This document shows, piece by piece, positions 1 to 64,000 of a stretch of DNA of 64,000 nt. The stretch lies in assembly GCA_040755395.1 (NCBI GenBank), contig JBFMAX010000009.1, forward strand, positions 1 to 64,000. The letters run 5' to 3'. Each line of letters begins with the position of its first letter. Positions within the stretch are counted from its first letter, which is position 1. The DNA is from Nitrospirota bacterium (GTDB lineage: Bacteria; Nitrospirota; Nitrospiria; Nitrospirales; Nitrospiraceae). The notes below the pieces were generated by a model. That model did not search any database. It was not told the DNA's origin and saw only the letters and a list, made by a program, of their open reading frames with translations. A program made the translations under genes and the position numbers.

Positions 1-3000
1 CCGGCCGTCGTGTAGGCGAACTGATAGACCCCGCCGTCCGCCAGCGTTTGCTTGACCACTCGGCCCGAGGTGTCGTATTCGTTGCGCAGGTAGGTGATAC
101 CGCGGGCGTCGGTGATGGTCAGCATGCCTTCGTTCCAATAGTATTGCTGGGAGTACTCGCCGTAGGTGTAGGTGGTGAAGCCGCCGGCGGGATCGATCAC
201 GCGGGACAGCCGGCCATTGGACGCGACGTAATACACGTAGTGTACGCTCCGGCCGAGCGGATCGGTGATCGAGGCGATCACGTCGAAGGTGCTGAAGCCC
301 CGTTTCACCGTGGTATAGGCGAACGTCAAGGCCCGTCCGGACGGCTCTTTGATCTGTTGAATCCGGCTGGTGGAGCCGTCGCGAATGATCTCGATCTTGT
401 TGTTGTACCGGTCGCGGATTTCGATCAGATACCCCCACGTGTTGAAGACATAGACCGTGCCGTCCCGCCAGCGCAACTCATCCGTGGAGCCCAGTCGCGT
501 AATGGCGGCGCCTTTGAATATCGGATAGCTCGTGTTGCGATATTTGCCGTCGGCTTCTTGCGAGAACAGGTAGCGGTTCATGTCGGGCATCTGCAAGCGC
601 AGTGCCGATCCCACCAGGGTCAAGTACAGGTCGTAGTTGAAGCTCGCTCCCTGCCCGAAGGGGCCAATGCCTTCGGCTTTGCTCCGATAGGTCCGGGTAA
701 TGTGCACGGGCAGGACGCCGGGGAGGACCATATCGGTCTTTTCCAGGGTAAAGACGCCTGAGGTCACATCAACGGGATCGGCCGCCGTACAGTTCTGGCC
801 GTCCTGGGGACACTTTTGCGTAATGTTCGTCGCCGCATAATGAGTCCAGTAGGCATAGCAGAATCGCGGTTGCCCGACGCCGGGATCCGGAATAATGGAA
901 CGGCCGTCGGGGCTCACCGTGCCGTAGCCCGCCAGCTTCCACTGATGCGAGGCCGGATCCGGGGACGGCGACTTGTCGTAATACCAGAACTGCATGCGTG
1001 TCCCTGGGTCCGCACCGGCTTCATTGGGCGCGATCATGGGAACCGGCTTACTCGGAATCCCACCTCCATGGCGTTCGAAACTCACCAGATAGACGGTGCG
1101 CGGCGCGGCGCTCTCGGGTAGCCGGGGGACCCGATCGGGCGGCAGCGGCGTGATCGCGACGCCGGAGTTCGTCTGCCCGTCCTCGCTCCGGATGGTGGTG
1201 CCATCCTGGATGCTCAGCGTGAGGCCGGGAATATGCGCCGGGCGAATGTCGGTCTTCCGCCCGGGCACGATCGGATGCAGCGTCGCATGCGTCTGCACGA
1301 CCCAGATCGGATCGGGCAGCGCATTGAGTTTCTCGCTGGAGATGTTTACCAGCACTGGGTCCGCGTGCATGAGCCCGCCCAGCGAGCCATCCTTGAACCG
1401 CTTGCGGTGCGCGTCCAGCGACGCATGATCGATCTTCACCAACTGATAGCCGCTGGGCGGACCAGAGAAGACAAATTGCCCGTGCACATCGGTGGTGGTG
1501 GATTGCCCGGCCAGGGTGAGCCGGACCCCGGCCAGCGGCTTGGCATCCGTGGCGGACAACACGCGTCCCGTCAGCGGGCGTCCGGGCGCGCCAGCCGGCA
1601 GCCCGGGGGCAGTGCCGATGGTGATCGTGCTGTTTGCGGGCAGGCGGCCCGGCGCACTGGCGGTCAGCGTGACCGTCCCCGCGCCCGTCCCCGTCACATT
1701 GACGGGGGCGCTGGTCTGCCCGACAGCCAGCACCACAACGCTCGGTGCCACCGTAAGGGACCCCGTTCCACTGGGCGTCAGCGTGACGGTCACGGCCTCC
1801 GTCCCGGGAGCGGCGAGACTCACTGTCAGCGCGAGGCTCTGGCCGATGCCGACTGTGGCCGCGGCCGGAGAGAGACTCAGCCGGCCGCGCTGGGCCGTCA
1901 CGGTCACCGTGGCGCGGGCGGTCAGCGAGCCGACCGTGGCCGTCATCGCGGCCGTCCCCGGCGCCATACCGGTGGCCACTCCGCCGCTGGAGAGCGTGGC
2001 GACCGTCGGCTCTGAGGACCGCCAGATGGCCTGCGCCGTCACGTCCTGCGTGGTCCCATCGGTGAAGGTCCCCGTGGCCTGAAAGGCCCGACTCTCATCC
2101 ACGGCGACAGTCAACCCTGGAGGCGAGAGCGCGAGGCCCATGAGCTCGGCGGCGGTCACCGTCACAAGCGCGCCGGCCGTCCCTCCGTTCAGGGTCGCCG
2201 TGATGGTGGCTTCTCCTGGCCGTCGCGTAGCCAGCGGAACATCGGCGCCGAGCGCCCCTGCCGGAATGGTGACCGTCATGGGCACTTCTGCGACGGTCGG
2301 CGTGCTGCTCATCAGCGCCACAGCAGTGGGTTCGCTCGGCGCCGGCGAGACCGTGACGCGGAGCACGCCCGGCGTGCCGTTCGGCAGCGTCACCGCCATC
2401 GGCGTCAGCGCCACAACTTTGGGGCCCGGCCGAAGCACCTGCACCGTCGCGCTGACCGCGGCTCCCGTGGCTGCCGCTGAGATGACGGCCTCACCCGACG
2501 CAAGGCCGGTCACCGGAAACTCGGCGCTCGTCCGGCCGGCCGGGACCGTGGCCGAGCGCGGAACCTGCAGCAGCGCCGGCGCGGTGTTGGTCAAGGTGAT
2601 GACCGTCTCGACGGGCTGCGCGGCATTGAGGGTCACGGTGACGCTGCCGGTCGCGCCCTGTTGGAGCATAAACGGATTGGGCACCAGCGACACGACGACG
2701 GGTGGCGGCGGAATCACCTGGATCGTGACCTTCCGGCTACTCTCGCCCACGGTGGCGGTGACGATCGCGCTGCCGGCTGCGCGTCCCGTCACGGAGAACA
2801 CCGCGTGCAGGTACCCTGCGGGAATCAGGAGAATGGCCGGCGCCTCCAGCACCGTGCTCTTGTCAACCGTCAGCGCCACGGTGATATCCGTCGCCTGCAC
2901 CGCGTTCAGGGTTGCCGTGATCTGACTGCTCGCCCCGCTGGTGAGATTCAACAGCGCCGGTTGCAGGCCGCTCAGCGAAGGGGCTGGCGCCACGATGCGG

Positions 3001-3626
3001 ATAATCGCTTCCGCGACCGAGTCATTCAGGCTCGCCCGCACCATCGCCGTTCCCAGCCCGGCCGCGGCGATCGTGACCGGCGCGCTGATCTGCCCGGCCG
3101 GCACCACGACCGAGGGCGGACCTGCGACCAGTTCGCTGGGCGCTCCTGCGATCGTGACCACTGTGTCCATCGGTTGGGCCGCCGACAGGGTGACCGTCAG
3201 GGTGGTGCTGGCGCCGAGGAGAACCGGGGTCACCGGGGGCAGAAGCGACACCACTTTCGGCTGGGCAGGCGTCACCGTGACGCTGCTCGTTACGCTGGTC
3301 CCATTGAGACCAGCGACAATCTGCGCGGTGCCCGGGGTATTCGCCGTGACGGGGAGCAGCGCCGTGGTGCGTCCGGCGGGGATCATCACCTGACTGGGCA
3401 CGAAGGCCACGTCCGGTGCGCTGCTGGTGATCGCGATGACGGTCTCCGTCGGCTGGATCGCATTGATCGTGACGGTGAAGGTGCTCGTGCCGCCCTGTGT
3501 GATGGTCCGCGTGGTCGGGGCCAGGCTTGTGACGGTGGGGGACTGTGCCGCGGAACCCGGTGATACCAGGATGACCGCCATGAGCAGAGCGGTGAGGGCG
3601 GCGACCAACTTAGAACTGAGATTCAT
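1..3626 (-). CDS. Secreted Ig-like repeat / RHS-YD repeat protein, 3' end outside window
   Basis: About 1208 residues are visible from the ATG at 3626 to the left edge, with no stop, so the gene continues outside the window. It begins with a signal peptide (hydrophobic LVAALTALLMAVILV, then Ala-rich cleavage region). Residues about 30-490 are roughly five 90-100 residue Ig-like repeats, each with a LTVTLSAAQP-like strand and a VPAG motif. A BIG2-type domain follows (about 495-590, with FTDGTTQDVTAQAIW), then another Ig-like unit and a carboxypeptidase-regulatory-like domain near 685-730 (PLAGVRLTLAG). A DUF6531-type RHS entry domain starts near 945 (DPVDVTSGVF), then YD-like strands (DPLGRSVHYVYY). 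Such proteins are usually exported surface or polymorphic-toxin proteins. The toxin tip, if any, lies beyond the window. Family assignment is firm; function is inferred. Confidence 0.85.
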   Translation of the reverse strand, partial: MNLSSKLVAALTALLMAVILVSPGSAAQSPTVTSLAPTTRTITQGGTSTFTVTINAIQPTETVIAITSSAPDVAFVPSQVMIPAGRTTALLPVTANTPGTAQIVAGLNGTSVTSSVTVTPAQPKVVSLLPPVTPVLLGASTTLTVTLSAAQPMDTVVTIAGAPSELVAGPPSVVVPAGQISAPVTIAAAGLGTAMVRASLNDSVAEAIIRIVAPAPSLSGLQPALLNLTSGASSQITATLNAVQATDITVALTVDKSTVLEAPAILLIPAGYLHAVFSVTGRAAGSAIVTATVGESSRKVTIQVIPPPPVVVSLVPNPFMLQQGATGSVTVTLNAAQPVETVITLTNTAPALLQVPRSATVPAGRTSAEFPVTGLASGEAVISAAATGAAVSATVQVLRPGPKVVALTPMAVTLPNGTPGVLRVTVSPAPSEPTAVALMSSTPTVAEVPMTVTIPAGALGADVPLATRRPGEATITATLNGGTAGALVTVTAAELMGLALSPPGLTVAVDESRAFQATGTFTDGTTQDVTAQAIWRSSEPTVATLSSGGVATGMAPGTAAMTATVGSLTARATVTVTAQRGRLSLSPAAATVGIGQSLALTVSLAAPGTEAVTVTLTPSGTGSLTVAPSVVVLAVGQTSAPVNVTGTGAGTVTLTASAPGRLPANSTITIGTAPGLPAGAPGRPLTGRVLSATDAKPLAGVRLTLAGQSTTTDVHGQFVFSGPPSGYQLVKIDHASLDAHRKRFKDGSLGGLMHADPVLVNISSEKLNALPDPIWVVQTHATLHPIVPGRKTDIRPAHIPGLTLSIQDGTTIRSEDGQTNSGVAITPLPPDRVPRLPESAAPRTVYLVSFERHGGGIPSKPVPMIAPNEAGADPGTRMQFWYYDKSPSPDPASHQWKLAGYGTVSPDGRSIIPDPGVGQPRFCYAYWTHYAATNITQKCPQDGQNCTAADPVDVTSGVFTLEKTDMVLPGVLPVHITRTYRSKAEGIGPFGQGASFNYDLYLTLVGSALRLQMPDMNRYLFSQEADGKYRNTSYPIFKGAAITRLGSTDELRWRDGTVYVFNTWGYLIEIRDRYNNKIEIIRDGSTSRIQQIKEPSGRALTFAYTTVKRGFSTFDVIASITDPLGRSVHYVYYVASNGRLSRVIDPAGGFTTYTYGEYSQQYYWNEGMLTITDARGITYLRNEYDTSGRVVKQTLADGGVYQFAYTTA

Positions 3627-3820
3627 GCGACTCCGTGCGAGGCTCATGGATCACCGATCGTCCGCTGCGTCCTCTCTGGTTCGCTCCGTCTGCCAACGCG
3701 CGATCGACGATCGCAACCACACGCCGGCTGCACACTCCTCTGGCACAGACGACTATCTGCTTCGCGCGAGACACATGGGCCGCCCGTGTACCGGAAATCA
3801 TTCGGCCCCGCAAGCTAGCC

Positions 3821-3852
3821 AAATGGGATACCGCTGAAGCGGTATCCCATTT
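3821..3852. promoter_or_regulatory. Perfect 14-bp palindromic hairpin between divergent genes
   Basis: AAATGGGATACCGC and its exact reverse complement are separated by TGAA. The right arm also takes part in a second palindrome (TCCCA-TT-TGGGA, 3845-3856), so two alternative pairings exist. It lies between the divergent starts of the RHS gene (3626) and the LuxR-type gene (4026), so it is not at a gene end. Either an operator or a REP-like element would fit. Confidence 0.5.
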
Positions 3853-3911
3853 GGGAGATCAATCGACGAAATACCAGTATTGTTTCCATCCGTTGTAGGG
3901 CTTTTTCTGAC

Positions 3912-3940
3912 TTGCGGCGCATTCAGAGTTCCCCTACTAT
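3912..3940 (+). promoter_or_regulatory. Putative sigma-70-like promoter for the LuxR-type gene
   Basis: TTGCGG (3912-3917) and TACTAT (3935-3940) are separated by 17 bp. The TTG at 3912 could be read as an in-frame start for the downstream gene, but the spacing argues that it is a -35 box and that translation starts at 4026. This is a motif match only. Confidence 0.35.
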
Positions 3941-4025
3941 CCGCCCTTCATCATTTCCATCGTTCTGTGTCAGAGGATCGTGCTGCTCGTGCTCGTTGTT
4001 CAGCCTCTCATCATCGGTGACGGTC

Positions 4026-4676
4026 ATGTTGTCCAATGACGGACGCGTGCGGATCGAGTCCGTTGAGCCACTCAACGCGCTGACGGATGTCCGATCCAAC
4101 CTGGGCGTACTCCTGTTTACGCTCTCGCTGCGCTTGATGTACATGAATGACGAAGCCCGTCACCTGACGCGCCGCTTGCCGCATTCTCCGATTGCCACAG
4201 GGCTGATTCCCGCGATCGTCCTGGATCTTTGTGATGATCTGTCCCGTGCGCTGAGAGCAGGAGCACAGAGCGGGGAATGGCAGGCTGTTCAACTGCGGCG
4301 CGTCGTCGATCCACTGGCGGACCCCGTCCTGCTAACAGGCTTCGGCCTGCCGAACCCGGCGCACTCTGCTCCAGGCTGGCTCCTCGTGTTGATGGAACTC
4401 TTGCCGCGTCCCGCGAATCCAAGCCCAACGACCGCTTGCCCGGTCCTTTGCCTCACGGACCGAGAGCGCGACGTGGTCGAAGGCCTGGCTGATGGGTTGA
4501 CGAACAAGGAAATTGCGACGCGTCTCCAGGTGAGTCCAGGAACCGTCAAGGCACACCTCAAACGCATCATGCACAAAGCGGGGACATCGACGCGAACCGG
4601 CTTACTCGCTAAGGTATGGACCTCGCTCACACCGCTGGAGAGGATTTCGCGCGGGAGGATCGGACCGAGCACGTGA
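4026..4676 (+). CDS. LuxR-family transcriptional regulator with PAS-like N-terminus
   Basis: A 216-residue protein. The C-terminal part (about 142-200) is a LuxR/FixJ helix-turn-helix with LTDRERDVVEGLADGLTNKE, the conserved IA..L..S..TVK.H pattern and a trailing HKAG. The N-terminal part contains VLLFTLSLRLMYMNDEA, which resembles the first strands of PAS domains that precede LuxR HTHs. There is no receiver-domain Asp pocket, so a sensory PAS role is more likely than phosphorylation. ATG 4026 is chosen because the upstream residues are Ser/Cys-rich and overlap a promoter-like element. The Shine-Dalgarno match is weak (GGTGA). It is divergent from the RHS gene and shares its palindrome-containing intergenic region. 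The two secreted proteins downstream may be its targets (inference). Confidence 0.75.
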   Translation: MLSNDGRVRIESVEPLNALTDVRSNLGVLLFTLSLRLMYMNDEARHLTRRLPHSPIATGLIPAIVLDLCDDLSRALRAGAQSGEWQAVQLRRVVDPLADPVLLTGFGLPNPAHSAPGWLLVLMELLPRPANPSPTTACPVLCLTDRERDVVEGLADGLTNKEIATRLQVSPGTVKAHLKRIMHKAGTSTRTGLLAKVWTSLTPLERISRGRIGPST

Positions 4677-4712
4677 ACCGGACTTGGGAGAAGCGTCCGG
4701 ACCGGTGATTCA

Positions 4713-5507
4713 ATGCGATGCACTGGAGGAGCAACGGGCGGTCTTCTCTCACGTTTCAGTGACGATCAGCGACGCCCGCTTCGGTTGTTCTCGGCAGCCT
4801 GGGGGCTGTTCGGGGTCCTGTTCTGCACAAGCGACCTGCCGGTGGCCTTAGCCGCTGTGTACCTGTGTGTTGATGCGGCCGGCCAACAGGTCCTGACCGA
4901 CCGGCCCGGACAACTCTCTGGCTGCGAGGCCATGCCCGTAGACCCGGCTCTGCACGCGGGTCCTTCAGCCCTCGCCACCCCTCCGCCGTCTTCGGTTCCC
5001 CGGACAGTGATCCCCAACGATGTTGGGTCCGTGACCGAGGCGACGACGGCTTTGGAGACCACTGGCCGGGTTATCACGATCCCGGTCGAGCACATGGGTG
5101 CCGTCTTGATTGTCGCGACTCAGCTCAATCGCTCGCGCCCGGCTCGCTTGATCCTGGACACCGGGGCCTCGTACACGATCCTCTCTCGGGCCGTGGCGCT
5201 GGATCTCGGTCTGTTTTCCGATGCCCACACGGCCACCGTCACGCTCAATACGGTCGGTGGTCCGGTGCAGGCGGATGTGGTTCGCGTGGAATCCATTCGC
5301 GTGGCTGAAGCCGAGGTGCGGAACAGCCTGGCGGCGATCTATGACTTACCCGATGCGCCGGAAGGCGTCGAGGGCTTGCTGGGCTTAAGTTTTCTACGCC
5401 AGTTCGAAGTCACCCTTGATGCCGTCCAAGGCCAGTTACGACTGGGAGCGCGGCGGCAAGGAGTAACACCGAGGATCAATGAAGGCAGAGAGGAAATTGG
5501 CCCATGA
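4713..5507 (+). CDS. Retropepsin-like aspartyl protease, exported
   Basis: 264 residues. A hydrophobic segment near residues 25-48 (LFSAAWGLFGVLFC...) is a signal or anchor sequence. The following segment (YLCVDAAGQQVLTDRPGQLSGC) resembles the DUF4124-type module also seen in the next gene. The protease domain is near 115-250: RLILDTGAS (Asp near 148) is the catalytic motif of single-domain retropepsin-like enzymes, and LLGLSFLRQFEV matches the conserved hydrophobic flap/core region. Such enzymes act as dimers and are predicted to work in the periplasm. The stop overlaps the next start by four bases (ATGA), so the two genes are probably translationally coupled. The protease family is clear; the substrate is unknown. 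Confidence 0.75.
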   Translation: MRCTGGATGGLLSRFSDDQRRPLRLFSAAWGLFGVLFCTSDLPVALAAVYLCVDAAGQQVLTDRPGQLSGCEAMPVDPALHAGPSALATPPPSSVPRTVIPNDVGSVTEATTALETTGRVITIPVEHMGAVLIVATQLNRSRPARLILDTGASYTILSRAVALDLGLFSDAHTATVTLNTVGGPVQADVVRVESIRVAEAEVRNSLAAIYDLPDAPEGVEGLLGLSFLRQFEVTLDAVQGQLRLGARRQGVTPRINEGREEIGP

Positions 5508-6013
5508 GAGGCGTCTTCCTCATGATCGCGCTCGCTCTTACGGTGGTAAGCGCCGTCATGCCTGAGCTACTTTCACAGGCTCACGCCGGACTCTTTCTTT
5601 GCCGGGACACAAATGGTTCCCCGATCTATACGGACAGCCCGGCGCAACTTGAACACTGCAACTCCGTGGAGAGAGGTTCGGTCTCAGGAACGGGAAGCGC
5701 TTCCGCCACGACCTCCAGAGTGGACCCTGGCATCCCGCAATCTGTACCCTTTCCGTCCCCGAACACTTTGAGCGCCCCGCCGCCAACACCCGTTGCTGTG
5801 CCGGAGACAAACGAGCCGACACCCGAGACAGGCCTGCCGCCACCAACATCATCGGAACCAGTTCCTCCAGTTGCCGGACCAGCCCCGTCCCAACCATGCG
5901 TCCCTGGAGTGAATCCTCTCAACCCGCTCAGTGGACCGCCCTGCCTTGGTGGCGACCTGCCACCCTCTTTATCTCCGCAGCCCGCCGGTCATTCAGGTCC
6001 TCCCGATCGTTGA
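5504..6013 (+). CDS. Secreted proline-rich protein with DUF4124-like N-terminus
   Basis: 169 residues. A signal peptide (LMIALALTVVSAVMPELLSQAHA) is followed by LFLCRDTNGSPIYTDSPAQL. This matches the neighbouring protease in its pattern of Cys, Asp, Gly and TD.P. From about residue 75 the chain is Pro/Thr/Ser-rich and low in complexity, suggesting an extended periplasmic or wall-spanning tail. It overlaps the protease gene by four bases, which suggests joint function, perhaps as substrate or partner. No catalytic motif is visible. Confidence 0.6.
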   Translation: MRGVFLMIALALTVVSAVMPELLSQAHAGLFLCRDTNGSPIYTDSPAQLEHCNSVERGSVSGTGSASATTSRVDPGIPQSVPFPSPNTLSAPPPTPVAVPETNEPTPETGLPPPTSSEPVPPVAGPAPSQPCVPGVNPLNPLSGPPCLGGDLPPSLSPQPAGHSGPPDR

Positions 6014-6162
6014 CGATCTCCCATGCACAAGAGTCAGCCTCACATCTCTGCTGACAAACGGCGCTGGCTTCGACTAGAGAGAGGCGCGGATCATCGTTCG
6101 ATCGGTCGCCATGCGTGCGCGAAAGGAACCTATAAACCAAGAGGTGAGCACAGGTGAAGTAG

Positions 6163-6555
6163 TCAGAACGTCACCCGATACTCGTTCCCCGCGCGGGTCC
6201 TCGCCACGCCGAAGCCGTGACCGGTCCACTCCACGGCCAGGACCATTTCCATGAGGGTGCCTCGGTCTCCGGTCAGCCGGGCGTGGCCGTAGAGGCGTTC
6301 GCCCGTGTTGCGTCCCAGCAGGGCGCCGAGGTTGGCGCGGTAGAACAGTGAGTCTTCTTTGATCAGTAAGGTCGTGAGCTTCTGGTAGCGCCCTTCGAGG
6401 GTCTCGCCGGTCGGCAGGGTGATGATGATCGTCTGCGTCAAGGGGCGATGGTCGCCTGTGAGGGTCTCGCCGGTTTTCAGATCATAGAGTGTGATCGCGG
6501 ACGCGCAAGCGAAGAAAAGCGCGAGAGCGGTGAACGGAAGGAGGCGCCGGAGCAT
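6163..6555 (-). CDS. Small exported protein of unknown function, possible lipoprotein
   Basis: 130 residues. The N-terminus (LLPFTALALFFACASA) is a signal sequence. The Cys sits in FFAC, a poor but possible lipobox. The mature part has a repeated strand pattern (TLYDLKTGETLTG, ITLPTGETLEGRYQKL) like beta-rich outer-membrane-associated proteins. It lies four bases downstream of the PilZ gene, on the same strand, and so is probably in the same transcript. I do not recognise a named family. Confidence 0.55.
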   Translation of the reverse strand: MLRRLLPFTALALFFACASAITLYDLKTGETLTGDHRPLTQTIIITLPTGETLEGRYQKLTTLLIKEDSLFYRANLGALLGRNTGERLYGHARLTGDRGTLMEMVLAVEWTGHGFGVARTRAGNEYRVTF

Positions 6556-6559
6556 GCGG

Positions 6560-6913
6560 TCACGCCGATGAGGCGTTTTCCGCCGCCCTCTTCACATAGG
6601 GCTCCTGCGCCAATTCCTTGACGATGTGCTGGAGACGGGCCCATTCGTCGGGCTGCAGGCTCATGAACTCCACGCCGAACTGGTGGTTCCTCGACCATCG
6701 AACGATCGCTTGATCCACGGCGATCGGCGGTTCATGCTCGATGGCGTGGATGCGCAATTCCAATGTCGTCCCGGTCATGACCGTCACGCTGCTGTCTACG
6801 CGACAGCCGCGGATCGAGAGGTCGATCAGGCTCCCCTCCCCGCCGACCACGTTGGCGGACGTAAACGAACTCCGAAACCGCACCGGAAACCGCGGACACT
6901 GCCGCTGCTCCAT
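6560..6913 (-). CDS. PilZ-domain c-di-GMP-binding protein
   Basis: 117 residues forming a single PilZ domain. The two ligand-binding signatures are present: R8-x-x-x-R12 (RFPVR) and D31-x-S-x-x-G (DLSIRG). The later strand FGVEFMSL is also typical. Stand-alone PilZ proteins bind cyclic di-GMP and usually influence motility, exopolysaccharide or secretion through a partner. No partner is identifiable nearby apart from the small exported protein immediately downstream. Start ATG 6913 puts the RxxxR motif at its usual position close to the N-terminus. Confidence 0.8.
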   Translation of the reverse strand: MEQRQCPRFPVRFRSSFTSANVVGGEGSLIDLSIRGCRVDSSVTVMTGTTLELRIHAIEHEPPIAVDQAIVRWSRNHQFGVEFMSLQPDEWARLQHIVKELAQEPYVKRAAENASSA

Positions 6914-6990
6914 TTAATCCTCCCTTACGTCCGGCCGATCGAGGCATGACATTTCGTAATTCATGAGCCTGCGGCTCACCGGTACTGCAG

Positions 6991-7130
6991 GAAAATGCGG
7001 GTGGCGCCGACCTGGGAGCCCGTCAGCGCGCAGCGGGGTCCCTACACCGGGCGGGGTGCGAGCTTGCACCCGTTGCAAACGGAGAGGAGCAACGGGTACC
7101 CGGCCGGTCGGTGACAGGACCCGCATTTTC
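6991..7130. other. Large imperfect intergenic inverted repeat; candidate structured RNA
   Basis: GAAAATGCGGGT (6991-7002) is the exact reverse complement of ACCCGCATTTTC (7119-7130). Inside, CCGACC (7007-7012) pairs with GGTCGG (7106-7111). Further in, ACCCGTTGC (7068-7076) pairs with GCAACGGGT (7089-7097). A separate small hairpin lies just outside (TGAGCC-TGC-GGCTCA, 6964-6978). The nested pairing across 140 bases between the PilZ and RtcB genes suggests a structured transcript or a mobile palindromic element. I cannot match it to 6S, SRP or tmRNA by eye. Confidence 0.35.
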
Positions 7131-7158
7131 TGAACAGAAGCCACACGCCATCACATCA

Positions 7159-8610
7159 TTATCCTTTGATATTCCCGATCGGCCGCAGCTCCGCCACCTT
7201 TTTGGTGATCCCCGCCCGATCCACCGTCTCGACCACGTCCGAGATGTTCTTGTAGGCGAAGCCGGCCTCCTCCGCCAAGCCCGACATCGACACGGCCTTC
7301 ACGAGAATCCCCCGCTGCTTCATGTCCCGCTGGAGTTGCTCGCCGCGGACGGATTTTTTCGCCTGCGCCCGCGACATCGTCCGGCCGGAGCCGTGCATAG
7401 TCGAGCCGAACGTCTCTTGCATCGCGCGTTCGGTGCCGACCAGAAGGTAGGAGCCTGTTTCCATCGACCCTCCGCAGATCACCGGTTGCCCGGTTGCTCG
7501 ATACATCTCCGGCAGCTCGGGCCGGCCGGGACCGAAGGCCCTGGTCGACCCCTTTCGATGGACGACCAATTCCCCTTCCGGGTAGCGTTCCACCTTGGCG
7601 ATGTTGTGCGCCACATCGTAGACGATGTGCATGCCCAGTTCTTCGGCCGACTTGCCGAAGACGGCGGCGAAGGCCTCGCGGATCTGGTGCGTAATAACTT
7701 GACGGTTGGCGAAGGCGCTGTTCGCCGCGCAGTTCATGGCGGCGAAATAATCCTGGCCTTCGGGCGACCGGAACGGGGCGCAGGCCAGTTGCTGATCTTT
7801 CACGGTGATGCCGTAGCGGCGCATGGCCTTTTCGAACACTTTCAGGTAATCGCTCGCGACCTGATGGCCGAACCCGCGCGATCCGCAGTGGACCATCACC
7901 ACAATCTGGTCGTGACCGGTGATGCCCAGCGCCGCGGCGACCTGCGGATCGAAGATCCGGTCGCTGGACACGACCTGCACTTCCAGATAATGGTTGCCGG
8001 ACCCCAAGGTGCCCAGTTGGTTGATCCCTCGTTCCACCGCGTGGTCGCTGACCTTCGACGGATCGGCTCCGGCGATACACCCGCCTTCTTCGATCCGGGC
8101 CAGGTCCTCGTGCCACCCGTAGCCTTTCTCCACGCACCACCGGGCTCCCTTGCGCATGACGTCCTCGAATTCGCGGCGGCCCAACCGGACGAATCCGCTC
8201 GATCCCACGCCGGCCGGGACCTTGCGGAACAACTCAGTCATCAGCGGCTCCAGTCGGGGCTGCACGTCGGTCAGCGTCAGATCGGTCCGGATCAAGCGCA
8301 TGCCGCAGTTGACGTCATACCCAACCCCGCCGGGCGAAATGACTCCCTCGCTGGTGTCGAAGGCCGCCACCCCGCCGATGGGGAATCCGTAGCCCCAGTG
8401 ACCGTCCGGCATACAGAGGGCGTAACGGCGAATGCCGGGTAAACACGCCACGTTCGTCACCTGGTCGAAGACGCCGCGGTCCATCGTCTCGAGGATCCGT
8501 TCCGTCGCGTAAATGCGGGCCGGCACCAGCATGCCCGGCTTCTCCGACGGAGGAATTTCCCAAATTTCATCGGCAACGCGGTTCACCGTCATGTCGGTAT
8601 TCAACTTCAT
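7159..8610 (-). CDS. rtcB: RNA-splicing ligase RtcB
   Basis: 483 residues, the usual length. RtcB joins 3'-phosphate (or 2',3'-cyclic phosphate) and 5'-OH RNA ends using GTP and Mn2+. The Mn-binding and guanylylation motifs are all visible: DVNCG (99-103), GSGNHYLEVQ near 203, HCGSRGFGHQ near 239, the KGSTRAFGPG loop, and the C-terminal STMHGSGRTMSR segment, which carries the guanylylated His in the family. It ends with the classical RPIGNIKG tail. The archease gene lies about 107 bp upstream on the same strand, forming the familiar RtcB-archease pair. No RtcR regulator or RtcA cyclase is in the window. Confidence 0.95.
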   Translation of the reverse strand: MKLNTDMTVNRVADEIWEIPPSEKPGMLVPARIYATERILETMDRGVFDQVTNVACLPGIRRYALCMPDGHWGYGFPIGGVAAFDTSEGVISPGGVGYDVNCGMRLIRTDLTLTDVQPRLEPLMTELFRKVPAGVGSSGFVRLGRREFEDVMRKGARWCVEKGYGWHEDLARIEEGGCIAGADPSKVSDHAVERGINQLGTLGSGNHYLEVQVVSSDRIFDPQVAAALGITGHDQIVVMVHCGSRGFGHQVASDYLKVFEKAMRRYGITVKDQQLACAPFRSPEGQDYFAAMNCAANSAFANRQVITHQIREAFAAVFGKSAEELGMHIVYDVAHNIAKVERYPEGELVVHRKGSTRAFGPGRPELPEMYRATGQPVICGGSMETGSYLLVGTERAMQETFGSTMHGSGRTMSRAQAKKSVRGEQLQRDMKQRGILVKAVSMSGLAEEAGFAYKNISDVVETVDRAGITKKVAELRPIGNIKG

Positions 8611-8635
8611 ATCACGTCACCATGACGGCGATCCT

Positions 8636-8699
8636 GGCGAGACATGCGGGACGCGCGAGACTCGCGCGACGAGGGGAAGTCTTTCGCGCATGTCTCGCC
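8636..8699. repeat. Nested palindromic element between archease and rtcB
   Basis: GGCGAGACATGCG (8636-8648) pairs exactly with CGCATGTCTCGCC (8687-8699). The enclosed loop contains a second near-perfect palindrome, CGCGCGAG-A-CTCGCGCG. The outer flanks (8608-8630 and 8701-8719) carry GTGACGC-type heptamers like those at four other loci. The element sits between two genes that should be co-transcribed, so it may act as an mRNA processing or attenuation structure. Confidence 0.55.
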
Positions 8700-8717
8700 T
8701 GTCACGCGTCACGCGCT

Positions 8718-9152
8718 TCATATATCCAACACCACCCGAGCCGTCCAACGGGTGCCGTCCTGCTTCAGTTCGTACAGATGTTTGGTCACGCCCTTGACGT
8801 CCGCCCGCAACTCCTGCGTCGCGGGATCTACCGGGGCGCCTACCAGCGTCGCGTCCAGCCTCCACCGTCCTCGTTCCTGTCTCACGACGGGGACGGCCTC
8901 CCGGAACACCACGCCTTGCGCATCTTTGACATACACGATCTCGGACAGCCAATCAAACAGCAAAGACGCGAGATCCTCGTCCTCGCGCGTGATCGTCCGC
9001 CGCCAGGTGGCGGCGACCGTCTTTGGGTCGGCCAGGGTCTCGATCACAGCCTGCGCGGCGGCCCGAAACAGCTCGGAAGGAGAGTCTCCTGTGGCTTCGA
9101 ACGCGGCATCGGCGAGCGCCACATCCTCGAGGAACCGGAAGACGGACGGCAT
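8718..9152 (-). CDS. Archease, RtcB activator
   Basis: 144 residues matching the archease family. It has the conserved N-terminal F.FLEDVALADAAFEA stretch with acidic residues, LFDWLSEIVYV in the middle, and the signature DVKGVTKHLYEL near the C-terminus. Archease speeds guanylylation of RtcB and broadens its NTP use. The gene lies directly upstream of rtcB on the same strand, separated only by the palindromic spacer, so coexpression is expected. The start at 9152 lies seven bases after the stop of the sdhB-like gene upstream. Confidence 0.9.
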   Translation of the reverse strand: MPSVFRFLEDVALADAAFEATGDSPSELFRAAAQAVIETLADPKTVAATWRRTITREDEDLASLLFDWLSEIVYVKDAQGVVFREAVPVVRQERGRWRLDATLVGAPVDPATQELRADVKGVTKHLYELKQDGTRWTARVVLDI

Positions 9153-9158
9153 GGTGCC

Positions 9159-10130
9159 TTACGTCGGTTTGGCGCGACGGCGCGCGGCGGCGAAGATGGA
9201 GCGCACGTGCTCGATCCCCTGAATGGGGCGGCCCAAGGGATTGGGCACTTTCCCTTTGAGGAACATCCTGATCCCCAACGGAATCACGCTCAGCAGCCGT
9301 TTCCAGTGGAAACCCACGACCTTCAGCGGCATGATCGCCTCGTTCAGGCGGCCTTCCCGCTCGATGAGATCCGCAAAGCCCGTGATGTGCCGGGCGCCGC
9401 CGGTGGATGTCAGGCCCCGCTGGATCGCCGCCCGGCGCAGGCGCACGATGGCCTCCATAGGCTTCACGTCTTTGGGGCAGACCTGGACGCAGAAATTGCA
9501 GCGTGTGCAGTCCCAGACGCCGTGCTCCTTTTCCAATTCTTTCAGCCGGAAGCGCTTGCTGCTCTCCGGTTCCCGCGGATCGGCCAGAAAGCGGTCGGCC
9601 TTGGCCAGGGCCGCCGGTCCCAAAAACTCCCTGGAGACTTCGTGCACCGTGCAGGCGGCCACGCAGGCGCCGCACATGATGCAGGCGTCCACGTTGTGGA
9701 ATTGATAACTCTCCGGCGTCAATGTCAGCGGACCCGTGGGTTCGCCGGTGTGCGCGGCCGGCGCGGCCAGCAGCCAGGGCGTGACCGACCGGATTTTCCC
9801 CCAGAACGAGGACATGTCGACGACGAGGTCCTTGATGACCGGCAGGTTGCGGAGCGGCGCGACGACGATGCCGCCGTGGCGCTCCAATTCCTTGCGGACG
9901 GAGGTGCGGCAGGCCAGCTTTTCCGAGCCGTTGATTTCCATCGCACAGGAACCGCAAATGGCGGACCGGCACGAATACCGGAGCGCCAGACTGCCGTCCT
10001 GTTCATTCTTGATGCGGATCAAGGCTTCGAGGACCGTCAGGCCCCGGCCGACTTCGAGCCGGTAATCTTCGGCGTGGGGATGGACGTCGACTTCCGGATT
10101 GAATCGTTGAACGGTGAAAGTGAGGCGCAT
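9159..10130 (-). CDS. Succinate dehydrogenase/fumarate reductase iron-sulfur subunit
   Basis: 323 residues. The N-terminal plant-type ferredoxin domain holds the [2Fe-2S] ligands C54, C59, C62 and C74 (SCRSAICGSC...LAC). The C-terminal domain holds two further Cys clusters, CIMCGACVAAC near 149-159 and CTRCNFCVQVC near 205-215, for [4Fe-4S] and [3Fe-4S] centres. The protein is longer than canonical SdhB (about 240 aa), with a C-terminal extension of roughly 80 residues (FHWKRLLSVIPLGIRMFLKG), as seen in the SdhB/HdrC-like class of complex II. It transfers electrons from the flavoprotein to quinone. The other subunits are not adjacent, so the complex is encoded at dispersed loci. Confidence 0.85.
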   Translation of the reverse strand: MRLTFTVQRFNPEVDVHPHAEDYRLEVGRGLTVLEALIRIKNEQDGSLALRYSCRSAICGSCAMEINGSEKLACRTSVRKELERHGGIVVAPLRNLPVIKDLVVDMSSFWGKIRSVTPWLLAAPAAHTGEPTGPLTLTPESYQFHNVDACIMCGACVAACTVHEVSREFLGPAALAKADRFLADPREPESSKRFRLKELEKEHGVWDCTRCNFCVQVCPKDVKPMEAIVRLRRAAIQRGLTSTGGARHITGFADLIEREGRLNEAIMPLKVVGFHWKRLLSVIPLGIRMFLKGKVPNPLGRPIQGIEHVRSIFAAARRRAKPT

Positions 10131-10149
10131 GGAAGACGTGACGCTTAAA

Positions 10150-10262
10150 ACGTGATGCGTGATGGGTGATACGTGATGGGTAAGAGAATACCACGCGCGT
10201 CACGCACAACGTATTACGCGTTCCGAGTTACGCATCACGCATGACTCATCACGCATCACGTC
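10150..10262. repeat. Heptamer-built long inverted repeat (GTGATGC type)
   Basis: The left arm (10150-10185) and right arm (about 10226-10262) are imperfect reverse complements over about 36 bp. Read on the minus strand from 10262, the right side divides into about ten consecutive 7-base units in one register (GTGATGC, GTCATGC and variants). The left arm holds four or five units. The element fills the whole space between the sdhB-like start and the stop of the M24 peptidase. Confidence 0.75.
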
Positions 10263-10265
10263 TTT

Positions 10266-11396
10266 TCAGTCCAGCTCAAAGGTCTTCGGATAGTCCGTGA
10301 GATTGCGACAGCCGTCGTGGGTGACGAGGACCATGTCTTCGATGCGGACGGCGCCCAGGCCCGGATAGTAGAGGCCCGGCTCGACCGTGACCACATGGCC
10401 CTCCTGCAGGACTGACCCCGTGCGGCTGATGCGCGGCGCTTCGTGGATATCCAGCCCGACGCCGTGGCCGGTCCCGTGGAAATACCCCTGCATACGCCCG
10501 TTCACCAAGCCGGTCTTGTAGCCGGCCTTCTCGAACCGCTCGCAGATGCCTTGATGGATCTTGGCGCCGTCGGCGCCGTCCCGGATTTGGGCGATCGCCT
10601 CTTCCTGAGCATCCTTGACCGTCCAGTACAGCCTTTTGAGCTCGGCCGACGCCCGGCCCCGCACGACGGTCCTCGACATGTCGGCGAAGTAGCGGGAGGC
10701 GGCCGAGCGCGGGAAGACGTCGAAGATGATGCTGCGGTCAGCCGGCAGCGGGCCGCTGCCTTCGTGATGGGGATCGCAGGCCTGTTCGCCGCCGGCGACG
10801 ATGGTGTGTTGGGCGACGCAGTCCCGTTCCATAAGCGTCACGTTGATCAACTTCTTGACGCGCTCGGAAGTCAGCGGCTCGCCGTCGAGCCACAACACGC
10901 CGTCCCGAACGGAGGCCCGGCGCAGGGCCCGGTGCGCCGCCGCGACCGCCGCTTCCGTCGCCCGTTGCGTCGCTTCGATATGGCCTATCTCCTCGGCCGT
11001 CTTGACGACCCGCCGCTCGAAAAACGGCTCGCGTTTGGTGCCGAGACGGTACCCCAGTTCCTGCAGGCGGCACGCGTGGATGTAAGGGAAATTGCCGGGT
11101 ACCAAGACCTGCGTGAGACCGGCGTCCTGCAGGATCAGATGGACGATGTCCACCGGTCCAGGCTCTGCCACGCCCTGATCCTTCGCCCGCCGCTCGAGTT
11201 GGGAGTAGGACAGCACCCGGTCGACCCGGGCCTGGCTGCGGGCGCGATCCAATTCCAGATCGCTCATGACGACCAGCCGCTCCCCTTTGACCTCCAGATA
11301 AATGAAGGGATCGGGCGCGATGAACCGCGTCGCGTAGTACAGGTTCGAGTCGGTTTCGCTGGCGGCGATAAAGAGTGTGGCGCGGTCGGCCGTCAT
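10266..11396 (-). CDS. M24-family Xaa-Pro aminopeptidase/creatinase-like metallopeptidase
   Basis: 376 residues from the ATG at 11396. The C-terminal pita-bread domain has the five metal ligands in order: two Asp in SIIFDVFPRS and RYFADMSRT, His in FHGTGHGVGLDIHE, Glu in VTVEPGLY and Glu in VRIEDMVLVT. The N-terminal half is the creatinase-type non-catalytic domain. Such enzymes release N-terminal residues before proline and act in the cytoplasm. An in-frame ATG at 11453 would add 19 residues, but those codons come from the heptamer repeat upstream, so I prefer 11396. Peptidase class is secure; exact specificity is not. Confidence 0.85.
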   Translation of the reverse strand: MTADRATLFIAASETDSNLYYATRFIAPDPFIYLEVKGERLVVMSDLELDRARSQARVDRVLSYSQLERRAKDQGVAEPGPVDIVHLILQDAGLTQVLVPGNFPYIHACRLQELGYRLGTKREPFFERRVVKTAEEIGHIEATQRATEAAVAAAHRALRRASVRDGVLWLDGEPLTSERVKKLINVTLMERDCVAQHTIVAGGEQACDPHHEGSGPLPADRSIIFDVFPRSAASRYFADMSRTVVRGRASAELKRLYWTVKDAQEEAIAQIRDGADGAKIHQGICERFEKAGYKTGLVNGRMQGYFHGTGHGVGLDIHEAPRISRTGSVLQEGHVVTVEPGLYYPGLGAVRIEDMVLVTHDGCRNLTDYPKTFELD

Positions 11397-11419
11397 GCAG
11401 TGCGCTCCAGGCTGCCGGA

Positions 11420-11515
11420 TGAAAATAGCTGATAGCTCGTTGCAAATAGCCACGAAGAGCTCAAAGGAATTTGGCTGCTCGCTACCGGCTATTCGCTATT
11501 TGCGACAAGGACTTC
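11420..11515. repeat. GCTATTC-type heptamer inverted repeat upstream of the M24 gene
   Basis: The left side contains GCAAATAGC and GATAGCT copies. The right side reads GCTATTC GCTATTT in register, so the arms pair around GCAAATAGC/GCTATTTGC. Related units recur at 30929-30964. No gene is visible between 11397 and 11567; this element occupies most of that spacer. Confidence 0.5.
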
Positions 11516-11567
11516 TGGCTTTTGCGTAGATACGCTGAACGGATGCTATCACGCGGTCCGGGGAGGG

Positions 11568-14500
11568 TCAAGGCGCCGCGGGACCCGGCGGCGCCTCAGA
11601 GGGCGGTGCTTTCTCTGTAGATCCCGGGGGCTTTTCATCCGGGCTGACGAGATCCACCGGCAACGTGATCGTGTTCTTCAAGACGTCGAAGGCCAACTGC
11701 GCCAGTCCGGTCAACCCCGAGGCGAAGGATTTCATCGGCAGGTACGTGACCTCCGGGTCTTCGATGGAACCTTTGACCTGGAACAGGGCCGTCGCGATGC
11801 CTTTGCGTTCACCCGCGAGCAGCCGCCCGAACAGCGGGATCGATTTGAGGAATTGCGAATAGGAGCCGAACGGACTGACGGCCCAGACCATGTCCAACTG
11901 GTCCGTGGCCAGGTCGTAATTGCCGGCGGCCGTGATTTTCAGGACCGGGCTGTCGAGAATGATGTTCTCCGACTCGATCAGTCCGTTGCGCGCGGAAACG
12001 GTGGCCGACAGCCTGTTGAAGGGCAGTCCCTCTTTGTCGAGATCGACCTTGCCCTGCAGCACCGCCGGCAGGTTGAGGATGCTCAGGACCTTCCAGATGG
12101 CCCGCTTATCGTTCTTGAAAATGCGGCCGTCTTCGATCAGGAGCGTGGCTTTTCCGCCGAGCGTGGGAAAAACGCCGTGGGGGTTGCGGCCGTGTCCGCG
12201 CACCGTGCCGGTCAGTTTGAGGGCGCCCGTCACCCAATGCTCTTCCGTGCCGAGCAGCGGAAGCAATTCTTCGAACCGCATGCCCGTGATCCGGACCGAC
12301 GCTTCGGTTTCCGCCGGCGCCTGCCTTGGGAGCTGCACGACGATCCGTCCCGCGACCTGCCCGCCGTCGGATTGCCCGGCGATCCGGTCCACGTCCAGAA
12401 TCCCGTCTTCGATCGTAATCCGGCAGGAAAGCCCGCCGAAACGGAGCTTCTTATAGACGCCGCGGTCGATGGTCGCCGTGGCGTTGACGCGGCTGGCGGC
12501 CGCCAGGGTCTCCAGAAGGTCGCGGATCGGCGAGCGGGCCCCTTTGGGAATCAATAGGTCGATATCCAGGTGGGACGATTCGATCTTGGCGGTCACGAGA
12601 GGTTTGTGAGCCCAGTTCTTGATCGTGCCGGACACCGCCAGGTCGCTGTCGCCGATCCGGAACGCCAACCGCTTGAGCTCCGCGCTGTTGCGAATCAGCT
12701 TCAACCGGACGTAGAGATCCTGCACATGCCCGTCCAATCCCTTGGCGAGCATCAGACCGTTGGTCAGGGCCAGCCATCCGTTGATCCGCCACGTGCGCCA
12801 GTCGGGGTTGGATCCCTTGATGTCGAGCGAGACTTCCAGCTTGCCGGCTTCGATTCCCGCCGTCGAGAGCCACTCCGGCAGGCTGGAGAGCGACACGGTG
12901 CCCGTGGCAAGCGAGACATCCATGGCGAACCGTTTTCCGAGTTGGATTTTGCCTTTGGTCGCCAGGCGCAGCGGCGGCAGGACCAGCTCCAGCTTGGTCA
13001 CGGTAAACACATTGCCGGACGCGAGGTTGCCGTCGAACTCCAACGCGGCCGGGGCGCCGGGCGGTTTTTCGCCCAGGCCTGGAATGACCCATTTGGCTTC
13101 GTCCAATACCACATGGCCGCGGAGTTGCGGCGTCGCGGTGGATCCGGAGAGCGCGACGGCGGCGATGAGCGGTCCCTGCAGGGACGAGTCGGAAATCACG
13201 CCGGCCGGAAGCAACCGGGCCAGGAAGGCCGCGTCGCTCCGCGCTCGGACGACGAATCCGTCGAAGGCGCTGATCGCGCCGCCGGTGATCGTGCCGTGGA
13301 GCTGGAAAAACATCTCGCCCAACCGGCCGTTGACCTGATCGAGTTGCGTGCCGCTTTCCGACAACAGAAGCCGTCCCTGAAGATCGCTGATGCGTTCCGG
13401 CAGGGACGGACTGGTCAGACCGATGTTCCGGGCGATGATCTCTCCGCCGACAAAGGTCACGCCGCCCGGCTGGTTGAGCGGGCCGACCAACCGGAACGTC
13501 GGCAGCGCTTCTCCGGTCACGTCCCGCGAGCCGGCCAGGAACGCGGACACGCGGTCGGAGCGAATGGATTTGGCGAGGAGCCGAACCAGGTCGGCCGCCT
13601 CCATGCTGCCGGAGAGTTCCATCTCGAGCCAGGGCCCGGCTTCCAGAAACGACACCATGGCTTTGCCTTGCGTGATCCGGATATCGCCGTACTGCCCGGT
13701 CAACCCCAGCACCCGGACCCGCCCGGCTTCGACCAGCACCGTCGCGGCGAGGTCTCGCGCCGGGACGCGATCCTGGCCGATCAGCGCGCGTCCCTGCTGG
13801 ACCCGAAATTCCCCGGTGAGGGAGACGGATGTCGCAGCCGCGGCCGAACCGGTCAGCGTCGCGGTTACGACTTCGACCACCCCGCCGATCTGTCGTTCCG
13901 CGATGACCGGCTGCAGTTCGGCATGGATCCACTGCGGCGGGACGTGCGACAACAAATCGTTCAGGTCGATCGTCGAGGAAGACAACGTCACCGAAAAAGT
14001 CGGTTGGGCCGTCAATAGTCCGGACAGGTTGGCCCTGCCGCTCAAGGCGAAGCGATCCACGTTGGCGGTGATGTCGGACAGCAGCACGTCGTAGCCCGTC
14101 ACGCCGGGCACGATCCGCAGGGCGCCGCGCAGATTGGCCGCCCCCGTGAGGCCTTCCGGGACCGGCCGCGGACCGAAGAAGTCGGCCAATTCCCGGAGAT
14201 GAAGGTTGGCCGCCTCGATCCTGCCTTCGAACAGGAGAGACGTCCGCGCGGCGACCGGCTCCTCGGCAGCCAACGTGGCCGGTGCTTCGGCGCCGGCGAC
14301 GACGCCGGTCACGGACACCGCCGACACACCCTCCTGTCCGGGCAGGGTCGCGGCGAGGTGAACATCGGCGCGTGTTCGGCCGGGCGGGATCGAGAGCGTC
14401 GCATCGACGGTTTTGAGTTGGAGCCGCCGGGTTCCGCCCGGACGGGAATCGTCGAGGATGGTGACGGTGCCGTTCAGCAAGGCCGCCTCGCGGATGCGCA

Positions 14501-14978
14501 GCATCTGCGCCAGAGCCCTCAAGGCGGATTCGTCCTGCGCGCTCTGGGCCTGCGCCTCGGCGAGGATGTTCCATCGGCCGTTCTGATCCCGGCGCAAGGT
14601 CACCTGGGGATCTTCGATCAACAAGCGCTTCCCGACCACCTGCCGGCGCAGCAGCGGGATGAGACGGAGCACCATGTCCACCCGTCTGGCGGTCAGCAGA
14701 ATATGGGTCGGGTCGCGGTCATGGACGACGACCTGACTCAGCTCGAGCCGGACTCGGGGAAAGACGACGAGCTTGACGTGCCCGACGTCGATTTTGCGTC
14801 CGACGTTGTGCTCGATCTGCCGGAGGAAAAACTCTTTGAGATAATCCTGGCCGGTCAGGGGGCGGGAGAAGACCACGCCGAGCAGCACGAGGACCAGCAG
14901 CACAAGGAGCAGCGCACTGAGACGGACCCTCACTCCTCCTCCGGTTGGGTGCGCAGGGAAGTACGTATCGATCGCCAT
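11568..14978 (-). CDS. AsmA-like/YhdP-type large envelope protein
   Basis: 1136 residues. One N-terminal transmembrane segment (LSALLLVLLVLVLLGVVF, about 20-37) precedes the AsmA N-terminal domain (YLKEFFLRQIEHNVGRKIDV, LIEDPQVTLRRDQNGRWN). A long beta-rich region follows, and then an AsmA_2/DUF3971-like C-terminus (GGKATLLIEDGRIF, DLATDQLDMVWAVSPFGSYS). AsmA-family proteins span the periplasm and are linked to phospholipid transport to the outer membrane. The C-terminal tail is Pro/Ala-rich. ATG 14978 is chosen because it places the membrane helix at the N-terminus; in-frame codons continue upstream but are not hydrophobic. It is divergent from the MFS gene. Confidence 0.8.
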   Translation of the reverse strand: MAIDTYFPAHPTGGGVRVRLSALLLVLLVLVLLGVVFSRPLTGQDYLKEFFLRQIEHNVGRKIDVGHVKLVVFPRVRLELSQVVVHDRDPTHILLTARRVDMVLRLIPLLRRQVVGKRLLIEDPQVTLRRDQNGRWNILAEAQAQSAQDESALRALAQMLRIREAALLNGTVTILDDSRPGGTRRLQLKTVDATLSIPPGRTRADVHLAATLPGQEGVSAVSVTGVVAGAEAPATLAAEEPVAARTSLLFEGRIEAANLHLRELADFFGPRPVPEGLTGAANLRGALRIVPGVTGYDVLLSDITANVDRFALSGRANLSGLLTAQPTFSVTLSSSTIDLNDLLSHVPPQWIHAELQPVIAERQIGGVVEVVTATLTGSAAAATSVSLTGEFRVQQGRALIGQDRVPARDLAATVLVEAGRVRVLGLTGQYGDIRITQGKAMVSFLEAGPWLEMELSGSMEAADLVRLLAKSIRSDRVSAFLAGSRDVTGEALPTFRLVGPLNQPGGVTFVGGEIIARNIGLTSPSLPERISDLQGRLLLSESGTQLDQVNGRLGEMFFQLHGTITGGAISAFDGFVVRARSDAAFLARLLPAGVISDSSLQGPLIAAVALSGSTATPQLRGHVVLDEAKWVIPGLGEKPPGAPAALEFDGNLASGNVFTVTKLELVLPPLRLATKGKIQLGKRFAMDVSLATGTVSLSSLPEWLSTAGIEAGKLEVSLDIKGSNPDWRTWRINGWLALTNGLMLAKGLDGHVQDLYVRLKLIRNSAELKRLAFRIGDSDLAVSGTIKNWAHKPLVTAKIESSHLDIDLLIPKGARSPIRDLLETLAAASRVNATATIDRGVYKKLRFGGLSCRITIEDGILDVDRIAGQSDGGQVAGRIVVQLPRQAPAETEASVRITGMRFEELLPLLGTEEHWVTGALKLTGTVRGHGRNPHGVFPTLGGKATLLIEDGRIFKNDKRAIWKVLSILNLPAVLQGKVDLDKEGLPFNRLSATVSARNGLIESENIILDSPVLKITAAGNYDLATDQLDMVWAVSPFGSYSQFLKSIPLFGRLLAGERKGIATALFQVKGSIEDPEVTYLPMKSFASGLTGLAQLAFDVLKNTITLPVDLVSPDEKPPGSTEKAPPSEAPPGPAAP

Positions 14979-15128
14979 CTTACTGGATCGATGGGGGGAA
15001 ATCCACCGACCGGTCGATCTCCGCCGGCGCCGGCGCATCCCGTGAAGTGCGAGCGTTCGCTGGTCGGCGGTCGACTGAACGGCTATAATGCGCCGGTCAC
15101 CGAACCACTCCGTCTGCATGGAACGCCC

Positions 15129-16433
15129 GTGAATGCTCCCACACCGCCCGCTCGTCCGCCGCGCGCCCGGTGGATCATCCTCGCCTTGTTGTTCGCCATC
15201 AGTGTCGTGACCTACATCGACCGTGTCAACATTTCCGTGACGGCGAGGCAGATGATGCCGGCTTTCGGGTTGACGGACGGACAAATGGGGCGCATCTTCT
15301 CCGCCTTCGTGCTGGGCTATGCGCTCTTTCAAATTCCCGGAGGATGGTTGGGGGATCGATGGGGCGCACGCCGCGTGTTGACCGCGGCGGTGCTCTGGTG
15401 GTCTCTGTTCACGGCCTTGACCGCGGTCGCCGCCACGCTGCCGCTGGCGGACCTGGTCGGAATCGTCGGTTCGCTCGCTGTCGTCAGATTTTTGCTCGGC
15501 GTCGGCGAGGCCGCGGCCTTGCCGAACTTCAACCGGGCCGTTGCGGATTGGCTCGACCCTCGAGAGCGGGGGCTGGGCATCGGGATCGCCATCGGCGGCA
15601 TCGGGGTCGGCTCGGCGCTGACACCGCCCGTCGCGGCCTGGCTCATGGTGAATTTCGGGTGGCAGACGGTGTTCTACTTGTCGGCCGCGCTGGGGTTGCT
15701 GATCGCCGGTTTATGGTATTGGTGCGCGACGGATCATCCGGCGCAGCGTCCGCGGACGCGCGGCGAAGCGCTCGAGGCGCCGCCGCCCGGAAAGACGCCC
15801 TGGAAAGCCATCGGCACGACGCCGGCGGTATGGTGGCTTGTGCTCAGTTACAGTTGTCTGGGCTACGTCGCCTACGTGTACATGTCGTGGTTCTATCTCT
15901 ACCTGGTGAACGTGCGCGGGTTCGGCGAGTTGCGCGGCGCCGTCTTCGCGTCTCTGCCGTTTCTGGCCGTTCTTGTGTTCTGTCCGCTGGGCGGGTGGGT
16001 CACCGATCGATTGGCGACCGCCTATGGCGTGACGAAGGGCCGAGGCGCCGCGGGAATGGCGGGCATGCTGCTCTCCGGAACGGTGATCGCGCTCGGTGCC
16101 GTGGTCGATTCCGCGTGGATCGCGATTCTCTGTCTCTCGCTGGGGGCCGGCTGGCTGTACTTTACGGTGGGGGCTTACTGGGCGTCGACAACCGATTTGT
16201 CCAAAACCCACGCGGGCACCCTGTCCGGACTGATGAACACCGGCGCCAACCTCGGGGGAAGCCTTTCTCCCACTGTGACGCCGTGGTTGGCCGACCACTG
16301 GGGGTGGCCCGTCTCGCTGGGCGCCGCGGCGTTGCTCGCCGCCCTCGGCGGGCTTATGTGGCTGAAGATCGATCCAGGCAAAGGGCTACGCGGGAGCAAT
16401 GAGGAATGTGGAATGTGGAATGGCGAGGCTTGA
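15129..16433 (+). CDS. MFS transporter, ACS (anion:cation symporter)-like
   Basis: 434 residues with about 12 transmembrane segments. The N-terminus (ALLFAISVVTYIDRVNISV) matches the ACS family of hexuronate/phthalate/glucarate-type symporters. The loop 2-3 motif GWLGDRWGARRV and the TM4 region RFLLGVGEAAALPNFNR are also typical. GTG 15129 is the most plausible start, with a TATAAT box at 15084-15089 upstream. The last 12 or so codons (SNEECGMWNGEA) are the left arm of the GTGGAAT repeat, so the original stop was probably lost or replaced when the repeat arrived. The substrate cannot be assigned. Confidence 0.8.
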   Translation: MNAPTPPARPPRARWIILALLFAISVVTYIDRVNISVTARQMMPAFGLTDGQMGRIFSAFVLGYALFQIPGGWLGDRWGARRVLTAAVLWWSLFTALTAVAATLPLADLVGIVGSLAVVRFLLGVGEAAALPNFNRAVADWLDPRERGLGIGIAIGGIGVGSALTPPVAAWLMVNFGWQTVFYLSAALGLLIAGLWYWCATDHPAQRPRTRGEALEAPPPGKTPWKAIGTTPAVWWLVLSYSCLGYVAYVYMSWFYLYLVNVRGFGELRGAVFASLPFLAVLVFCPLGGWVTDRLATAYGVTKGRGAAGMAGMLLSGTVIALGAVVDSAWIAILCLSLGAGWLYFTVGAYWASTTDLSKTHAGTLSGLMNTGANLGGSLSPTVTPWLADHWGWPVSLGAAALLAALGGLMWLKIDPGKGLRGSNEECGMWNGEA

Positions 16434-16504
16434 AGATTGGCTCACGGAACGCATCCTTGCCATTCATAATTCCTCATTATTCCTCATTCCACATTCCTCA
16501 TTCC
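16397..16504. repeat. GTGGAAT-type heptamer inverted repeat, partly coding
   Basis: The left arm (16397-16424) contains two exact GTGGAAT units in tandem. The right arm (about 16460-16504) contains ATTCCTC/ATTCCAC units. About 20 bp pair with one mismatch around CATTCCACATTCCTCATT. The left arm lies inside the 3' end of the MFS reading frame. It has the same architecture as the GTGATGC loci but a different unit. Confidence 0.7.
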
Positions 16505-16563
16505 CGGCAGCCCTTGCCTCTCGCGCCGCGCGCTTGGTAGATTGCCGATCGAGGTGACGTCCG

Positions 16564-17085
16564 ATGGTCATGCAATTTGAGAAGAAAAATCCCCGGGCGA
16601 CGATCATGACGAAGTTCGGGGAGATCACGGTCCGCTTCTATCCCGAAGAGGCGCCCAGGCATGTGGAGAATTTTCTCAACCTGGCGAAGCTCGGCTTCTA
16701 TAACGGCACGACCTTCCACCGCGTCATCCCGGGGTTCATCATTCAAGGCGGCGACCCGCTGAGTAAGGAAGCGGATCGCCGGTTGCACGGCACCGGGGGA
16801 CCGGGCTATTGGCTCATCCCGGAACCGAACGACCGGCCCCACAAGCGCGGGGCGGTGTCGATGGCCAAAGTACCTCGCGAGAGTAACAGCACGCGCGACT
16901 TCAACGACAGCGGGTCGCAATTCTTCATCTGCGTGGCGGATTCCAGCGGACTGGACCGGCGCTATACCGTCTTCGGCGAAGTGTTCCGCGGGATGGACGT
17001 CGTGGACAAGATCGTGGCCGTCCCGCGCGACGAGTTCGACAATCCGCTGGAGCCGATCGTGATGCAGATTACGGTGAAGGAATAG
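16564..17085 (+). CDS. Cyclophilin-type peptidyl-prolyl cis-trans isomerase
   Basis: 173 residues. It has the cyclophilin core with FYPEEAPRHVENFLNLA, the catalytic FHRVIPGFIIQGGDP (Arg of FHR) and GSQFFICVADSSGLD. It catalyses isomerisation of X-Pro bonds during protein folding. No signal peptide is present, so it is cytoplasmic, of the PpiB/bacterial single-domain type. It has a slightly longer loop around the HGTGGPGYWLIPEPN segment. It stands alone between the GTGGAAT repeat and the dab operon. Confidence 0.9.
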   Translation: MVMQFEKKNPRATIMTKFGEITVRFYPEEAPRHVENFLNLAKLGFYNGTTFHRVIPGFIIQGGDPLSKEADRRLHGTGGPGYWLIPEPNDRPHKRGAVSMAKVPRESNSTRDFNDSGSQFFICVADSSGLDRRYTVFGEVFRGMDVVDKIVAVPRDEFDNPLEPIVMQITVKE

Positions 17086-17196
17086 ACGCTGCCCGGCGGC
17101 CGGTTGCTGTTCGCTATCATCTGTTTCGAACATCCTTGTCAGCCGTCAGCTATCAGGTTAACCCCTGCCCTCCCTGCGCGATGTCGCCATCCTCAG

Positions 17197-17210
17197 GTGC
17201 ATCGATGCAC
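17197..17210. promoter_or_regulatory. Perfect 14-bp palindrome upstream of dab operon
   Basis: GTGCATCGATGCAC is fully self-complementary and is followed at once by a further GTGCAT (17215-17220). It lies about 175 bp upstream of dabB in a 298-base spacer (17086-17383) that otherwise shows no gene. It is a candidate operator for the carbon-uptake operon; no known regulator site is matched. Confidence 0.3.
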
Positions 17211-17383
17211 GACGTGCATGGGCGCACAACCTACCGCATCCTGATTCTTAGAAGCTCCTCGCGACCTCTCCTAGGTTCCGGTCATTTTCCGGCGAAGCAT
17301 CAAGCTCTTCCAGCATGGCACGCCGATCCTTCGGTGGCGGTACTGTTCTTGCTGAATCCGCTCACCCAAGCCACGTTTTCAGT

Positions 17384-19102
17384 ATGAGCCTTATGAATTC
17401 TCTTTTCGCGTTCATCGCCATAGGGGCCCCGCTTGTCGCCAGCGGTCTGATCGTTTTGCTGGGCGCCTCGCTGGGCGAGCGTACCGCCAGGATCGGGATC
17501 GGCGCCCTGACGATCGCCGCCGGAGCCGCCCTGCTCTCCCTCTATCAGACCGGTCAGCAAGAACCGATTCTATTACGCTTCTCTGTTCTACCGGCCCCGT
17601 TTACTTTTGTGAATCCAACACTGATCGTGGATCGGCTTGCCGCGGTCATGATGGTCTTGATCACCGGCGTCAGTCTTGTGATCCACGCGTATTCGCGGCG
17701 CTATATGCGCAGCGATCAGGGATATGTCGGGTTCTTCAGCCTGCTGAGTCTTTTGACGTTCGTCCTGCTCAGCCTGGTGACCAGCGGAAATCTGTTCTGG
17801 CTCTTCATCTGCTGGCACGCCATCACGTGGTTGCTAAAGGCCCTGCTCTCATTCAATGAAGCCAGGCCGGCGGCATGGCGAGCGGGGCGCACGACGCTGC
17901 GGGTGCACGGGATCGGCGACGCCGCCCTGCTCATCGGCGTGCTCTTGACCTATGTCACGTTCGGCACGCTCGACCTAGCGGAATTATTTCGGGTCGTGGG
18001 GCAGGCCTCCTCGGTCCCCACATTCTGGAAGGGAACCGGCTGGGAGGTCAGTTCAGTGACGGTCATCACCTTGGTGCTTGTGATCGCCGTCATGACCAAA
18101 TCCGCCCAGTTTCCGCTCCATGTGTGGCTGTCCGGCACGATCGAGGCACCGACACCCGTGTCGGCCATGCTCCACGCGGGGATTGTGAACGCCGGAGGTT
18201 TTTTAGTGAATCGACTGGCCCCCTTATATGGCATGGCCCCGACGACGCTCTACATCCTGTTCGTCATCGGAGCCCTCACCGCCCTGATCGGGGCCGCCAC
18301 GATGCTGACTCAGTCCAGCATCAAGCGCACGCTCGTCTATTCCACCATGGGACAGATGGGTTACATGGTCATGGAATGCGGCCTGGGAGCGTTCGCGCTG
18401 GCGATCTTCCATCTCTGCGCTCACGGCTTGTTCAAGGCCACGCTGTTTCTGAATTCCGGATCGAACATTCACCGGGCGCGGACCGAGTTCAAACTGCCGG
18501 GCCATCACCCTGTCCGAGAAGCGGCGGGCTTTTCGCTGATGACCTGGGCCACCGGCTTGGTCGTCACGCTGGTGCTGCCCCTTGTCATCCTGCTCATCGC
18601 CCACGGCCTGGTGAATGTGCCGCTCTTTGAAACGCAAGGCATGGTGATTTTCCTCTTCTTTGCCTGGGTCACGTCCGCCCAGGCCGTTTTCAGCCTCTAC
18701 CGGCTCACCGGTGTCGCCTCGTGGAAAGTCTCCGTGACCATGCTCGCGACGTTGGCCTTCATCGGACTGACCTATTTGTGGGCCGGCGAGTCGTTCACCC
18801 ACTTCCTCTATCCTGCGCCGGGAGAAGCGGCCGCGTACTTCCGGGCGGCGGCCTGGCACCAGGGCCTGTTCGAGGCGTTCGTGGCCCTTTCGGCGCTCCT
18901 CGTCGTGGGCGTGTGGGTGATCCTGTACGGCAGGGCGCATGGCCTGCGGGTCCTGCTTCCCGGCTGGCTCGACACGATCCACGCCCGCTTGTACGTTGCG
19001 TTTCTCCACGCCCTCTACGTGGAAGAAGCGGGTCAGGCCTTCGCCGGCACGCCGGCGCGCATGCGACTGCGCGCCAACCGGGCGGCCGTCCCGGAACGGT
19101 GA
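17384..19102 (+). CDS. dabB: DabB, membrane subunit of inorganic-carbon accumulating complex
   Basis: 572 residues with about 14 predicted membrane helices, related to NuoL/MrpA (proton_antipo_M domain). Family features are visible: LFWLFICWHAITWLLKALL, VMTKSAQFPLHVWLSGTIEA with the conserved Lys, PTPVSAMLHAGIVNAGG, and HLCAHGLFKATLFLNSGS. DabB is thought to couple cation flux across the membrane to the cytoplasmic DabA, which hydrates CO2 to bicarbonate. ATG 17384 is followed by a second possible start at 17393; the longer in-frame upstream sequence is not hydrophobic or conserved in character. The stop is five bases before the dabA ATG. Confidence 0.88.
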   Translation: MSLMNSLFAFIAIGAPLVASGLIVLLGASLGERTARIGIGALTIAAGAALLSLYQTGQQEPILLRFSVLPAPFTFVNPTLIVDRLAAVMMVLITGVSLVIHAYSRRYMRSDQGYVGFFSLLSLLTFVLLSLVTSGNLFWLFICWHAITWLLKALLSFNEARPAAWRAGRTTLRVHGIGDAALLIGVLLTYVTFGTLDLAELFRVVGQASSVPTFWKGTGWEVSSVTVITLVLVIAVMTKSAQFPLHVWLSGTIEAPTPVSAMLHAGIVNAGGFLVNRLAPLYGMAPTTLYILFVIGALTALIGAATMLTQSSIKRTLVYSTMGQMGYMVMECGLGAFALAIFHLCAHGLFKATLFLNSGSNIHRARTEFKLPGHHPVREAAGFSLMTWATGLVVTLVLPLVILLIAHGLVNVPLFETQGMVIFLFFAWVTSAQAVFSLYRLTGVASWKVSVTMLATLAFIGLTYLWAGESFTHFLYPAPGEAAAYFRAAAWHQGLFEAFVALSALLVVGVWVILYGRAHGLRVLLPGWLDTIHARLYVAFLHALYVEEAGQAFAGTPARMRLRANRAAVPER

Positions 19103-19107
19103 CCAGG

Positions 19108-22100
19108 ATGATGGCTCGGTCCTTTCATGCATTCACCGACGCGCAGCGGATGGAGCTGCGTTCCTACGTCCAACTGGCCGGCGAGGCCATCTCGCAATAT
19201 TGGCCGATGCGGACCTTCATCCATCACAACCCGCTTCACGGGCTGGAATCCCTGCCGTTCGACCGGGCCGTCGAGCGGGGCACGCAGTTGTTCGGCGGGC
19301 GGGGCTATCTGAGCAACGAAGCGTATCGTGCCTCCCTGAGCAGCGGGCGGATTCGCGTCGAGGACCTCCGGGCCGTTCTTCGGCCGCTCGTCTCGGACAA
19401 GCAGGTGACGTTCGCGGGACGGTCCGTCTCTCACCTCGACGTGCTGGCCGCCTCGATGATCCACGGGGTGACGGAACCCGCTCCGCACGGACGGCGCGGC
19501 AAAGAGGATGACGACCCTGAAACCGTCTCGAAGATCGTGTCCTGGCTGCAGGCCACCTCAGCCTCACAGGGGACTTCCGGCCGGATCCCGTCCACGCCCG
19601 GGGATTCGGTCGCCCTCTTGGCGCGTGAAACGTTGAGCGCCTGGTGCGACCGCACCCTCGGCACGACGATCGTGGAGACGACCGATCGGGAACTGACGAC
19701 ATGGTGTGCGGCGTTCCTGGATGAAGGCGAAGCGACGTGGTCCATGCCCAACCGGGAACAGGGCTTCTATCAAGCGTGGAAAACCCTCGCGCGACATGAT
19801 GCGACCCTTCGTCTGATCGGCATCCGACACGCTGCCCAGAAGATTCGTGCGCTGCCGGATCGCCCTGAGGATGCGATCCTGGAGAGCTTGATGCGGTTGA
19901 GGATTCCCAAGGCGGCGTGGGAAGACTATCTGACGCTGCATCTCGCCGCGCTGCCGGGCTGGACCGGCTATATCAAGTGGCGAGCGAATCAGATCGGATT
20001 TCCCTGGCAGGAACAGTGTCCCGTCGATCTCGTGAACTATCTGGCGGTCCGCCTGTTCTACGAGCGGGAGCTGGTGGACCGGGTCTGTCGCGATCGCCTC
20101 GGCCTCGCCGGAGACTACGACGAGATTCGGCGATTCATGGACCAACACCCGTCTGCCTGCTGGCTGCGACGGGAGTGGGTGGCCGGACGCCTCCGCAAGG
20201 CGGCGGTCAAACTGGTCCGACGGCTCTCGCGCGCCCGCCAAAAGCATGACCATCAGGCCTGGGAGCAAACGGGACGGCGGGAGTACGAATGGCGTGCCGA
20301 GCAGGATGCCGAGGGCTCCGTACAGGCAGCGGCCCGATTTCTCGTTCGTCTCACTCGGGCGCTCTCGATCGATCCGGCCGCGATCGAGTCCACCGCGCCG
20401 TCCGACGTCCGGACGGTGCTCGACTGGCTCGAACGGGTTCCGCCTTCGCAGCACGGCCCGCGCTGGCTGGAAGCCTTTGAAGCGAGCCATCGCCGTGAAA
20501 TACTGGGTCGCCTGGCGGCAGGAGCCAACCGGATCACCGCGGCGACCCACGCGACGGGTCAGGAAGCGCCGTCCAGACCGCTCGCACAGGTGGTGTTTTG
20601 CATCGACGTGCGGTCGGAGGTCTTCCGCCGACACCTGGAGCATCGCGGGGGCTATGAAACGTTGGGGCTTGCCGGCTTTTTCGGCGTGCCGCTGGATTAT
20701 CAGCCCTTCAGCGCCTCCTATGCCGTCTCCCACTGCCCCGTGCTGCTGAAACCGAAAAACCGGGTTCGCGAAGTACCCCGCAGCTATCACGGCGCGCTCG
20801 CCGAGCGACACAAGACCGCGGCGCGGCTCACCGAAGCGGCGCACACGCTGCTGCATGATTTGAAAGAAAACGTCATCACGCCCTACGTCATGGTGGAGGC
20901 CCTCGGCTGGTTCTTCAGCTTGCCGCTCTTCGGCAAGACGCTGCTTCCTGTCTGGTACCACACCGCGAGCCGCTGGTTGAAACGGCTCCTGATCCCGTCC
21001 GTCGCGACGACCCTGACGGTCGAAAAGCTCACGCGGGAAGAGGCGGAGGAAATGATAGCGGCCGAGCAGCAGGCCCGGATCCGGGAGTTGGTTCGGGACC
21101 GGTTCGGCCTGACGGGCGCGGCCCTCTCCACCGCCTTGTTGGAGAAGATTCGCAGGAAGGCTCTCGGTCAGGCGGACGGGCTCAACGGCGAAGTGGCGAG
21201 CGCCTTGCGCCTCACTCCGGAGGCGGAAAAAGCCTTCTATCAGGAATTGTGCGAACACCATCGGATCAGCCCGCGCGGGATTTTAGAACGACTGGACCGT
21301 ATCACTCAGACCGGGTTCACGCTGACGGAGCAGGCCTATTACGTCGAAGCTGCGCTCCGCTTGATGGGACTGACCTCCAACTTCGCGCGCGTGGTGCTGT
21401 TCTGCGCCCACGGCAGCACCTCGGAGAACAATCCCTACGAGTCGGCCCTCGACTGCGGCGCCTGCGGCGGGAATCAGGGGCTCTCCAATGCGCGGGTCAT
21501 CGCCGCCATGGCGAACAAGCCCGCCGTCCGGGAGTTGCTGCAGGCGCGCGGCATCGCGATCCCGAACGATACGCATTTCTTCGCCGCGCAGCACGACACC
21601 ACGGCCGACTGCGTCCGCATCGTCGATCTGGAGGATGTGCCGGCCACGCACCGCAAGGATCTGCAGCGCCTCATGGAGGATTTGGAGGAAGCGGGCGACC
21701 AGGCGGCGCTGGAGCGCTGCCGCGCGCTCGACGGACCCGCCGGCCGGCTCGATCCCCGCACCGCCAGGCGCCTCGCCCGGCGGCGGAGTCAGGACTGGGC
21801 GGAGGTCCGTCCGGAATGGGGCCTCTCCCGCAACAGCCTGATGATCATCGGGCGGCGGGCCTTGTCCCAATCGGTCGATTTGCAGGGGCGCGCCTTCCTG
21901 CATTCGTATGATTACCGGCAGGACGCTTCCGGCAAGCTGTTGGAAACCATCATGACCGCGCCGCTCGTCGTCGCCCAGTGGATCAACATGGAGCATTACT
22001 TTTCGACCGTCGACAACGAGGTCTACGGCAGCGGCAGCAAGGTCTACCACAACGTGGTCGGCCGGATCGGCGTGATGACCGGCGTGTGGAGCGATCTGCG

Positions 22101-22413
22101 CATCGGACTGCCGGCCCAGACGGTCCTGAACGGCCGCCTACCCTATCATGAACCGATGCGGCTGCTCGCCGTCATCGAAGCCCCGCGCGACCGCATCCGC
22201 GCGATCATCGACCGCCACCCATTGCTCAAGCAGTTGTTCAACCTGGGGTGGGTCACGCTCGTGGCGCTCGATCCGCAAGACGGCGAGTTTCACCGGTATG
22301 ACCGCAACGGCGGATGGACACGAGGAGGAGAACATCATGATCGGCTTGACGCTGCATCCGATGAAGGAAATCAAGATCGTTGTGCAGGGCGAACACTTGA
22401 AATTTGTCACTGA
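19108..22413 (+). CDS. dabA: DabA, beta-carbonic-anhydrase-like subunit (DUF2309)
   Basis: About 1101 residues. It contains the zinc-site motifs expected for DabA: VVFCIDVRSEVFRRHLE (Cys-x-Asp) and LFCAHGSTSENNPYESALDC with GACGG (His and Cys). The N-terminus has WPMRTFIHHNPLHGLE, typical of DUF2309. With DabB it forms an energy-coupled system that traps CO2 as bicarbonate, supporting autotrophy. A GTG at 19099 overlaps the dabB stop, and ATG at 19108 or 19111 is equally possible. The frame continues 77 bases into the downstream PII gene, past the GGGW-type end expected in the family, so the last 25 or so residues are atypical. Confidence 0.92.
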   Translation: MMARSFHAFTDAQRMELRSYVQLAGEAISQYWPMRTFIHHNPLHGLESLPFDRAVERGTQLFGGRGYLSNEAYRASLSSGRIRVEDLRAVLRPLVSDKQVTFAGRSVSHLDVLAASMIHGVTEPAPHGRRGKEDDDPETVSKIVSWLQATSASQGTSGRIPSTPGDSVALLARETLSAWCDRTLGTTIVETTDRELTTWCAAFLDEGEATWSMPNREQGFYQAWKTLARHDATLRLIGIRHAAQKIRALPDRPEDAILESLMRLRIPKAAWEDYLTLHLAALPGWTGYIKWRANQIGFPWQEQCPVDLVNYLAVRLFYERELVDRVCRDRLGLAGDYDEIRRFMDQHPSACWLRREWVAGRLRKAAVKLVRRLSRARQKHDHQAWEQTGRREYEWRAEQDAEGSVQAAARFLVRLTRALSIDPAAIESTAPSDVRTVLDWLERVPPSQHGPRWLEAFEASHRREILGRLAAGANRITAATHATGQEAPSRPLAQVVFCIDVRSEVFRRHLEHRGGYETLGLAGFFGVPLDYQPFSASYAVSHCPVLLKPKNRVREVPRSYHGALAERHKTAARLTEAAHTLLHDLKENVITPYVMVEALGWFFSLPLFGKTLLPVWYHTASRWLKRLLIPSVATTLTVEKLTREEAEEMIAAEQQARIRELVRDRFGLTGAALSTALLEKIRRKALGQADGLNGEVASALRLTPEAEKAFYQELCEHHRISPRGILERLDRITQTGFTLTEQAYYVEAALRLMGLTSNFARVVLFCAHGSTSENNPYESALDCGACGGNQGLSNARVIAAMANKPAVRELLQARGIAIPNDTHFFAAQHDTTADCVRIVDLEDVPATHRKDLQRLMEDLEEAGDQAALERCRALDGPAGRLDPRTARRLARRRSQDWAEVRPEWGLSRNSLMIIGRRALSQSVDLQGRAFLHSYDYRQDASGKLLETIMTAPLVVAQWINMEHYFSTVDNEVYGSGSKVYHNVVGRIGVMTGVWSDLRIGLPAQTVLNGRLPYHEPMRLLAVIEAPRDRIRAIIDRHPLLKQLFNLGWVTLVALDPQDGEFHRYDRNGGWTRGGEHHDRLDAASDEGNQDRCAGRTLEICH

Positions 22414-22666
22414 TCTGCTGGATCGCGTCGGCGCCACCGGCTATACGATCATCAATCATGTATCCGGCAAGGGCCATCACGGCTTTCATGAAGGCCACCT
22501 GCTGTTCAACGACACCAGCAGCCAGGTGATCGTCTTCACGGTCGTGCCGGACGAGAAGGTCGAGCCGATTCTGGCCGGCCTGGGCCCGCTCTTCAACAAG
22601 CACTCCGGCGCCATGTTCGTGAGCGACGTGGCGGTCAGCCGCCGCGAGCACTTCGTCGCCAAATGA
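22337..22666 (+). CDS. PII-like signal protein of the dab operon
   Basis: 109 residues with the ferredoxin-like PII fold pattern: MKEIKIVVQGEHLKFVTDLLDRVGATGYTI, then a GKGHHGFHEG loop and a VIVFTVVPDEKVEPIL strand. The His/Gly-rich loop replaces the classical uridylylated T-loop Tyr, as in the carbon-linked PII-like proteins found in DAB and carboxysome operons. Probably it binds adenine nucleotides and/or bicarbonate and adjusts DabAB activity. A strong GAGGAGGAG Shine-Dalgarno precedes ATG 22337. The start lies inside the 3' end of dabA in another frame. Confidence 0.8.
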   Translation: MIGLTLHPMKEIKIVVQGEHLKFVTDLLDRVGATGYTIINHVSGKGHHGFHEGHLLFNDTSSQVIVFTVVPDEKVEPILAGLGPLFNKHSGAMFVSDVAVSRREHFVAK

Positions 22667-22794
22667 CGCCGTGCGGCTCGCTCCCCGGGCCCGGCCTGCT
22701 CTCGCTCGACTGCCTCCATCCAGAGCCGCTATACTACCAGGGCCGGCGGGACGTTCCCGCCGCCATCCTCCTCGCATGACCGAGCGTTGAACGC

Positions 22795-24798
22795 ATGTCG
22801 TCATCCCGACGCCCGCGCCCGAAACCGCCGCTCCTGACACAGTCGGAAGTCGCCGCCGCGGAAGTGCTGGCCTGGGTCAGCGACTGCATCGAAGGCGGTC
22901 TCTGCTTCGTTTCCCAGGGCATCCTCATTTACGAAAATGCGCGATTCGGGGAACTCGTCGACGCGCCGGACCAAAGAGCCGATGAGCCGCACGCATCTTC
23001 ACCCGAGCCGGCGACTCCGCTCCAGTCTCTCCGCGCGCGCCTGTTCGCCGAGGCCGACGCCTGGAATCGCGAGCCCCTCGGGGCGCGTGGCACGAAAGCG
23101 TATCGCCTGACCGATCGCCGGGGCCGGCCGCTCGTCTACGAATGCCGCTTCAACGTCGTTCCTTATCACGGCGGCGCGGGCGTCCTGCTGGTTCTTCAGG
23201 ATGTCACCGAGCGCACGCTGCTCGCGCACGAGGCGTCCCAGGTCGCCCGGTTCCAATCGGTGCTCGCCCGGATCGGCGCGCTGGCGGTCAGCGGGGTGGC
23301 GGTCCAGGAGATCATGAACGAGGCGGTCCGCCTGACCGCGGAGGCCCTCGACGTGGAGCTGTGCAAGATTCTGATCCCGCGGGAGTCCGACGAACACCTC
23401 TACCTCGTGGCAGGGGTCGGCTGGCGCGAAGGATTGATCGGCAGCCTCACCGTCGAAGGGGGGACCCACTCCCAAGCCGGCTACGCGATCCGGGAGCGCC
23501 GTCCGGTCGTCGTCCGCGACCTGCGCAATGAAACCCGCTTCACGCCTTCCCGGCTCCTGTCCGAACACGGCGGGATCGCGGGCATGAGCGCGCCCATGAT
23601 GGTCCAGGATCGGGTGTACGGCGTCATGGGCGCCCATTGCAAAAGCGTCCGGGAGTTCTCGGACAAGCAACTGGAGTTTCTGTGCTCCGTGGCGAACACC
23701 GTAGCCACCGTGCTGGAGCGCTGGCGCCGGGAGGAGACCCAGTTGCAGCTCTACCACCGGCTGTTCGAGCTGGTGCAGGACGGGATCATGCTGACTGACA
23801 CGGACGGCCGCCTGCTCGAATGGAACCCGGCGATGGAACGCATGACGGGATGGAAACGGGAGGAGGTCATCGGGCGGACCCCCGCCGTGCTGAAGTCCGG
23901 GAAACACGCGCCGGAGTTTTACGAGCGGCTGTGGCAGGCGATCCGCTCGGGACACGCGTTCGTGGACCGCTTCGTCAACCGGCGCAAGGACGGTTCCGAG
24001 TTTTTGGTGTGGGAAAGCGTGAGCCCGGTGAAGGATCCGGACGGCGCGATCCGGTATTACCTGGCGATTCTCACCGATCTGAGCGAGCGGGAGCAGATGT
24101 TGGAGGCGCTGCGTCATACGGAGCAGGTGAAGCTCGTCGGGCAGCTCGCCGGCGGGATTTTGCACGAAATCCGCAACCCGCTGATCGGCCTCGGCAGTCT
24201 CGCCATGCATCTGGCCGAGCAGGACACGCTGCCGCCGGCCGCGCGGGACCGCTGCCGGCTGATCGCCCGCGAAGCCGCGAGGATCGACGAACTCCTGGAG
24301 TCGCATCTGGGACAGTTGCGGCCGCGCCCCTTCGACCTGCGGCCGTGCGATCTTCCGGCCCTGCTCGACGACACCCTCACCCTGCTGCGGCCCAATCTGC
24401 TCAAGCACCGCATCGCCGTGAAAAAAGACCTGGAGGCGGATCTTCCTTCGGTGGAGGTGTCACGCGCCCACATTCAGCAAGTCTGCCTGAACATCGCCAT
24501 GAACGCGATCGAAGCGATGCCCGGCGGCGGCGATCTGACGATCGCCATGAAACGGGACACCCGTCGGACTGCCGGCGTGCTGGTCACCTTCACGGACACG
24601 GGAAGGGGCATCCCTCCGGAGGACCTGAAACATATCTATGAACCGTTTTTCACGAGCGGCAAGGCGAAGGGCGTCGGGCTCGGTCTGACCATCACCCAGG
24701 ACATCGTGGAACGGCATGGGGGCCAGTTGGCCATCCACAGTCCTCCGGGGAGCGGCGCGGTCGTCGAAATCTGGCTTCCGTTGAAGGGCGAGGGTTGA
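22795..24798 (+). CDS. PAS-GAF-PAS sensor histidine kinase (NtrB-like)
   Basis: 667 residues, cytoplasmic, with no membrane helices. The order is PAS (about 20-145, YENARFGELVD; VLLVLQDVTER), GAF (about 155-310, MNEAVRLTAEALDVELCKIL), PAS (about 320-435, LTDTDGRLLEWNPAMERMTG with PAC SPVKDPDGAIRYYLAILTDL), HisKA and HATPase_c. The phospho-accepting His is in LAGGILHEIRNPL, near 457. The ATPase boxes are NIAMNAIEAMP (N box), TDTGRGIPPEDL (G1) and GVGLGLTITQDIVERHGG (G2). It ends one base before the response regulator start. It follows the PII-like gene by 128 bp, recalling PII-NtrB-NtrC signalling. The signal sensed is unknown. Confidence 0.9.
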   Translation: MSSSRRPRPKPPLLTQSEVAAAEVLAWVSDCIEGGLCFVSQGILIYENARFGELVDAPDQRADEPHASSPEPATPLQSLRARLFAEADAWNREPLGARGTKAYRLTDRRGRPLVYECRFNVVPYHGGAGVLLVLQDVTERTLLAHEASQVARFQSVLARIGALAVSGVAVQEIMNEAVRLTAEALDVELCKILIPRESDEHLYLVAGVGWREGLIGSLTVEGGTHSQAGYAIRERRPVVVRDLRNETRFTPSRLLSEHGGIAGMSAPMMVQDRVYGVMGAHCKSVREFSDKQLEFLCSVANTVATVLERWRREETQLQLYHRLFELVQDGIMLTDTDGRLLEWNPAMERMTGWKREEVIGRTPAVLKSGKHAPEFYERLWQAIRSGHAFVDRFVNRRKDGSEFLVWESVSPVKDPDGAIRYYLAILTDLSEREQMLEALRHTEQVKLVGQLAGGILHEIRNPLIGLGSLAMHLAEQDTLPPAARDRCRLIAREAARIDELLESHLGQLRPRPFDLRPCDLPALLDDTLTLLRPNLLKHRIAVKKDLEADLPSVEVSRAHIQQVCLNIAMNAIEAMPGGGDLTIAMKRDTRRTAGVLVTFTDTGRGIPPEDLKHIYEPFFTSGKAKGVGLGLTITQDIVERHGGQLAIHSPPGSGAVVEIWLPLKGEG

Positions 24799-24799
24799 G

Positions 24800-26200
24800 A
24801 TGGCATGGCAAATCCTGCTCGTGGAGGATGAAGAGTCCGTGCGGGAAGCCTTCGCCTTGAGGTTGGCCGACCATGGGTACCTGGTCCAGACCGCCGGATC
24901 GGGAGAGGAAGCCCTCGCGACGCTCCGGACCTACGAGCCCGACATTCTGGTGCTCGATCTCCTCATGCCGAACCTCTCCGGCCTGGACGTGCTGGCCCGG
25001 GTCAAACAGGTTGCGCCGAATCTCCTCGTCATTCTGCTCACGGCGAGAGGCACCGTGAAGGACGCGGTCGAAGCCATGCGGCTCGGCGCCTTCGATTTCG
25101 TGGCCAAGTCCATCGACATGGACGATCTCCTGCACGCGCTGGGTCGCGCGACGGATTTGCTCGCGCTGCGCCGGCAGGTGCAACTGCACAGCGGCCAGGA
25201 CACGGACCGCTACGCCCTCGATCGGGTCGTCGCCAGGAGTCCCGTCACCCAGGCCTTTCTGCAGCAGGTGCGGGAACTCGCCAAGAACGACCGGGTAACG
25301 GTCCTCCTGCAAGGCGAGACCGGCACCGGCAAGCAGTACATGAGCCGCGTGATTCACTACAACAGTTCCCGGGCCGACAAGCCCTGCGTCGAGGTCGATT
25401 GTCCGTCGATCCCGCGCGAACTGTTCGAAAGCGAGTTGTTCGGCCACGAGAAAGGCTCGTTCACGGGCGCCTCCGGCAGGAAATGCGGTTTGATCGAGAT
25501 GGCCGAGGGAGGAACGGTGTTGTTCGACGAGATCGGCGACCTGCCCCTCCCGCTGCAGGCCAAGCTGTTGCGGGTCCTCGAAGAGCGGACGTTGCGCCGG
25601 GTCGGAGGCTCGGCGAGCATTCCGGTCGACGTTCGATTCATGGCCGCGACGAATCGCAATCTCAAGGAGGCGGTCACGAAAGGCGAGTTCCGCGAGGACC
25701 TCTATTTCAGGCTCAACGTGGTCACGCTGACTGTTCCGCCGCTCCGGGACCGCCGCGAGGACATCATTCCGCTGGCCGAACAATTTCTGGCTCGCTCCGC
25801 CCTGGCGCTCAAAAAACCGGTTCGTACGCTGGGAGAGAGCGCCAAGGCCGTCCTGGGGAATTACCAGTTCCCGGGCAATGTCCGTGAACTGAACAATTTG
25901 ATCGAACGCGCCGTCCTGTTCTGCTCCGGAGACCAACTCGAAGCAGCCCACTTTCCGTCCGATCTCCAGGGAGCCTCCCCGCCAGCCTCCGAAAGTCCCG
26001 CGGAAGACCGGCCCGCCGCTGCGGACTCCGATGATCCGATGACCGTGCGCATCCGCTTCCGGGTTGGGGAACAGTCCCTGGCGGATCTGGAGGATCGGAT
26101 CATCGCTGAGGTGCTGCAACGGTCTGAGGGGAACAAGACCCAGGCGGCCAAACATCTAGGGATCACCCGCTGGATGCTGGACCGCCGCCGGAAGAAATGA
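24800..26200 (+). CDS. NtrC-family sigma-54-dependent response regulator
   Basis: 466 residues. A receiver domain (1-120, phospho-acceptor Asp in ILVLDLLMPNLSG, Lys in DFVAKSID) is followed by an AAA+ domain. That domain has Walker A GETGTGKQ near 172, the sigma-54 contact loop GSFTGA near 220 (GAFTGA variant), Walker B TVLFDEIGDL and sensor FREDLYFRLNV. A Fis-type HTH follows (about 425-466, SEGNKTQAAKHLGITRWMLDRR). It should activate RpoN promoters when phosphorylated by the kinase immediately upstream, which ends one base before this start. No -24/-12 site is obvious within the window, so its targets are unknown. Confidence 0.92.
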   Translation: MAWQILLVEDEESVREAFALRLADHGYLVQTAGSGEEALATLRTYEPDILVLDLLMPNLSGLDVLARVKQVAPNLLVILLTARGTVKDAVEAMRLGAFDFVAKSIDMDDLLHALGRATDLLALRRQVQLHSGQDTDRYALDRVVARSPVTQAFLQQVRELAKNDRVTVLLQGETGTGKQYMSRVIHYNSSRADKPCVEVDCPSIPRELFESELFGHEKGSFTGASGRKCGLIEMAEGGTVLFDEIGDLPLPLQAKLLRVLEERTLRRVGGSASIPVDVRFMAATNRNLKEAVTKGEFREDLYFRLNVVTLTVPPLRDRREDIIPLAEQFLARSALALKKPVRTLGESAKAVLGNYQFPGNVRELNNLIERAVLFCSGDQLEAAHFPSDLQGASPPASESPAEDRPAAADSDDPMTVRIRFRVGEQSLADLEDRIIAEVLQRSEGNKTQAAKHLGITRWMLDRRRKK

Positions 26201-26787
26201 CTTAGGGGACACCTCTCTTCAGATAGGGTTCGGCCGCCCATCCCGGGCCTTGTGGTGCGGCATCGCACGGAAGTTCGTGCGTTCCGTGTGCGTATACACG
26301 TCTTTTAGCCTCCATGGCGACCTCTTTTCTGTGTTCTTCCGGCCAGTGGTAAGACTCGTCAGCCGTTTGATGAGAAAGCAAGCCGAGTTGCGCTTTCTCC
26401 TTCCGGAACCGGGTTCCGCCGGGCTTCGGGAACTCCGCTTGCAAGCCCGCGTCGATACACGATGAGTCGGGCACCGATGAAAAGGAAGAAGGGCGCCTCC
26501 TGCTGATGGCGGCTCAGGGCGTCCCTGTGTCGGCGCCACTGTCATCCGGCCCGGTCGAGGCGAAGCACGACGTTCTGTTGGGGCTGGTCCGACCGCGCAA
26601 GTCGGGCAGACTGTTACGTGTCATCTTCCGCTTCGGATCACCGGCGACGGCGCAGCGACCATCCCCTCTTCGCTGAAACGGTCCGTCGGTGGGGAGGACC
26701 TCCGGTCCCCCTCACTTCGGCTTCGGAGCCGGACGCCGCCTTACGCCAGGCCGCCGGGGTATTGAAGCATCGGAGGGCGAGAAGAAC
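26201..26787. other. Non-coding spacer with a possible terminator and one doubtful small ORF
   Basis: A hairpin with arms CACGGAA (26266-26272) and TTCCGTG (26282-26288) follows the regulator gene by about 65 bases and could end the operon; the T-run after it is weak. A minus-strand frame at 26202-26474 (90 codons, ending YLKRGVP) is open, but its composition and start site give no support. I see no recognisable gene, RNA or sigma-54 site here. Confidence 0.4.
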
Positions 26788-29172
26788 ATGGGATCCGCAC
26801 GGATATTCGCGCGTATCGGAGTGGTCACGATGGTCTGGTTGGTCGGGTTGTCGATGTCGGCAAGAGCGGCCGATCTGACGGCCAAAGCAAAACGGCTTGA
26901 CCGGGCCGGTGACGATCCGGCTCGCCTCGTCGCGCAGTACGCGGAAGCGTTGGCTTCGGCGAACTGGGCGACTTGGGCCGCGCTCGACCTGGGTTGTCTG
27001 GCGCTGCGCCGCCAGCCAGGAGCGCCGGCCGGGGCGGACAAGGCCTGCTGGGAGGACACGATGAAGGCCCATCGCGCGCTCGTGGACGACGAGCCGGAAA
27101 CGGGTGTGTTCGGCGCGGTGGGCCGGGGGGTCGGCTTCGGGCTGATTGCGGAATCGCATCGGCAGGCGGACACCTGGAAGAATTATCCACCCGCGATCTT
27201 CGTGTCGCCGGCCGTCGTCAAAGAAACGACGCCGCGGATCACCATTCAAAAGGTCCGGCCGGCCCGGTCGATCGCGATCCAGGAGAAGGGGAACGATCCG
27301 GTCGCCGTGCGTGGCACGCTGGTCGAAGCCCGCATCACTTATCCCGATCCCTTCACCGCCCCGTTGGCGCTCCGGCCCGGGGAAGTCTGGTGGGCGAGCG
27401 GGCAGATTCGCCGGTACGGCCCGGTCCGCGAGGTTGACGTCCGGTTCGTCGTCGTGAGCGGGTTGCGAAAACTGGGGTATGCGCGAGACGCGGCGGTGGT
27501 GAATGAAGCGCTGGCCGATGCGCCTCAAATCCCCGGGGCACGGTATGGTCTTGATCCTGACAACATCGGTCGGGCGTTCGAGCGCCCGGGTGCACCATCC
27601 GCTGAGCCTCCGGTCAAGGGAGGATTGGTTGTCGGCTCGGCGCGTTGGTGGAGCAAGGCAGAAGCGGCGGAGCACTTTCGGGCCGGGATCGAGCGAGCCA
27701 AACACCTGCCCGGCCGGAGCGATCGGCTGGGGCTGCTGAAGCGACTCCTGCTCATCGATCCCAATGATGCCGAGGCGAACATCCTGATGGGGACCGAGTT
27801 ATTCGAGGCGTTTCTGGACGAAGGTCTGAAGAAAAGCGGCATCAATGCGGCCGACCAGGCTGCCAAACGCCGGCTGGCCGAGCTGTATTGGAATATCCAG
27901 GCGCCGACCTGGCGCCAGGAACTGACAGCCGTCGCGACGGGAGAGGAACCCGCCGCTGAGGCGTTGTACGGCGCCATCGCCGCATTCGAGAACGTCGTGC
28001 ACTCCGATGCGGCGTCTCCTGAGATACGCCGTCGGCTGGGCGCGCTGTATCGCTGGAACGGTGAAGCGGAGGCGGCCTTGGCGCTGCACGGACAACTGTT
28101 CCAGCTGGCGAGCGAGGCGGATGGCGCAGGGCGCGGCGCATTCCTGTTGGAAATGGCCTGGGACCGCATTCAGTGGCTGGCCTGGAATCGCCGGTACGAG
28201 CATCCGTGGCGGGATCTCGCCGGCCGCGAGGCGGAGCAGGCGCTGGAGCTGGTGGAAGATCCTCTGGACAAGATGACGGCGGCGCAAGCCCTGCTTCTGC
28301 TGGAAACATTGTCGCTGGACCGCACCCCGAGCACCGTGCAAGCCAGGGTCCGTCTCGTCAAGCAATGGCATGACCGTGTTCCTCTTCCCGTCGGGATGGT
28401 CGGCGTCTGGGCTCATCTGGTGGGCAATGATCTGGTCAAGGCCCTGGTGCCGGAAGGAACTGAGGTCACACTGCCCACTCCCGTCCGCTCCCAGGAAGTG
28501 CTGGACGTCGCCGTCCATGCGAACCCTCCGGCGCAGGATCTGCTTCGCGTGTGGGAATTCGACAACGAGGCACCCGGCTCCGTTCCTCAAGGATTTCTCG
28601 TCTCGGACGCGGTTCGTGGAGACCGGGCCGACTGGCGCATCGAGGCCGATCCTCAGGCGCCGAGCGCTCCGCACGTGCTCGTGCATCATGCCGTCTGCAC
28701 GGATACCGATTGTGTGCACGCGCTCCTGACCGAAGAGACGTCCTTCGACTACGTGGACGTGACGGTGCGGCTCAAGCTCGGCGAGAGACAAGCAGGCCGA
28801 GCCGGGATTGCCGTGGGCGGGCGGAATGGGGAGACCCTCTATGCAGCGACGGTGAACCACGACCTGACCGAAGTGTCGATCCATCGGATTGAGCAGGGAC
28901 GGATGAAGCTGGTCGGCACGGCCGCCGTCAAGCCGAAACCCGGCGCGTGGCATGTGTTGCGCATTCAGCGAGAGAACTTCGCCCATCTCAGCCGGCCGCG
29001 TCTCGCCCTGTTTTTCGACGGAGCGGAGGTCTTGGCGGTTTCGGATGAGCCGGTCCGCCAAGGCGGGCGGGTCGGCCTGATTACAATGGGGAGCGCGACC
29101 GCGAGGTTCGATGGATTCCGCATCCTGAAGCTCGTCTCGAACGAGCCGCTCTCGCCGGCTGCGGCGTATTGA
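26788..29172 (+). CDS. Secreted protein with TPR-like middle and lectin/LamG-like C-terminus
   Basis: 794 residues from ATG 26788, preceded by GGAGGGCGAG. The signal peptide is VVTMVWLVGLSMSARAADL. The middle (about 290-560) is helical with TPR-like repeats (LGLLKRLLLIDPNDAEANILMG; IRRRLGALYRWNGEAEAALAL). The last 200 or so residues form a beta-rich domain like the GH16-related/DUF1080 or LamG jelly rolls (VDVTVRLKLGERQAGRAGIAVGG; GAWHVLRIQRENF; FFDGAEVLAVSDEPVRQGGR). This suggests a periplasmic or surface protein binding a ligand or polysaccharide. An in-frame start at 26689 would place the signal peptide internally and is rejected. I do not recognise a named family for the whole protein. 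Confidence 0.65.
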   Translation: MGSARIFARIGVVTMVWLVGLSMSARAADLTAKAKRLDRAGDDPARLVAQYAEALASANWATWAALDLGCLALRRQPGAPAGADKACWEDTMKAHRALVDDEPETGVFGAVGRGVGFGLIAESHRQADTWKNYPPAIFVSPAVVKETTPRITIQKVRPARSIAIQEKGNDPVAVRGTLVEARITYPDPFTAPLALRPGEVWWASGQIRRYGPVREVDVRFVVVSGLRKLGYARDAAVVNEALADAPQIPGARYGLDPDNIGRAFERPGAPSAEPPVKGGLVVGSARWWSKAEAAEHFRAGIERAKHLPGRSDRLGLLKRLLLIDPNDAEANILMGTELFEAFLDEGLKKSGINAADQAAKRRLAELYWNIQAPTWRQELTAVATGEEPAAEALYGAIAAFENVVHSDAASPEIRRRLGALYRWNGEAEAALALHGQLFQLASEADGAGRGAFLLEMAWDRIQWLAWNRRYEHPWRDLAGREAEQALELVEDPLDKMTAAQALLLLETLSLDRTPSTVQARVRLVKQWHDRVPLPVGMVGVWAHLVGNDLVKALVPEGTEVTLPTPVRSQEVLDVAVHANPPAQDLLRVWEFDNEAPGSVPQGFLVSDAVRGDRADWRIEADPQAPSAPHVLVHHAVCTDTDCVHALLTEETSFDYVDVTVRLKLGERQAGRAGIAVGGRNGETLYAATVNHDLTEVSIHRIEQGRMKLVGTAAVKPKPGAWHVLRIQRENFAHLSRPRLALFFDGAEVLAVSDEPVRQGGRVGLITMGSATARFDGFRILKLVSNEPLSPAAAY

Positions 29173-29544
29173 GAGAAGACACGATGCGGCGGCCACATTG
29201 CGCTTGCCCGTCTCACCTCGCGTCTGCCGGGTATCTCTTTGCGTCACCGGCTGCAACGGGCGGAACGTCACGAACCCGCGCGAGTCATGCGGGATAAGGA
29301 GACACGGCTGTGAGCGCGCGCGCACGGTACACCGCACGTCGCGTGTGTTCCCGCACGCGAGCGGCTGCGGATAACGAAACCGTGCCGGCGCTTCGATCCC
29401 TCCGGTCCGCGCAATCCGCGGTCTCCTTCAGGACTCTTTCTATCTTTGGCTTGCTTGTGCGTGTGGAATCGCAATTGCACTCAACCAGGTCACGAAAGGG
29501 GAGCGGATGGTCCGATCGCCCTTGCTGCTTAAGGGAGGTTGTGA
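29173..29544. other. Spacer upstream of isocitrate dehydrogenase genes
   Basis: 372 bases with no credible gene. It ends with a strong Shine-Dalgarno, AAGGGAGG, before the ATG at 29545. GC-rich inverted motifs (GCGTGTGTTCCCGCACGC) lie near 29341-29358. A long leader is possible, but no riboswitch consensus is recognised. Confidence 0.4.
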
Positions 29545-30561
29545 ATGGCGAAACATGTCGTGACGATGATTCCGGGTGAAGGCACCGGCCCGGAGATTTG
29601 CGAGGCGGTGCGCATGGTCATCGACGCCAGCGGCGTCGATATTCAATGGGAGTACGAGGAGATCGGCCTCGACTGTCTGGAAAAGTACGGCACGTTGTTG
29701 CCGGACAAGACGGTCCAAAGCATCGCCAAGAACAAGGTGGCGTTGAAGGGCCCGACAACGACGCCGATCGGAACCGGTCACAAGAGCGCCAACGTGACGT
29801 TGCGCAAGGTCTTCGACCTTTATGCGAACGTGCGCCCGGTGCGGTTGATTCCCGCGCTGAAGCGCCCCTGGGACAAGCTGGACATCATCAATTTCCGGGA
29901 GAACACCGAAGACTCCTACGCCGCCATCGAACACATGGTGTCCGACGAGGTGGCGCAATGTTTGAAAGTCATCACCTGGCCCGGCTCGTATCGCATCGCG
30001 GACTTCGCTTTGAAGTGGGCGCGGGACAACGGCCGGAAGAAGGTGTACTGCGTGCACAAGGCCAACATCATGAAGATGACGGACGGCCTGTTTCTCGAAG
30101 CCTTCCGCGCCGCGGCGAAGAAATATCCCGACATCGAGACCGGCGACATCATCGTGGACAACTGCGCGATGCAGTTGGTCCGCAATCCCGGCCAGTTCGA
30201 CTGTTTGGTCCTGCCCAACCTGTACGGCGATATCTTGACCGATCTCTGCGCCGGGTTGATGGGAGGGCTGGGCTTTGCGCCGGGCGCCAACGTCGGCGAC
30301 AACTGTGCGATCTTTGAAGCCGTCCACGGATCGGCGCCGAAATACGCCGGGATGAAGAAAGTCAATCCGTCGGCCGTGCTCATTTCCGGCGTGATGATGC
30401 TCCGCTGGCTGAACGAAAAAGACGCGGCGGACCGGATCGAGCGGGCGATGTATCAGGTGCTGGAAGAAGGCAAGACGGTCACCTACGACGTGGGCGGGAC
30501 CGCCAAGACGGACGAATACGCGCAGGCCATCATCGATAAGATGCGCGCGGCGCGGAAGTGA
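29545..30561 (+). CDS. Isocitrate dehydrogenase, catalytic domain (NAD-type)
   Basis: 338 residues of the isocitrate/isopropylmalate dehydrogenase family. The substrate-binding segment GTGHKSANVTLRK (S-x-N...R) is that of isocitrate rather than isopropylmalate enzymes. YAAIEH (catalytic Tyr), the Lys of VHKANIMKMTDG, and the metal Asps in LPNLYGDILTDLCAG are present. The chain stops at the end of the canonical fold, whereas Thermus/Rickettsia-type homologues continue for another 110-140 residues. The missing part appears to be the next gene. It works in the oxidative or reductive TCA cycle. Cofactor choice (NAD versus NADP) is inferred and not proven. Confidence 0.9.
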   Translation: MAKHVVTMIPGEGTGPEICEAVRMVIDASGVDIQWEYEEIGLDCLEKYGTLLPDKTVQSIAKNKVALKGPTTTPIGTGHKSANVTLRKVFDLYANVRPVRLIPALKRPWDKLDIINFRENTEDSYAAIEHMVSDEVAQCLKVITWPGSYRIADFALKWARDNGRKKVYCVHKANIMKMTDGLFLEAFRAAAKKYPDIETGDIIVDNCAMQLVRNPGQFDCLVLPNLYGDILTDLCAGLMGGLGFAPGANVGDNCAIFEAVHGSAPKYAGMKKVNPSAVLISGVMMLRWLNEKDAADRIERAMYQVLEEGKTVTYDVGGTAKTDEYAQAIIDKMRAARK

Positions 30562-30571
30562 GGAGGACACG

Positions 30572-30928
30572 ATGCCGACGCTTACCCAAGAAGCGATCGC
30601 GACGAAAAAGAAGAAAGAGATCAAGCTGGTGGGTGTGGATATTTACATCATCACCGACAAGGGCATTCCGAAGTTCGCCGACGGGGAGTTCGGTCCCTTC
30701 AAGTGCGAGTTCATCTCGAACCGGGGGACGAAGGTGTGGCCGGGCTTCGTCAGTCCCGATCTGCTGATGGTGAATTGGTACCGCTGCCGGTTCATGGCGA
30801 CGCGGGACGTGCAGGACGCGGACGTGAATGCGTTTCTCGACGCGCTGACCAGGCGGGGCTGGTGGTGGTCCGCCGCGCAGAAGCTCTGGAATTACGACGG
30901 CGAGGCGGGCTACAGCAAAGCGTACTAA
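30572..30928 (+). CDS. Detached C-terminal domain of Thermus-type isocitrate dehydrogenase
   Basis: 118 residues. After a charged leader, KLVGVDIYI, then EFISNRGTKVWP, NWYRCRFMATR and LWNYDGEAGYSKAY match, in order and spacing, the small C-terminal domain I recall from Thermus-type isocitrate dehydrogenases (VGVDVFV, ISNRGTQVYP, RCRF, DGE.GFTKAQ). Here it is a separate gene with its own GAGGAGGA Shine-Dalgarno, ten bases after the upstream stop, so this is a true split and not a sequencing frameshift. It is probably a subunit that stabilises the oligomer. The identification rests on remembered family sequence and should be confirmed by profile search. Confidence 0.7.
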   Translation: MPTLTQEAIATKKKKEIKLVGVDIYIITDKGIPKFADGEFGPFKCEFISNRGTKVWPGFVSPDLLMVNWYRCRFMATRDVQDADVNAFLDALTRRGWWWSAAQKLWNYDGEAGYSKAY

Positions 30929-30964
30929 CAGTAGCCGGCAGCGAATGGCGAATAGCCGGTAGCT
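30929..30964. repeat. GCGAATA-type heptamer run
   Basis: Immediately after the stop at 30928 the sequence reads GCGAATG, GCGAATA, GCCGGTA in register. These are related to the GCTATTC/GCGAATA units at 11420-11515. Only one arm is evident here. Confidence 0.4.
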
Positions 30965-30978
30965 TCACCCCCGACTCT

Positions 30979-31020
30979 CCTTTCCCTCTCCCCCGCTGGT
31001 GGGAGAGGGAGGGGCGAGGG
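30979..31020. repeat. GGGAGAGGG-type hairpin, dispersed repeat copy
   Basis: CCCTCTCCC (30984-30992) pairs with GGGAGAGGG (31001-31009) around an eight-base loop, followed by a GGGGCGAGGG tail. It is a diverged relative of the copies at 31051-31095 and 36108-36151. On the plus strand it could also terminate the isocitrate dehydrogenase transcript, but there is no T-run. Confidence 0.55.
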
Positions 31021-31050
31021 GGATTCCCCATACAGCACAATGAGCCAAAA

Positions 31051-31095
31051 CTCCTCTCCCTCCGCCGGAGGGAGAGGACAAAGGTGAGGGTGGTG
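31051..31095 (-). repeat. Dispersed hairpin repeat, copy A
   Basis: On the minus strand it reads a 17-base tail CACCACCCTCACCTTTG, then a 12-bp stem TCCTCTCCCTCC / GGAGGGAGAGGA around a three-base loop (GGC). The copy at 36108-36151 is the same except for the loop. This kind of GC-rich hairpin repeat is common between bacterial genes. Confidence 0.8.
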
Positions 31096-31125
31096 TCCGA
31101 GAACATTTCCCTCCTATCCCGGGAG

Positions 31126-31150
31126 CCCGTTGCTGTGCCGGTGCAACGGG
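31126..31150. repeat. CCCGTTGC hairpin, second copy
   Basis: CCCGTTGC pairs with GCAACGGG around a nine-base loop. The same stem, with a different loop, occurs at 7068-7097, suggesting a short dispersed palindromic element. Confidence 0.4.
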
Positions 31151-31233
31151 TGACGGGGCGAAGAGCATAAAGGGTTTATGGTCAGAAAAATCTCGGATCA
31201 GGGCTGAGAGCGCATCGCAAAGGAGGCCCCGCG

Positions 31234-31839
31234 ATGAACAGGTTACACGTCGCGCATGGACAGGTGAGGACCCTCAGTCCGCGGAGCGCGGGCTTGGAGG
31301 AAGCGGAGGCCGCCGCGGTGACCTTCGATCCCGGGGCAACGGATGACGCGGTGCCTCGGTCGCTGGACGCCTTTATCCGTGATCGGTTTCGGACGACGCT
31401 GGAGGAGAAGCGAACAGCACGCAGAAACCACACCCACAAAGTTCAGGAGTCGCCGACGATGAAATGCGCGGCCAGAACGAAAGCCGAGATCGAGTACGCG
31501 GTCATGTTGGCGGTGTTGAACTTTCAGACCGAGTTCATGAAGTCCAGCTACACTCGCGCGCAGGTTCGTGTCAGCGACCATATCATCGAAGTGACGTTGA
31601 CCCGCAGCGCTTTCATTCCGGCGGAAGAACGGCTGGCGCAATCACAGAGCGGGCGCGCGTTGCTGGAGCAGGTGTACACGGCGTTGTTCAAATCAGGCGA
31701 GTCGCTGCTGCGGGCCGAGCTTGAAAAAGGCCTCGGCGTCAAAGTTCATCAGATCCTGGTCGACTTCGATGTGCTCTCCGGAACCCACACCATCCTCTTT
31801 CGCCTCGCCGAACCGCTCCACGCGGCCTCTCCGGGGTGA
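31234..31839 (+). CDS. DUF2294-like protein
   Basis: 201 residues from ATG 31234, or 126 from an in-frame ATG at 31459. Both starts have good Shine-Dalgarno sequences at nine-base spacing (AAGGAGG and AGGAG). The C-terminal 120 residues resemble the DUF2294 family: QVRVSDHIIEVTLTRSAFIPAEERLAQSQSGRALLEQV, and GVKVHQILVDFDVLSGTHTILFRL. The first 75 residues are Ala/Arg-rich with no domain, so the shorter form may be the functional one. Family function is unknown, though members occur near stress and transport genes. The double start is unusual. Confidence 0.6.
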   Translation: MNRLHVAHGQVRTLSPRSAGLEEAEAAAVTFDPGATDDAVPRSLDAFIRDRFRTTLEEKRTARRNHTHKVQESPTMKCAARTKAEIEYAVMLAVLNFQTEFMKSSYTRAQVRVSDHIIEVTLTRSAFIPAEERLAQSQSGRALLEQVYTALFKSGESLLRAELEKGLGVKVHQILVDFDVLSGTHTILFRLAEPLHAASPG

Positions 31840-31894
31840 GGTGAAGGTCGATTCGCCTTTCCCCCACATGGTCCGCTGAAGAAAAAGGAGGGGC

Positions 31895-31932
31895 ACCCAG
31901 ACTAGCAACAGCGCCTCGCAAACGGTCTGGGT
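31895..31932. terminator. Possible hairpin after the DUF2294-like gene
   Basis: ACCCAGAC (31895-31902) and GTCTGGGT (31925-31932) can pair around a 22-base loop, 56 bases after the stop at 31839. There is no T-run, so the terminator call is weak. The rest of 31840-32068 shows no gene. Confidence 0.25.
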
Positions 31933-32068
31933 TGGGCTCCACGTTGCACGCACGGGGCCGACCTGGAACTTCTCTCCTAAAAGGAGCGTGTCCCTCTTTT
32001 GCTTTCCAAGGTGCGGTAGGTGCTCGATGGCTAAGTGCAGTTGGCGACCGGTTATGTGCGCAATGCGG

Positions 32069-32632
32069 TCAGGGCGGCAAGATCTCTGAGACTGCGATGT
32101 TGAGAGCAGGAAGAAGGCTGGGTTTGAGCTGATCCCCACGGCGAAACGCGGTTGTGGATCGGTAGCCCGTGGGTGCCGGATCGCGGTAGACCTCGATGGA
32201 GGCGTCAGACAGATTGACGATCCAGACTTCCGGAATGCCGACCTCGGCATAGCGGGGGAGCTTGACCTCTCGGTCGAATCGCAGGGCGGTGTCGGCCACT
32301 TCGATCAGGAGCAATACGTCTTGGGGGCCGGGAAGCTCTGCAGCATAGTCATCCGCTCTGGGACGCAATACGGCTACATCAGGGTAAAACTCCGAGCGTG
32401 GTCTCATCACGACCGCGTTTTGCACGCTGACAAGAACACGGTCACCGGCGCGTTGGACCAGAATTCGAGTCAGCCGATTCACGCAGGCGCTATGCGCTGG
32501 GCCGATCGGTGTCATTTCAATCAGTTCTCCGTCGATCAGTTCAACGCGGTCGTCTTCCTTCAGAATGCCGGCGGTCTCCATCCGATGGAAATCTTCAACC
32601 GTAAAGCGGTGGGTCTGAACGGAGAATGTCAT
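32069..32632 (-). CDS. Uma2-family endonuclease-like protein (DUF820)
   Basis: 187 residues. It follows the Uma2 pattern: N-terminal FTVEDFHRM, DDRVELIDGELIEMTPIGPAHS, FYPDVAVLRPR with the active-site Asp, LLLIEVADTALRFDREVKLPRYAE (E...K pair of the PD-(D/E)XK fold), and IPEVWIVNLSDASIEVYRDP. Uma2 proteins are abundant in cyanobacteria and Nitrospirota; their biological role is unsettled. This one stands at the edge of the accessory island. The start at 32632 is supported by the typical N-terminal motif shortly after it. Confidence 0.85.
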   Translation of the reverse strand: MTFSVQTHRFTVEDFHRMETAGILKEDDRVELIDGELIEMTPIGPAHSACVNRLTRILVQRAGDRVLVSVQNAVVMRPRSEFYPDVAVLRPRADDYAAELPGPQDVLLLIEVADTALRFDREVKLPRYAEVGIPEVWIVNLSDASIEVYRDPAPTGYRSTTAFRRGDQLKPSLLPALNIAVSEILPP

Positions 32633-32860
32633 GGTATGTCAGATCCTTTAGATTGAATGCGCTACCAAAATATCGTCCAAGGATTTCGCTGTCAATCTCA
32701 AATATTGAGTCATCTACAATCTTGCCGAGCGACAGATCGTTTCGTCATGTGTCAATCTTACCCTCCGACCCGGCATGGTGCCAGGCAGAAGGAGGGCCAG
32801 AATTGAGACAGGCGGCATGGCGCGACGATCGAAGCATGAGTATCTCCGGGTGATGCGAGA

Positions 32861-32981
32861 AGAAGCAATAAGGGGTCTAAGAAGCAATAAGGGGTCTGAC
32901 CCCTTTGTTCTGTTCTGACCCCTTTGTTCTGTTCCACGTCTGAGAAATGGTTCCTGCGTCTGAGAAAGGGTTCCTGGAACC
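32861..32981. repeat. Three successive tandem doublets and GGGGTCTGACCCC palindrome
   Basis: A 19-base unit (AGAAGCAATAAGGGGTCT plus one base) occurs twice at 32861-32879 and 32880-32898. A second 19-base unit (TGACCCCTTTGTTCTGTTC) occurs twice at 32897-32915 and 32916-32934. A 20-base unit beginning CGTCTGAGAAA occurs twice at 32937-32956 and 32957-32976 with one mismatch. GGGGTCTGACCCC (32891-32903) joins the first two as a palindrome, and GGTTCCTGGAACC ends the set. There is no gene at 32633-33003. Such sequences recall the flanks of REP-associated tyrosine transposases, but no transposase is present. Confidence 0.8.
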
Positions 32982-33003
32982 TTTTTCTTCGCCAATCACC
33001 AGA

Positions 33004-33210
33004 TTAGACAGCGCTTTCCTCCTTTCCAATCTCTGGGACTGAAAGAGCGCCGCAGATTTGTCGGGCGAGCTTGTTGGGAATCTCGACATGCCTTGGAACG
33101 GCTTCAACCCAACCAGTCTTTGGATTGCACCAGAGCGAGTGGGAGCGACCTTCACGCTTGAGAAAGCAGCCATGTCTGCGAAGGTGACGCAGAAGATCAT
33201 TGCGCTTCAC
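33004..33210 (-). CDS. hicA: HicA-type mRNA interferase toxin
   Basis: 68 residues with the HicA double-stranded-RNA-binding-like fold: KRNDLLRHLRRHGCFLKREGRSHSLW with the catalytic His (GRSHSLW), then AVPRHVEIPNKLARQI. HicA cleaves mRNA and is held inactive by HicB. It overlaps the upstream antitoxin gene by four bases, the normal coupling. The length is typical of short HicA proteins. It sits at the 3' side of the pair, with the tandem-doublet repeats starting 23 bases after its stop. Confidence 0.85.
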   Translation of the reverse strand: MKRNDLLRHLRRHGCFLKREGRSHSLWCNPKTGWVEAVPRHVEIPNKLARQICGALSVPEIGKEESAV

Positions 33211-33422
33211 TTCACAACGACCTTTTCACAGATCGCCTCTGGCGGAATCCCGCGCAGGCCGTCCTCCCGCCTGTCTTGAAGGATAAGCGCAATGGCGTCG
33301 GAAAGACTCTCCAATGCTTCTTCCTTTGTCCGTCCCTGGCCGTTCGCTCCAGGAATCTCCGGACAGTAAGCGACAAACCAGCCCTCGTCCTGTTCAATGA
33401 CCGCTGTAAACTCGTTTGCCAT
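33207..33422 (-). CDS. hicB: HicB-type antitoxin
   Basis: 71 residues with the partly degraded RNase H-like HicB fold: FTAVIEQDEGWFVAYCPEIPGANGQGRTKEEALESL. There is no C-terminal DNA-binding domain, so autoregulation may require the toxin or may be absent. A good AAGGAGGTCG Shine-Dalgarno lies before ATG 33422. The order antitoxin-toxin with a four-base overlap is standard. The gene starts 48 bases after an attC-like site, consistent with a mobile cassette. Confidence 0.85.
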   Translation of the reverse strand: MANEFTAVIEQDEGWFVAYCPEIPGANGQGRTKEEALESLSDAIALILQDRREDGLRGIPPEAICEKVVVK

Positions 33423-33470
33423 GAGGGCGACCTCCTTGAACGTGAGAATGCACCTTGCCGCGTGCCCACT

Positions 33471-33533
33471 GTCTAACGCTCAGGATAACCTACGGGCTGC
33501 GAGCGGCCCATCAGATTCATCCTGTTGTTAGAC
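33471..33533 (-). other. attC-like integron recombination site 2
   Basis: Read on the minus strand it starts GTCTAAC and ends GTTAGAC, the RYYYAAC/GTTRRRY pair of integron attC sites. Inside these, CAGGAT near the left end pairs with ATCCTG near the right end. The length is 63 bases. It begins five bases after the stop of the Mrr-like gene, the usual place for attC in a gene cassette. Confidence 0.65.
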
Positions 33534-33537
33534 TGCA

Positions 33538-34422
33538 TCACTCCTCCGGGATAAGAAAATACACGGGTCGAATCGGCAGCAATCGTCGTTGCACCTCCGG
33601 GATACGGTCGTAGTGCTCCACCCAGAGATCGAACAGTCGCTTTAGGTCAACGAGCATGACGCGTCGCTTCTCCTGCCGCCGAGCTTCCTCTTCCGCCTCG
33701 CGCGTAAACCCTCCCGTGGAGATAAAAAGGCCCACGTCCCCTTCACCCAGCAGAGCGAGCAGCGAGCGGACGCCGTCGATAGTGGTCTTGTCGGTTCGGC
33801 GCTTCACCTGAACCTTGATCCTCGGCCCCTGTATCCCGAGTGGGTCAGTGTGGGCGATGACGTCAATGCCCTTGTCCGGCCCCGGCGGGGAAACCCACGC
33901 TACGTGGTAGCCCATTGCCCGAAGAAGGCCCGCGACGAGTTCCTGGAAATCGTACGGGTTCATTTGTTCCAGGTGCTCCTCGATCTCTGTCCACGCTGCT
34001 TCTTCTGCTTCTTCGAGGGTCGTGGCTGCGTCCGGCGAGCCTTCGTCCACAAGAGCCTCGGGTTCCTGAGGTTGCTCGGCCGCCCACTTGCGGTACAGCC
34101 GTCCTGCTTCCCTCATGAAGTCCTCCGGGTCCGGAAACTGTTCGTATGCCCTGCGACCTGCATCGGTCAGCGTCCAGAGTCCCTTATTCTTCAGCAACCA
34201 TCCGGCCTTCACAGGACCAATCGTGGAGAACCTTACGATCTTCTCATAGCGGCGGACGTCTGGGCGGCGCGGGTAAGTGGTCTTCTCGAAATCTGTAGGC
34301 GGGACAATCTCCGCCAATTTCTCCAGTATGGATTTCGCTGGTACCCCCTCTGGGTGAGCCAAGAGCAGCTTGAACACACCCCGCACCAACTCTCCGCTTC
34401 GACGACGTGTAATTTCCGCCAC
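33538..34422 (-). CDS. Mrr-like restriction endonuclease
   Basis: 294 residues from the GTG at 34422 (Shine-Dalgarno AAAGAGAGGC). The N-terminal half has a winged-helix Mrr_N-like region (ELVRGVFKLLLAHPEGVPAKSIL; WLLKNKGLWTLTDAGRRAY). The C-terminal half has the Mrr catalytic fold: NPYDFQELVAGLLRAMGYHV, GPDKGIDVIAHTDPLG (catalytic Asp) and IKVQVKRR (Q-x-K), then GLFISTGGF. Mrr enzymes cut methylated or otherwise foreign DNA. It lies between two attC-like sites, so it fits a mobile defence cassette. An ATG at 34512 is in frame, but those codons lie within the attC1 region and are not Mrr-like. Confidence 0.85.
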   Translation of the reverse strand: MAEITRRRSGELVRGVFKLLLAHPEGVPAKSILEKLAEIVPPTDFEKTTYPRRPDVRRYEKIVRFSTIGPVKAGWLLKNKGLWTLTDAGRRAYEQFPDPEDFMREAGRLYRKWAAEQPQEPEALVDEGSPDAATTLEEAEEAAWTEIEEHLEQMNPYDFQELVAGLLRAMGYHVAWVSPPGPDKGIDVIAHTDPLGIQGPRIKVQVKRRTDKTTIDGVRSLLALLGEGDVGLFISTGGFTREAEEEARRQEKRRVMLVDLKRLFDLWVEHYDRIPEVQRRLLPIRPVYFLIPEE

Positions 34423-34454
34423 GTTCAGCCTCTCTTTCGTGTCACGTTCCCGCT

Positions 34455-34544
34455 GTCTAACGCCTCGGTGCTGAGCGACCGGCGCTGCCTCGATCGATTG
34501 ACTACGTAGCATTCATGCCGGGCCGCTCAAGCGGGTTGTTAGCC
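34455..34544 (-). other. attC-like integron recombination site 1
   Basis: On the minus strand it starts GGCTAACAA and ends GAGGCGTTAGAC. Internal GAGCG/CGCTC and CCGGC/GCCGG segments can pair with the slight asymmetry typical of attC. The length is 90 bases. Its 3' core (GTTAGAC followed by AG.GGG) matches that of site 2. The left core departs from RYYYAAC by one base. Confidence 0.6.
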
Positions 34545-34763
34545 AGGCCCGCTGGACTGCCCGACCTGCTCGATTACCTCAGCGATCCACTTTCGCTTCA
34601 CATTGCGCCTGGATTCCTTGGCTCGGAGGCTAACAATAAGGGGATCCCTTTGTTTTGTCTGAGACGTTGGGATATCCCCGTACCCGCATCCCTTCACACC
34701 GCAGCCTCTTCCTTAGCAGATCGAGCAGCCTATCCCGCTTCGGCCCGTACCAGCTTCGGAACG
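34545..34763 (-). pseudogene. Possible gene remnants upstream of attC site 1
   Basis: Two open minus-strand frames look protein-like but have no start. One ends at 34539 inside the attC site, with VKRKWIAEVIEQVGQ near its end. The other ends at the TAG at 34630-34632 and contains FRSWYGPKRDRLLDLLRKR. They overlap in different frames and may be one frameshifted cassette gene or 3' fragments of two. No family is recognised, and they could be chance. Confidence 0.25.
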
Positions 34764-36032
34764 CTAAAAGAACGCCATGCTGGCGTAGGTGACCGTCGAA
34801 TTATATTGGTCGGTGATCCCGCGGTCGTAGCGCAGTACCTGGCCCTTTTCCGCTTGAATCAGGCGCAGCAGCGTATAGATGGCCGAGAACCCGGAGATCC
34901 GGCGCTGGTCGTTCTCCTTCCGGATGAATTGCGCAAAGGCCTCCGGGTCGAGATTCTCCGCGTGTTTGAGCATCTCCAGATCCTGCTGCATGCAGCGGTG
35001 GAAGGAAAAGTCGGTGGGCGGCGACGGGTCGCCGTACCGCAGGCCGATATGGGCCAGTTCCGCGCCGGCGATTGCGCAGACGTCCCGGCCGGAGGCGGCG
35101 ATCGCGTCCTTGAGGGCGGCGATGAAGGAGTCGATCAATTGTCGGCTCTGCGGATCGCTGAGGCTGGTTGCAGGAAAGGTACAGAGGACCGGCACGATGG
35201 TCACGGGCTTCTTGCCGCCGACGATGTGCAGGAGAAACGGTAGTTGGAATTCGATCGCGTGCTCGTGTTGATGGCAGAGCTCGTCGTCAAAGCATTGCGG
35301 GACGGTGGTTCTCAGCCGGTCCAGGATGGCGCGATCCGCCTGCGCGACGCCCAACGGCGTCTCGAAGTCTTTGTCCGTGACCGCGTAAAACGACTCCATT
35401 CCGGAATAGGCGGTGCCCAAGAGCACGAAGAGGTCCGGCGCCTCGGCTTCCTGCAGTTCCTTGTAGGCCCAGGCATAAATAGGACCGGCCTGGCGGAGGT
35501 CGTAGGTCGGAGCGACGAGGCCTTTGATCTTTTTCCCCCGGTTCTCGGATGGCTTGAAATCGGGCCCTTCTTTGGACGAAAAGAAGCCCTCGATCTGCGC
35601 CCGGAGCTTCTGGCCGTCTGCCTCATAGCCGCGTCCGGCGAAGGCGGCTTTCCGGACGGGTGATTCGCGATAGGCTTTCTTGGCCTGTTCTTTTGCCGCC
35701 TCGACCCGCTCCCCTTCCAAGAACAGCTTCGCGTCCAAATCCTCAACCAGCCGTTCGAGGTTCCGGGGATTCAGAAACTCGCCGAAGCGCTTGAGATAGA
35801 GCACGCCGATCTCTTCGAGCGAATGTTCCCCGTCGAAATGCTGGACCAGGAAGAAATAGCTCAAGGGCAGGATGAGCTTCTCCTTGCTCAAGCCGGTGGG
35901 GTCCCAGAGGACCATGTACTGCTCTTCATTCTGCCGAATCGGCGAGAACTGTAGATTCCGGAGCAGCGGATATTTCTTGGGATCCTTGGGCGTCGGCGTC
36001 GCTTGTGTATCCATGATGATCAAGAACGGCAT
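34764..36032 (-). CDS. Memo-family (AmmeMemoRadiSam protein B) with N-terminal extension
   Basis: 422 residues. The C-terminal 270 form the Memo fold: GLVAPTYDLRQAGPIYAWAY, FVLLGTAYSG, CHQHEHAIEFQLPFLLH with the conserved His/Glu cluster, TIVPVLCTF, and IAGAELAHIGLRYG. Memo proteins resemble extradiol dioxygenases and in bacteria often accompany AMMECR1 and a radical SAM protein; neither partner is in this window. The first 150 residues are an extra helical domain (LILPLSYFFLVQHFDGEHSLEEIGVLYL) like PqqD-type winged helices. ATG 36032 or the in-frame ATG at 36014 are both possible. Confidence 0.85.
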   Translation of the reverse strand: MPFLIIMDTQATPTPKDPKKYPLLRNLQFSPIRQNEEQYMVLWDPTGLSKEKLILPLSYFFLVQHFDGEHSLEEIGVLYLKRFGEFLNPRNLERLVEDLDAKLFLEGERVEAAKEQAKKAYRESPVRKAAFAGRGYEADGQKLRAQIEGFFSSKEGPDFKPSENRGKKIKGLVAPTYDLRQAGPIYAWAYKELQEAEAPDLFVLLGTAYSGMESFYAVTDKDFETPLGVAQADRAILDRLRTTVPQCFDDELCHQHEHAIEFQLPFLLHIVGGKKPVTIVPVLCTFPATSLSDPQSRQLIDSFIAALKDAIAASGRDVCAIAGAELAHIGLRYGDPSPPTDFSFHRCMQQDLEMLKHAENLDPEAFAQFIRKENDQRRISGFSAIYTLLRLIQAEKGQVLRYDRGITDQYNSTVTYASMAFF

Positions 36033-36107
36033 TCTAACGGAGGCCCGCCGTCACCCGCAACCGCGTGCGGAGGCTGGGCCCGGACGATTTCTGGAAGAAC
36101 CACCGGG

Positions 36108-36151
36108 CACCACCCTCACCTTTGTCCTCTCCCTCCAGAGGAGGGAGAGGA
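36108..36151 (+). repeat. Dispersed hairpin repeat, copy B
   Basis: The tail CACCACCCTCACCTTTG is followed by the stem TCCTCTCCCTCC / GGAGGGAGAGGA with loop AGA. It is identical to copy A (31051-31095) over 41 of 44 positions, with all differences in the three-base loop. It sits between the Memo gene and the unknown operon upstream. Confidence 0.8.
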
Positions 36152-36210
36152 TATTGGGAGAAACGGTAGAAACCTCTTGATCGAGAAGGTTACGTTCGAA
36201 TCAGGGCTAA

Positions 36211-36969
36211 TTATCCTTCAGGTGGGTGTTCGCCGCGCTTACGGGTCCAAATGACCAGCGCGGCCACGGTCACGGCCGCCAGCCACAGCGAGGCGCGCCC
36301 GTAGGCAGGATCGGAAAATTCGATCAGGTCGGTCAGCCGGCCGATCAGGAGGGACATACGGGCCATGACGGTGTAGCCGAAGGCGGCGCCGAACGAGATC
36401 ATCAGAAACAGGATGCCGGTTCGGGCGACGGCTTTGCCGGCACCGGTGTGTTCGATGGAGAAGAAGAAATAGAACAGCACCGACGTGACACCGAGCAGAA
36501 TGATGATCGCGTTCAGGTTGCTGGCCGGGTTCAAGAGGTTGAAGCTGAAAGTCAGGCCGTCTCCCGGGACTATTGACACCAGGGGCCGAACCGTATCTTC
36601 CACTTGCTTGAGGATGTACGAGGAGATCGTCCGCGGAATCGCGAGTCCTGATCCCACCCCCACGATGAAGGCGAACGCGTAGCGGGACAACCAGGCGGCC
36701 TTCGGGGCATAGCGGGTCAGCATCAGCATCCCGATCGACAGCGGGATCAGCAGGGACCAGTCGCCCTGCTTGACCATCGGTTCGTAGATCAAGTGGATGA
36801 TCACCGTATCGTAGGCCTTCACGATCGTGTAACCGACCGACACCCCGACATAGAGGTGTTCCGCCACCTTGAAGAGCGGGTTGTCTTCGTACAGGAACGA
36901 CAGGATAAACAGCGTCAATCCCGTCGCGATCCAGGCACCCAGCAACGTGTCAAACGGCATGGCCGCCAC
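36211..36969 (-). CDS. Multi-spanning membrane protein, last gene of unknown operon
   Basis: 252 residues with six or seven hydrophobic segments: TLLGAWIATGLTLFILSFLY (about 7-26), LLIPLSIGMLMLT, YAFAFIVGVGSGLAI, AIIILLGVTSVLFYFFF, GILFLMISFGAAFGYTVM and LWLAAVTVAALVIW. The loop YEDNPLFKVAEHLYVGVSVG near the N-terminus looks conserved in character. It is the promoter-distal gene of the seven-gene minus-strand cluster, starting 35 bases after the stop of its upstream neighbour. I recognise no transporter family; a channel or scaffold subunit of a membrane complex is inferred. Confidence 0.7.
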   Translation of the reverse strand: MAAMPFDTLLGAWIATGLTLFILSFLYEDNPLFKVAEHLYVGVSVGYTIVKAYDTVIIHLIYEPMVKQGDWSLLIPLSIGMLMLTRYAPKAAWLSRYAFAFIVGVGSGLAIPRTISSYILKQVEDTVRPLVSIVPGDGLTFSFNLLNPASNLNAIIILLGVTSVLFYFFFSIEHTGAGKAVARTGILFLMISFGAAFGYTVMARMSLLIGRLTDLIEFSDPAYGRASLWLAAVTVAALVIWTRKRGEHPPEG

Positions 36970-36985
36970 CGATGAGGATCAGGTT

Positions 36986-37012
36986 AAGGTTGATGGTTTT
37001 AGCCTCAACCTT
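36986..37012. repeat. AAGGTTGA hairpin at gene end
   Basis: AAGGTTGA (36986-36993) pairs with TCAACCTT (37005-37012) around 11 bases and includes the stop codon of the gene at 37005-37832. Similar GTTCAG/AACCTC-rich arms occur at 63526-63617. Confidence 0.4.
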
Positions 37013-37832
37013 TCTGTTTCGCTCGTATGGAGACATAGAAGATGTTGCACAGGATCACCAGCACGATGATGGCGAAATGGGTCGCGGACTGGGCGTCCAT
37101 CCCGGCCACGGCTCTCCCCTTCTGGCCGATCAGGCTTTCGTATTCGGCGGCGCCGCGCAGGCCGCCGATGAGCCCGTTGATTTGGCCGCTTCTCAGCAAG
37201 GGATACAGACCCGGCGCGATCACGCCCGTGCAGCCGCCGCCGAGCTCGAACTTGTATTTGTCCTTGCCGAAGACATACCACGCTTCCACGCCGGGATTGC
37301 CGGCCGCCAAGCTTACGGCGTAGTTCACGTCGCGCAGGTTCTGGACGCCGTTCAGCACGGGCAACTCTTTGGTCGGCTTTCCGTAGTAATCGAAGGGGAA
37401 GGTGGTGTAGAGGTCCTGCCCCATGTTGATGATGACCGACCCGGCGCCCGGGCTCCAGCCGAGAAACACGTAGTCCCGGCCGTTGACCTTGCCCGCCTCC
37501 TGGGCGACCTGGCTGATGACCTGGTCCGCGAGACCGGTGCCGGTAACCCATAGGGTCATGACGATCACCCGCAGGTTCTTGCGGAAGGCATGGCGCAGGA
37601 TGGCGATTGATTGGGGATACAGTTCCGGCTTGGAAGCCGGATCGAAGTCCATCGACAGCAGGAACACCGAACCCGGAGGCAGGCTCTCGATGTAGTCGTA
37701 CACCCCGCGCACTTCCGGCGACACCTTGATCGGCAGGCCGACCGGGTACAGGAGCGGCAACAGCGTGCACAGGCCGATCACCGCAAAGATGATCCGCCGG
37801 TCGATCTTGAGCATGCGCTCAGCGAAGGTCAC
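37005..37832 (-). CDS. Bitopic membrane-anchored extracytoplasmic protein of unknown operon
   Basis: 275 residues. It has hydrophobic segments at both ends: IIFAVIGLCTLLPLLYPV near 14-31 and FAIIVLVILCNIFYVSI near 250-267. The 210-residue domain between them is probably outside the membrane. It has a Rossmann-like alternation (SVFLLSMDFDPASKPELYPQ; LRVIVMTLWVTGTGLADQ; YVFLGWSPGAGSVIINMG). GCTGVIAPGLYPLLRSGQ and IGGLRGAAEYE near the end look like a conserved binding region. No known family is identified. It is the sixth gene of the cluster, separated from the previous gene by the heptamer repeat at 37845-37944. Confidence 0.65.
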   Translation of the reverse strand: MTFAERMLKIDRRIIFAVIGLCTLLPLLYPVGLPIKVSPEVRGVYDYIESLPPGSVFLLSMDFDPASKPELYPQSIAILRHAFRKNLRVIVMTLWVTGTGLADQVISQVAQEAGKVNGRDYVFLGWSPGAGSVIINMGQDLYTTFPFDYYGKPTKELPVLNGVQNLRDVNYAVSLAAGNPGVEAWYVFGKDKYKFELGGGCTGVIAPGLYPLLRSGQINGLIGGLRGAAEYESLIGQKGRAVAGMDAQSATHFAIIVLVILCNIFYVSIRAKQKG

Positions 37833-37844
37833 TTGAAGCCCTCG

Positions 37845-37944
37845 TGAGACGTAAAACGTGAAGCGTGATGCGTAAAGTGTGAGGTGTCTGCACCCCCAAG
37901 CTGAGTTTTACCTGTCACGCATGACGCATTACGCATGACGTCAC
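37845..37944. repeat. Heptamer-built long inverted repeat (GTGATGC type)
   Basis: The left arm reads GTAAAAC, GTGAAGC, GTGATGC in register. The right arm, on the other strand, reads GTCATGC, GTAATGC and GTCATGC in register. About six units lie on each side. It fills the gap between two genes of the same operon and extends to the stop codon of the upstream gene (37941). Confidence 0.7.
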
Positions 37945-38591
37945 TCCTTACCGCCACCGAGGTACGACCGTTCCACGCCGAAGATGATTTTGAACGAGAG
38001 CGCCACGGCACCCAGGCTCACGCCGATGAGGATGGCGCGCCGGACCGAGGCGTTGAGCACGTTCAAAATCCATTGGGAGACGTCGCCGCTGGCCGGCAGG
38101 AGGTATTCGCCGAGCGGCACGCGGCCCATCATGACGATGATCGCGGCGACCAGCAGGACGGCTGCTTCGCGGCTGCGCGCCCGGAACGACCGGTACGCGG
38201 CGGAGGCGATGAAAAACGCCAGGATGGCGAACATGGTTCCCTGCAACGGCACCAACATATAGGTATAGATCCAGCCGAACGCGGTCGGCGCTCCGTTCAT
38301 CGTCTCCTTGCCGTTCGCCCACAAGCCGACGGCGATCGTGCCGAGCAGGCCGGCATACAAGACTAGACTGTACCCCCATCCCGGCTCCTTGCGACGGATC
38401 TTTACGGCATGCAGATGGAACAGGCTGGTGATGCCGAGCACCAACGCGAAGCCGCCGATGATCTGCATCCACTTGGTGACCGAGGTGAGGAGGTGCTCGG
38501 AGGCCGGATGCGGCACATAGTATTGGGCTGCGAAGACCAGCCCGGTCACCAGCGTCACCAGCAGCGGCGCCTGTCGGCGAAAGAAGATCAT
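37941..38591 (-). CDS. Six-helix membrane protein of unknown operon
   Basis: 216 residues from ATG 38591. There are about six hydrophobic segments: PLLVTLVTGLVFAAQYYV, MQIIGGFALVLGITSLFHL, LVLYAGLLGTIAVGLW, MFAILAFFIASAAY, AAVLLVAAIIVMMGRV and AILIGVSLGAVALSFKI. The loop ANGKETMNGAPTAFGWIY faces one side between helices 3 and 4. The start overlaps the stop of the upstream gene by four bases (ATGA), so the two are translationally coupled. In-frame codons continue to 38630 but would overlap the upstream gene further. No transporter family is recognised. Confidence 0.7.
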   Translation of the reverse strand: MIFFRRQAPLLVTLVTGLVFAAQYYVPHPASEHLLTSVTKWMQIIGGFALVLGITSLFHLHAVKIRRKEPGWGYSLVLYAGLLGTIAVGLWANGKETMNGAPTAFGWIYTYMLVPLQGTMFAILAFFIASAAYRSFRARSREAAVLLVAAIIVMMGRVPLGEYLLPASGDVSQWILNVLNASVRRAILIGVSLGAVALSFKIIFGVERSYLGGGKE

Positions 38592-39871
38592 TTGAGATCC
38601 CGGAAGACGTCCAGCAGGATCTGCGGCCACTCCGTGCCGAACAACACCCCGGCGGTGGCGACGAGCGTGCCCAGACCGATCACGCTCAGGATGAACGCTT
38701 TGCCGATGTCCTGGCCGCGCAGCGTGCCGATCTGCACCGGCTCTTTGGACAAATAGGCGCTGGCGGCGTACAGCTCTTCGCCGATCAAGGTGTAATCGCA
38801 GGTGGTCACGAAGAACGGCAACTGGTGGTCGGAATCGGTGCCGGCGATCTGGATCGCGCCCGTGCTGGCGCCGGTCTCGGTCAACAGGAGCGATTCGGCG
38901 AAGTAGGCGCCCATGAAAAAGTTCGCCGCCGGCTTCTTGCGCAGCATGATCCCGTCCACGGCGGCTGTGTAGCTGAACTGATCGGTGGTGATGAAGAAGT
39001 TCGAGTCTTCCTTGAATTGGTCCGCCTTCCCTGCTTCCAGATAGGCTTGCTTCGTGATTTCCTGACAGACCGCCATCGTGATCGGATCGCGGTGCGGTAC
39101 CAGCAGCTCGGTCTCATAGGCCGCCGTCCGCTTCGCGACCCGGCCCAAAATGACGGCGGCCGCGATGGTCGAGGGATCGCTCATGTCGTGCGCGCCGGTC
39201 AGATAGAGGATCGGTTTGCCCAATTCGGTCGCGCGCCCGATGGCTTCGTCCACCGCGTCGAGCCCGGGAATCCGGCGGAGGAAGATCTCCCGTCGCTTCG
39301 CCGTCCGGATCGCGTAGAACACGACCGAGCCGAACAGCAGGGCCAGGAGCAGGTTGTTCATCTGGTTCCAGTTGATCCAATTGGGCGCCGGCGCGGCGGC
39401 AATCGGCACGGCGAACGCGCGGTCATCGCCGCTGACCGCCGCGACCGTGACGGTGTAGGCGACGCCGTCTTTCAGCTCGATGCCCTTGCCGTTCTTCACA
39501 ATGAATTGGTGGACCTCCGGGCGATCCGGCCTTGTCCACCACGGCCATTTGTTCTCCCGCACGTAATGGGTGTTGGCCGAGAACTCGGCGATGACTTTCA
39601 TCGTCGCGGAATCGGCCGAGGGGGAATCGCCGAGCAGAATCTGGTACTTGACGGTCGCGCTGTCGTAGGGCGCCGGCGCCCACAGCACGGTCAGGCTGCC
39701 GCCGCCGTCGTTCGGGGTGTCGATCACCCGAAGGTCTCGCGGAGGCGCGAGAAGCGATTCGGCCGACGCCGCCGACCCCGTCCAGTCCGGCAGCGCGCAC
39801 AGGGACAAAAGCGCGCCGGCCACCAGCGACCGGCCGCTCCCACGCTTCACGCATAACGCATCACGTGTCAC
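38588..39871 (-). CDS. FN3-like exported, membrane-anchored protein (DUF6754-like)
   Basis: About 427 residues. A signal peptide (LVAGALLSLCALPDWTGSA) leads to a fibronectin-III-like domain (about 40-165: PPRDLRVIDTPNDGGGSLTV; LLGDSPSADSATM; VAYTVTVAAVSG). A transmembrane helix follows (LLLALLFGSVVFYAI, about 180), then a cytoplasmic alpha/beta domain (RIPGLDAVDEAIGRATELGK; PILYLTGAHDMSDPSTIAAA; GAYFAESLLLTE; LIGEELYAASAYL), and a final helix IGKAFILSVIGLGTLVATAGVLF. I associate this layout with proteins annotated DUF6754, of unknown function. The start is uncertain because its first codons (GTG at 39871, GTG at 39850) fall within a heptamer repeat. Confidence 0.7.
   Translation of the reverse strand: MTRDALCVKRGSGRSLVAGALLSLCALPDWTGSAASAESLLAPPRDLRVIDTPNDGGGSLTVLWAPAPYDSATVKYQILLGDSPSADSATMKVIAEFSANTHYVRENKWPWWTRPDRPEVHQFIVKNGKGIELKDGVAYTVTVAAVSGDDRAFAVPIAAAPAPNWINWNQMNNLLLALLFGSVVFYAIRTAKRREIFLRRIPGLDAVDEAIGRATELGKPILYLTGAHDMSDPSTIAAAVILGRVAKRTAAYETELLVPHRDPITMAVCQEITKQAYLEAGKADQFKEDSNFFITTDQFSYTAAVDGIMLRKKPAANFFMGAYFAESLLLTETGASTGAIQIAGTDSDHQLPFFVTTCDYTLIGEELYAASAYLSKEPVQIGTLRGQDIGKAFILSVIGLGTLVATAGVLFGTEWPQILLDVFRDLK
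39837..39871. repeat. Heptamer run overlapping the start of the FN3/DUF6754-like gene
   Basis: Read on the minus strand from 39871 the sequence is five in-register 7-base units, including GTGACAC and GTGATGC. They are the same family as at 10150-10262 and 37845-37944, but only one arm is present. The repeat provides the first codons of the downstream reading frame. Confidence 0.6.
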
Positions 39872-39876
39872 AGCCG

Positions 39877-41022
39877 TCAGACTCCTTCGATGACTTCGAT
39901 GTTGGCGCGAGGAATGACGGCCGTGCTGCCGTCCGGGAAACGGACCTCCAGGACGCGCACCAGGCTTTCGGTGGGAATCTTTTGCAGGTCCGGCGGCAAC
40001 CGCGACACCTCGCCGATTTTGCCGAAGAGCGGGTCACGGATGATGCGGACGAGATCGCCGACCTTGATTCCCTCGCGGGCGTGCTCTCCCTCATCCTTGC
40101 CTTCTCGCGACGGAGAAGATGTCGTGTGGTCCGGCCGCGGAATGATGATCTCCGGCCGGATCACCCCCGCGCGGATTTGCGTCGCGCCGGAGACCGAGGC
40201 TTTCCGTCCGGCGTGCGCGGACAGCAGCTTGAACGTCTTGGCGGCCATCGGAATCGTGCCGAATCCCTCCGTCAAGATCAACGTGAACCCGACCTTTTCG
40301 GTTCCCGTAATCGCGACGCCCAGATCATAGCCGAGCAACGCCCGCAGGTCCTTATCGTGGATGCCACCGACGACGAGCGCCGCGACGCCCACGTCCTTGG
40401 CTTTGTTCATGGTCTCGATCGGACACAACGCGCCGCCCACGACGACCTTGCCTTTGAGGTCCGGGGTCAGATGCTCCGGCGTCAGGGTTTCTTCGGGAGA
40501 TTTCACGGCGATCGCGATGTTGCCCCAGGTTTCCCCGCCGATCCCGAAAATGCCCTGGACCAGGCTACAGGCTGTCTCGACCGTCACCCCTTGACTCGGA
40601 TGCACCTCGACGACGGTCCCGTCGATGTACGCCAGAAGTTCCAGGAGGCGCGGCGGCTCGCGCAACAGCACCTGGCCGGTCACTGTGGAGACCGATTCGA
40701 TCGTGCCTTGAATCGGCGACCGGACTTCGGTCTTGAACCATTTGATGAGCGGCTTGTTCTCTGCAATGACCTCATCTTTCTGCACGGGCTCGCCTTCCCG
40801 TTTGATCAGATACTCTCTGATTTCATCGGGGGCGATGCCCAGAAGATTGGCGACGTTGACCGCCTGCACCTTGCCGGGCAACTCGGCGCGCGCAACCGGC
40901 GAATCGGCGCGCACTTCTTCGCCGACGTTCACCAGCACGGTGCCGGGCAGCGGCAGCAACCGTTTCCGCCGAACCACCGTGCGTTCGGTAACCGTGAGGC
41001 CTGGTGTGTACGCGTGGGCCAT
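39877..41022 (-). CDS. Barrel-sandwich/KOW-like protein of unknown operon
   Basis: 381 residues from ATG 41022. The first 160 residues have two short beta segments like biotinyl/lipoyl or barrel-sandwich domains (LPLPGTVLVNVGEEVRADSP; VRSPIQGTIESVSTVTGQV), but no lipoylated or biotinylated Lys motif. The middle (about 175-290) is alpha/beta (GKVVVGGALCPIETMNKAKD; VAALVVGGIHDKDLRALLG). The C-terminal 60 residues resemble a KOW/SH3-like barrel (IKVGDLVRIIRDPLFGKIGE). No membrane segment is seen. The gene lies between the ASKHA ATPase and the FN3 membrane protein and may link the two. A start at 41088 is rejected because those codons come from the heptamer repeat. Confidence 0.7.
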   Translation of the reverse strand: MAHAYTPGLTVTERTVVRRKRLLPLPGTVLVNVGEEVRADSPVARAELPGKVQAVNVANLLGIAPDEIREYLIKREGEPVQKDEVIAENKPLIKWFKTEVRSPIQGTIESVSTVTGQVLLREPPRLLELLAYIDGTVVEVHPSQGVTVETACSLVQGIFGIGGETWGNIAIAVKSPEETLTPEHLTPDLKGKVVVGGALCPIETMNKAKDVGVAALVVGGIHDKDLRALLGYDLGVAITGTEKVGFTLILTEGFGTIPMAAKTFKLLSAHAGRKASVSGATQIRAGVIRPEIIIPRPDHTTSSPSREGKDEGEHAREGIKVGDLVRIIRDPLFGKIGEVSRLPPDLQKIPTESLVRVLEVRFPDGSTAVIPRANIEVIEGV

Positions 41023-41030
41023 GTCTAAAA

Positions 41031-41152
41031 GACGTGACGCGGGCACCCATTGCTCCAGGATGCAATGGGTCCCGGTGACGCGTGACACGTGGTTACAAAC
41101 AGGAGCAAAGGCATCTTCTCACTCGTTACGTGTCACGTGTTACCTGTCACTG
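41031..41152. repeat. Composite heptamer repeats with CACCCATTGC hairpin
   Basis: Two inverted pairs are interlaced. ACCCATTG/CAATGGGT near 41045-41072 is flanked by GTGACGC units. GTGACAC units near 41081-41095 pair with the run at about 41125-41152. Read on the minus strand the right part divides into GTGACAG, GTAACAC, GTGACAC in one register. The right end overlaps the last codons and the stop of the GlmL-like gene (41140). Confidence 0.65.
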
Positions 41153-42999
41153 GGTTGCGGGTACAGATCCACCGACTTGTACCAACGATTCAAGGCCGTC
41201 AATCTCGCCGCATGGTTCGTCGGGAGCTGCAACGGGCGTCCCCGGCCGTCGAGCAGCAAGCCGACGACCCCGCCTTGTACGTCGCGGCTGACGGCGTGGC
41301 CCGGACCTTCGCCGAGATCGACGGTCTTGGCCGGTTGCATCGTGACGCGCGCCGTCTGATCCTGGGTCAGCGGGAATACGCGAAGGTCGCCGAATCGCAA
41401 GGTTCCGCGCTCCTCCGGACGGCCGTCGTCAAACGCGATGGCGTAGTCGGCGCAACGCTCGCCGTCTTTGCCCTGCCCGATCGGCGCGATGCAGGCGCCG
41501 AGATAGATCATGCAGTCCCGGACGAACACGTCGGTGGCCGCCTTTTCATTCACCGTCGAGAGCACGCCGAGATGGGGCATCATGAAAATGCTGTCGACGG
41601 ACAAGCGGGTAAAGCCCAGCGGTTCGTAGGCGTCGATCATCATCATCATCGACTGCACCCGCCGCGGCGCGTGGGACAGGATGCCGCCGCTGCCCACGAT
41701 CAGGTCCAGTTTCAGCATGTCGATCAGCGTCCGGCCGGACGTCTGCTGCTCGAAGATATCCGAAATCGTCCGTTCCTGTTGCACGCCCTTCAGGCCCGTG
41801 GCCAAGGACTTGTGATGGATCAGCGCCAGCCGCAGCGCTTCCCGCGCGATCGCCTGCTCCACCTGCAACTCGTCGAGCGTCTGCGGGATCGTCGTGGGCC
41901 GGATCATCTTGTTCTTGATCCGGTTCCGCAACGTCTGCTCGTCGATGGAGAACGGCACCCACCGCATGATGTTCGCCAATCCGGCTTCGGCCAGCACGTT
42001 GGAGATACTGTACGACAGGCCCAAGTTGGCGCTGACGGTGCGGTTGAAGACGCCGTCGAACACCGAAAAGACATCGGTCGTCGCGCCCCCGATGTCCACC
42101 CCGATCAGGTTGAGGTGCTGCCGCTTGGCGATGGTCTCCATGATCAAGCCGACCGCGGCGGGGGTCGGCATGATCGGCGCGCCCGCCATCTCGATGAGCT
42201 TCTTGTACCCCGGCGCCTGGGCCATGACGTGCTCGAGGAACAAGTCGTGGATCTTCTGCCGGGCCGGCGCCAGGTTTTCCCGCTCCAGCACGGGACGGAT
42301 GTTGTCGGTGATCACCAGCGCGGTTTTCTTTCCGAGGATCTTGCCGATCTGCTCGCGCGCCTCCTTATTGCCCGCGTAAATGAGCGGCAAGGTGTACGTG
42401 CTGCCGAACCGGGGGCGAGGTTCGGCGGCGGCGATGTATTCCGCCATCTCGACGACGTGCGTGATGGCTCCGCCGTCGGTGCCGCCTGACATGAGGATCA
42501 TGTCCGGCCGCATGGTCCGGATCCGTTCGATCTTTTCATGGGGCAACCGTCCGTCGTTCGACGCCAGCACGTCGATGACGATGGCGCCGGCGCCCAGGGC
42601 CGCCCGTTGCGCGCTTTCCCCCGTCATGTTCTGAACGACCCCCGTGACCATCATCTGCAGCCCGCCGCCGGCGCTGCTCGTGGAGATATAGACGTCCACG
42701 CCCACGTTCGGTTCCCCCTGCGCCGCCCGGTTGGGCGTGATGATGCGTTCGCCGTCGAGGATCTTCCGGCCGGACAGCTCTTCGATTTCGGCGACGGCGT
42801 TGAGCACACCCTTCGTGACATCCTCGAACGGCGCCTCGACGGTGGTCGGCGCTTCGCCGCGGTAGGTCTGGCGATACTCGTCCACGATGTTCTCGATCAG
42901 AATAGCTTTGGTGGTGGTGCTGCCGCAGTCGGTCGCGACGATGACGTTCAGCGGCCGGTCTGTCGCATGCCTATGAGCGGATTGACCGGGCGCGGTCAT
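41140..42999 (-). CDS. GlmL/MutL-type ASKHA-fold ATPase of unknown operon
   Basis: 619 residues of the GlmL/MutL family, known as accessory protein of B12-dependent glutamate mutase. ASKHA motifs are clear: phosphate-1 VIVATDCGSTTTKAIL (near 20-34), phosphate-2 IGVDIGGATTDVFSVFDG (near 305-320) and adenosine motif LIVGSGGILSH. A central insertion (DVYISTSSAGGGLQMMVTG; MILMSGGTDGGAITHVVEMA) is typical of the family. No mutase subunits (GlmS, GlmE) or other B12 enzymes are nearby, so it probably powers or regulates the membrane complex encoded downstream. The C-terminal 80 residues form an extra beta-rich tail, and the last residues (PQPSDR) are encoded by the heptamer repeat. The start overlaps the upstream gene by four bases. 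Confidence 0.85.
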   Translation of the reverse strand: MTAPGQSAHRHATDRPLNVIVATDCGSTTTKAILIENIVDEYRQTYRGEAPTTVEAPFEDVTKGVLNAVAEIEELSGRKILDGERIITPNRAAQGEPNVGVDVYISTSSAGGGLQMMVTGVVQNMTGESAQRAALGAGAIVIDVLASNDGRLPHEKIERIRTMRPDMILMSGGTDGGAITHVVEMAEYIAAAEPRPRFGSTYTLPLIYAGNKEAREQIGKILGKKTALVITDNIRPVLERENLAPARQKIHDLFLEHVMAQAPGYKKLIEMAGAPIMPTPAAVGLIMETIAKRQHLNLIGVDIGGATTDVFSVFDGVFNRTVSANLGLSYSISNVLAEAGLANIMRWVPFSIDEQTLRNRIKNKMIRPTTIPQTLDELQVEQAIAREALRLALIHHKSLATGLKGVQQERTISDIFEQQTSGRTLIDMLKLDLIVGSGGILSHAPRRVQSMMMMIDAYEPLGFTRLSVDSIFMMPHLGVLSTVNEKAATDVFVRDCMIYLGACIAPIGQGKDGERCADYAIAFDDGRPEERGTLRFGDLRVFPLTQDQTARVTMQPAKTVDLGEGPGHAVSRDVQGGVVGLLLDGRGRPLQLPTNHAARLTALNRWYKSVDLYPQPSDR

Positions 43000-43367
43000 C
43001 GAGCGGACATTCCTTTGGGCGCGGACTTCGCTTCGATGAGGGCGATCAGGCGGGGGATGGTCTCGCGGCGTTCGAGCAAACGCGCCACCTGCGCGACTTC
43101 TTTATTGCTGAACGCCAACTCCAGAATCGGCGTGAGAAAGTACAACGCTTGGCTCCCGAGAAAGTTCATCGGGCCGACGGATTCCAGGAACAACGTGGCC
43201 GGCGTCGCCATCCCGCGTTGCACCACGGCGTCGGCCGCTCGTTCCAACAGGGCGATGTCCTCGACGGTGAAGGTCTTCCCGTTCGACGTCATGGCGAAGG
43301 CGCGCCGGAAACCGGCCCGAAATTCGCCGACCTTTTTCACGAGAAGTTCCCTGGACAATGCGACCAT
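42996..43367 (-). CDS. Small conserved cytoplasmic protein, first gene of unknown operon
   Basis: 123 residues, mostly helical, with no signal or membrane segment long enough to be certain. The segment LESVGPMNFLGSQALYFLTP followed by ILELAF looks like a conserved hydrophobic motif. The N-terminus is basic (LLVKKVGEFRAGFRRAFAM). It overlaps the GlmL-like gene by four bases (ATGA) and so is tightly coupled to it. It is the promoter-proximal gene, and the 164 bases upstream to the pgm start hold the divergent promoters. I do not recognise a family. Confidence 0.65.
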   Translation of the reverse strand: MVALSRELLVKKVGEFRAGFRRAFAMTSNGKTFTVEDIALLERAADAVVQRGMATPATLFLESVGPMNFLGSQALYFLTPILELAFSNKEVAQVARLLERRETIPRLIALIEAKSAPKGMSAR

Positions 43368-43531
43368 GACGAGTCGTGAAGGCCAGAGTCTGTGGAGCGA
43401 AACTCATTATAGGGAGGGGTCGGAGGAGAGTCAATTCGACCGGAGAACGCGACTTCGACCGGTTGACACGCAGCCGGGGGAGTCACTATGGTCGCATAGC
43501 TGATGTCCATGAAAACGGAAAGGAAACGGTC

Positions 43532-45187
43532 ATGGGCCTGAATCCGCTGGCGGGCAAACCCGCCTCTGCCTCGATCCTGATCAACGTTCCCCGACTGATC
43601 ACGGCGTACTACACGGAGAAGCCGGACCCTGCCGTGTGCGAGCAGCGGGTCGCCTTCGGCACGTCCGGTCATCGCGGCTCGGCCTTCAAACGCAGCTTCA
43701 ACGAAGCGCACATTCTGGCGATCACCCAGGCGATCTGCGACTATCGGAAGGTGCACGGCATCACCGGTCCTCTCTATCTCGGCATGGACACCCATGCGCT
43801 CTCGGAACCGGCGTTTGTCAGCACGGTCGAAGTGTTGGCGGCCAACGGGGTCGATGTCATGGTGGATCGCGCCGGAGGCTACACCCCGACGCCGGTCATT
43901 TCTCATGCCATTCTTACTTACAACCGCGGCCGAACCTCCGGTGTGGCCGACGGCATCGTCATCACCCCCTCGCACAATCCGCCGGAGGACGGCGGCTTCA
44001 AATACAACCCGCCGGCAGGCGGTCCTGCCGACACGCAGGTGACCAAATGGATCGAAGAGCGGGCGAACGCGCTGCTCTCCGACGACTTGCGCGGCATCGC
44101 ACAGGTTCCCTATGAACGCGCGCGCCGCGCTTCCACCACTCACGCGCATGACTACGTCGGCGCCTTCGTCGGCGATCTCCACGCCGTCGTGGACATGGAG
44201 GCCGTCCGGTCAGCCAAGCTGAAACTCGGCGTGGACCCCCTCGGCGGGTCCGGCGTGGCTTACTGGGAGCCGATCGCAGAACGGTACGGGCTGGAGATCG
44301 ACGTCGTCAATCCCGTGGTGGATCCGACGTTTCGTTTCATGCCTCTGGACTGGGATGCAAAGATCCGCATGGACTGCTCCTCGCCCTACGCCATGGCCAA
44401 CCTGATCGCGCTCAAGGATCGTTTCGATGTGGCGTTCGGGAACGACGCGGACAACGACCGGCATGGGATCGTCACGCGCTCGGCAGGACTCATGAACCCC
44501 AACCACTATCTCGCCGTGGCGATCCGGTATCTGTTTTCCCATCGTCCCGGATGGAAACCGGACGCGTCTGTGGGAAAGACGCTCGTCAGCAGCAGCCTGA
44601 TCGATCGCGTGGCGGCCAAACTCAGGCGGAAGCTCGTCGAAGTGCCCGTCGGCTTCAAATGGTTCGTGAACGGACTGCTGGATGGTTCACTCGGATTCGG
44701 CGGAGAGGAGAGCGCCGGCGCGTCGTTCCTGCGCCGCGACGGGAACGTGTGGACGACCGACAAGGACGGCATCATCATGGACCTGCTGGCGGGGGAGATG
44801 ATGGCGCGGACCGGCCGCGATCCGGCTCAACTCTATCATGAGCTGACCCGCGAGCTGGGCGATCCGGTTTACGAGCGGATCGACGCGCCCGCGACTCCGG
44901 AACAGAAGGTGATTTTATCCAGGCTTTCTCCTGATCAGGTGCAGATGACGGAACTGGCCGGCGACCGGATCATCGCGAAGCTCACTGCGGCACCCGGCAA
45001 CGGCGCGCCGATCGGCGGGCTGAAAGTCGTGACCGAGCACGGCTGGTTCGCCGCCCGGCCTTCCGGCACCGAAGACGTGTATAAGCTTTACGCCGAAAGC
45101 TTTCGCGGCGCGGACCATCTCCGCCGCATTCAGGACGAAGCCCGGGCATTGATCGCTGAGGCCCTCAAGGCGACAGGGCATGTTTAA
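43532..45187 (+). CDS. pgm: Phosphoglucomutase (alpha-D-phosphohexomutase family)
   Basis: 551 residues from ATG 43532. It has all four family motifs: the phosphoserine loop [17 protein letters not shown] near 143-158, the Mg-binding DADNDRHG near 306, the sugar-specificity loop [12 protein letters not shown] near 388, and the phosphate-binding [12 protein letters not shown] near 508. The length and the FGTSGHRG start (near 43) match the PgmA subclass acting on glucose-1-phosphate/glucose-6-phosphate. It links glycogen and glycolysis in the cytoplasm. It is divergent from the unknown operon. A second diverged copy of its last 45 codons lies downstream beyond a toxin-antitoxin pair. Confidence 0.93.
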
Positions 45188-45289
45188 GGGAGAGGCGTAA
45201 GGTGTTCAACGAGAGGCACTGACGAAGGTTGACGGAGACTGCAGGATGTATTACAGTGCGTATGACGTCCTGGCATATGGAGGAAACTT

Positions 45290-45550
45290 ATGGGTATCCG
45301 AACGGTCCGACTGGACGACGAAGCGGAGAAAGTACTGAAGCAGGTGACGCAGAAGATGGGTTGGTCTGTCTCTGCTGCACTGAAGCGCGGCATACTGGTC
45401 TTGCGAGATGAGGTGACACGGCGTGCCACACAGTTGCCTTTCGAAGTGTACCGTCGTCTCGACCTCGGGCCTGGAGGCTACGCGATTGGGCCATCGACTG
45501 AGACGCGACGCGGAGTGCAGGCCGTACTCCGACGGAAACATCGTCGATGA
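45290..45550 (+). CDS. Ribbon-helix-helix-like antitoxin
   Basis: 86 residues. The first 45 resemble a ribbon-helix-helix DNA-binding antitoxin (MGIRTVRLDDEAEKVLKQVT, then SVSAALKRGILVLRDEV), while the basic C-terminal tail (RRGVQAVLRRKHRR) would bind the toxin. A GGAGG Shine-Dalgarno lies eight bases before ATG 45290. The last four bases overlap the PIN-domain gene, the usual antitoxin-toxin coupling. The pair is flanked by duplicated phosphoglucomutase 3' ends. Confidence 0.75.
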   Translation: MGIRTVRLDDEAEKVLKQVTQKMGWSVSAALKRGILVLRDEVTRRATQLPFEVYRRLDLGPGGYAIGPSTETRRGVQAVLRRKHRR

Positions 45551-45960
45551 TCCTTGTGGATACCGGCCCGTTCGTGGCGTTGTTCGATCCTCAAGATGCC
45601 GAGCACGGACGATGCAAGGACATACTCAGCACGTTGCGTGATACGCTTTTCACCACTGTTCCTGTCTTGGCTGAAACCTTCCATCTGTTAACGCCGAACA
45701 GCATAGGGGCTGACCGCTTGCGCGATTTCATCCTCGACGGCGGGGTTTCCGTGTGGTTCATGGATCAGGCAGCGGTGGTACGTGCGTTTGAACTGATGGA
45801 GCAGTACGGTGACCATCCCATGGATCTCGCGGACGCCTCCCTCATTGTAGCGGCAGAATCGCTGCGTACGACAAAGGTTTTCACGCTCGATCACGCCGAC
45901 TTTGATGGGTATCGCATCCGCCGTGGTCACCGTCATATCAAAGTGGATACTCTGGGATAG
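45547..45960 (+). CDS. PIN-domain (VapC-like) ribonuclease toxin
   Basis: 137 residues with the PIN acidic residues: Asp in ILVDTGPFVALFD, Glu in PVLAETFHLL, Asp in MDLADASLIVAAE and a final acidic residue in TLDHADFDGYR. PIN toxins cleave tRNA or rRNA and are bound by their antitoxin. The start overlaps the antitoxin by four bases. The gene ends just before the phosphoglucomutase-like remnant. The codon composition is somewhat less GC-rich than in neighbouring genes, consistent with acquisition. Confidence 0.85.
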   Translation: MILVDTGPFVALFDPQDAEHGRCKDILSTLRDTLFTTVPVLAETFHLLTPNSIGADRLRDFILDGGVSVWFMDQAAVVRAFELMEQYGDHPMDLADASLIVAAESLRTTKVFTLDHADFDGYRIRRGHRHIKVDTLG

Positions 45961-45972
45961 ATCGGGGCCAAG

Positions 45973-46112
45973 CCGACCACGGCGCCCGGCCCTCCGGCAC
46001 CGAAGACGTGTACAAGCTTGACGCCGAAAGCTTTCGCGGCACGGACCATCTCCGCCGCGTCCAGGAGGAAACCCAGGGGTTGATCGGCAAGGCGCCGGCG
46101 GCGGAAAAGTAA
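45973..46112 (+). pseudogene. Duplicate 3' fragment of phosphoglucomutase
   Basis: From about 45981 the frame reads [20 protein letters not shown] and continues to a TAA at 46110-46112. It matches the end of the complete gene ([20 protein letters not shown]) with scattered substitutions and a different tail. The nucleotide match is near-exact over the first 75 or so bases and then weaker. A nine-base deletion separates it from further homology at 45973-45980. It is a diverged allele's 3' end left after insertion or replacement. No start is possible. Confidence 0.85.
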
Positions 46113-46173
46113 AACCGTTCCAGTCACAGGACTTGAGGACGACAGCCGTCCACGAGCTCAGGTCGGTGATCTG

Positions 46174-46809
46174 TTACTTCATGTCTTGCGCGGGAACGAG
46201 CCGCAGATGCCCCCGCCGGTTTTGCTGATAACAGGCCTCATTGTGTTGGCGGCAGAACGGGAGTTCCTTGCCGTATGAAATCCAGGCTAGTTGGCCCGGG
46301 TTCACACCGAGGTTGATGAGATAATTCCGAGCCGCCTTCGCCCGGTTCTCTCCCAGAATCAGGTTGTACTCGAAACTGCCGCGCTCGTCGCAGTGGCCCT
46401 CTATGGTCACACCGACGTCCGGGCGTGCTTTGATCCACTGGGCATCGCGGGCCAACGCTCGCTTGCCGTCTTCCGTCAGCGCCCAACTGTCGAAGGCAAA
46501 GAAGACATCCTGCAGCGCCCCCGTCGCCGGCATAGGACGCACCTCGGCGATCCGCCGATTGCCGGTCTCGCGGGATTCGGCTTCGACCACCTTGGGCCCG
46601 CTCCCGAGTTGGACCTCCGAGGGATTTTTCCCCGGAACCACGGGGGCAAATCCGGTCAGCCCGCTCTCCTTCTCGCCCGACTGACGAAAAACCGACAGGC
46701 TTGGAAAATCTGAATCGCTCTGCGTCCAACGGCTGCTGCACGCTGAGGCGGTCAACATCAGCAGGCAGATACTCCCTGCAAGACAGGGTATCGTGCACCG
46801 GGAAACCAT
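46174..46809 (-). CDS. Pal-like peptidoglycan-associated lipoprotein (OmpA_C domain)
   Basis: 211 residues. A lipoprotein signal (CLLMLTASAC, lipobox SAC) is followed by a 75-residue linker and then an OmpA-like domain (about 95-205). VFFAFDSWALTEDGKRALA, VTIEGHCDERGSFEYN (the Asp and Arg that bind diaminopimelate) and LGENRAKAARNYLINLGV are all typical of Pal. The end, QNRRGHLRLVP, is a slightly unusual version of the NRRV motif. It is likely to tether the outer membrane to peptidoglycan. It is divergent from another OmpA-domain lipoprotein, with a 391-base gap between them. Confidence 0.88.
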   Translation of the reverse strand: MVSRCTIPCLAGSICLLMLTASACSSRWTQSDSDFPSLSVFRQSGEKESGLTGFAPVVPGKNPSEVQLGSGPKVVEAESRETGNRRIAEVRPMPATGALQDVFFAFDSWALTEDGKRALARDAQWIKARPDVGVTIEGHCDERGSFEYNLILGENRAKAARNYLINLGVNPGQLAWISYGKELPFCRQHNEACYQQNRRGHLRLVPAQDMK

Positions 46810-46960
46810 AGGGCCTCCTCCGTTTGAAGCACCTTCGATGCCGAGACACCCGCCACTCTTTCACGGTTTTGCCGCGGATGTTCTCCGGCTGAACTTCGGT
46901 TGTCTTGGTCGTCGTCGAGGGAATGTCGAAATAAGCATAGCACCGCCCAGATGTGCAGTT

Positions 46961-46989
46961 TTGACACGCTCTGTAGGGGCGCTCATACA
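46961..46989 (+). promoter_or_regulatory. Sigma-70 promoter for the OmpA-domain lipoprotein gene
   Basis: TTGACA (46961-46966) and CATACA (46984-46989) are separated by exactly 17 bases in the 391-base spacer between divergent lipoprotein genes. It would give a leader of about 205 bases before ATG 47201. The rest of the spacer (46810-47200) shows no gene. Confidence 0.55.
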
Positions 46990-47200
46990 AGCCCAGATTT
47001 GGAAGGCCCTTCTAAATCCGTCCATCGGCAGTTGCCGGCTTGTGGCATTGTCGTTGCTCAACTCCAAAGGGTTCCTCTTTAACCGAGCCGCGTTGGGGGG
47101 CAGATTTGCGCGGGTGAGTACCACGCGGAACCGGTTCCACAAGCGGAACGCGAGAACGAACAGGCAGACAACCCACACGGAATCGAGTGAGGAGGTCAAC

Positions 47201-48505
47201 ATGAACCACAGAGCGTGTGCGCTGGCCCTATTGTGCGCTGTCACAGTGAGCGGATGCGTCAGCGGGGAACGCTATAGACAGACGCTGGGAGAGCTCGCCC
47301 AGGCCCGGAAAGCCTCGGCCCAGACCTCCGCGGCATTTGAGGCCTTCAAGCAACAGGCGGCCGCCGAGGCCGAGCAATTCAGGAAACACGCGGCGGACGA
47401 AATCGCGGCGCTTCAGCGGGAGTTGAGCAACGCCAGAAAGGCCTTTGAGGACGCGACCGCCCGCCTGGCGGCCGTCGAAAAAGAAAAGGAACAGGCGACA
47501 GCGGCGCTGGCTCAGGCCCGGGATCAGGCGCGCGAACTGGAGACGAAGCTCGCCGCCGAGCAGGCGAAAACCGACGCGTTGCAGCAGGATAAACAGCGGC
47601 TGTTAGCCGGGACCACCACCGCACAAGATGAAATCGCCAGGCTCCAGAAACGCGCCGGAGAGCTGGAGACGGAAAGCGCGCGGGCCAAAGACCTCGAAAA
47701 ACGGCTGTCGGAGCGGGACCGGGAAATCGGCACGCTGCGCCAAGCCGCGGCGGATCGAGAAAGCCTGGCAACCAAGCTTGCGGCGCTGACTCAGGAGGTG
47801 GAGCAAAGCAAGCAGCGCGTCGCGGCCCTGACCAGTGAGCTGGCGGCTGTCACCGGGGAGGCGGCCCGGGTTCGGACTGAGCGCGACCAGACGCTTCAGG
47901 ACCTTGGCAAGCTTCAAGCCTCGCTCGAACAGGAGCAAGAACGGTTGAGGGCTGAGGCGGAAGAAAAAGCCCGTTTGGAACAGGATCGAGCCGCCAAGGA
48001 AGCGGAGATCCAGCGTCTCACCAAAACGCATGAAGATCTGACCAAATCCTTGCAGGCCGAAATTGCGAAGGGGGACATTACGATCAAGCAGGTGCGGGAC
48101 CGGCTCACGATCAACATGGTGGACCGTGTGCTGTTCGACTCCGGTCAGGCGAAGGTCAAACCGGCCGGGCTCAAGGTGCTCAAGCAGGTGAGCGAGATTT
48201 TGAAGAAGGTGACGGACAAGCAGATCCGGATCGAAGGCCACACCGATAACGTGGCGATCGGCGCGAAGCTCAAGGACCGCATCCCGACCAACTGGGAATT
48301 GTCCACCGCGCGCGCCACCAGCGTCGTGCGCTACCTCATCGAAGAGGGCGGTGTAAATCCCGCCAACTTGTCGGCGGTCGGCTATGCCGATACGCAGCCG
48401 ATCGCGAGCAACGAGACCGAGGAAGGCCGCACGGCGAACCGCCGTATTGAGATTGTGCTGTATCCGAAAGACCTGTCGGAAATTGCAAAAAAGATGAAAC
48501 TGTAA
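47201..48505 (+). CDS. OmpA-family lipoprotein with long coiled coil
   Basis: 434 residues. A lipoprotein signal peptide (LALLCAVTVSGC) is followed by a coiled coil from about 25 to 310, rich in Ala, Glu, Gln and Arg heptads. An OmpA-like peptidoglycan-binding domain follows (about 320-430): VDRVLFDSGQAKVKPAGLKV, IRIEGHTDNVAIG, NWELSTARATSVVRYLIEEG and GRTANRRIEIVL. It probably spans the periplasm from membrane to wall. ATG 47201 with an adjacent GGAGG is chosen over an in-frame ATG at 46793, because the signal peptide starts there and a good promoter lies within the longer form. Confidence 0.88.
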   Translation: MNHRACALALLCAVTVSGCVSGERYRQTLGELAQARKASAQTSAAFEAFKQQAAAEAEQFRKHAADEIAALQRELSNARKAFEDATARLAAVEKEKEQATAALAQARDQARELETKLAAEQAKTDALQQDKQRLLAGTTTAQDEIARLQKRAGELETESARAKDLEKRLSERDREIGTLRQAAADRESLATKLAALTQEVEQSKQRVAALTSELAAVTGEAARVRTERDQTLQDLGKLQASLEQEQERLRAEAEEKARLEQDRAAKEAEIQRLTKTHEDLTKSLQAEIAKGDITIKQVRDRLTINMVDRVLFDSGQAKVKPAGLKVLKQVSEILKKVTDKQIRIEGHTDNVAIGAKLKDRIPTNWELSTARATSVVRYLIEEGGVNPANLSAVGYADTQPIASNETEEGRTANRRIEIVLYPKDLSEIAKKMKL

Positions 48506-48586
48506 ATCGCGGGTCGGCGACCTGAAGGAAGGAAAACTCATAGCCTGCACGGGCGGAAGTGAAAGACAGGATAATGGGCGTACGGG

Positions 48587-49531
48587 CTACGTCTGAACCG
48601 TGCGCCCATCCAGAGGCCCGTGAGAATCGCCGCTCTGCTCTGCGGCGTGGTAGGAACTTCGCACCAGCGGGCCGGATTCGACGTAGGCAAACCCCATCGC
48701 CAGACCCTCGGCTTTCAACGCGGCGAACTCGTCGGGATGATAGAAACGGGCGACCGGCAGGTGCTGTTTGGTCGGTTGGAGGTACTGGCCGATTGTGATG
48801 ATGTCACAGCCGACCGACCGAAGGTCACGCATGGCGTCCCGCACTTCCTCCATGGTCTCGCCCATTCCGACGATCAGGCCTGACTTGGTTCGCATCCCCA
48901 TCTTCTTGGCACGATCCAACAACTCGATCGATCGTTGATATTTACCCTGTGGCCGGATGGACGGAAACAGCCGGCGCACCGTTTCGATGTTGTGGTTGAG
49001 GATATCCGGCTTCTCGGCCGCGACCGTCGCCAATGCCGCTTCCTGGCCTTCAAAGTCCGGGATGAGGACCTCCACCGCGCAGGTCGGAATCAATCGTCTG
49101 ATCTCTCGGATGGTCTCGGCGAAAATGGACGCCCCGCCGTCTTCCAATTCGTCCCGGTTGACGGAGGTGATCACGGCGTGCCGCAGTCCCAAGGCTCGGA
49201 CCGCCTCGGCGACGCGCCTCGGTTCTTCGAGGTCAAGCGTATGGGGCCGGCCCGTCGTCACTGCGCAATAGTGGCACCGGCGGGTACAGATGTCGCCCAG
49301 GATCAAAAAGGTCGCCGTGCGGGCGTTCCAACATTCCCAGACGTTCGGACAGCGCGCTTCTTCGCAGATGGTGTGGAGATCGAGCGTATCCATGATCCGC
49401 CGGATGTCCCGGTAGTTCGGCCCCTGCTGGATGCGGACCTTGAACCAAGGCGGAAGGCGGCGGGTCTCGCGGATAGCTGACGGCGTCTCTCCGTCGGCCT
49501 TCCGCACCTCGGATATCGGCACGAAGCTCAT
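48587..49531 (-). CDS. lipA: Lipoyl synthase
   Basis: 314 residues. It is a radical SAM enzyme inserting two sulfurs into octanoyl-lysine to make lipoate on E2 and related domains. The auxiliary cluster Cys are C56, C61 and C67 (ICEEARCPNVWEC), and the SAM cluster is C82-x3-C86-x2-C89 (CTRRCHYC). GLIVGMGETMEE and the C-terminal YVESGPLVRSSYHA, with its conserved Ser ligand, are present. It starts inside the last four bases of the E2 gene, its direct acceptor substrate, so the genes are coupled. It is the last gene of the pyruvate dehydrogenase operon. Confidence 0.96.
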   Translation of the reverse strand: MSFVPISEVRKADGETPSAIRETRRLPPWFKVRIQQGPNYRDIRRIMDTLDLHTICEEARCPNVWECWNARTATFLILGDICTRRCHYCAVTTGRPHTLDLEEPRRVAEAVRALGLRHAVITSVNRDELEDGGASIFAETIREIRRLIPTCAVEVLIPDFEGQEAALATVAAEKPDILNHNIETVRRLFPSIRPQGKYQRSIELLDRAKKMGMRTKSGLIVGMGETMEEVRDAMRDLRSVGCDIITIGQYLQPTKQHLPVARFYHPDEFAALKAEGLAMGFAYVESGPLVRSSYHAAEQSGDSHGPLDGRTVQT

Positions 49532-50730
49532 GCTTGCTCCTTCGGCAGAATCAATTCCAGAGGATGTTCCAGGATACGTTTGAATTCTCTCAGAAACTGC
49601 GCTCCTTGCATGCCGTCGATGGCGCGATGGTCGCAGGACATGGTGACTTTCATGCGCCGACTGATTTTCACGGTCCCCTCCTCCACCGCCGGCACGTCGC
49701 GAATGGCCCCGACGGCCAAGGCCGCAGCCTCTGGAGGCATGAGCACGGCGATGAAATTCTCCACGTCGAACATCCCCAGGTTGGAGATGGTGAACGTGGC
49801 GCCTGTGTACTCCTGCGGTTGCAGGCGTTTGCCGCGCGCCCGTTCGATCAACGAGCGCGACTCGACCGCGATCTGCTCGAGGGACTTGACGCCGCAGTTT
49901 CGGACGACCGGCGCGACGAGCCCGTCGACCATGCCGACGGCGACGCCGATATCGATCGAGCCGTGCCGGCGGATGGCCTCGCCTGTGAAGGAGGCGTTGA
50001 TCTCCGGATGTTTAGCGAGCGCCAACGCCGCCGCTTTGATCAGCAGATCCGTCACGCTCGGATGCGTGCGGCGGCTATGTTTGAACTGCTGGCGCAGCCG
50101 CTCGGCTTCTTCCATGTCGATTTCGGTCGTGAGGTAAAAATGCGGGACCGGCGCCTTGCTCTGGATGGTGGCCCGTACAATGGCCTTGCGCATCTGGCTC
50201 AGCGGGACATCAACACCTGCGGAGGGGGCCGGTCGGGCGGCGGCCGCCTCCAACACATCTTCCTCGACGATCCGCCCGTCCGGACCGGTGCCGGTGATCG
50301 TGGAGAGATCGACGCCCTTCTCGGCGGCCAACGCCTTCGCGCGGGGCGAGGCGAGGATGCGCGTCGGTTTGGCGGCCGGTTCCGCGGCCGCGGGCGGAGC
50401 CTCGGACGGCGGCTTGGATGGGGCCGGCTTCTCGGTCTTTGTCGAGGGCGCGGCCTCGATACGGTCGGCCAGTGCGGCGGTGATATCCTCGTCGGCCTCC
50501 GCGATCACTCCGATCAGGGTGCCGGATTTGACGGTTTCGCCCTCGCGGACCAGAATCTTGCGCAGGATGCCGGAGGCGAAGGCCTCCAGGTCCATGACGG
50601 CTTTATCCGTTTCAATTTCGGCCAGGACATCGCCGGCCGCCACCTTGTCGCCTTCGTGTTTCTTCCATTTGACGACGACGCCTTCTTCCATCGTGTCCGT
50701 CAGTTTGGGCATCACGACACGACTCGCCAT
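49528..50730 (-). CDS. pdhC: Dihydrolipoamide acetyltransferase (pyruvate dehydrogenase E2)
   Basis: 400 residues. It has one lipoyl domain (lipoylated K43 in EIETDKAVMDL), an Ala/Pro linker, a peripheral-subunit binding domain (about 125-165, SPRAKALAAEKGVDLSTITG), and an acetyltransferase domain with DHRAIDG (His near 368, Asp near 372). It transfers acetyl groups to CoA in the 2-oxoacid dehydrogenase core. It is preceded in the operon by E1 beta and two small unknown genes, and followed with overlap by lipA. No E3 gene is adjacent. Confidence 0.92.
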   Translation of the reverse strand: MASRVVMPKLTDTMEEGVVVKWKKHEGDKVAAGDVLAEIETDKAVMDLEAFASGILRKILVREGETVKSGTLIGVIAEADEDITAALADRIEAAPSTKTEKPAPSKPPSEAPPAAAEPAAKPTRILASPRAKALAAEKGVDLSTITGTGPDGRIVEEDVLEAAAARPAPSAGVDVPLSQMRKAIVRATIQSKAPVPHFYLTTEIDMEEAERLRQQFKHSRRTHPSVTDLLIKAAALALAKHPEINASFTGEAIRRHGSIDIGVAVGMVDGLVAPVVRNCGVKSLEQIAVESRSLIERARGKRLQPQEYTGATFTISNLGMFDVENFIAVLMPPEAAALAVGAIRDVPAVEEGTVKISRRMKVTMSCDHRAIDGMQGAQFLREFKRILEHPLELILPKEQA

Positions 50731-50769
50731 TGACCGCTCCTTGTGTTCAGCTTACCACCGATTGCGGAG

Positions 50770-51126
50770 TTACGTGTTGAACCATCGGCGTAGCCATCTG
50801 AATACGTTGAAGAGTCCGTGTTCCTCCGGTTGCCGCGTCGGGTCCGGATACTCGACCCAAGGTTCTTGAGACCCCAGATACACGCCGTTACGAACGCTCA
50901 CCCGGCTTCTGAGTTGACGGTAGCCTCGTACCTGGAGAACCCGAACAAGCTCGATCAGCGCGGCTTCCCGGGTGTCTTTCTCGTCAGTCAGAATGCGCTC
51001 GGTCTCGTACCGGAAGACGGCCCTGTACCCGTCGCCGGCGCGCTCGAAGTCGACCGACCGGTTGAATCCCCGCTCGCGGGCATCGAGGCCGGCCAATTGA
51101 TAGGTTTCCGTCTGGGCGGTCGCCAT
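50770..51126 (-). CDS. Small conserved protein of the PDH operon
   Basis: 118 residues from ATG 51126. It is probably cytoplasmic, with a strand/helix pattern: AVFRYETERILTDEKDTREA, ALIELVRVLQVRGYRQLRSR and VSVRNGVYLGSQEPWVEYPD. The C-terminus ends in an aromatic basic helix (LFNVFRWLRRWF) that could bind a membrane or a partner. It lies between a second unknown gene and E2, with 26-39 base gaps. Position suggests an accessory role in pyruvate dehydrogenase. I do not recognise a family. Confidence 0.65.
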   Translation of the reverse strand: MATAQTETYQLAGLDARERGFNRSVDFERAGDGYRAVFRYETERILTDEKDTREAALIELVRVLQVRGYRQLRSRVSVRNGVYLGSQEPWVEYPDPTRQPEEHGLFNVFRWLRRWFNT

Positions 51127-51152
51127 CGCGCGTGGTGACGTTTCGGACGCCG

Positions 51153-51521
51153 TTATTGTGCGCGGAAGACGGCCAGCAAGTCGCTCAGGGCGATCGTCTT
51201 GTTTTTCAGCACCACGCGCTCGGCCTTCAAGTCTTTTAACACGGAGGCCTTCCCCGTTCCGCCCTTCAGACAGGCAGCGCCCAGTGCAAGGACTCGGTCG
51301 CATTCTTGTTCGACCTTGCCCTTCACCACCGGGTTCACCGTCAGAATCTCCAGCATCTTGGACCTGGTCGAAGAGAGATGCGCCTCCAGCTCCTCGTCCG
51401 GATAGGCCTTCCGAGCCGCCTCGTCCACGCAACGGTCCAGATATTGGGTCAGGAATACGTAGAGTCGAACCAGGGTCTCGGTGATTTCGATGTGCCCCAT
51501 CGTGACGGATTGTCCGGCCAT
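51153..51521 (-). CDS. Small helical protein of the PDH operon
   Basis: 122 residues, almost entirely helical (EITETLVRLYVFLTQYLDRC, EELEAHLSSTRSKMLEILTV, VKGKVEQECDRVLALGAACL). It has three Cys but no metal motif. It lies 15 bases downstream of E1 beta, with a GGAGGACG Shine-Dalgarno, and 26 bases upstream of the 118-residue gene. I recognise no family. Its fixed place inside the pyruvate dehydrogenase genes argues for a structural or regulatory partner. Confidence 0.65.
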   Translation of the reverse strand: MAGQSVTMGHIEITETLVRLYVFLTQYLDRCVDEAARKAYPDEELEAHLSSTRSKMLEILTVNPVVKGKVEQECDRVLALGAACLKGGTGKASVLKDLKAERVVLKNKTIALSDLLAVFRAQ

Positions 51522-51536
51522 ACGTCGTCCTCCTTG

Positions 51537-52526
51537 TTATCCTCGGTACGTCACCCGTTTGACCGCTCCCATGACCCGGGCCTTGTCCGGAATCGCGGCA
51601 TCTTCCAGCGGCCGGCTGTACGGCATCGGGACATCTTCGCCGGTGACGCGCACGATCGGGGCATCCAGGTAGTCGAAGGCCGCGGCATACACGCTGTCGG
51701 CGATCTGCGCGCCCAATCCGCAGAAACGCCATCCTTCCTCGACAATCACCAGACGACCGGTTTTCTTCACCGACTCGACGATCGCGGTCAGATCCAGGGG
51801 CTTCAGCGTGCGCGGATCGATCACCTCGGCCTGGAGCCCCTCCTTGCTCAATTCCTCGGCCGCTTCCAAGGCCACCAGCAGCATCTTCGAATAGGCCACG
51901 ATCGTCACATCCTGTCCTCGCCGCTTGACCTCGGCCCGGCCGATCGGAATCGTATACTCGCCATCCCCAACTTCCCCTTTGGTGCCGTAGAGGAGCTGGG
52001 CCTCGATGAAAATGACCGGATTCGGGTCGCGGATGGCGCTTTTCAGTAGACCCTTGGCGTCGTGCGGCGTCGCTGGCGCGATCACTTTGAGTCCTGGCAC
52101 GTGACAGAACCAGGCTTCGAGACTCTGAGAATGTTGCGCGGCCAGTTGGTGGGCGGCGCTCCCCGGTCCCCGGATCACCATAGGCACCGACAATTGGCCG
52201 CCGGACATGTACCGGATCTTGGCGGCGTTGTTGACGATCTGATCGAGGGCTAGGATGCCAAAATTGAAGGTCATCAGCTCGACAATCGGACGCAAGCCCG
52301 CCATCGCCGCACCGATGGCCAGTCCGGTGAAGCCGGCTTCGGTGATCGGCGTGTCCAGGACCCGTTGAGGGCCGAATTCCTCGACAAAACCCTTGCTGAC
52401 CTTGAACGCGCCCTGATAGTAGCCGACTTCTTCGCCGATCAGGAACACGCGAGGGTCCCGACGCATTTCCTCGCGCATGGCCTGATTGAGCGCTTCACGA
52501 TAGGACAGCTCTGTCGGCACGGTCAC
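51537..52526 (-). CDS. pdhB: Pyruvate dehydrogenase E1 component, beta subunit
   Basis: 329 residues. It has the transketolase pyrimidine-binding domain (SYREALNQAMREEMRRDPRV; VFLIGEEVGYYQGAF; ITEAGFTGLAIGAAMAGLRP with the Glu contacting thiamine diphosphate) and the C-terminal transketolase domain (VIDPRTLKPLDLTAIVESVK). With the alpha subunit it decarboxylates pyruvate and acetylates the E2 lipoyl group. The GTG start at 52526 overlaps the alpha-subunit stop (GTGA); another GTG six bases later is possible. Confidence 0.92.
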   Translation of the reverse strand: MTVPTELSYREALNQAMREEMRRDPRVFLIGEEVGYYQGAFKVSKGFVEEFGPQRVLDTPITEAGFTGLAIGAAMAGLRPIVELMTFNFGILALDQIVNNAAKIRYMSGGQLSVPMVIRGPGSAAHQLAAQHSQSLEAWFCHVPGLKVIAPATPHDAKGLLKSAIRDPNPVIFIEAQLLYGTKGEVGDGEYTIPIGRAEVKRRGQDVTIVAYSKMLLVALEAAEELSKEGLQAEVIDPRTLKPLDLTAIVESVKKTGRLVIVEEGWRFCGLGAQIADSVYAAAFDYLDAPIVRVTGEDVPMPYSRPLEDAAIPDKARVMGAVKRVTYRG

Positions 52527-53491
52527 TCCTCGACCATCACGTCGGTGTAAAGTTCTCGGGGCTCGGGGAACGGGCTTTCCTCGGCGAACCTGACGGCGGC
52601 GTCCACGATGTCGTACACCTCCCGCTCCAGAGCTTTGAAATCCGCCTCCGTCCCCAGGCGGTTCGTCACAATCGTCTCTTTGAGGAGCAGCAGCGGGTCG
52701 CGTTTCCGGTATTCCTCCACTTCTTCCTTCGTGCGATAGTGGCCGTGCGCCGGGTCCGCCATGGAATGGCCCATGAATCGATACGTCATCGCTTCGACGA
52801 AAAAGGGGCCTTGTCCGGCGCGGACCTGCTCGACCACTTTCTGCATCAGAGCCCGGACGGCCAGTACGTCCATGCCGTCCACACGCTCGGCCATGATGCC
52901 GTAGGAACGCGCCGTTTCTGCGACGTCGGAATACAGCGCAATAGCCCGCTGCATCGGCGTTCCCATCCCATAGCGGTTGTTCTCGCAGATGAAAATCACC
53001 GGTAACTTCCAGAGGGCCGCGAGGTTGAACGCTTCGTGCGCATGGCCGCTGGGCACGGCTCCCTCCCCGAAAAAGCACAGAACGACTTGGTCGAGCTTTT
53101 GGTAGTTGGCCGCGAAGGCCAGGCCGGTCGCCAGCGGGATGTGCCCGCCGACGATCGCGTACCCGCCCATGAAGCGGCGTTCCACGTCCACGAGATGCAT
53201 CGAGCCGCCTTTCCCCTTGCACAGGCCGGTGGCTTTGCCGAACAGTTCGGCCATCACTTTGCGGGGGTCCGAGCCGCGCGCGAGACAGTGGCCGTGATCG
53301 CGGTAGGCGCTGATGACATAGTCGTCGGGCCTGATGGCGGCGATCGCGCCGACGGCGATGGCTTCTTCTCCGATGTACAGATGAAGGAATCCGGCGATCT
53401 TGGCGAGGGCGTACATCTCCGCCGATTTCTCTTCGAACCGGCGGATCACGAGCATCTGACGGTACAGCGACAGCAGGTCGGCGCGATCCAT
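52523..53491 (-). CDS. pdhA: Pyruvate dehydrogenase E1 component, alpha subunit
   Basis: 322 residues. The thiamine diphosphate/Mg motif begins GEGAVPSG (142-149) and ends ENNRYGM (170-176). YRDHGHCLARG carries the conserved His loop. KGKGGSMHLVD and GGHIPLATGLA are typical of the acetoin/pyruvate dehydrogenase alpha class. The phosphorylation-loop equivalent is YRFMGHSMADPAHGHYRTKE. It is the first of the co-directional run E1a-E1b-two unknowns-E2-lipA. Confidence 0.92.
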   Translation of the reverse strand: MDRADLLSLYRQMLVIRRFEEKSAEMYALAKIAGFLHLYIGEEAIAVGAIAAIRPDDYVISAYRDHGHCLARGSDPRKVMAELFGKATGLCKGKGGSMHLVDVERRFMGGYAIVGGHIPLATGLAFAANYQKLDQVVLCFFGEGAVPSGHAHEAFNLAALWKLPVIFICENNRYGMGTPMQRAIALYSDVAETARSYGIMAERVDGMDVLAVRALMQKVVEQVRAGQGPFFVEAMTYRFMGHSMADPAHGHYRTKEEVEEYRKRDPLLLLKETIVTNRLGTEADFKALEREVYDIVDAAVRFAEESPFPEPRELYTDVMVEE

Positions 53492-53615
53492 GCCACGGTA
53501 TTATGCATGGACAGAGGAGACCCGCACAAGTACGCAGAGACGCGGCGCGGGATCAGGCTTCTGCCGGGGTCGGGCTGGGAGCAAAGAAGGCGAGACGGTG
53601 CCGGAAAGAAAAAGG

Positions 53616-53921
53616 TTAGAGGAGCACTTTGATGTCTGTCCCCTCGACTTTAACCGGGTAGGACTTGACGCAAGCGGCAGGGTTGTTCACCGACACTCCG
53701 GTCTTCACGTTGAACTGCCAGCCATGCCAGGGACAGGTCACCACTTCTCCATCCAGGTCGCCCTCGCCGAGCGGGCCGCCGCGGTGGACACAGGTGTTGT
53801 CGATCGCATAATAGGTGCCGTTGACGTTGAACACGGCGATGGATTGCCCGTTGGCCTCGGCGACCATCCCGCTCCCCGGAGCGATGTCGGACGTGCCTGC
53901 GACTCTCACAAAATCAGCCAT
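53616..53921 (-). CDS. Rieske [2Fe-2S] ferredoxin-like protein
   Basis: 101 residues. A single Rieske domain with C44-x-H46 (CVHRGGPLGEG) and C63-x2-H66 (CPWHGWQF) ligates one [2Fe-2S] cluster. No signal peptide or membrane anchor is present, so it is a soluble ferredoxin of the NirD/biphenyl-dioxygenase ferredoxin type. It could feed electrons to an oxygenase such as the desaturase nearby or have a sensing role. It lies 124 bases upstream of the E1 alpha gene on the same strand. The specific partner is unknown. Confidence 0.9.
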   Translation of the reverse strand: MADFVRVAGTSDIAPGSGMVAEANGQSIAVFNVNGTYYAIDNTCVHRGGPLGEGDLDGEVVTCPWHGWQFNVKTGVSVNNPAACVKSYPVKVEGTDIKVLL

Positions 53922-54034
53922 GTCACCTCCTGCCCTTGCTTGCGCAGCGACGCGCCGTGCTCAGTCTTCTGAGCGCGTCGAGAAAACATCTTACCAGTTG
54001 ATTCCCCTCTTCTCCTCGCTGGATTGCAGGCTCG

Positions 54035-54910
54035 CTACTTGTCGGCAAAAGGTCCTTTGATCTTCTTCAGCAGGCGCTCGACGCCCTGGTCCTCTCCGCC
54101 CGCGTCCATTTCCCTGAGCCTGATTGCGATCTTGGTCGCGATGTCGCGAAAAGCGGCCGCCTGCGGCGATTGGGGGTCGGCCGTGACGATCGGTCTGCCG
54201 GTGTCGCCTCCGTCTCGGATCGCGGGATCGATCGGGATCCTGCCCAGAAACGGCACGCCCAGTTTTTCCGCCGCCCGTTCCCCGCCTCCGTGCGAGAAGA
54301 TGTCGGTCCGATGCCCGCAGTGACCGCAGACGAAGTAGCTCATGTTCTCGATGATCCCCAGCAACGGAACGTTCACTTTCTGGAACATCATCAGGCCCTT
54401 GCGCACGTCGTGCAACGCCACCTCCTGCGGCGTGGTCACAGTGACGGCGCCGGACAGCGGCACGAGCTGGGACAATGTCAGTTGCGCGTCGCCGGTGCCG
54501 GGCGGGAGATCGATCAGCAGATAGTCCAGTTCCCCCCAGAGGACATCGCGGAAGAACTGCTGGATGGCCGTGTGCACCATGGGGCCGCGCCAGACGACCG
54601 CAGTCTCTTCCGGGACGAAGAACCCCATCGAAATCAGTTTGACGCCGTGGCTCTCGGCCGGCGCGATCTTGCCGTCTTTCTGCTCGGGCGGCTTCTCCAC
54701 CCCCATCATCATCGGGGTGTTGGGGCCGTATATGTCGGCGTCCAGCAGGCCGACCTTCGAACCGTCCAAGCTCAGCGCGACTGCCAGATTGACCGCGACG
54801 GTGGACTTCCCCACCCCGCCCTTGCCGCTGCTGACGGCGATCACCTTCTTGACGCCCGGGATGAGATTTTGACCGCCCTGGGCGGTGGGTCCTGGATTCA
54901 TTTCAGGCAT
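54035..54910 (-). CDS. Mrp/ApbC-family iron-sulfur cluster carrier ATPase
   Basis: 291 residues. The deviant Walker A is SSGKGGVGKSTVAVNLA (28-44). LLDADIYGPN, WGELDYLLIDLPPGTGDAQL and the CxxC of SYFVCGHCGH are conserved in the Mrp/Nbp35 family. These dimers carry [4Fe-4S] clusters to apo-proteins. The usual N-terminal DUF59 (MIP18-like) domain is missing, leaving a short Met/Pro/Gly leader. Neighbours (Rieske protein, lipoyl synthase) need iron-sulfur clusters, which fits. Confidence 0.88.
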   Translation of the reverse strand: MPEMNPGPTAQGGQNLIPGVKKVIAVSSGKGGVGKSTVAVNLAVALSLDGSKVGLLDADIYGPNTPMMMGVEKPPEQKDGKIAPAESHGVKLISMGFFVPEETAVVWRGPMVHTAIQQFFRDVLWGELDYLLIDLPPGTGDAQLTLSQLVPLSGAVTVTTPQEVALHDVRKGLMMFQKVNVPLLGIIENMSYFVCGHCGHRTDIFSHGGGERAAEKLGVPFLGRIPIDPAIRDGGDTGRPIVTADPQSPQAAAFRDIATKIAIRLREMDAGGEDQGVERLLKKIKGPFADK

Positions 54911-55007
54911 GACACCACGTTTCTTTCGAACGGCGCTTGAGAGCGCCCGTTCCGTACGACCTGAGCACGTTCCATCATAAGCGATGAAGCGAGGAAAAGG
55001 AAATGGG

Positions 55008-55039
55008 CCTCTCGGCCCAGGCCGGCCTGGGCCGAGAGG
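55008..55039 (-). terminator. Intrinsic terminator of the desaturase gene
   Basis: A 32-base perfect palindrome with arms CCTCTCGGCCCAGGCC. On the minus strand it is followed by CCCATTTCCTTTTCC, a T-rich stretch. It lies 34 bases after the desaturase stop and before the Mrp gene, so it should separate the two. Confidence 0.7.
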
Positions 55040-55072
55040 GACGCATGAACTCGATGTCGGGGGGAGTGATCG

Positions 55073-55906
55073 TTACGATTTCTGCCGCTGGAGGTTGTAG
55101 GCCAACCCTATCAACGACAGGCTGTAGATCAGCCACTTCGAGGGGTCGAAGTTATACCACTTGGGTCCGTTTCGGTAATCGCGCAGATACGTATGGTGAT
55201 AGTTATGATAGCCCTCGCCGAACGTGATCAACGAGATGAGCCAACAGTCGCGGCTGCTGTCAAGGTTCCCGTGCGATTGGGAACCCCAGAGGTGACAGAT
55301 CGAATTGATGCAGAACGTCGAGTTCAACACGAGGAAGGTCCGGCAGACCCCGGCCAGCAGGAAACAGCTCAAGCCGCCCGTCCAGCCTCCGTTGACCAGG
55401 CCGATGACGAAGGGAAGAGCCAGACCGGACAGCACGATCGGCACATACCAGCGGTGCTGCCACATGACCACCCGATCCTTGCGGAGCCGAAATTCATATT
55501 TCTCATCGCGATGCGGTGATTTGATGAAGATCCAGCCGCAGTGGCTGTACCAGAATCCTTTTTTCGCGTTGTAGGGATCTTCCTCCTGGTCGCAACGGGC
55601 ATGGTGCCGAATGTGATCGGCGCACCATCGCAAGGCCGAGTTTTCCAACGCCCACCCGCCTGCAACCAGCAGACAGGCTTTCACCCATTCGGGACATTCG
55701 AAGCTGCGATGGGCGATCAGCCTGTGATAGCCCACGGTGATGCCGAGTCCGCTCGCCATGTACAGGATCGCCAACATGATCCAATCGACCGCGTTGAATC
55801 CGTGGAAATACCCGAACAGTGGGACGCCGACCAACGTCGCCAGCGTGACCGCCGCGAAGAGCACAATGGTGAGATAATCAAGCGAATGCTGCTGCGTCCG
55901 GCCCAT
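55073..55906 (-). CDS. Acyl-CoA/acyl-lipid delta-9-type fatty acid desaturase
   Basis: 277 residues with four hydrophobic stretches and the three histidine boxes of membrane di-iron desaturases: HRLIAH (61-66), HIRHH (98-102) and GEGYHNYHH near 235. The segment WRCADH and DPYNAKKGFWYSHCGWI are characteristic of the stearoyl-CoA class. It introduces a double bond into saturated acyl chains using O2 and reduced ferredoxin or cytochrome b5-like donors. It is divergent from the PutA gene. Confidence 0.9.
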   Translation of the reverse strand: MGRTQQHSLDYLTIVLFAAVTLATLVGVPLFGYFHGFNAVDWIMLAILYMASGLGITVGYHRLIAHRSFECPEWVKACLLVAGGWALENSALRWCADHIRHHARCDQEEDPYNAKKGFWYSHCGWIFIKSPHRDEKYEFRLRKDRVVMWQHRWYVPIVLSGLALPFVIGLVNGGWTGGLSCFLLAGVCRTFLVLNSTFCINSICHLWGSQSHGNLDSSRDCWLISLITFGEGYHNYHHTYLRDYRNGPKWYNFDPSKWLIYSLSLIGLAYNLQRQKS

Positions 55907-56063
55907 GCCTCCTCCTGCGCCCGTAGCCGTTTGACCAAAGCCGTCGCTGGACCAACGGCGTATGCGGCCAGATGCTATCCAACCTTGTCGAAATTTTCAA
56001 GAAAATCTCTCATCGGTGTATACTGATCCTGTCACGCACAATTCTTGCGTTTAGGCGAGGCGT

Positions 56064-59024
56064 GTGAACGCGCAAACCCCCTTTCCACCTCTCGAAGCTC
56101 GGATCAGGCAGATCGGAGAAGACCTGGCTCGCCGTTCGTCCGGGCATGCGCCGGCGGTGTTTGATCCGCGGCATTGGTCTCAAATCCTGATCAACATGGC
56201 CATGAAGGACGAGGCCTTCAAGGTCCAGCTCTTTCGTTTTGTCGATGTGCTTCCGTCTCTGCGCGACGACCGACAGGTCGCCAGACTGGCGGAAGAATAT
56301 TTCGGCGAGAGCGGCGTCCAGATTTTCGGTCTCAAGTGGGGACTCAAGGCTCTATCCGCCACCAAACTCGGCGCGAGCCTGGGGGCGAAATCCATTCGCC
56401 ATCAGGTGGAGCAGATGGCGCGAACGTTTATCGCCGGTTCCACGATCGACGATGCGTTGCCGGTGCTGGAGCGCCTGTGGAAAGACGGGCGCGCCGGTTC
56501 CGTTGATTTGCTGGGCGAAGCGACGGTCAGCGAACGCGAAGCCGATCGATACCGGGATCGGTGTCTGGAGGCCCTCACGCGACTGGGCGAGGCGTCGAGC
56601 TCGTGGCCTGCCGCTCCCCTGCTCGAGCGGGACCATCTCGGCGCCTTGCCGCGGGTCCAGCTCTCGGTCAAAATCTCGGCCCTCTATTCGCAACTGGACC
56701 CCATCGATCCGGAAGGCGGCTTCCGTGCGGTCGGTGCCAGACTGCGGCCGCTCCTCGATATGGCCTGCGCCATGCCCGCTTCCATTATTTTCGACATGGA
56801 ACAGGTCGAGACGAAGGATTTGATCCTGTCGATTTTCATGCGACTCCTGTCCGAAGACGCCTATCGTGCCTATCCCTTCGCCGGTCTCGCGCTGCAGGCT
56901 TACCTGAAGGACACACGAAGAGATATCGAAACCCTTCTCGACTGGACCCGCGCGCGCGGCGCGCCGATCACGATTCGGTTGGTCAAGGGCGCCTATTGGG
57001 ATTCGGACACGATCCGTTTTCAGCAAAAGGGCTGGCCCGTGCCGCTGTTCGAACACAAGGCAGAGACGGATTTGAATTACGAATCCCTCACGACCGCCCT
57101 GCTGCAACACGCCGAGCTGATCCGGCCTGCGTTCGGCACCCACAATCTACGCAGCCTTGCCCATGTCGAAGCCATGGCAGAGTCCTCAGGTCTGGCTGCA
57201 GACGCGTGGGAATATCAGATGATCTTCGGCATGGCCGAGCCGTTTCAGGCGGCCGTGACCTCGTTGGGGCGGCGCCTTCGGATTTACACGCCGGTCGGCG
57301 AGTTGCTGCCCGGCATGGCGTACCTGGTCCGGCGGCTGTTGGAAAATACATCGAACGAATCGTTTTTGCGGAAGGAATATGTCGAGTCGGAGCCGCTGGA
57401 AAGGCTGTTGGCTCCGCCGCAGCCGCCCAGCCGGACGGAGGATCGCGCGAAGAGGTCGGCGGACCGATTCGTGAACGAGCCGCATTCGGATTTCTCCCGC
57501 GCCTCGGTCCGCGCCGCCATGCGCGACGGCATCGCCCGCGTGAAGAAGCAACTGGGCGGATTGTTCCCTCCCCGTGTTTCGCCGGGAGTCTCCCTTTCCG
57601 GCGCCGAAATGGTCTCCGTGAATCCCAGTGAGCCGAATCAAACCGTCGGCCGCATCAAGGCCGCCGAGCCGACCGACGTGCCGGCCATGGTCCGGGCCGC
57701 GCTCGGCATGTTCGACGACTGGCGTGCGACTCCGCCTACGCAGCGGGCGGCCGTGCTCAGAAAAGCGGCCGCGCTCATGCGCGAGCAGCGATACGACCTG
57801 GCGGCCTGGGAAATTTTCGAAACCGGCAAGCCGTGGCGCGAGGCCGATGCCGACGTCGCCGAGGCGATCGACTTTCTGGAGTTCTACGCGCGGGAGATGC
57901 TTCGGCTGGGACCGCCCAAACGCTTGGGCTGCGAACCGGGAGAACTGAATCATCTGATCTATGAGCCGCGCGGGCTCACGGTCGTGATCGCGCCGTGGAA
58001 TTTCCCGCTGGCGATTCCGACCGGCATGGTCTCCGCCGCCTTGGTCACCGGCAACGTGGTCGTCTTCAAACCGTCGGAACGGTCGCCGGTCATGGGTCAT
58101 CATCTGGTTCGCATTCTCGGCGAGGCCGGGGTGCCTCCAGGAGTGCTCCAGCTCGCCGCCGGCGGCCCGGAGCTCGGTCAGGCCTTGGTGGACGAACCCG
58201 AGGTGTCGACGATCGCCTTTACCGGCTCGAAAGATGTCGGACTCGGTATCGTAGCCCGCGCGGCGCGGGTCGTGCCGGGTCAGCGGATGGTCAAGCGGGT
58301 CATCGCGGAAATGGGGGGCAAGAACGCCATCATCGTCGATGAGACGGCCGATCTCGACGAAGCCGTCGTCGGCGTGGTGACTTCATTCACCGGCTATCAG
58401 GGACAGAAATGCTCCGCCTGTTCTCGGGCCATCGTTCATGAATCCGTCTATGATGTATTCCTACGTCGCTTGGCCGACGCCGTGGAGAGCCTGACGATCG
58501 GAAGCCCCGAGGATCCGGGGACGCGCGTGGGACCGATGATCGACGCACGGGCGCGCGACAAGGTCCGGCGGTACATCGACATCGGCAAGCAGGAAGGACG
58601 GCTGGTGATCGAGAGAAAGGTCGATGGGCCGGGTTATGTCGTCGGCCCGGCGGTCTTCGCGGATATTCGACCCGACCATCGATTGGCCCAGGAGGAAATC
58701 TTCGGGCCGGTCCTGGCGGTCATGCGGGCGAAGACTTTTGAAGACGCGCTTCGATTGGCCAACCAATCGTTCTATGCGCTGACCGGCGGGCTGTACTCGC
58801 GGAGTCCCGCCAATATTCTCGCGGCGCGACGGTTGTTCGATGTGGGAAATCTCTACATCAACCGGCCGATCACGGGCGCCCTGGTGGGCCGGCAGCCGTT
58901 CGGCGGGCATCGATTCTCAGGAATCGGAGCCAAGGCCGGCGGCAAGGACTATCTGCCGCAGTTCATGATCGCGCGCGTGATCAGCGAAAATACGCTGCGT
59001 CGAGGATTCGCCCCGGCTGAGTGA
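56064..59024 (+). CDS. putA: Bifunctional proline dehydrogenase / P5C dehydrogenase (PutA type)
   Basis: 986 residues. The proline dehydrogenase half (about 90-445) includes LQAYLKDTRRDIE, TIRLVKGAYWDSDT and RIYTPVGELLPGMAYLVRRL (FAD binding). The aldehyde dehydrogenase half (about 510-980) includes GLTVVIAPWNFPLAIP, FTGSKDVGL, catalytic Glu in EMGGKN near 748 and catalytic Cys in GQKCSACSR near 782. It converts proline to glutamate at the membrane, reducing quinone and NAD. There is no N-terminal ribbon-helix-helix domain, so it is not self-repressing. The start is GTG 56064 after AGGCGAGG. Its 3' end overlaps the convergent gene by 108 bases. Confidence 0.93.
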   Translation: MNAQTPFPPLEARIRQIGEDLARRSSGHAPAVFDPRHWSQILINMAMKDEAFKVQLFRFVDVLPSLRDDRQVARLAEEYFGESGVQIFGLKWGLKALSATKLGASLGAKSIRHQVEQMARTFIAGSTIDDALPVLERLWKDGRAGSVDLLGEATVSEREADRYRDRCLEALTRLGEASSSWPAAPLLERDHLGALPRVQLSVKISALYSQLDPIDPEGGFRAVGARLRPLLDMACAMPASIIFDMEQVETKDLILSIFMRLLSEDAYRAYPFAGLALQAYLKDTRRDIETLLDWTRARGAPITIRLVKGAYWDSDTIRFQQKGWPVPLFEHKAETDLNYESLTTALLQHAELIRPAFGTHNLRSLAHVEAMAESSGLAADAWEYQMIFGMAEPFQAAVTSLGRRLRIYTPVGELLPGMAYLVRRLLENTSNESFLRKEYVESEPLERLLAPPQPPSRTEDRAKRSADRFVNEPHSDFSRASVRAAMRDGIARVKKQLGGLFPPRVSPGVSLSGAEMVSVNPSEPNQTVGRIKAAEPTDVPAMVRAALGMFDDWRATPPTQRAAVLRKAAALMREQRYDLAAWEIFETGKPWREADADVAEAIDFLEFYAREMLRLGPPKRLGCEPGELNHLIYEPRGLTVVIAPWNFPLAIPTGMVSAALVTGNVVVFKPSERSPVMGHHLVRILGEAGVPPGVLQLAAGGPELGQALVDEPEVSTIAFTGSKDVGLGIVARAARVVPGQRMVKRVIAEMGGKNAIIVDETADLDEAVVGVVTSFTGYQGQKCSACSRAIVHESVYDVFLRRLADAVESLTIGSPEDPGTRVGPMIDARARDKVRRYIDIGKQEGRLVIERKVDGPGYVVGPAVFADIRPDHRLAQEEIFGPVLAVMRAKTFEDALRLANQSFYALTGGLYSRSPANILAARRLFDVGNLYINRPITGALVGRQPFGGHRFSGIGAKAGGKDYLPQFMIARVISENTLRRGFAPAE

Positions 59025-59810
59025 CGCCGGCGGCGCTTTGATCTCCGCCTTTTCCAACTCCTCGGTGATCTCCGTCGCCAATCCTCGATCCGTTCGGAAG
59101 GGCGGCAACTCTTGCCGTTCGATGTACTTCGCCAAGCCAATCCCCTTGACGAACCAGGCAATCATCACGTCCGTGCCGACGGCCGTCTTGCCGGTCCCGG
59201 AGAGGTGGATCCGAAGCGTCAGCTTGGCCTCGACGCGGACCGCGTCCGAGTAGGAACCGGCCGGGACGGATACCGGTTCTCTCCCGATGACGCTGACGAC
59301 CCCGTGCACGTCAACCTGTTCATCGATTCCGTCCCCGTCGAGATCCGTTCCGAAGTTCAGTTTTTTGCGATCGAACTGTTGGAAGGACGACGGATACTTC
59401 AAGGGAAACTGCACGATTTGGTAGGGAACCAATTGTTGTTCCAACGGGGTGCCGGGCTCCGAACCGTAATAGACGATCCCGGCCGCGTCACGGCGATAGA
59501 AGCTGTCAGACGGCCCGTGGTTACCCGCGTTGGTGTCGTGAAAGACCGTAACCGTGATCCCTTTTAAGACACGGGTCCCGGTGATCATCGACACGTTGGT
59601 GAAAAATTTATTGTTGATGGTTTGAAGAGGACCTTCCGTAATTTGACCGCGATACTCCCATCGGTTTCCGATCGCGTCCGGAAAATACTCGGCGGATTGT
59701 GCGATGATCTCTGCTTCCTCGGCGACGGCCACACACGCGATGGCCGGGTTCAGAAGGAAGCCGAACCCGATGAGAAGTCCGCAGCCGATCTTTCTGAAAC
59801 GCGCACCCAT
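58917..59810 (-). CDS. Secreted protein of unknown function
   Basis: 297 residues. The signal peptide is IGCGLLIGFGFLLNPAIACVAVA. The mature part is beta-rich, with YFPDAIGNRWEYRGQITEGP near the N-terminus, a pattern I associate with many hypothetical periplasmic proteins in environmental Gram-negatives. DLDGDGIDEQVDVHGV looks like a calcium-binding DxDxDG loop. The C-terminal 36 residues are encoded on the opposite strand of the putA 3' end, giving a 108-base antiparallel overlap, and may not be conserved. No family is recognised. Confidence 0.65.
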   Translation of the reverse strand: MGARFRKIGCGLLIGFGFLLNPAIACVAVAEEAEIIAQSAEYFPDAIGNRWEYRGQITEGPLQTINNKFFTNVSMITGTRVLKGITVTVFHDTNAGNHGPSDSFYRRDAAGIVYYGSEPGTPLEQQLVPYQIVQFPLKYPSSFQQFDRKKLNFGTDLDGDGIDEQVDVHGVVSVIGREPVSVPAGSYSDAVRVEAKLTLRIHLSGTGKTAVGTDVMIAWFVKGIGLAKYIERQELPPFRTDRGLATEITEELEKAEIKAPPASLSRGESSTQRIFADHARDHELRQIVLAAGLGSDS

Positions 59811-59953
59811 CGCGCCAACTCCGATCTTGGTGACCGCGGGGAAACGGTATCACACTCGCTTTCCCACCGGCAAGATATCGAAAACACGAGGCTGCTCGCC
59901 CAAGGCCGTCGCTTGCCATCCCGACTCACATTCCCGATAATGCCGGCATCGCC

Positions 59954-60724
59954 ATGCTGAACCCGTCCAGCCGGGAATCCCGGCCCCGTCCGCCTCGGTC
60001 TGGAACTCGTAAAACGGTGCTTGTCACCGGAGGCTCGCGGGGCATCGGCCGGGCTGTTTGCCTGGCCTTCGCGCAGGACAGTTGGAGCGTGGGGATTCAT
60101 TATCGAAAGCGTCGCGAGGAGGCCGAACTGACTTGCGCGTCGGTCGCCTCCTTGGGCAGCGAGGGCGCACTGTTTCAAGCCGATATGAGGTCCGCCGAAC
60201 AGGTTCGGGCGATGATCCAGGCCTTCGTCGATCGTTGGGCTCGGCTCGACGTCCTGGTCTGTAACGCCGGTCAGTCCGTGAGCGGGTTGCTCATCCGCCA
60301 AGATGTGGAGAAATGGCGACAGGTTATTGAGACGAATCTGACGGGAACCTTTCATTGCCTGCAGGCGGCGGCCGCGCCGATGTTGCGCCAGCGGGACGGC
60401 TCCATCATCGTCATAGGTTCGTATGCGGGGGATCACGGGAGTCCGGGCCAAGCCGCCTATGCCGCCTCGAAGGCCGGTTTGCTCGGGCTGGTCAAAACGG
60501 CGGCCCGCGAATGGAGCCGGGGCAATATCAGGGTCAATATCGTCTATCCAGGCTGGCACAAGACGGAATTGGCCGGTGAGGCCATGCCTGACGCGGCGAA
60601 TCTCGACGACCATCTGCTCGGGCGATCGCCGCGTCTTGAAGAGGTCGCCCAAACCATCGTCCATTTGGCTCTCCGGCGGGATGTCTCCGGGCAGGTCTGG
60701 AATCTCGACAGTCGCCTTGTCTAA
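59954..60724 (+). CDS. Short-chain dehydrogenase/reductase (FabG-like)
   Basis: 256 residues. The Rossmann NAD(P) motif is TGGSRGIG (near 25-32), with the NAG of LVCNAGQS and the catalytic Ser/Tyr/Lys in IVIGSYAGD and AAYAASKAG. The first 20 residues are a Pro/Arg-rich leader and the real start may be later. It lies 17 bases upstream of bioD on the same strand, so a role in pimeloyl or biotin precursor metabolism is plausible but unproven. Related 3-oxoacyl-ACP reductases act in fatty acid elongation. Confidence 0.85.
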   Translation: MLNPSSRESRPRPPRSGTRKTVLVTGGSRGIGRAVCLAFAQDSWSVGIHYRKRREEAELTCASVASLGSEGALFQADMRSAEQVRAMIQAFVDRWARLDVLVCNAGQSVSGLLIRQDVEKWRQVIETNLTGTFHCLQAAAAPMLRQRDGSIIVIGSYAGDHGSPGQAAYAASKAGLLGLVKTAAREWSRGNIRVNIVYPGWHKTELAGEAMPDAANLDDHLLGRSPRLEEVAQTIVHLALRRDVSGQVWNLDSRLV

Positions 60725-60741
60725 CTCCGGTTGAGCGCTCG

Positions 60742-61500
60742 ATGGCCGAGTCCTTAGGTCATGCCCCTGCCTTTCCCTGCGTTTTTGTGACGGGCACCGA
60801 TACCGGTGTCGGGAAGACGTTCGTCACCTCGGCGCTCGCACGCCACCTGAAGCACAGAGGCCTGGCCGTCGGCGTGATGAAGCCGATCGAAACGGGTGTC
60901 GCGCATGATGCGCCGGGCTTGTCCGATGCGGACCGTTTAGCGCGCGCGGCCGGGGTTCTCGACGCTCTCGATCTGATCACTCCTTACCGCTTTCCTGATC
61001 CCCTCGCTCCGCTCGCCGCGGCGCGACGCGCCGGTCTGTCCGTGGACGTCGGTGTGATCGCCCGGGCGGTTCAGGTCTTGCGAGCGCGACATACGGTTCT
61101 GTTGGTCGAGGGGGTCGGCGGTGTGCTGGTTCCGATCGGTCCGCAACTGGATGTGCGGGATTTGATCGCGCGCCTGGGAACGCCCGTGCTGGTCGTCGGG
61201 CGCGCGAGCCTCGGCGGCGTCAACCATGCGTTGCTGACCGTCGAAGCGGTGCGCCAGCGGGGGCTGACCGTGCTGGCGATCGCGCTGAACGAGCCTGCTC
61301 CGACGCCGGCGACGCCGGCTGTCGAACTGCAGGTCGAATCGACCGTCGAATTGATCCGCGAACTCACCGGCGCGCCGGTCTTCGGTCCCCTTCGGCATGT
61401 ACCGTCCGGTGGACAGTCCTGCGAAGCGACGCTCGACACGATAGCGCAGGATAACAGTATCAGCAGCCTGGCCGATCTGGTGCTGAAAGGCGCGCGGTGA
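60742..61500 (+). CDS. bioD: Dethiobiotin synthetase
   Basis: 252 residues. The P-loop is FVTGTDTGVGKTFVTSAL (near 13-30), followed by MKPIETGVAHD (Lys and Thr at the diaminopelargonate site) and LLVEGVGGVLVPIG. BioD makes dethiobiotin from 7,8-diaminononanoate, CO2 and ATP, the penultimate biotin step. It is co-directional with the SDR. The biotin made serves acetyl-CoA carboxylase, whose AccB and AccC genes lie further along. Its 3' end overlaps thiE by 41 bases in antiparallel orientation. Confidence 0.93.
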   Translation: MAESLGHAPAFPCVFVTGTDTGVGKTFVTSALARHLKHRGLAVGVMKPIETGVAHDAPGLSDADRLARAAGVLDALDLITPYRFPDPLAPLAAARRAGLSVDVGVIARAVQVLRARHTVLLVEGVGGVLVPIGPQLDVRDLIARLGTPVLVVGRASLGGVNHALLTVEAVRQRGLTVLAIALNEPAPTPATPAVELQVESTVELIRELTGAPVFGPLRHVPSGGQSCEATLDTIAQDNSISSLADLVLKGAR

Positions 61501-62122
61501 ACGCGCGAACGGCCTGCCCGATATCGGGCGCGGCGAGGACGGCGGAAATCACGGAGACGCCGTCGGCCCCGGTTCCGACGATCGAATCGACGGACTCGAT
61601 CGTGATGCCGCCGATCGCAAAGACCGGCAGGTCGGTCAGCGGACGAATCGCCCGGAGGCCGTCCAGACCGACGACCGGGTCATGATCCGGCTTCGTTCCG
61701 GTCGGAAAGATCGGCCCGAACCCCACATAGTCGGCTCCCCCCTCGTCGGCTTCCTTCACCTGTTCGGGGCGGTGGGTCGAAATGCCGATGATCTTCCCCG
61801 GGCCGAGCAAGGAACGGGCATGGGGCAAGGGGAGATCCTCCTGTCCCAGATGAACGCCGTCGGCGTCCACCGCCAACGCCAGGTCGCAGCGGTCGTTGAC
61901 GATCAACAGCGAACCGGCGTCCGACGCGGCTCGCCGCAAAGCCAGCGCGCGTTCATAGGCTTCCCGCATCGGTGAGCTCTTGTCGCGGTACTGGAAGAGC
62001 CGCACCCCGTGCTCCGCCGCTTCCTGCAATACCTCGACAAGCGAACGGTCCGGACGGACGGCCGGGTCGAGAATTAGATAGAGGCCTTTCAAGAGCGGAT
62101 GCGCGGAAGACCGGATGGACAT
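61460..62122 (-). CDS. thiE: Thiamine-phosphate synthase
   Basis: 220 residues of the TIM-barrel ThiE family. LFQYRDKSSP (diphosphate-binding Arg/Lys), IVNDRCDLALAVDADGVHLG, LGQEDLPL, YVGFGPIFPTGTKPD and VFAIGGITIESV are all present. It couples the thiazole and pyrimidine phosphates to thiamine monophosphate. Thiamine diphosphate is the cofactor of the pyruvate dehydrogenase in this window. It ends inside the bioD 3' end on the other strand, and starts 23 bases after the accC stop. Confidence 0.92.
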   Translation of the reverse strand: MSIRSSAHPLLKGLYLILDPAVRPDRSLVEVLQEAAEHGVRLFQYRDKSSPMREAYERALALRRAASDAGSLLIVNDRCDLALAVDADGVHLGQEDLPLPHARSLLGPGKIIGISTHRPEQVKEADEGGADYVGFGPIFPTGTKPDHDPVVGLDGLRAIRPLTDLPVFAIGGITIESVDSIVGTGADGVSVISAVLAAPDIGQAVRAFTARLSAPDRPGC

Positions 62123-62145
62123 AGCGGTTAGGCGATCGGAAGCGG

Positions 62146-63495
62146 TCAGGAGGATTGATTCGCGAGGAACCGCTCGAGAAAACTCGTCGACACGTGGCCT
62201 TTCTGGAAGTCGGGATCGTTGAAGATCTTTTTATGCAGCGGAATGGTGGTCTTGATGCCCTCGATCGCGAACTCGTCAAGCGCCCGTCTCATGCGCGCCA
62301 TCGCCTCCTGCCGGTCGCGCCCGTGAGTGATCAGTTTCGCGATCATCGAATCGTAGTACGGAACGACCATCGCCTGCGCTTCCATCGCGGAATCCACCCG
62401 GACGCCGAAGCCGCCCGGCGGAGCCCATTTCGTGATCAGCCCCGGGCTGGGCGTGAACTTGTCCGGACACTCGGCATTGATCCGGCATTCGAAACTGTGT
62501 CCGGTCAATTGGATGTCCTGCTGCCTGAACGACAGCGGCTGCCCGTCGGCGATGCGGATTTGTTCCTTGATCAGGTCGATCCCCGTGACCATCTCGGTGA
62601 TGGGATGCTCGACCTGGATGCGGGCGTTGACCTCCATGAAAAAGAAATTGAGGTCCTTGTCGAGCAGAAACTCCACCGTCCCGGCGTTGCGGTAGTGCAC
62701 CGCTTTCACGGCTTCAACCGCGACCCGGCCCATCTCCCGCCGGAGTCGCTCGTCCACGGCCGGCGACGGGGTTTCCTCGACGAGCTTCTGGTGACGACGC
62801 TGAATGGAGCAATCCCGCTCGCCGAGATAGACGACGCGCCCCCGGTGATCGGCGAGTATCTGGACTTCGATATGGCGGGGCTCGAGGAAGTACCGCTCGA
62901 GATAGACCCCTTCGTTGCCGAACGTGGCTTTGGCTTCCGCCTGGGCGGCCTGAAACGCGCGGGCGAGGTCCTCGGCTTTATTGACGACCCGCATGCCGCG
63001 GCCGCCCCCGCCGGCCGAGGCTTTGATGATGACGGGAAACCCGATGGCCTTCGCCGCCTCCAGCGCGTCCGCCTCGCTCCGTACTTCGCCGGGACTGCCC
63101 GGTGTGACCGGCAGCCCGCGGCGGGCCACGATTTCCCGCGCCTTGGCTTTGTCGCCCATCAGCGCGATGTTCTCCGAGGTGGGTCCGATGAATTTGATCC
63201 CGATGGACTCGCAGACCTCGGCGAAGTGCGCGTTCTCCGAAAGGAACCCGTAGCCGGGATGGATGGCGTCCGCGCCGGTGATCTCGGCCGCGCTGAGGAC
63301 GTTGGGAATGTTGCGATAGCTCAGGGCGTCTTCGGCCGGGCCGACGCAGATCCGCTCGTCGGCGACCCTGGTGTGCAGTGCATTGGCGTCGGCCTCGGAG
63401 TGGATCGCCACGGTCTTGATCCCGAGTTCCTTGCAGGCTCGGATGATTCTCAGGGCGATCTCTCCGCGGTTGGCGACCAGAATTTTCTTGAACAC
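62146..63495 (-). CDS. accC: Biotin carboxylase subunit of acetyl-CoA carboxylase
   Basis: 449 residues, typical length. The ATP-grasp motifs are [15 protein letters not shown] (glycine loop), [16 protein letters not shown] and [18 protein letters not shown]. It begins [17 protein letters not shown], the family signature. It carboxylates the biotin carried on AccB using bicarbonate and ATP. It is preceded by accB in the same operon, separated by an inverted repeat, and followed by thiE. Confidence 0.96.
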
Positions 63496-63525
63496 GGGGT
63501 CACTCGATCGTGATCAAAGGAGGTC

Positions 63526-63617
63526 GAGGTTCAGGTTCAGGTTGAGCAGGAAATCTTCGGATCAGCCGGCGGCTGACCCGCTTTCTTTCAAGTCTCAACC
63601 TGAACCTCAGCCTGAAC
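63526..63617. repeat. GTTCAG-type inverted repeat between accB and accC
   Basis: GTTCAG hexamers in tandem (63526-63546) pair over 14 bp with CTCAACCTGAACCT on the right (63594-63617). Inside is a TCAGCC-GGC-GGCTGA hairpin (63562-63576). It resembles the heptamer elements in architecture but has a six-base unit, and sits within one operon. Confidence 0.6.
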
Positions 63618-63623
63618 TTGCCG

Positions 63624-64000
63624 CTACTCCGTGGCCTTCGGATCGATGAGAAATAACGGCTGGCCGTATTCCACCGGTTTCGTGCTCTCGACCAAAATCT
63701 TTACGACTTTCCCATCCACCTCGGATTCGATCTCGTTCATGAGCTTCATGGCTTCCACGATACAGAGCACCTGCCCCTTCTTGACGAAATCGCCTTCTTC
63801 CACATAGGGGTCGGCGTCGGGCGAGGGAGAGCGATAGAAGGTTCCGACGATCGGAGACGTGATGGTGACCAATCCCGCGGTGTCCTGGACCGGCGGTCCG
63901 TTCGTCGTTTGACTTGCGGCGGGCTGAGCGGCTGGTTGGCTTTCCTGTATCGGGGCGGCTTGCGGACGGACGACCGTTTCATGCCGAAGCCGGATGCGAG
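63624..64000 (-). CDS. accB: Biotin carboxyl carrier protein, 5' end outside window
   Basis: About 125 C-terminal residues are visible; the N-terminus lies beyond the right edge. A Gln/Pro/Ala-rich linker is followed by the biotinyl domain ([20 protein letters not shown]) with the biotinylated Lys in [11 protein letters not shown] and the end [10 protein letters not shown]. The carrier shuttles carboxyl groups from AccC to the carboxyltransferase. A TTG at 63872 starts only an internal part and is not the real start. It lies immediately upstream of accC, the normal accBC order. Confidence 0.93.

Follow-up and report, generated by a model that had tools for sequence, protein, structure and literature searches.

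A probable integrase-less attC cluster holding one Mrr-type nuclease cassette in a Nitrospirota chromosome

The window analysed here (G000:C9:1-64000) is a 64,000-nucleotide stretch of a 4.11-Mb genome in 74 contigs. Along the minus strand the genes and sites run in the order Memo, 90-nt site, mrr, 63-nt site, hicB, hicA and then Uma2, and this one strand is common to both sites and the cassette genes:

36032-34764, minus strand: Memo gene, upstream of the 90-nt site
34455..34544, minus strand: predicted attC of 90 nt, R'' GGCTAAC, R' GTTAGAC (covariance model R1 23.8 bits, E 0.0026 in 64 kb; pattern match)
33477..34460, minus strand: predicted complete gene cassette of 984 nt, from the TT of one R' to the G of the next (sequence and the G/TT crossover rule, PMC12901181)
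33538..34422, minus strand: Mrr-type restriction nuclease gene, 294 aa (Pfam Mrr_cat E 2e-24; PADLOC PDC-S02 E 2.4e-47, mREase_IV E 1.3e-12)
33471..33533, minus strand: predicted attC of 63 nt, downstream of mrr (R1 33.5 bits, E 1.5e-5; R''/R' 7/7 complementary)
33207..33422, minus strand: HicB-like antitoxin gene, 71 aa (Pfam HicB_lk_antitox E 8e-4, under the curated cut-off)
33004..33210, minus strand: HicA toxin gene, 68 aa (Pfam HicA_toxin E 9e-7, above the cut-off)
33001..33007 (approximate), minus strand: possible R'' remnant of a hicBA cassette, GTCTAAT over the hicA stop codon (from the sequence; a weak candidate)
32632-32069, minus strand: Uma2 gene, further on, past hicA

The initial annotation had placed two attC-like sites in the same orientation around an Mrr-like nuclease gene, and this arrangement proved exact at 33471-33533 and 34455-34544 on the minus strand, the two sites lying 0.92 kb apart. 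It had also described site ends of the form RYYYAAC/GTTRRRY. These are present in full at the 63-nt site, where R'' (GTCTAAC) and R' (GTTAGAC) are complementary at 7/7 positions, but not at the 90-nt site, whose R'' pairs with R' at 6/7 positions and departs from RYYYAAC at its second base. A site shortly after a stop codon and ahead of hicBA does exist as proposed, but it is the 63-nt site, 4 bases past the mrr stop codon, whereas the 90-nt site precedes mrr. Palindromic repeats around AAAGGGGTCAGACCCC are found at window positions 32870-32995 and 34628-34680, and this 16-mer, with at most one mismatch allowed, has four genomic matches, of which two overlap.

The sites were scored with R1, a home-made covariance model standing in for IntegronFinder's attC model and derived from 16 aligned attC sites of resistance plasmids and same-family integrons, with both window sites excluded. 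One attC alignment (A1), which had long variable loops, was replaced by another (A2). In an unfiltered scan of the window, with E-values taken from a shortened calibration, the 63-nt and 90-nt sites were the top two matches, and the third reached 12.6 bits. The proposal had been staked on the two sites not both falling under an attC-model threshold, and with this home-made model they did not. By R1 covariance scoring both sites carry paired L''/L' segments with unpaired extra bases, which bears out the paired inner segments described earlier. The pattern CTAACAA-N(43-73)-GCGTTAG, shaped post hoc on both sites, matched twice in the window and in none of 100 shuffles; a genome-wide version, CTAAC...GCGTTRG, was dropped as too loose, with 11 matches against 66 in the reversed control. 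DNA folding is supportive for the 63-nt site (z about -2.7) and no better than shuffles for the 90-nt site (z -1.1 and +0.2), and a palindrome count with strict RYYYAAC ends (shuffle mean 0.01) found the 63-nt site alone and missed the other. At genome scale a score of 23.8 bits corresponds to E about 0.16, as read from another site scoring alike, and a fast genome search that scored 150 of 3646 candidates listed neither window site. Rfam at its gathering threshold matched nothing in the window. From their sequence, both sites are predicted to function as attC, with the bottom strand recombined by IntI.

Crossover takes place between the G and the TT of R' (PMC12901181), and the six bases that end an attC are therefore part of the next cassette. 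Delimited in this way, mrr is a single gene in attC orientation with edges at the G/TT of R', and it is the only complete cassette at the locus. In the 90-nt site, the TTAGAC of R' agrees at 6/6 positions with the R'' in the attC of the mrr cassette and at 5/6 with the R'' of its own site, as expected from insertion of the mrr cassette. The gene has a GTG start preceded by AGAGG; a GID...QVK motif is visible in the protein and its Mrr_cat match is over the cut-off. The product probably defends against foreign DNA. Is such a gene usually carried as a cassette? mrr is sporadic in the family (5/175 genomes), whereas the adjoining Memo is near-universal (154/175), and no convincing attC was found near relatives of this Mrr, whether at the 24 loci checked in other genomes or at the 4 within the family, so mrr is not usually a cassette.

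Beyond the 63-nt site, the R1 scan found no attC downstream of hicBA between 32640 and 33004, so that the status of this pair as a cassette is one that we infer. The GTCTAAT over the hicA stop codon fits at 6/7 bases the R'' expected from TTAGAC and might, by this resemblance, be the decayed R'' of a hicBA cassette; R1 scored no attC there. The cassette reading of the window's hicBA gains plausibility from contig C1, where another hicBA is flanked by two attC matches (44.5 and 23.2 bits). Restriction and toxin-antitoxin genes rank with the most frequent contents of cassettes (PMC9668308), in keeping with the earlier description of a defence nuclease and a toxin-antitoxin pair as typical cargo.

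No integrase had been seen in the window, and contig C9 is indeed without any TIGR02249 match. The search of the remaining genome suggested by the initial annotation gave no intI over the TIGR02249 cut-off in the whole assembly, and decayed fragments on contigs C8 and C4. At G000:C8:28390-28805 a pair of fragments corresponds to residues 1-65 and 236-314, in two frames and with the middle absent, the pieces showing 67% and 87% identity to a same-family IntI; at G000:C4:7719-7868 about the last 50 residues are kept. These fragments align far better to same-family IntI than to the genome's other recombinases and are accordingly read as intI remnants. Further attC matches occur on at least C10, C1 and C4, with weaker ones on C3 and C8, and include three near the C4 fragment (39.3, 33.4 and 18.7 bits) and a weak one near the C8 fragment (21.9 bits). 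Genes for a MazF-like toxin and an RHH protein, and for a DNA methylase, lie between the attC matches and the intI fragment on C4 (locus L066).

Integrons are common in the window's family: 18/175 genomes have intI over the cut-off, and at least 106 of 172 have attC matches when E is set at 0.001, a lower bound as few candidates were scored per genome. In most of the family integrons checked, intI stands where the near-universal Memo stands here, upstream of the first attC, and at L060 it is divergent, the usual arrangement. The attC sites of the chromosomal integrons L059, L061 and L064 were found by the same model, and the intI fragments of the window's genome are closest to their integrases; these integrons differ in having a long, intact-looking intI beside the attC array, which the window is without. 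MpsC and Memo are separated by about 750 bases in a relative (G054), against about 2.9 kb in the window, and the two sequences do not align. This interval in G054 (L099, about 750-1500) holds a different insert with a suspected toxin-antitoxin pair, judged by eye.

A CALIN is defined for working purposes by two or more attC sites with no integrase nearby (PMC9024848), and at this locus there are two clustered attC and no nearby integrase. As in the IntegronFinder class of that name, the sites share one orientation and a cassette gene lies between them; the window's example differs in having two sites, against a mean of almost six attC per published CALIN (PMC9024848). Two same-orientation attC around a complete cassette, on a contig with no integrase, support the CALIN reading first put forward. 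With a probability of about 0.88, the locus is a small chromosomal CALIN that holds one complete mrr cassette, an intact intI being absent from the assembly. The mrr cassette would consist of its own ribosome-binding site, the gene and the downstream attC, and would once have been inserted by an integron integrase that joined this attC, folded as a single strand, to a site nearby. A preceding cassette, its gene since lost, would account for the 90-nt attC, and hicBA probably begins the next cassette, the attC of which has decayed. Since a working integrase was not found in the genome, we propose that the cassettes no longer move. The predicted role of the nuclease is to cleave foreign DNA, which may be modified, and that of the toxin-antitoxin pair is to stabilise the stretch.

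A different history would have the cassettes inserted singly by IntI acting in trans, at non-integron attG-like sites, with no former integron here. The attC matches on several contigs, with intI fragments on two only, would suit such a history, as would Memo, near-universal and upstream of the first attC where family integrons mostly have intI, and insertion at attG sites is described in a passage of PMC12901181 that cites Loot et al. (2024). However, an array remnant is the simpler account of two adjacent attC in the same orientation, and an empty target site was not reconstructed; in-trans insertion is possible at this locus but rather unlikely. It is improbable that the lineage's cassettes were scattered by an integrase at non-integron sites and that mrr is, in addition, an ordinary chromosomal gene newly made into a cassette.

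That the 90-nt site scores lower and folds unremarkably would also agree with its being a chance inverted repeat, which would leave the 63-nt site as the sole true attC and mrr beside one orphan. Yet the 90-nt site ranks second window-wide, lies on the same strand less than 1 kb from the best match, is correctly placed upstream of mrr and has the R' expected for the mrr cassette, all of which makes a chance repeat very improbable. Hardly credible is the view that both sites have no tie to integrons and are common inverted repeats, for instance terminators or the ends of repeat elements: they are imperfect intergenic palindromes and a different palindromic repeat, AAAGGGGTCAGACCCC, is close by, but a model trained purely on integron attC ranks them first and second, and attC matches and intI fragments are present elsewhere in the genome.

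As a small CALIN, the locus is genuine but unexceptional, a relic of a gene-capture system already known. CALINs, those of Nitrospira included, are already published, as are cassettes with toxin-antitoxin or restriction genes; IntegronFinder 2.0 reported two CALINs in Candidatus Nitrospira inopinata (PMC9024848), of a probably related lineage, to which the present one is likened by description. What the locus adds is a defence-gene cassette in a lineage whose integrons seem under-reported, given two Nitrospira CALINs in that survey (PMC9024848) against attC matches in at least 106 of the 172 family genomes here. The attC-less relatives of Mrr could help ask how ordinary genes turn into cassettes.
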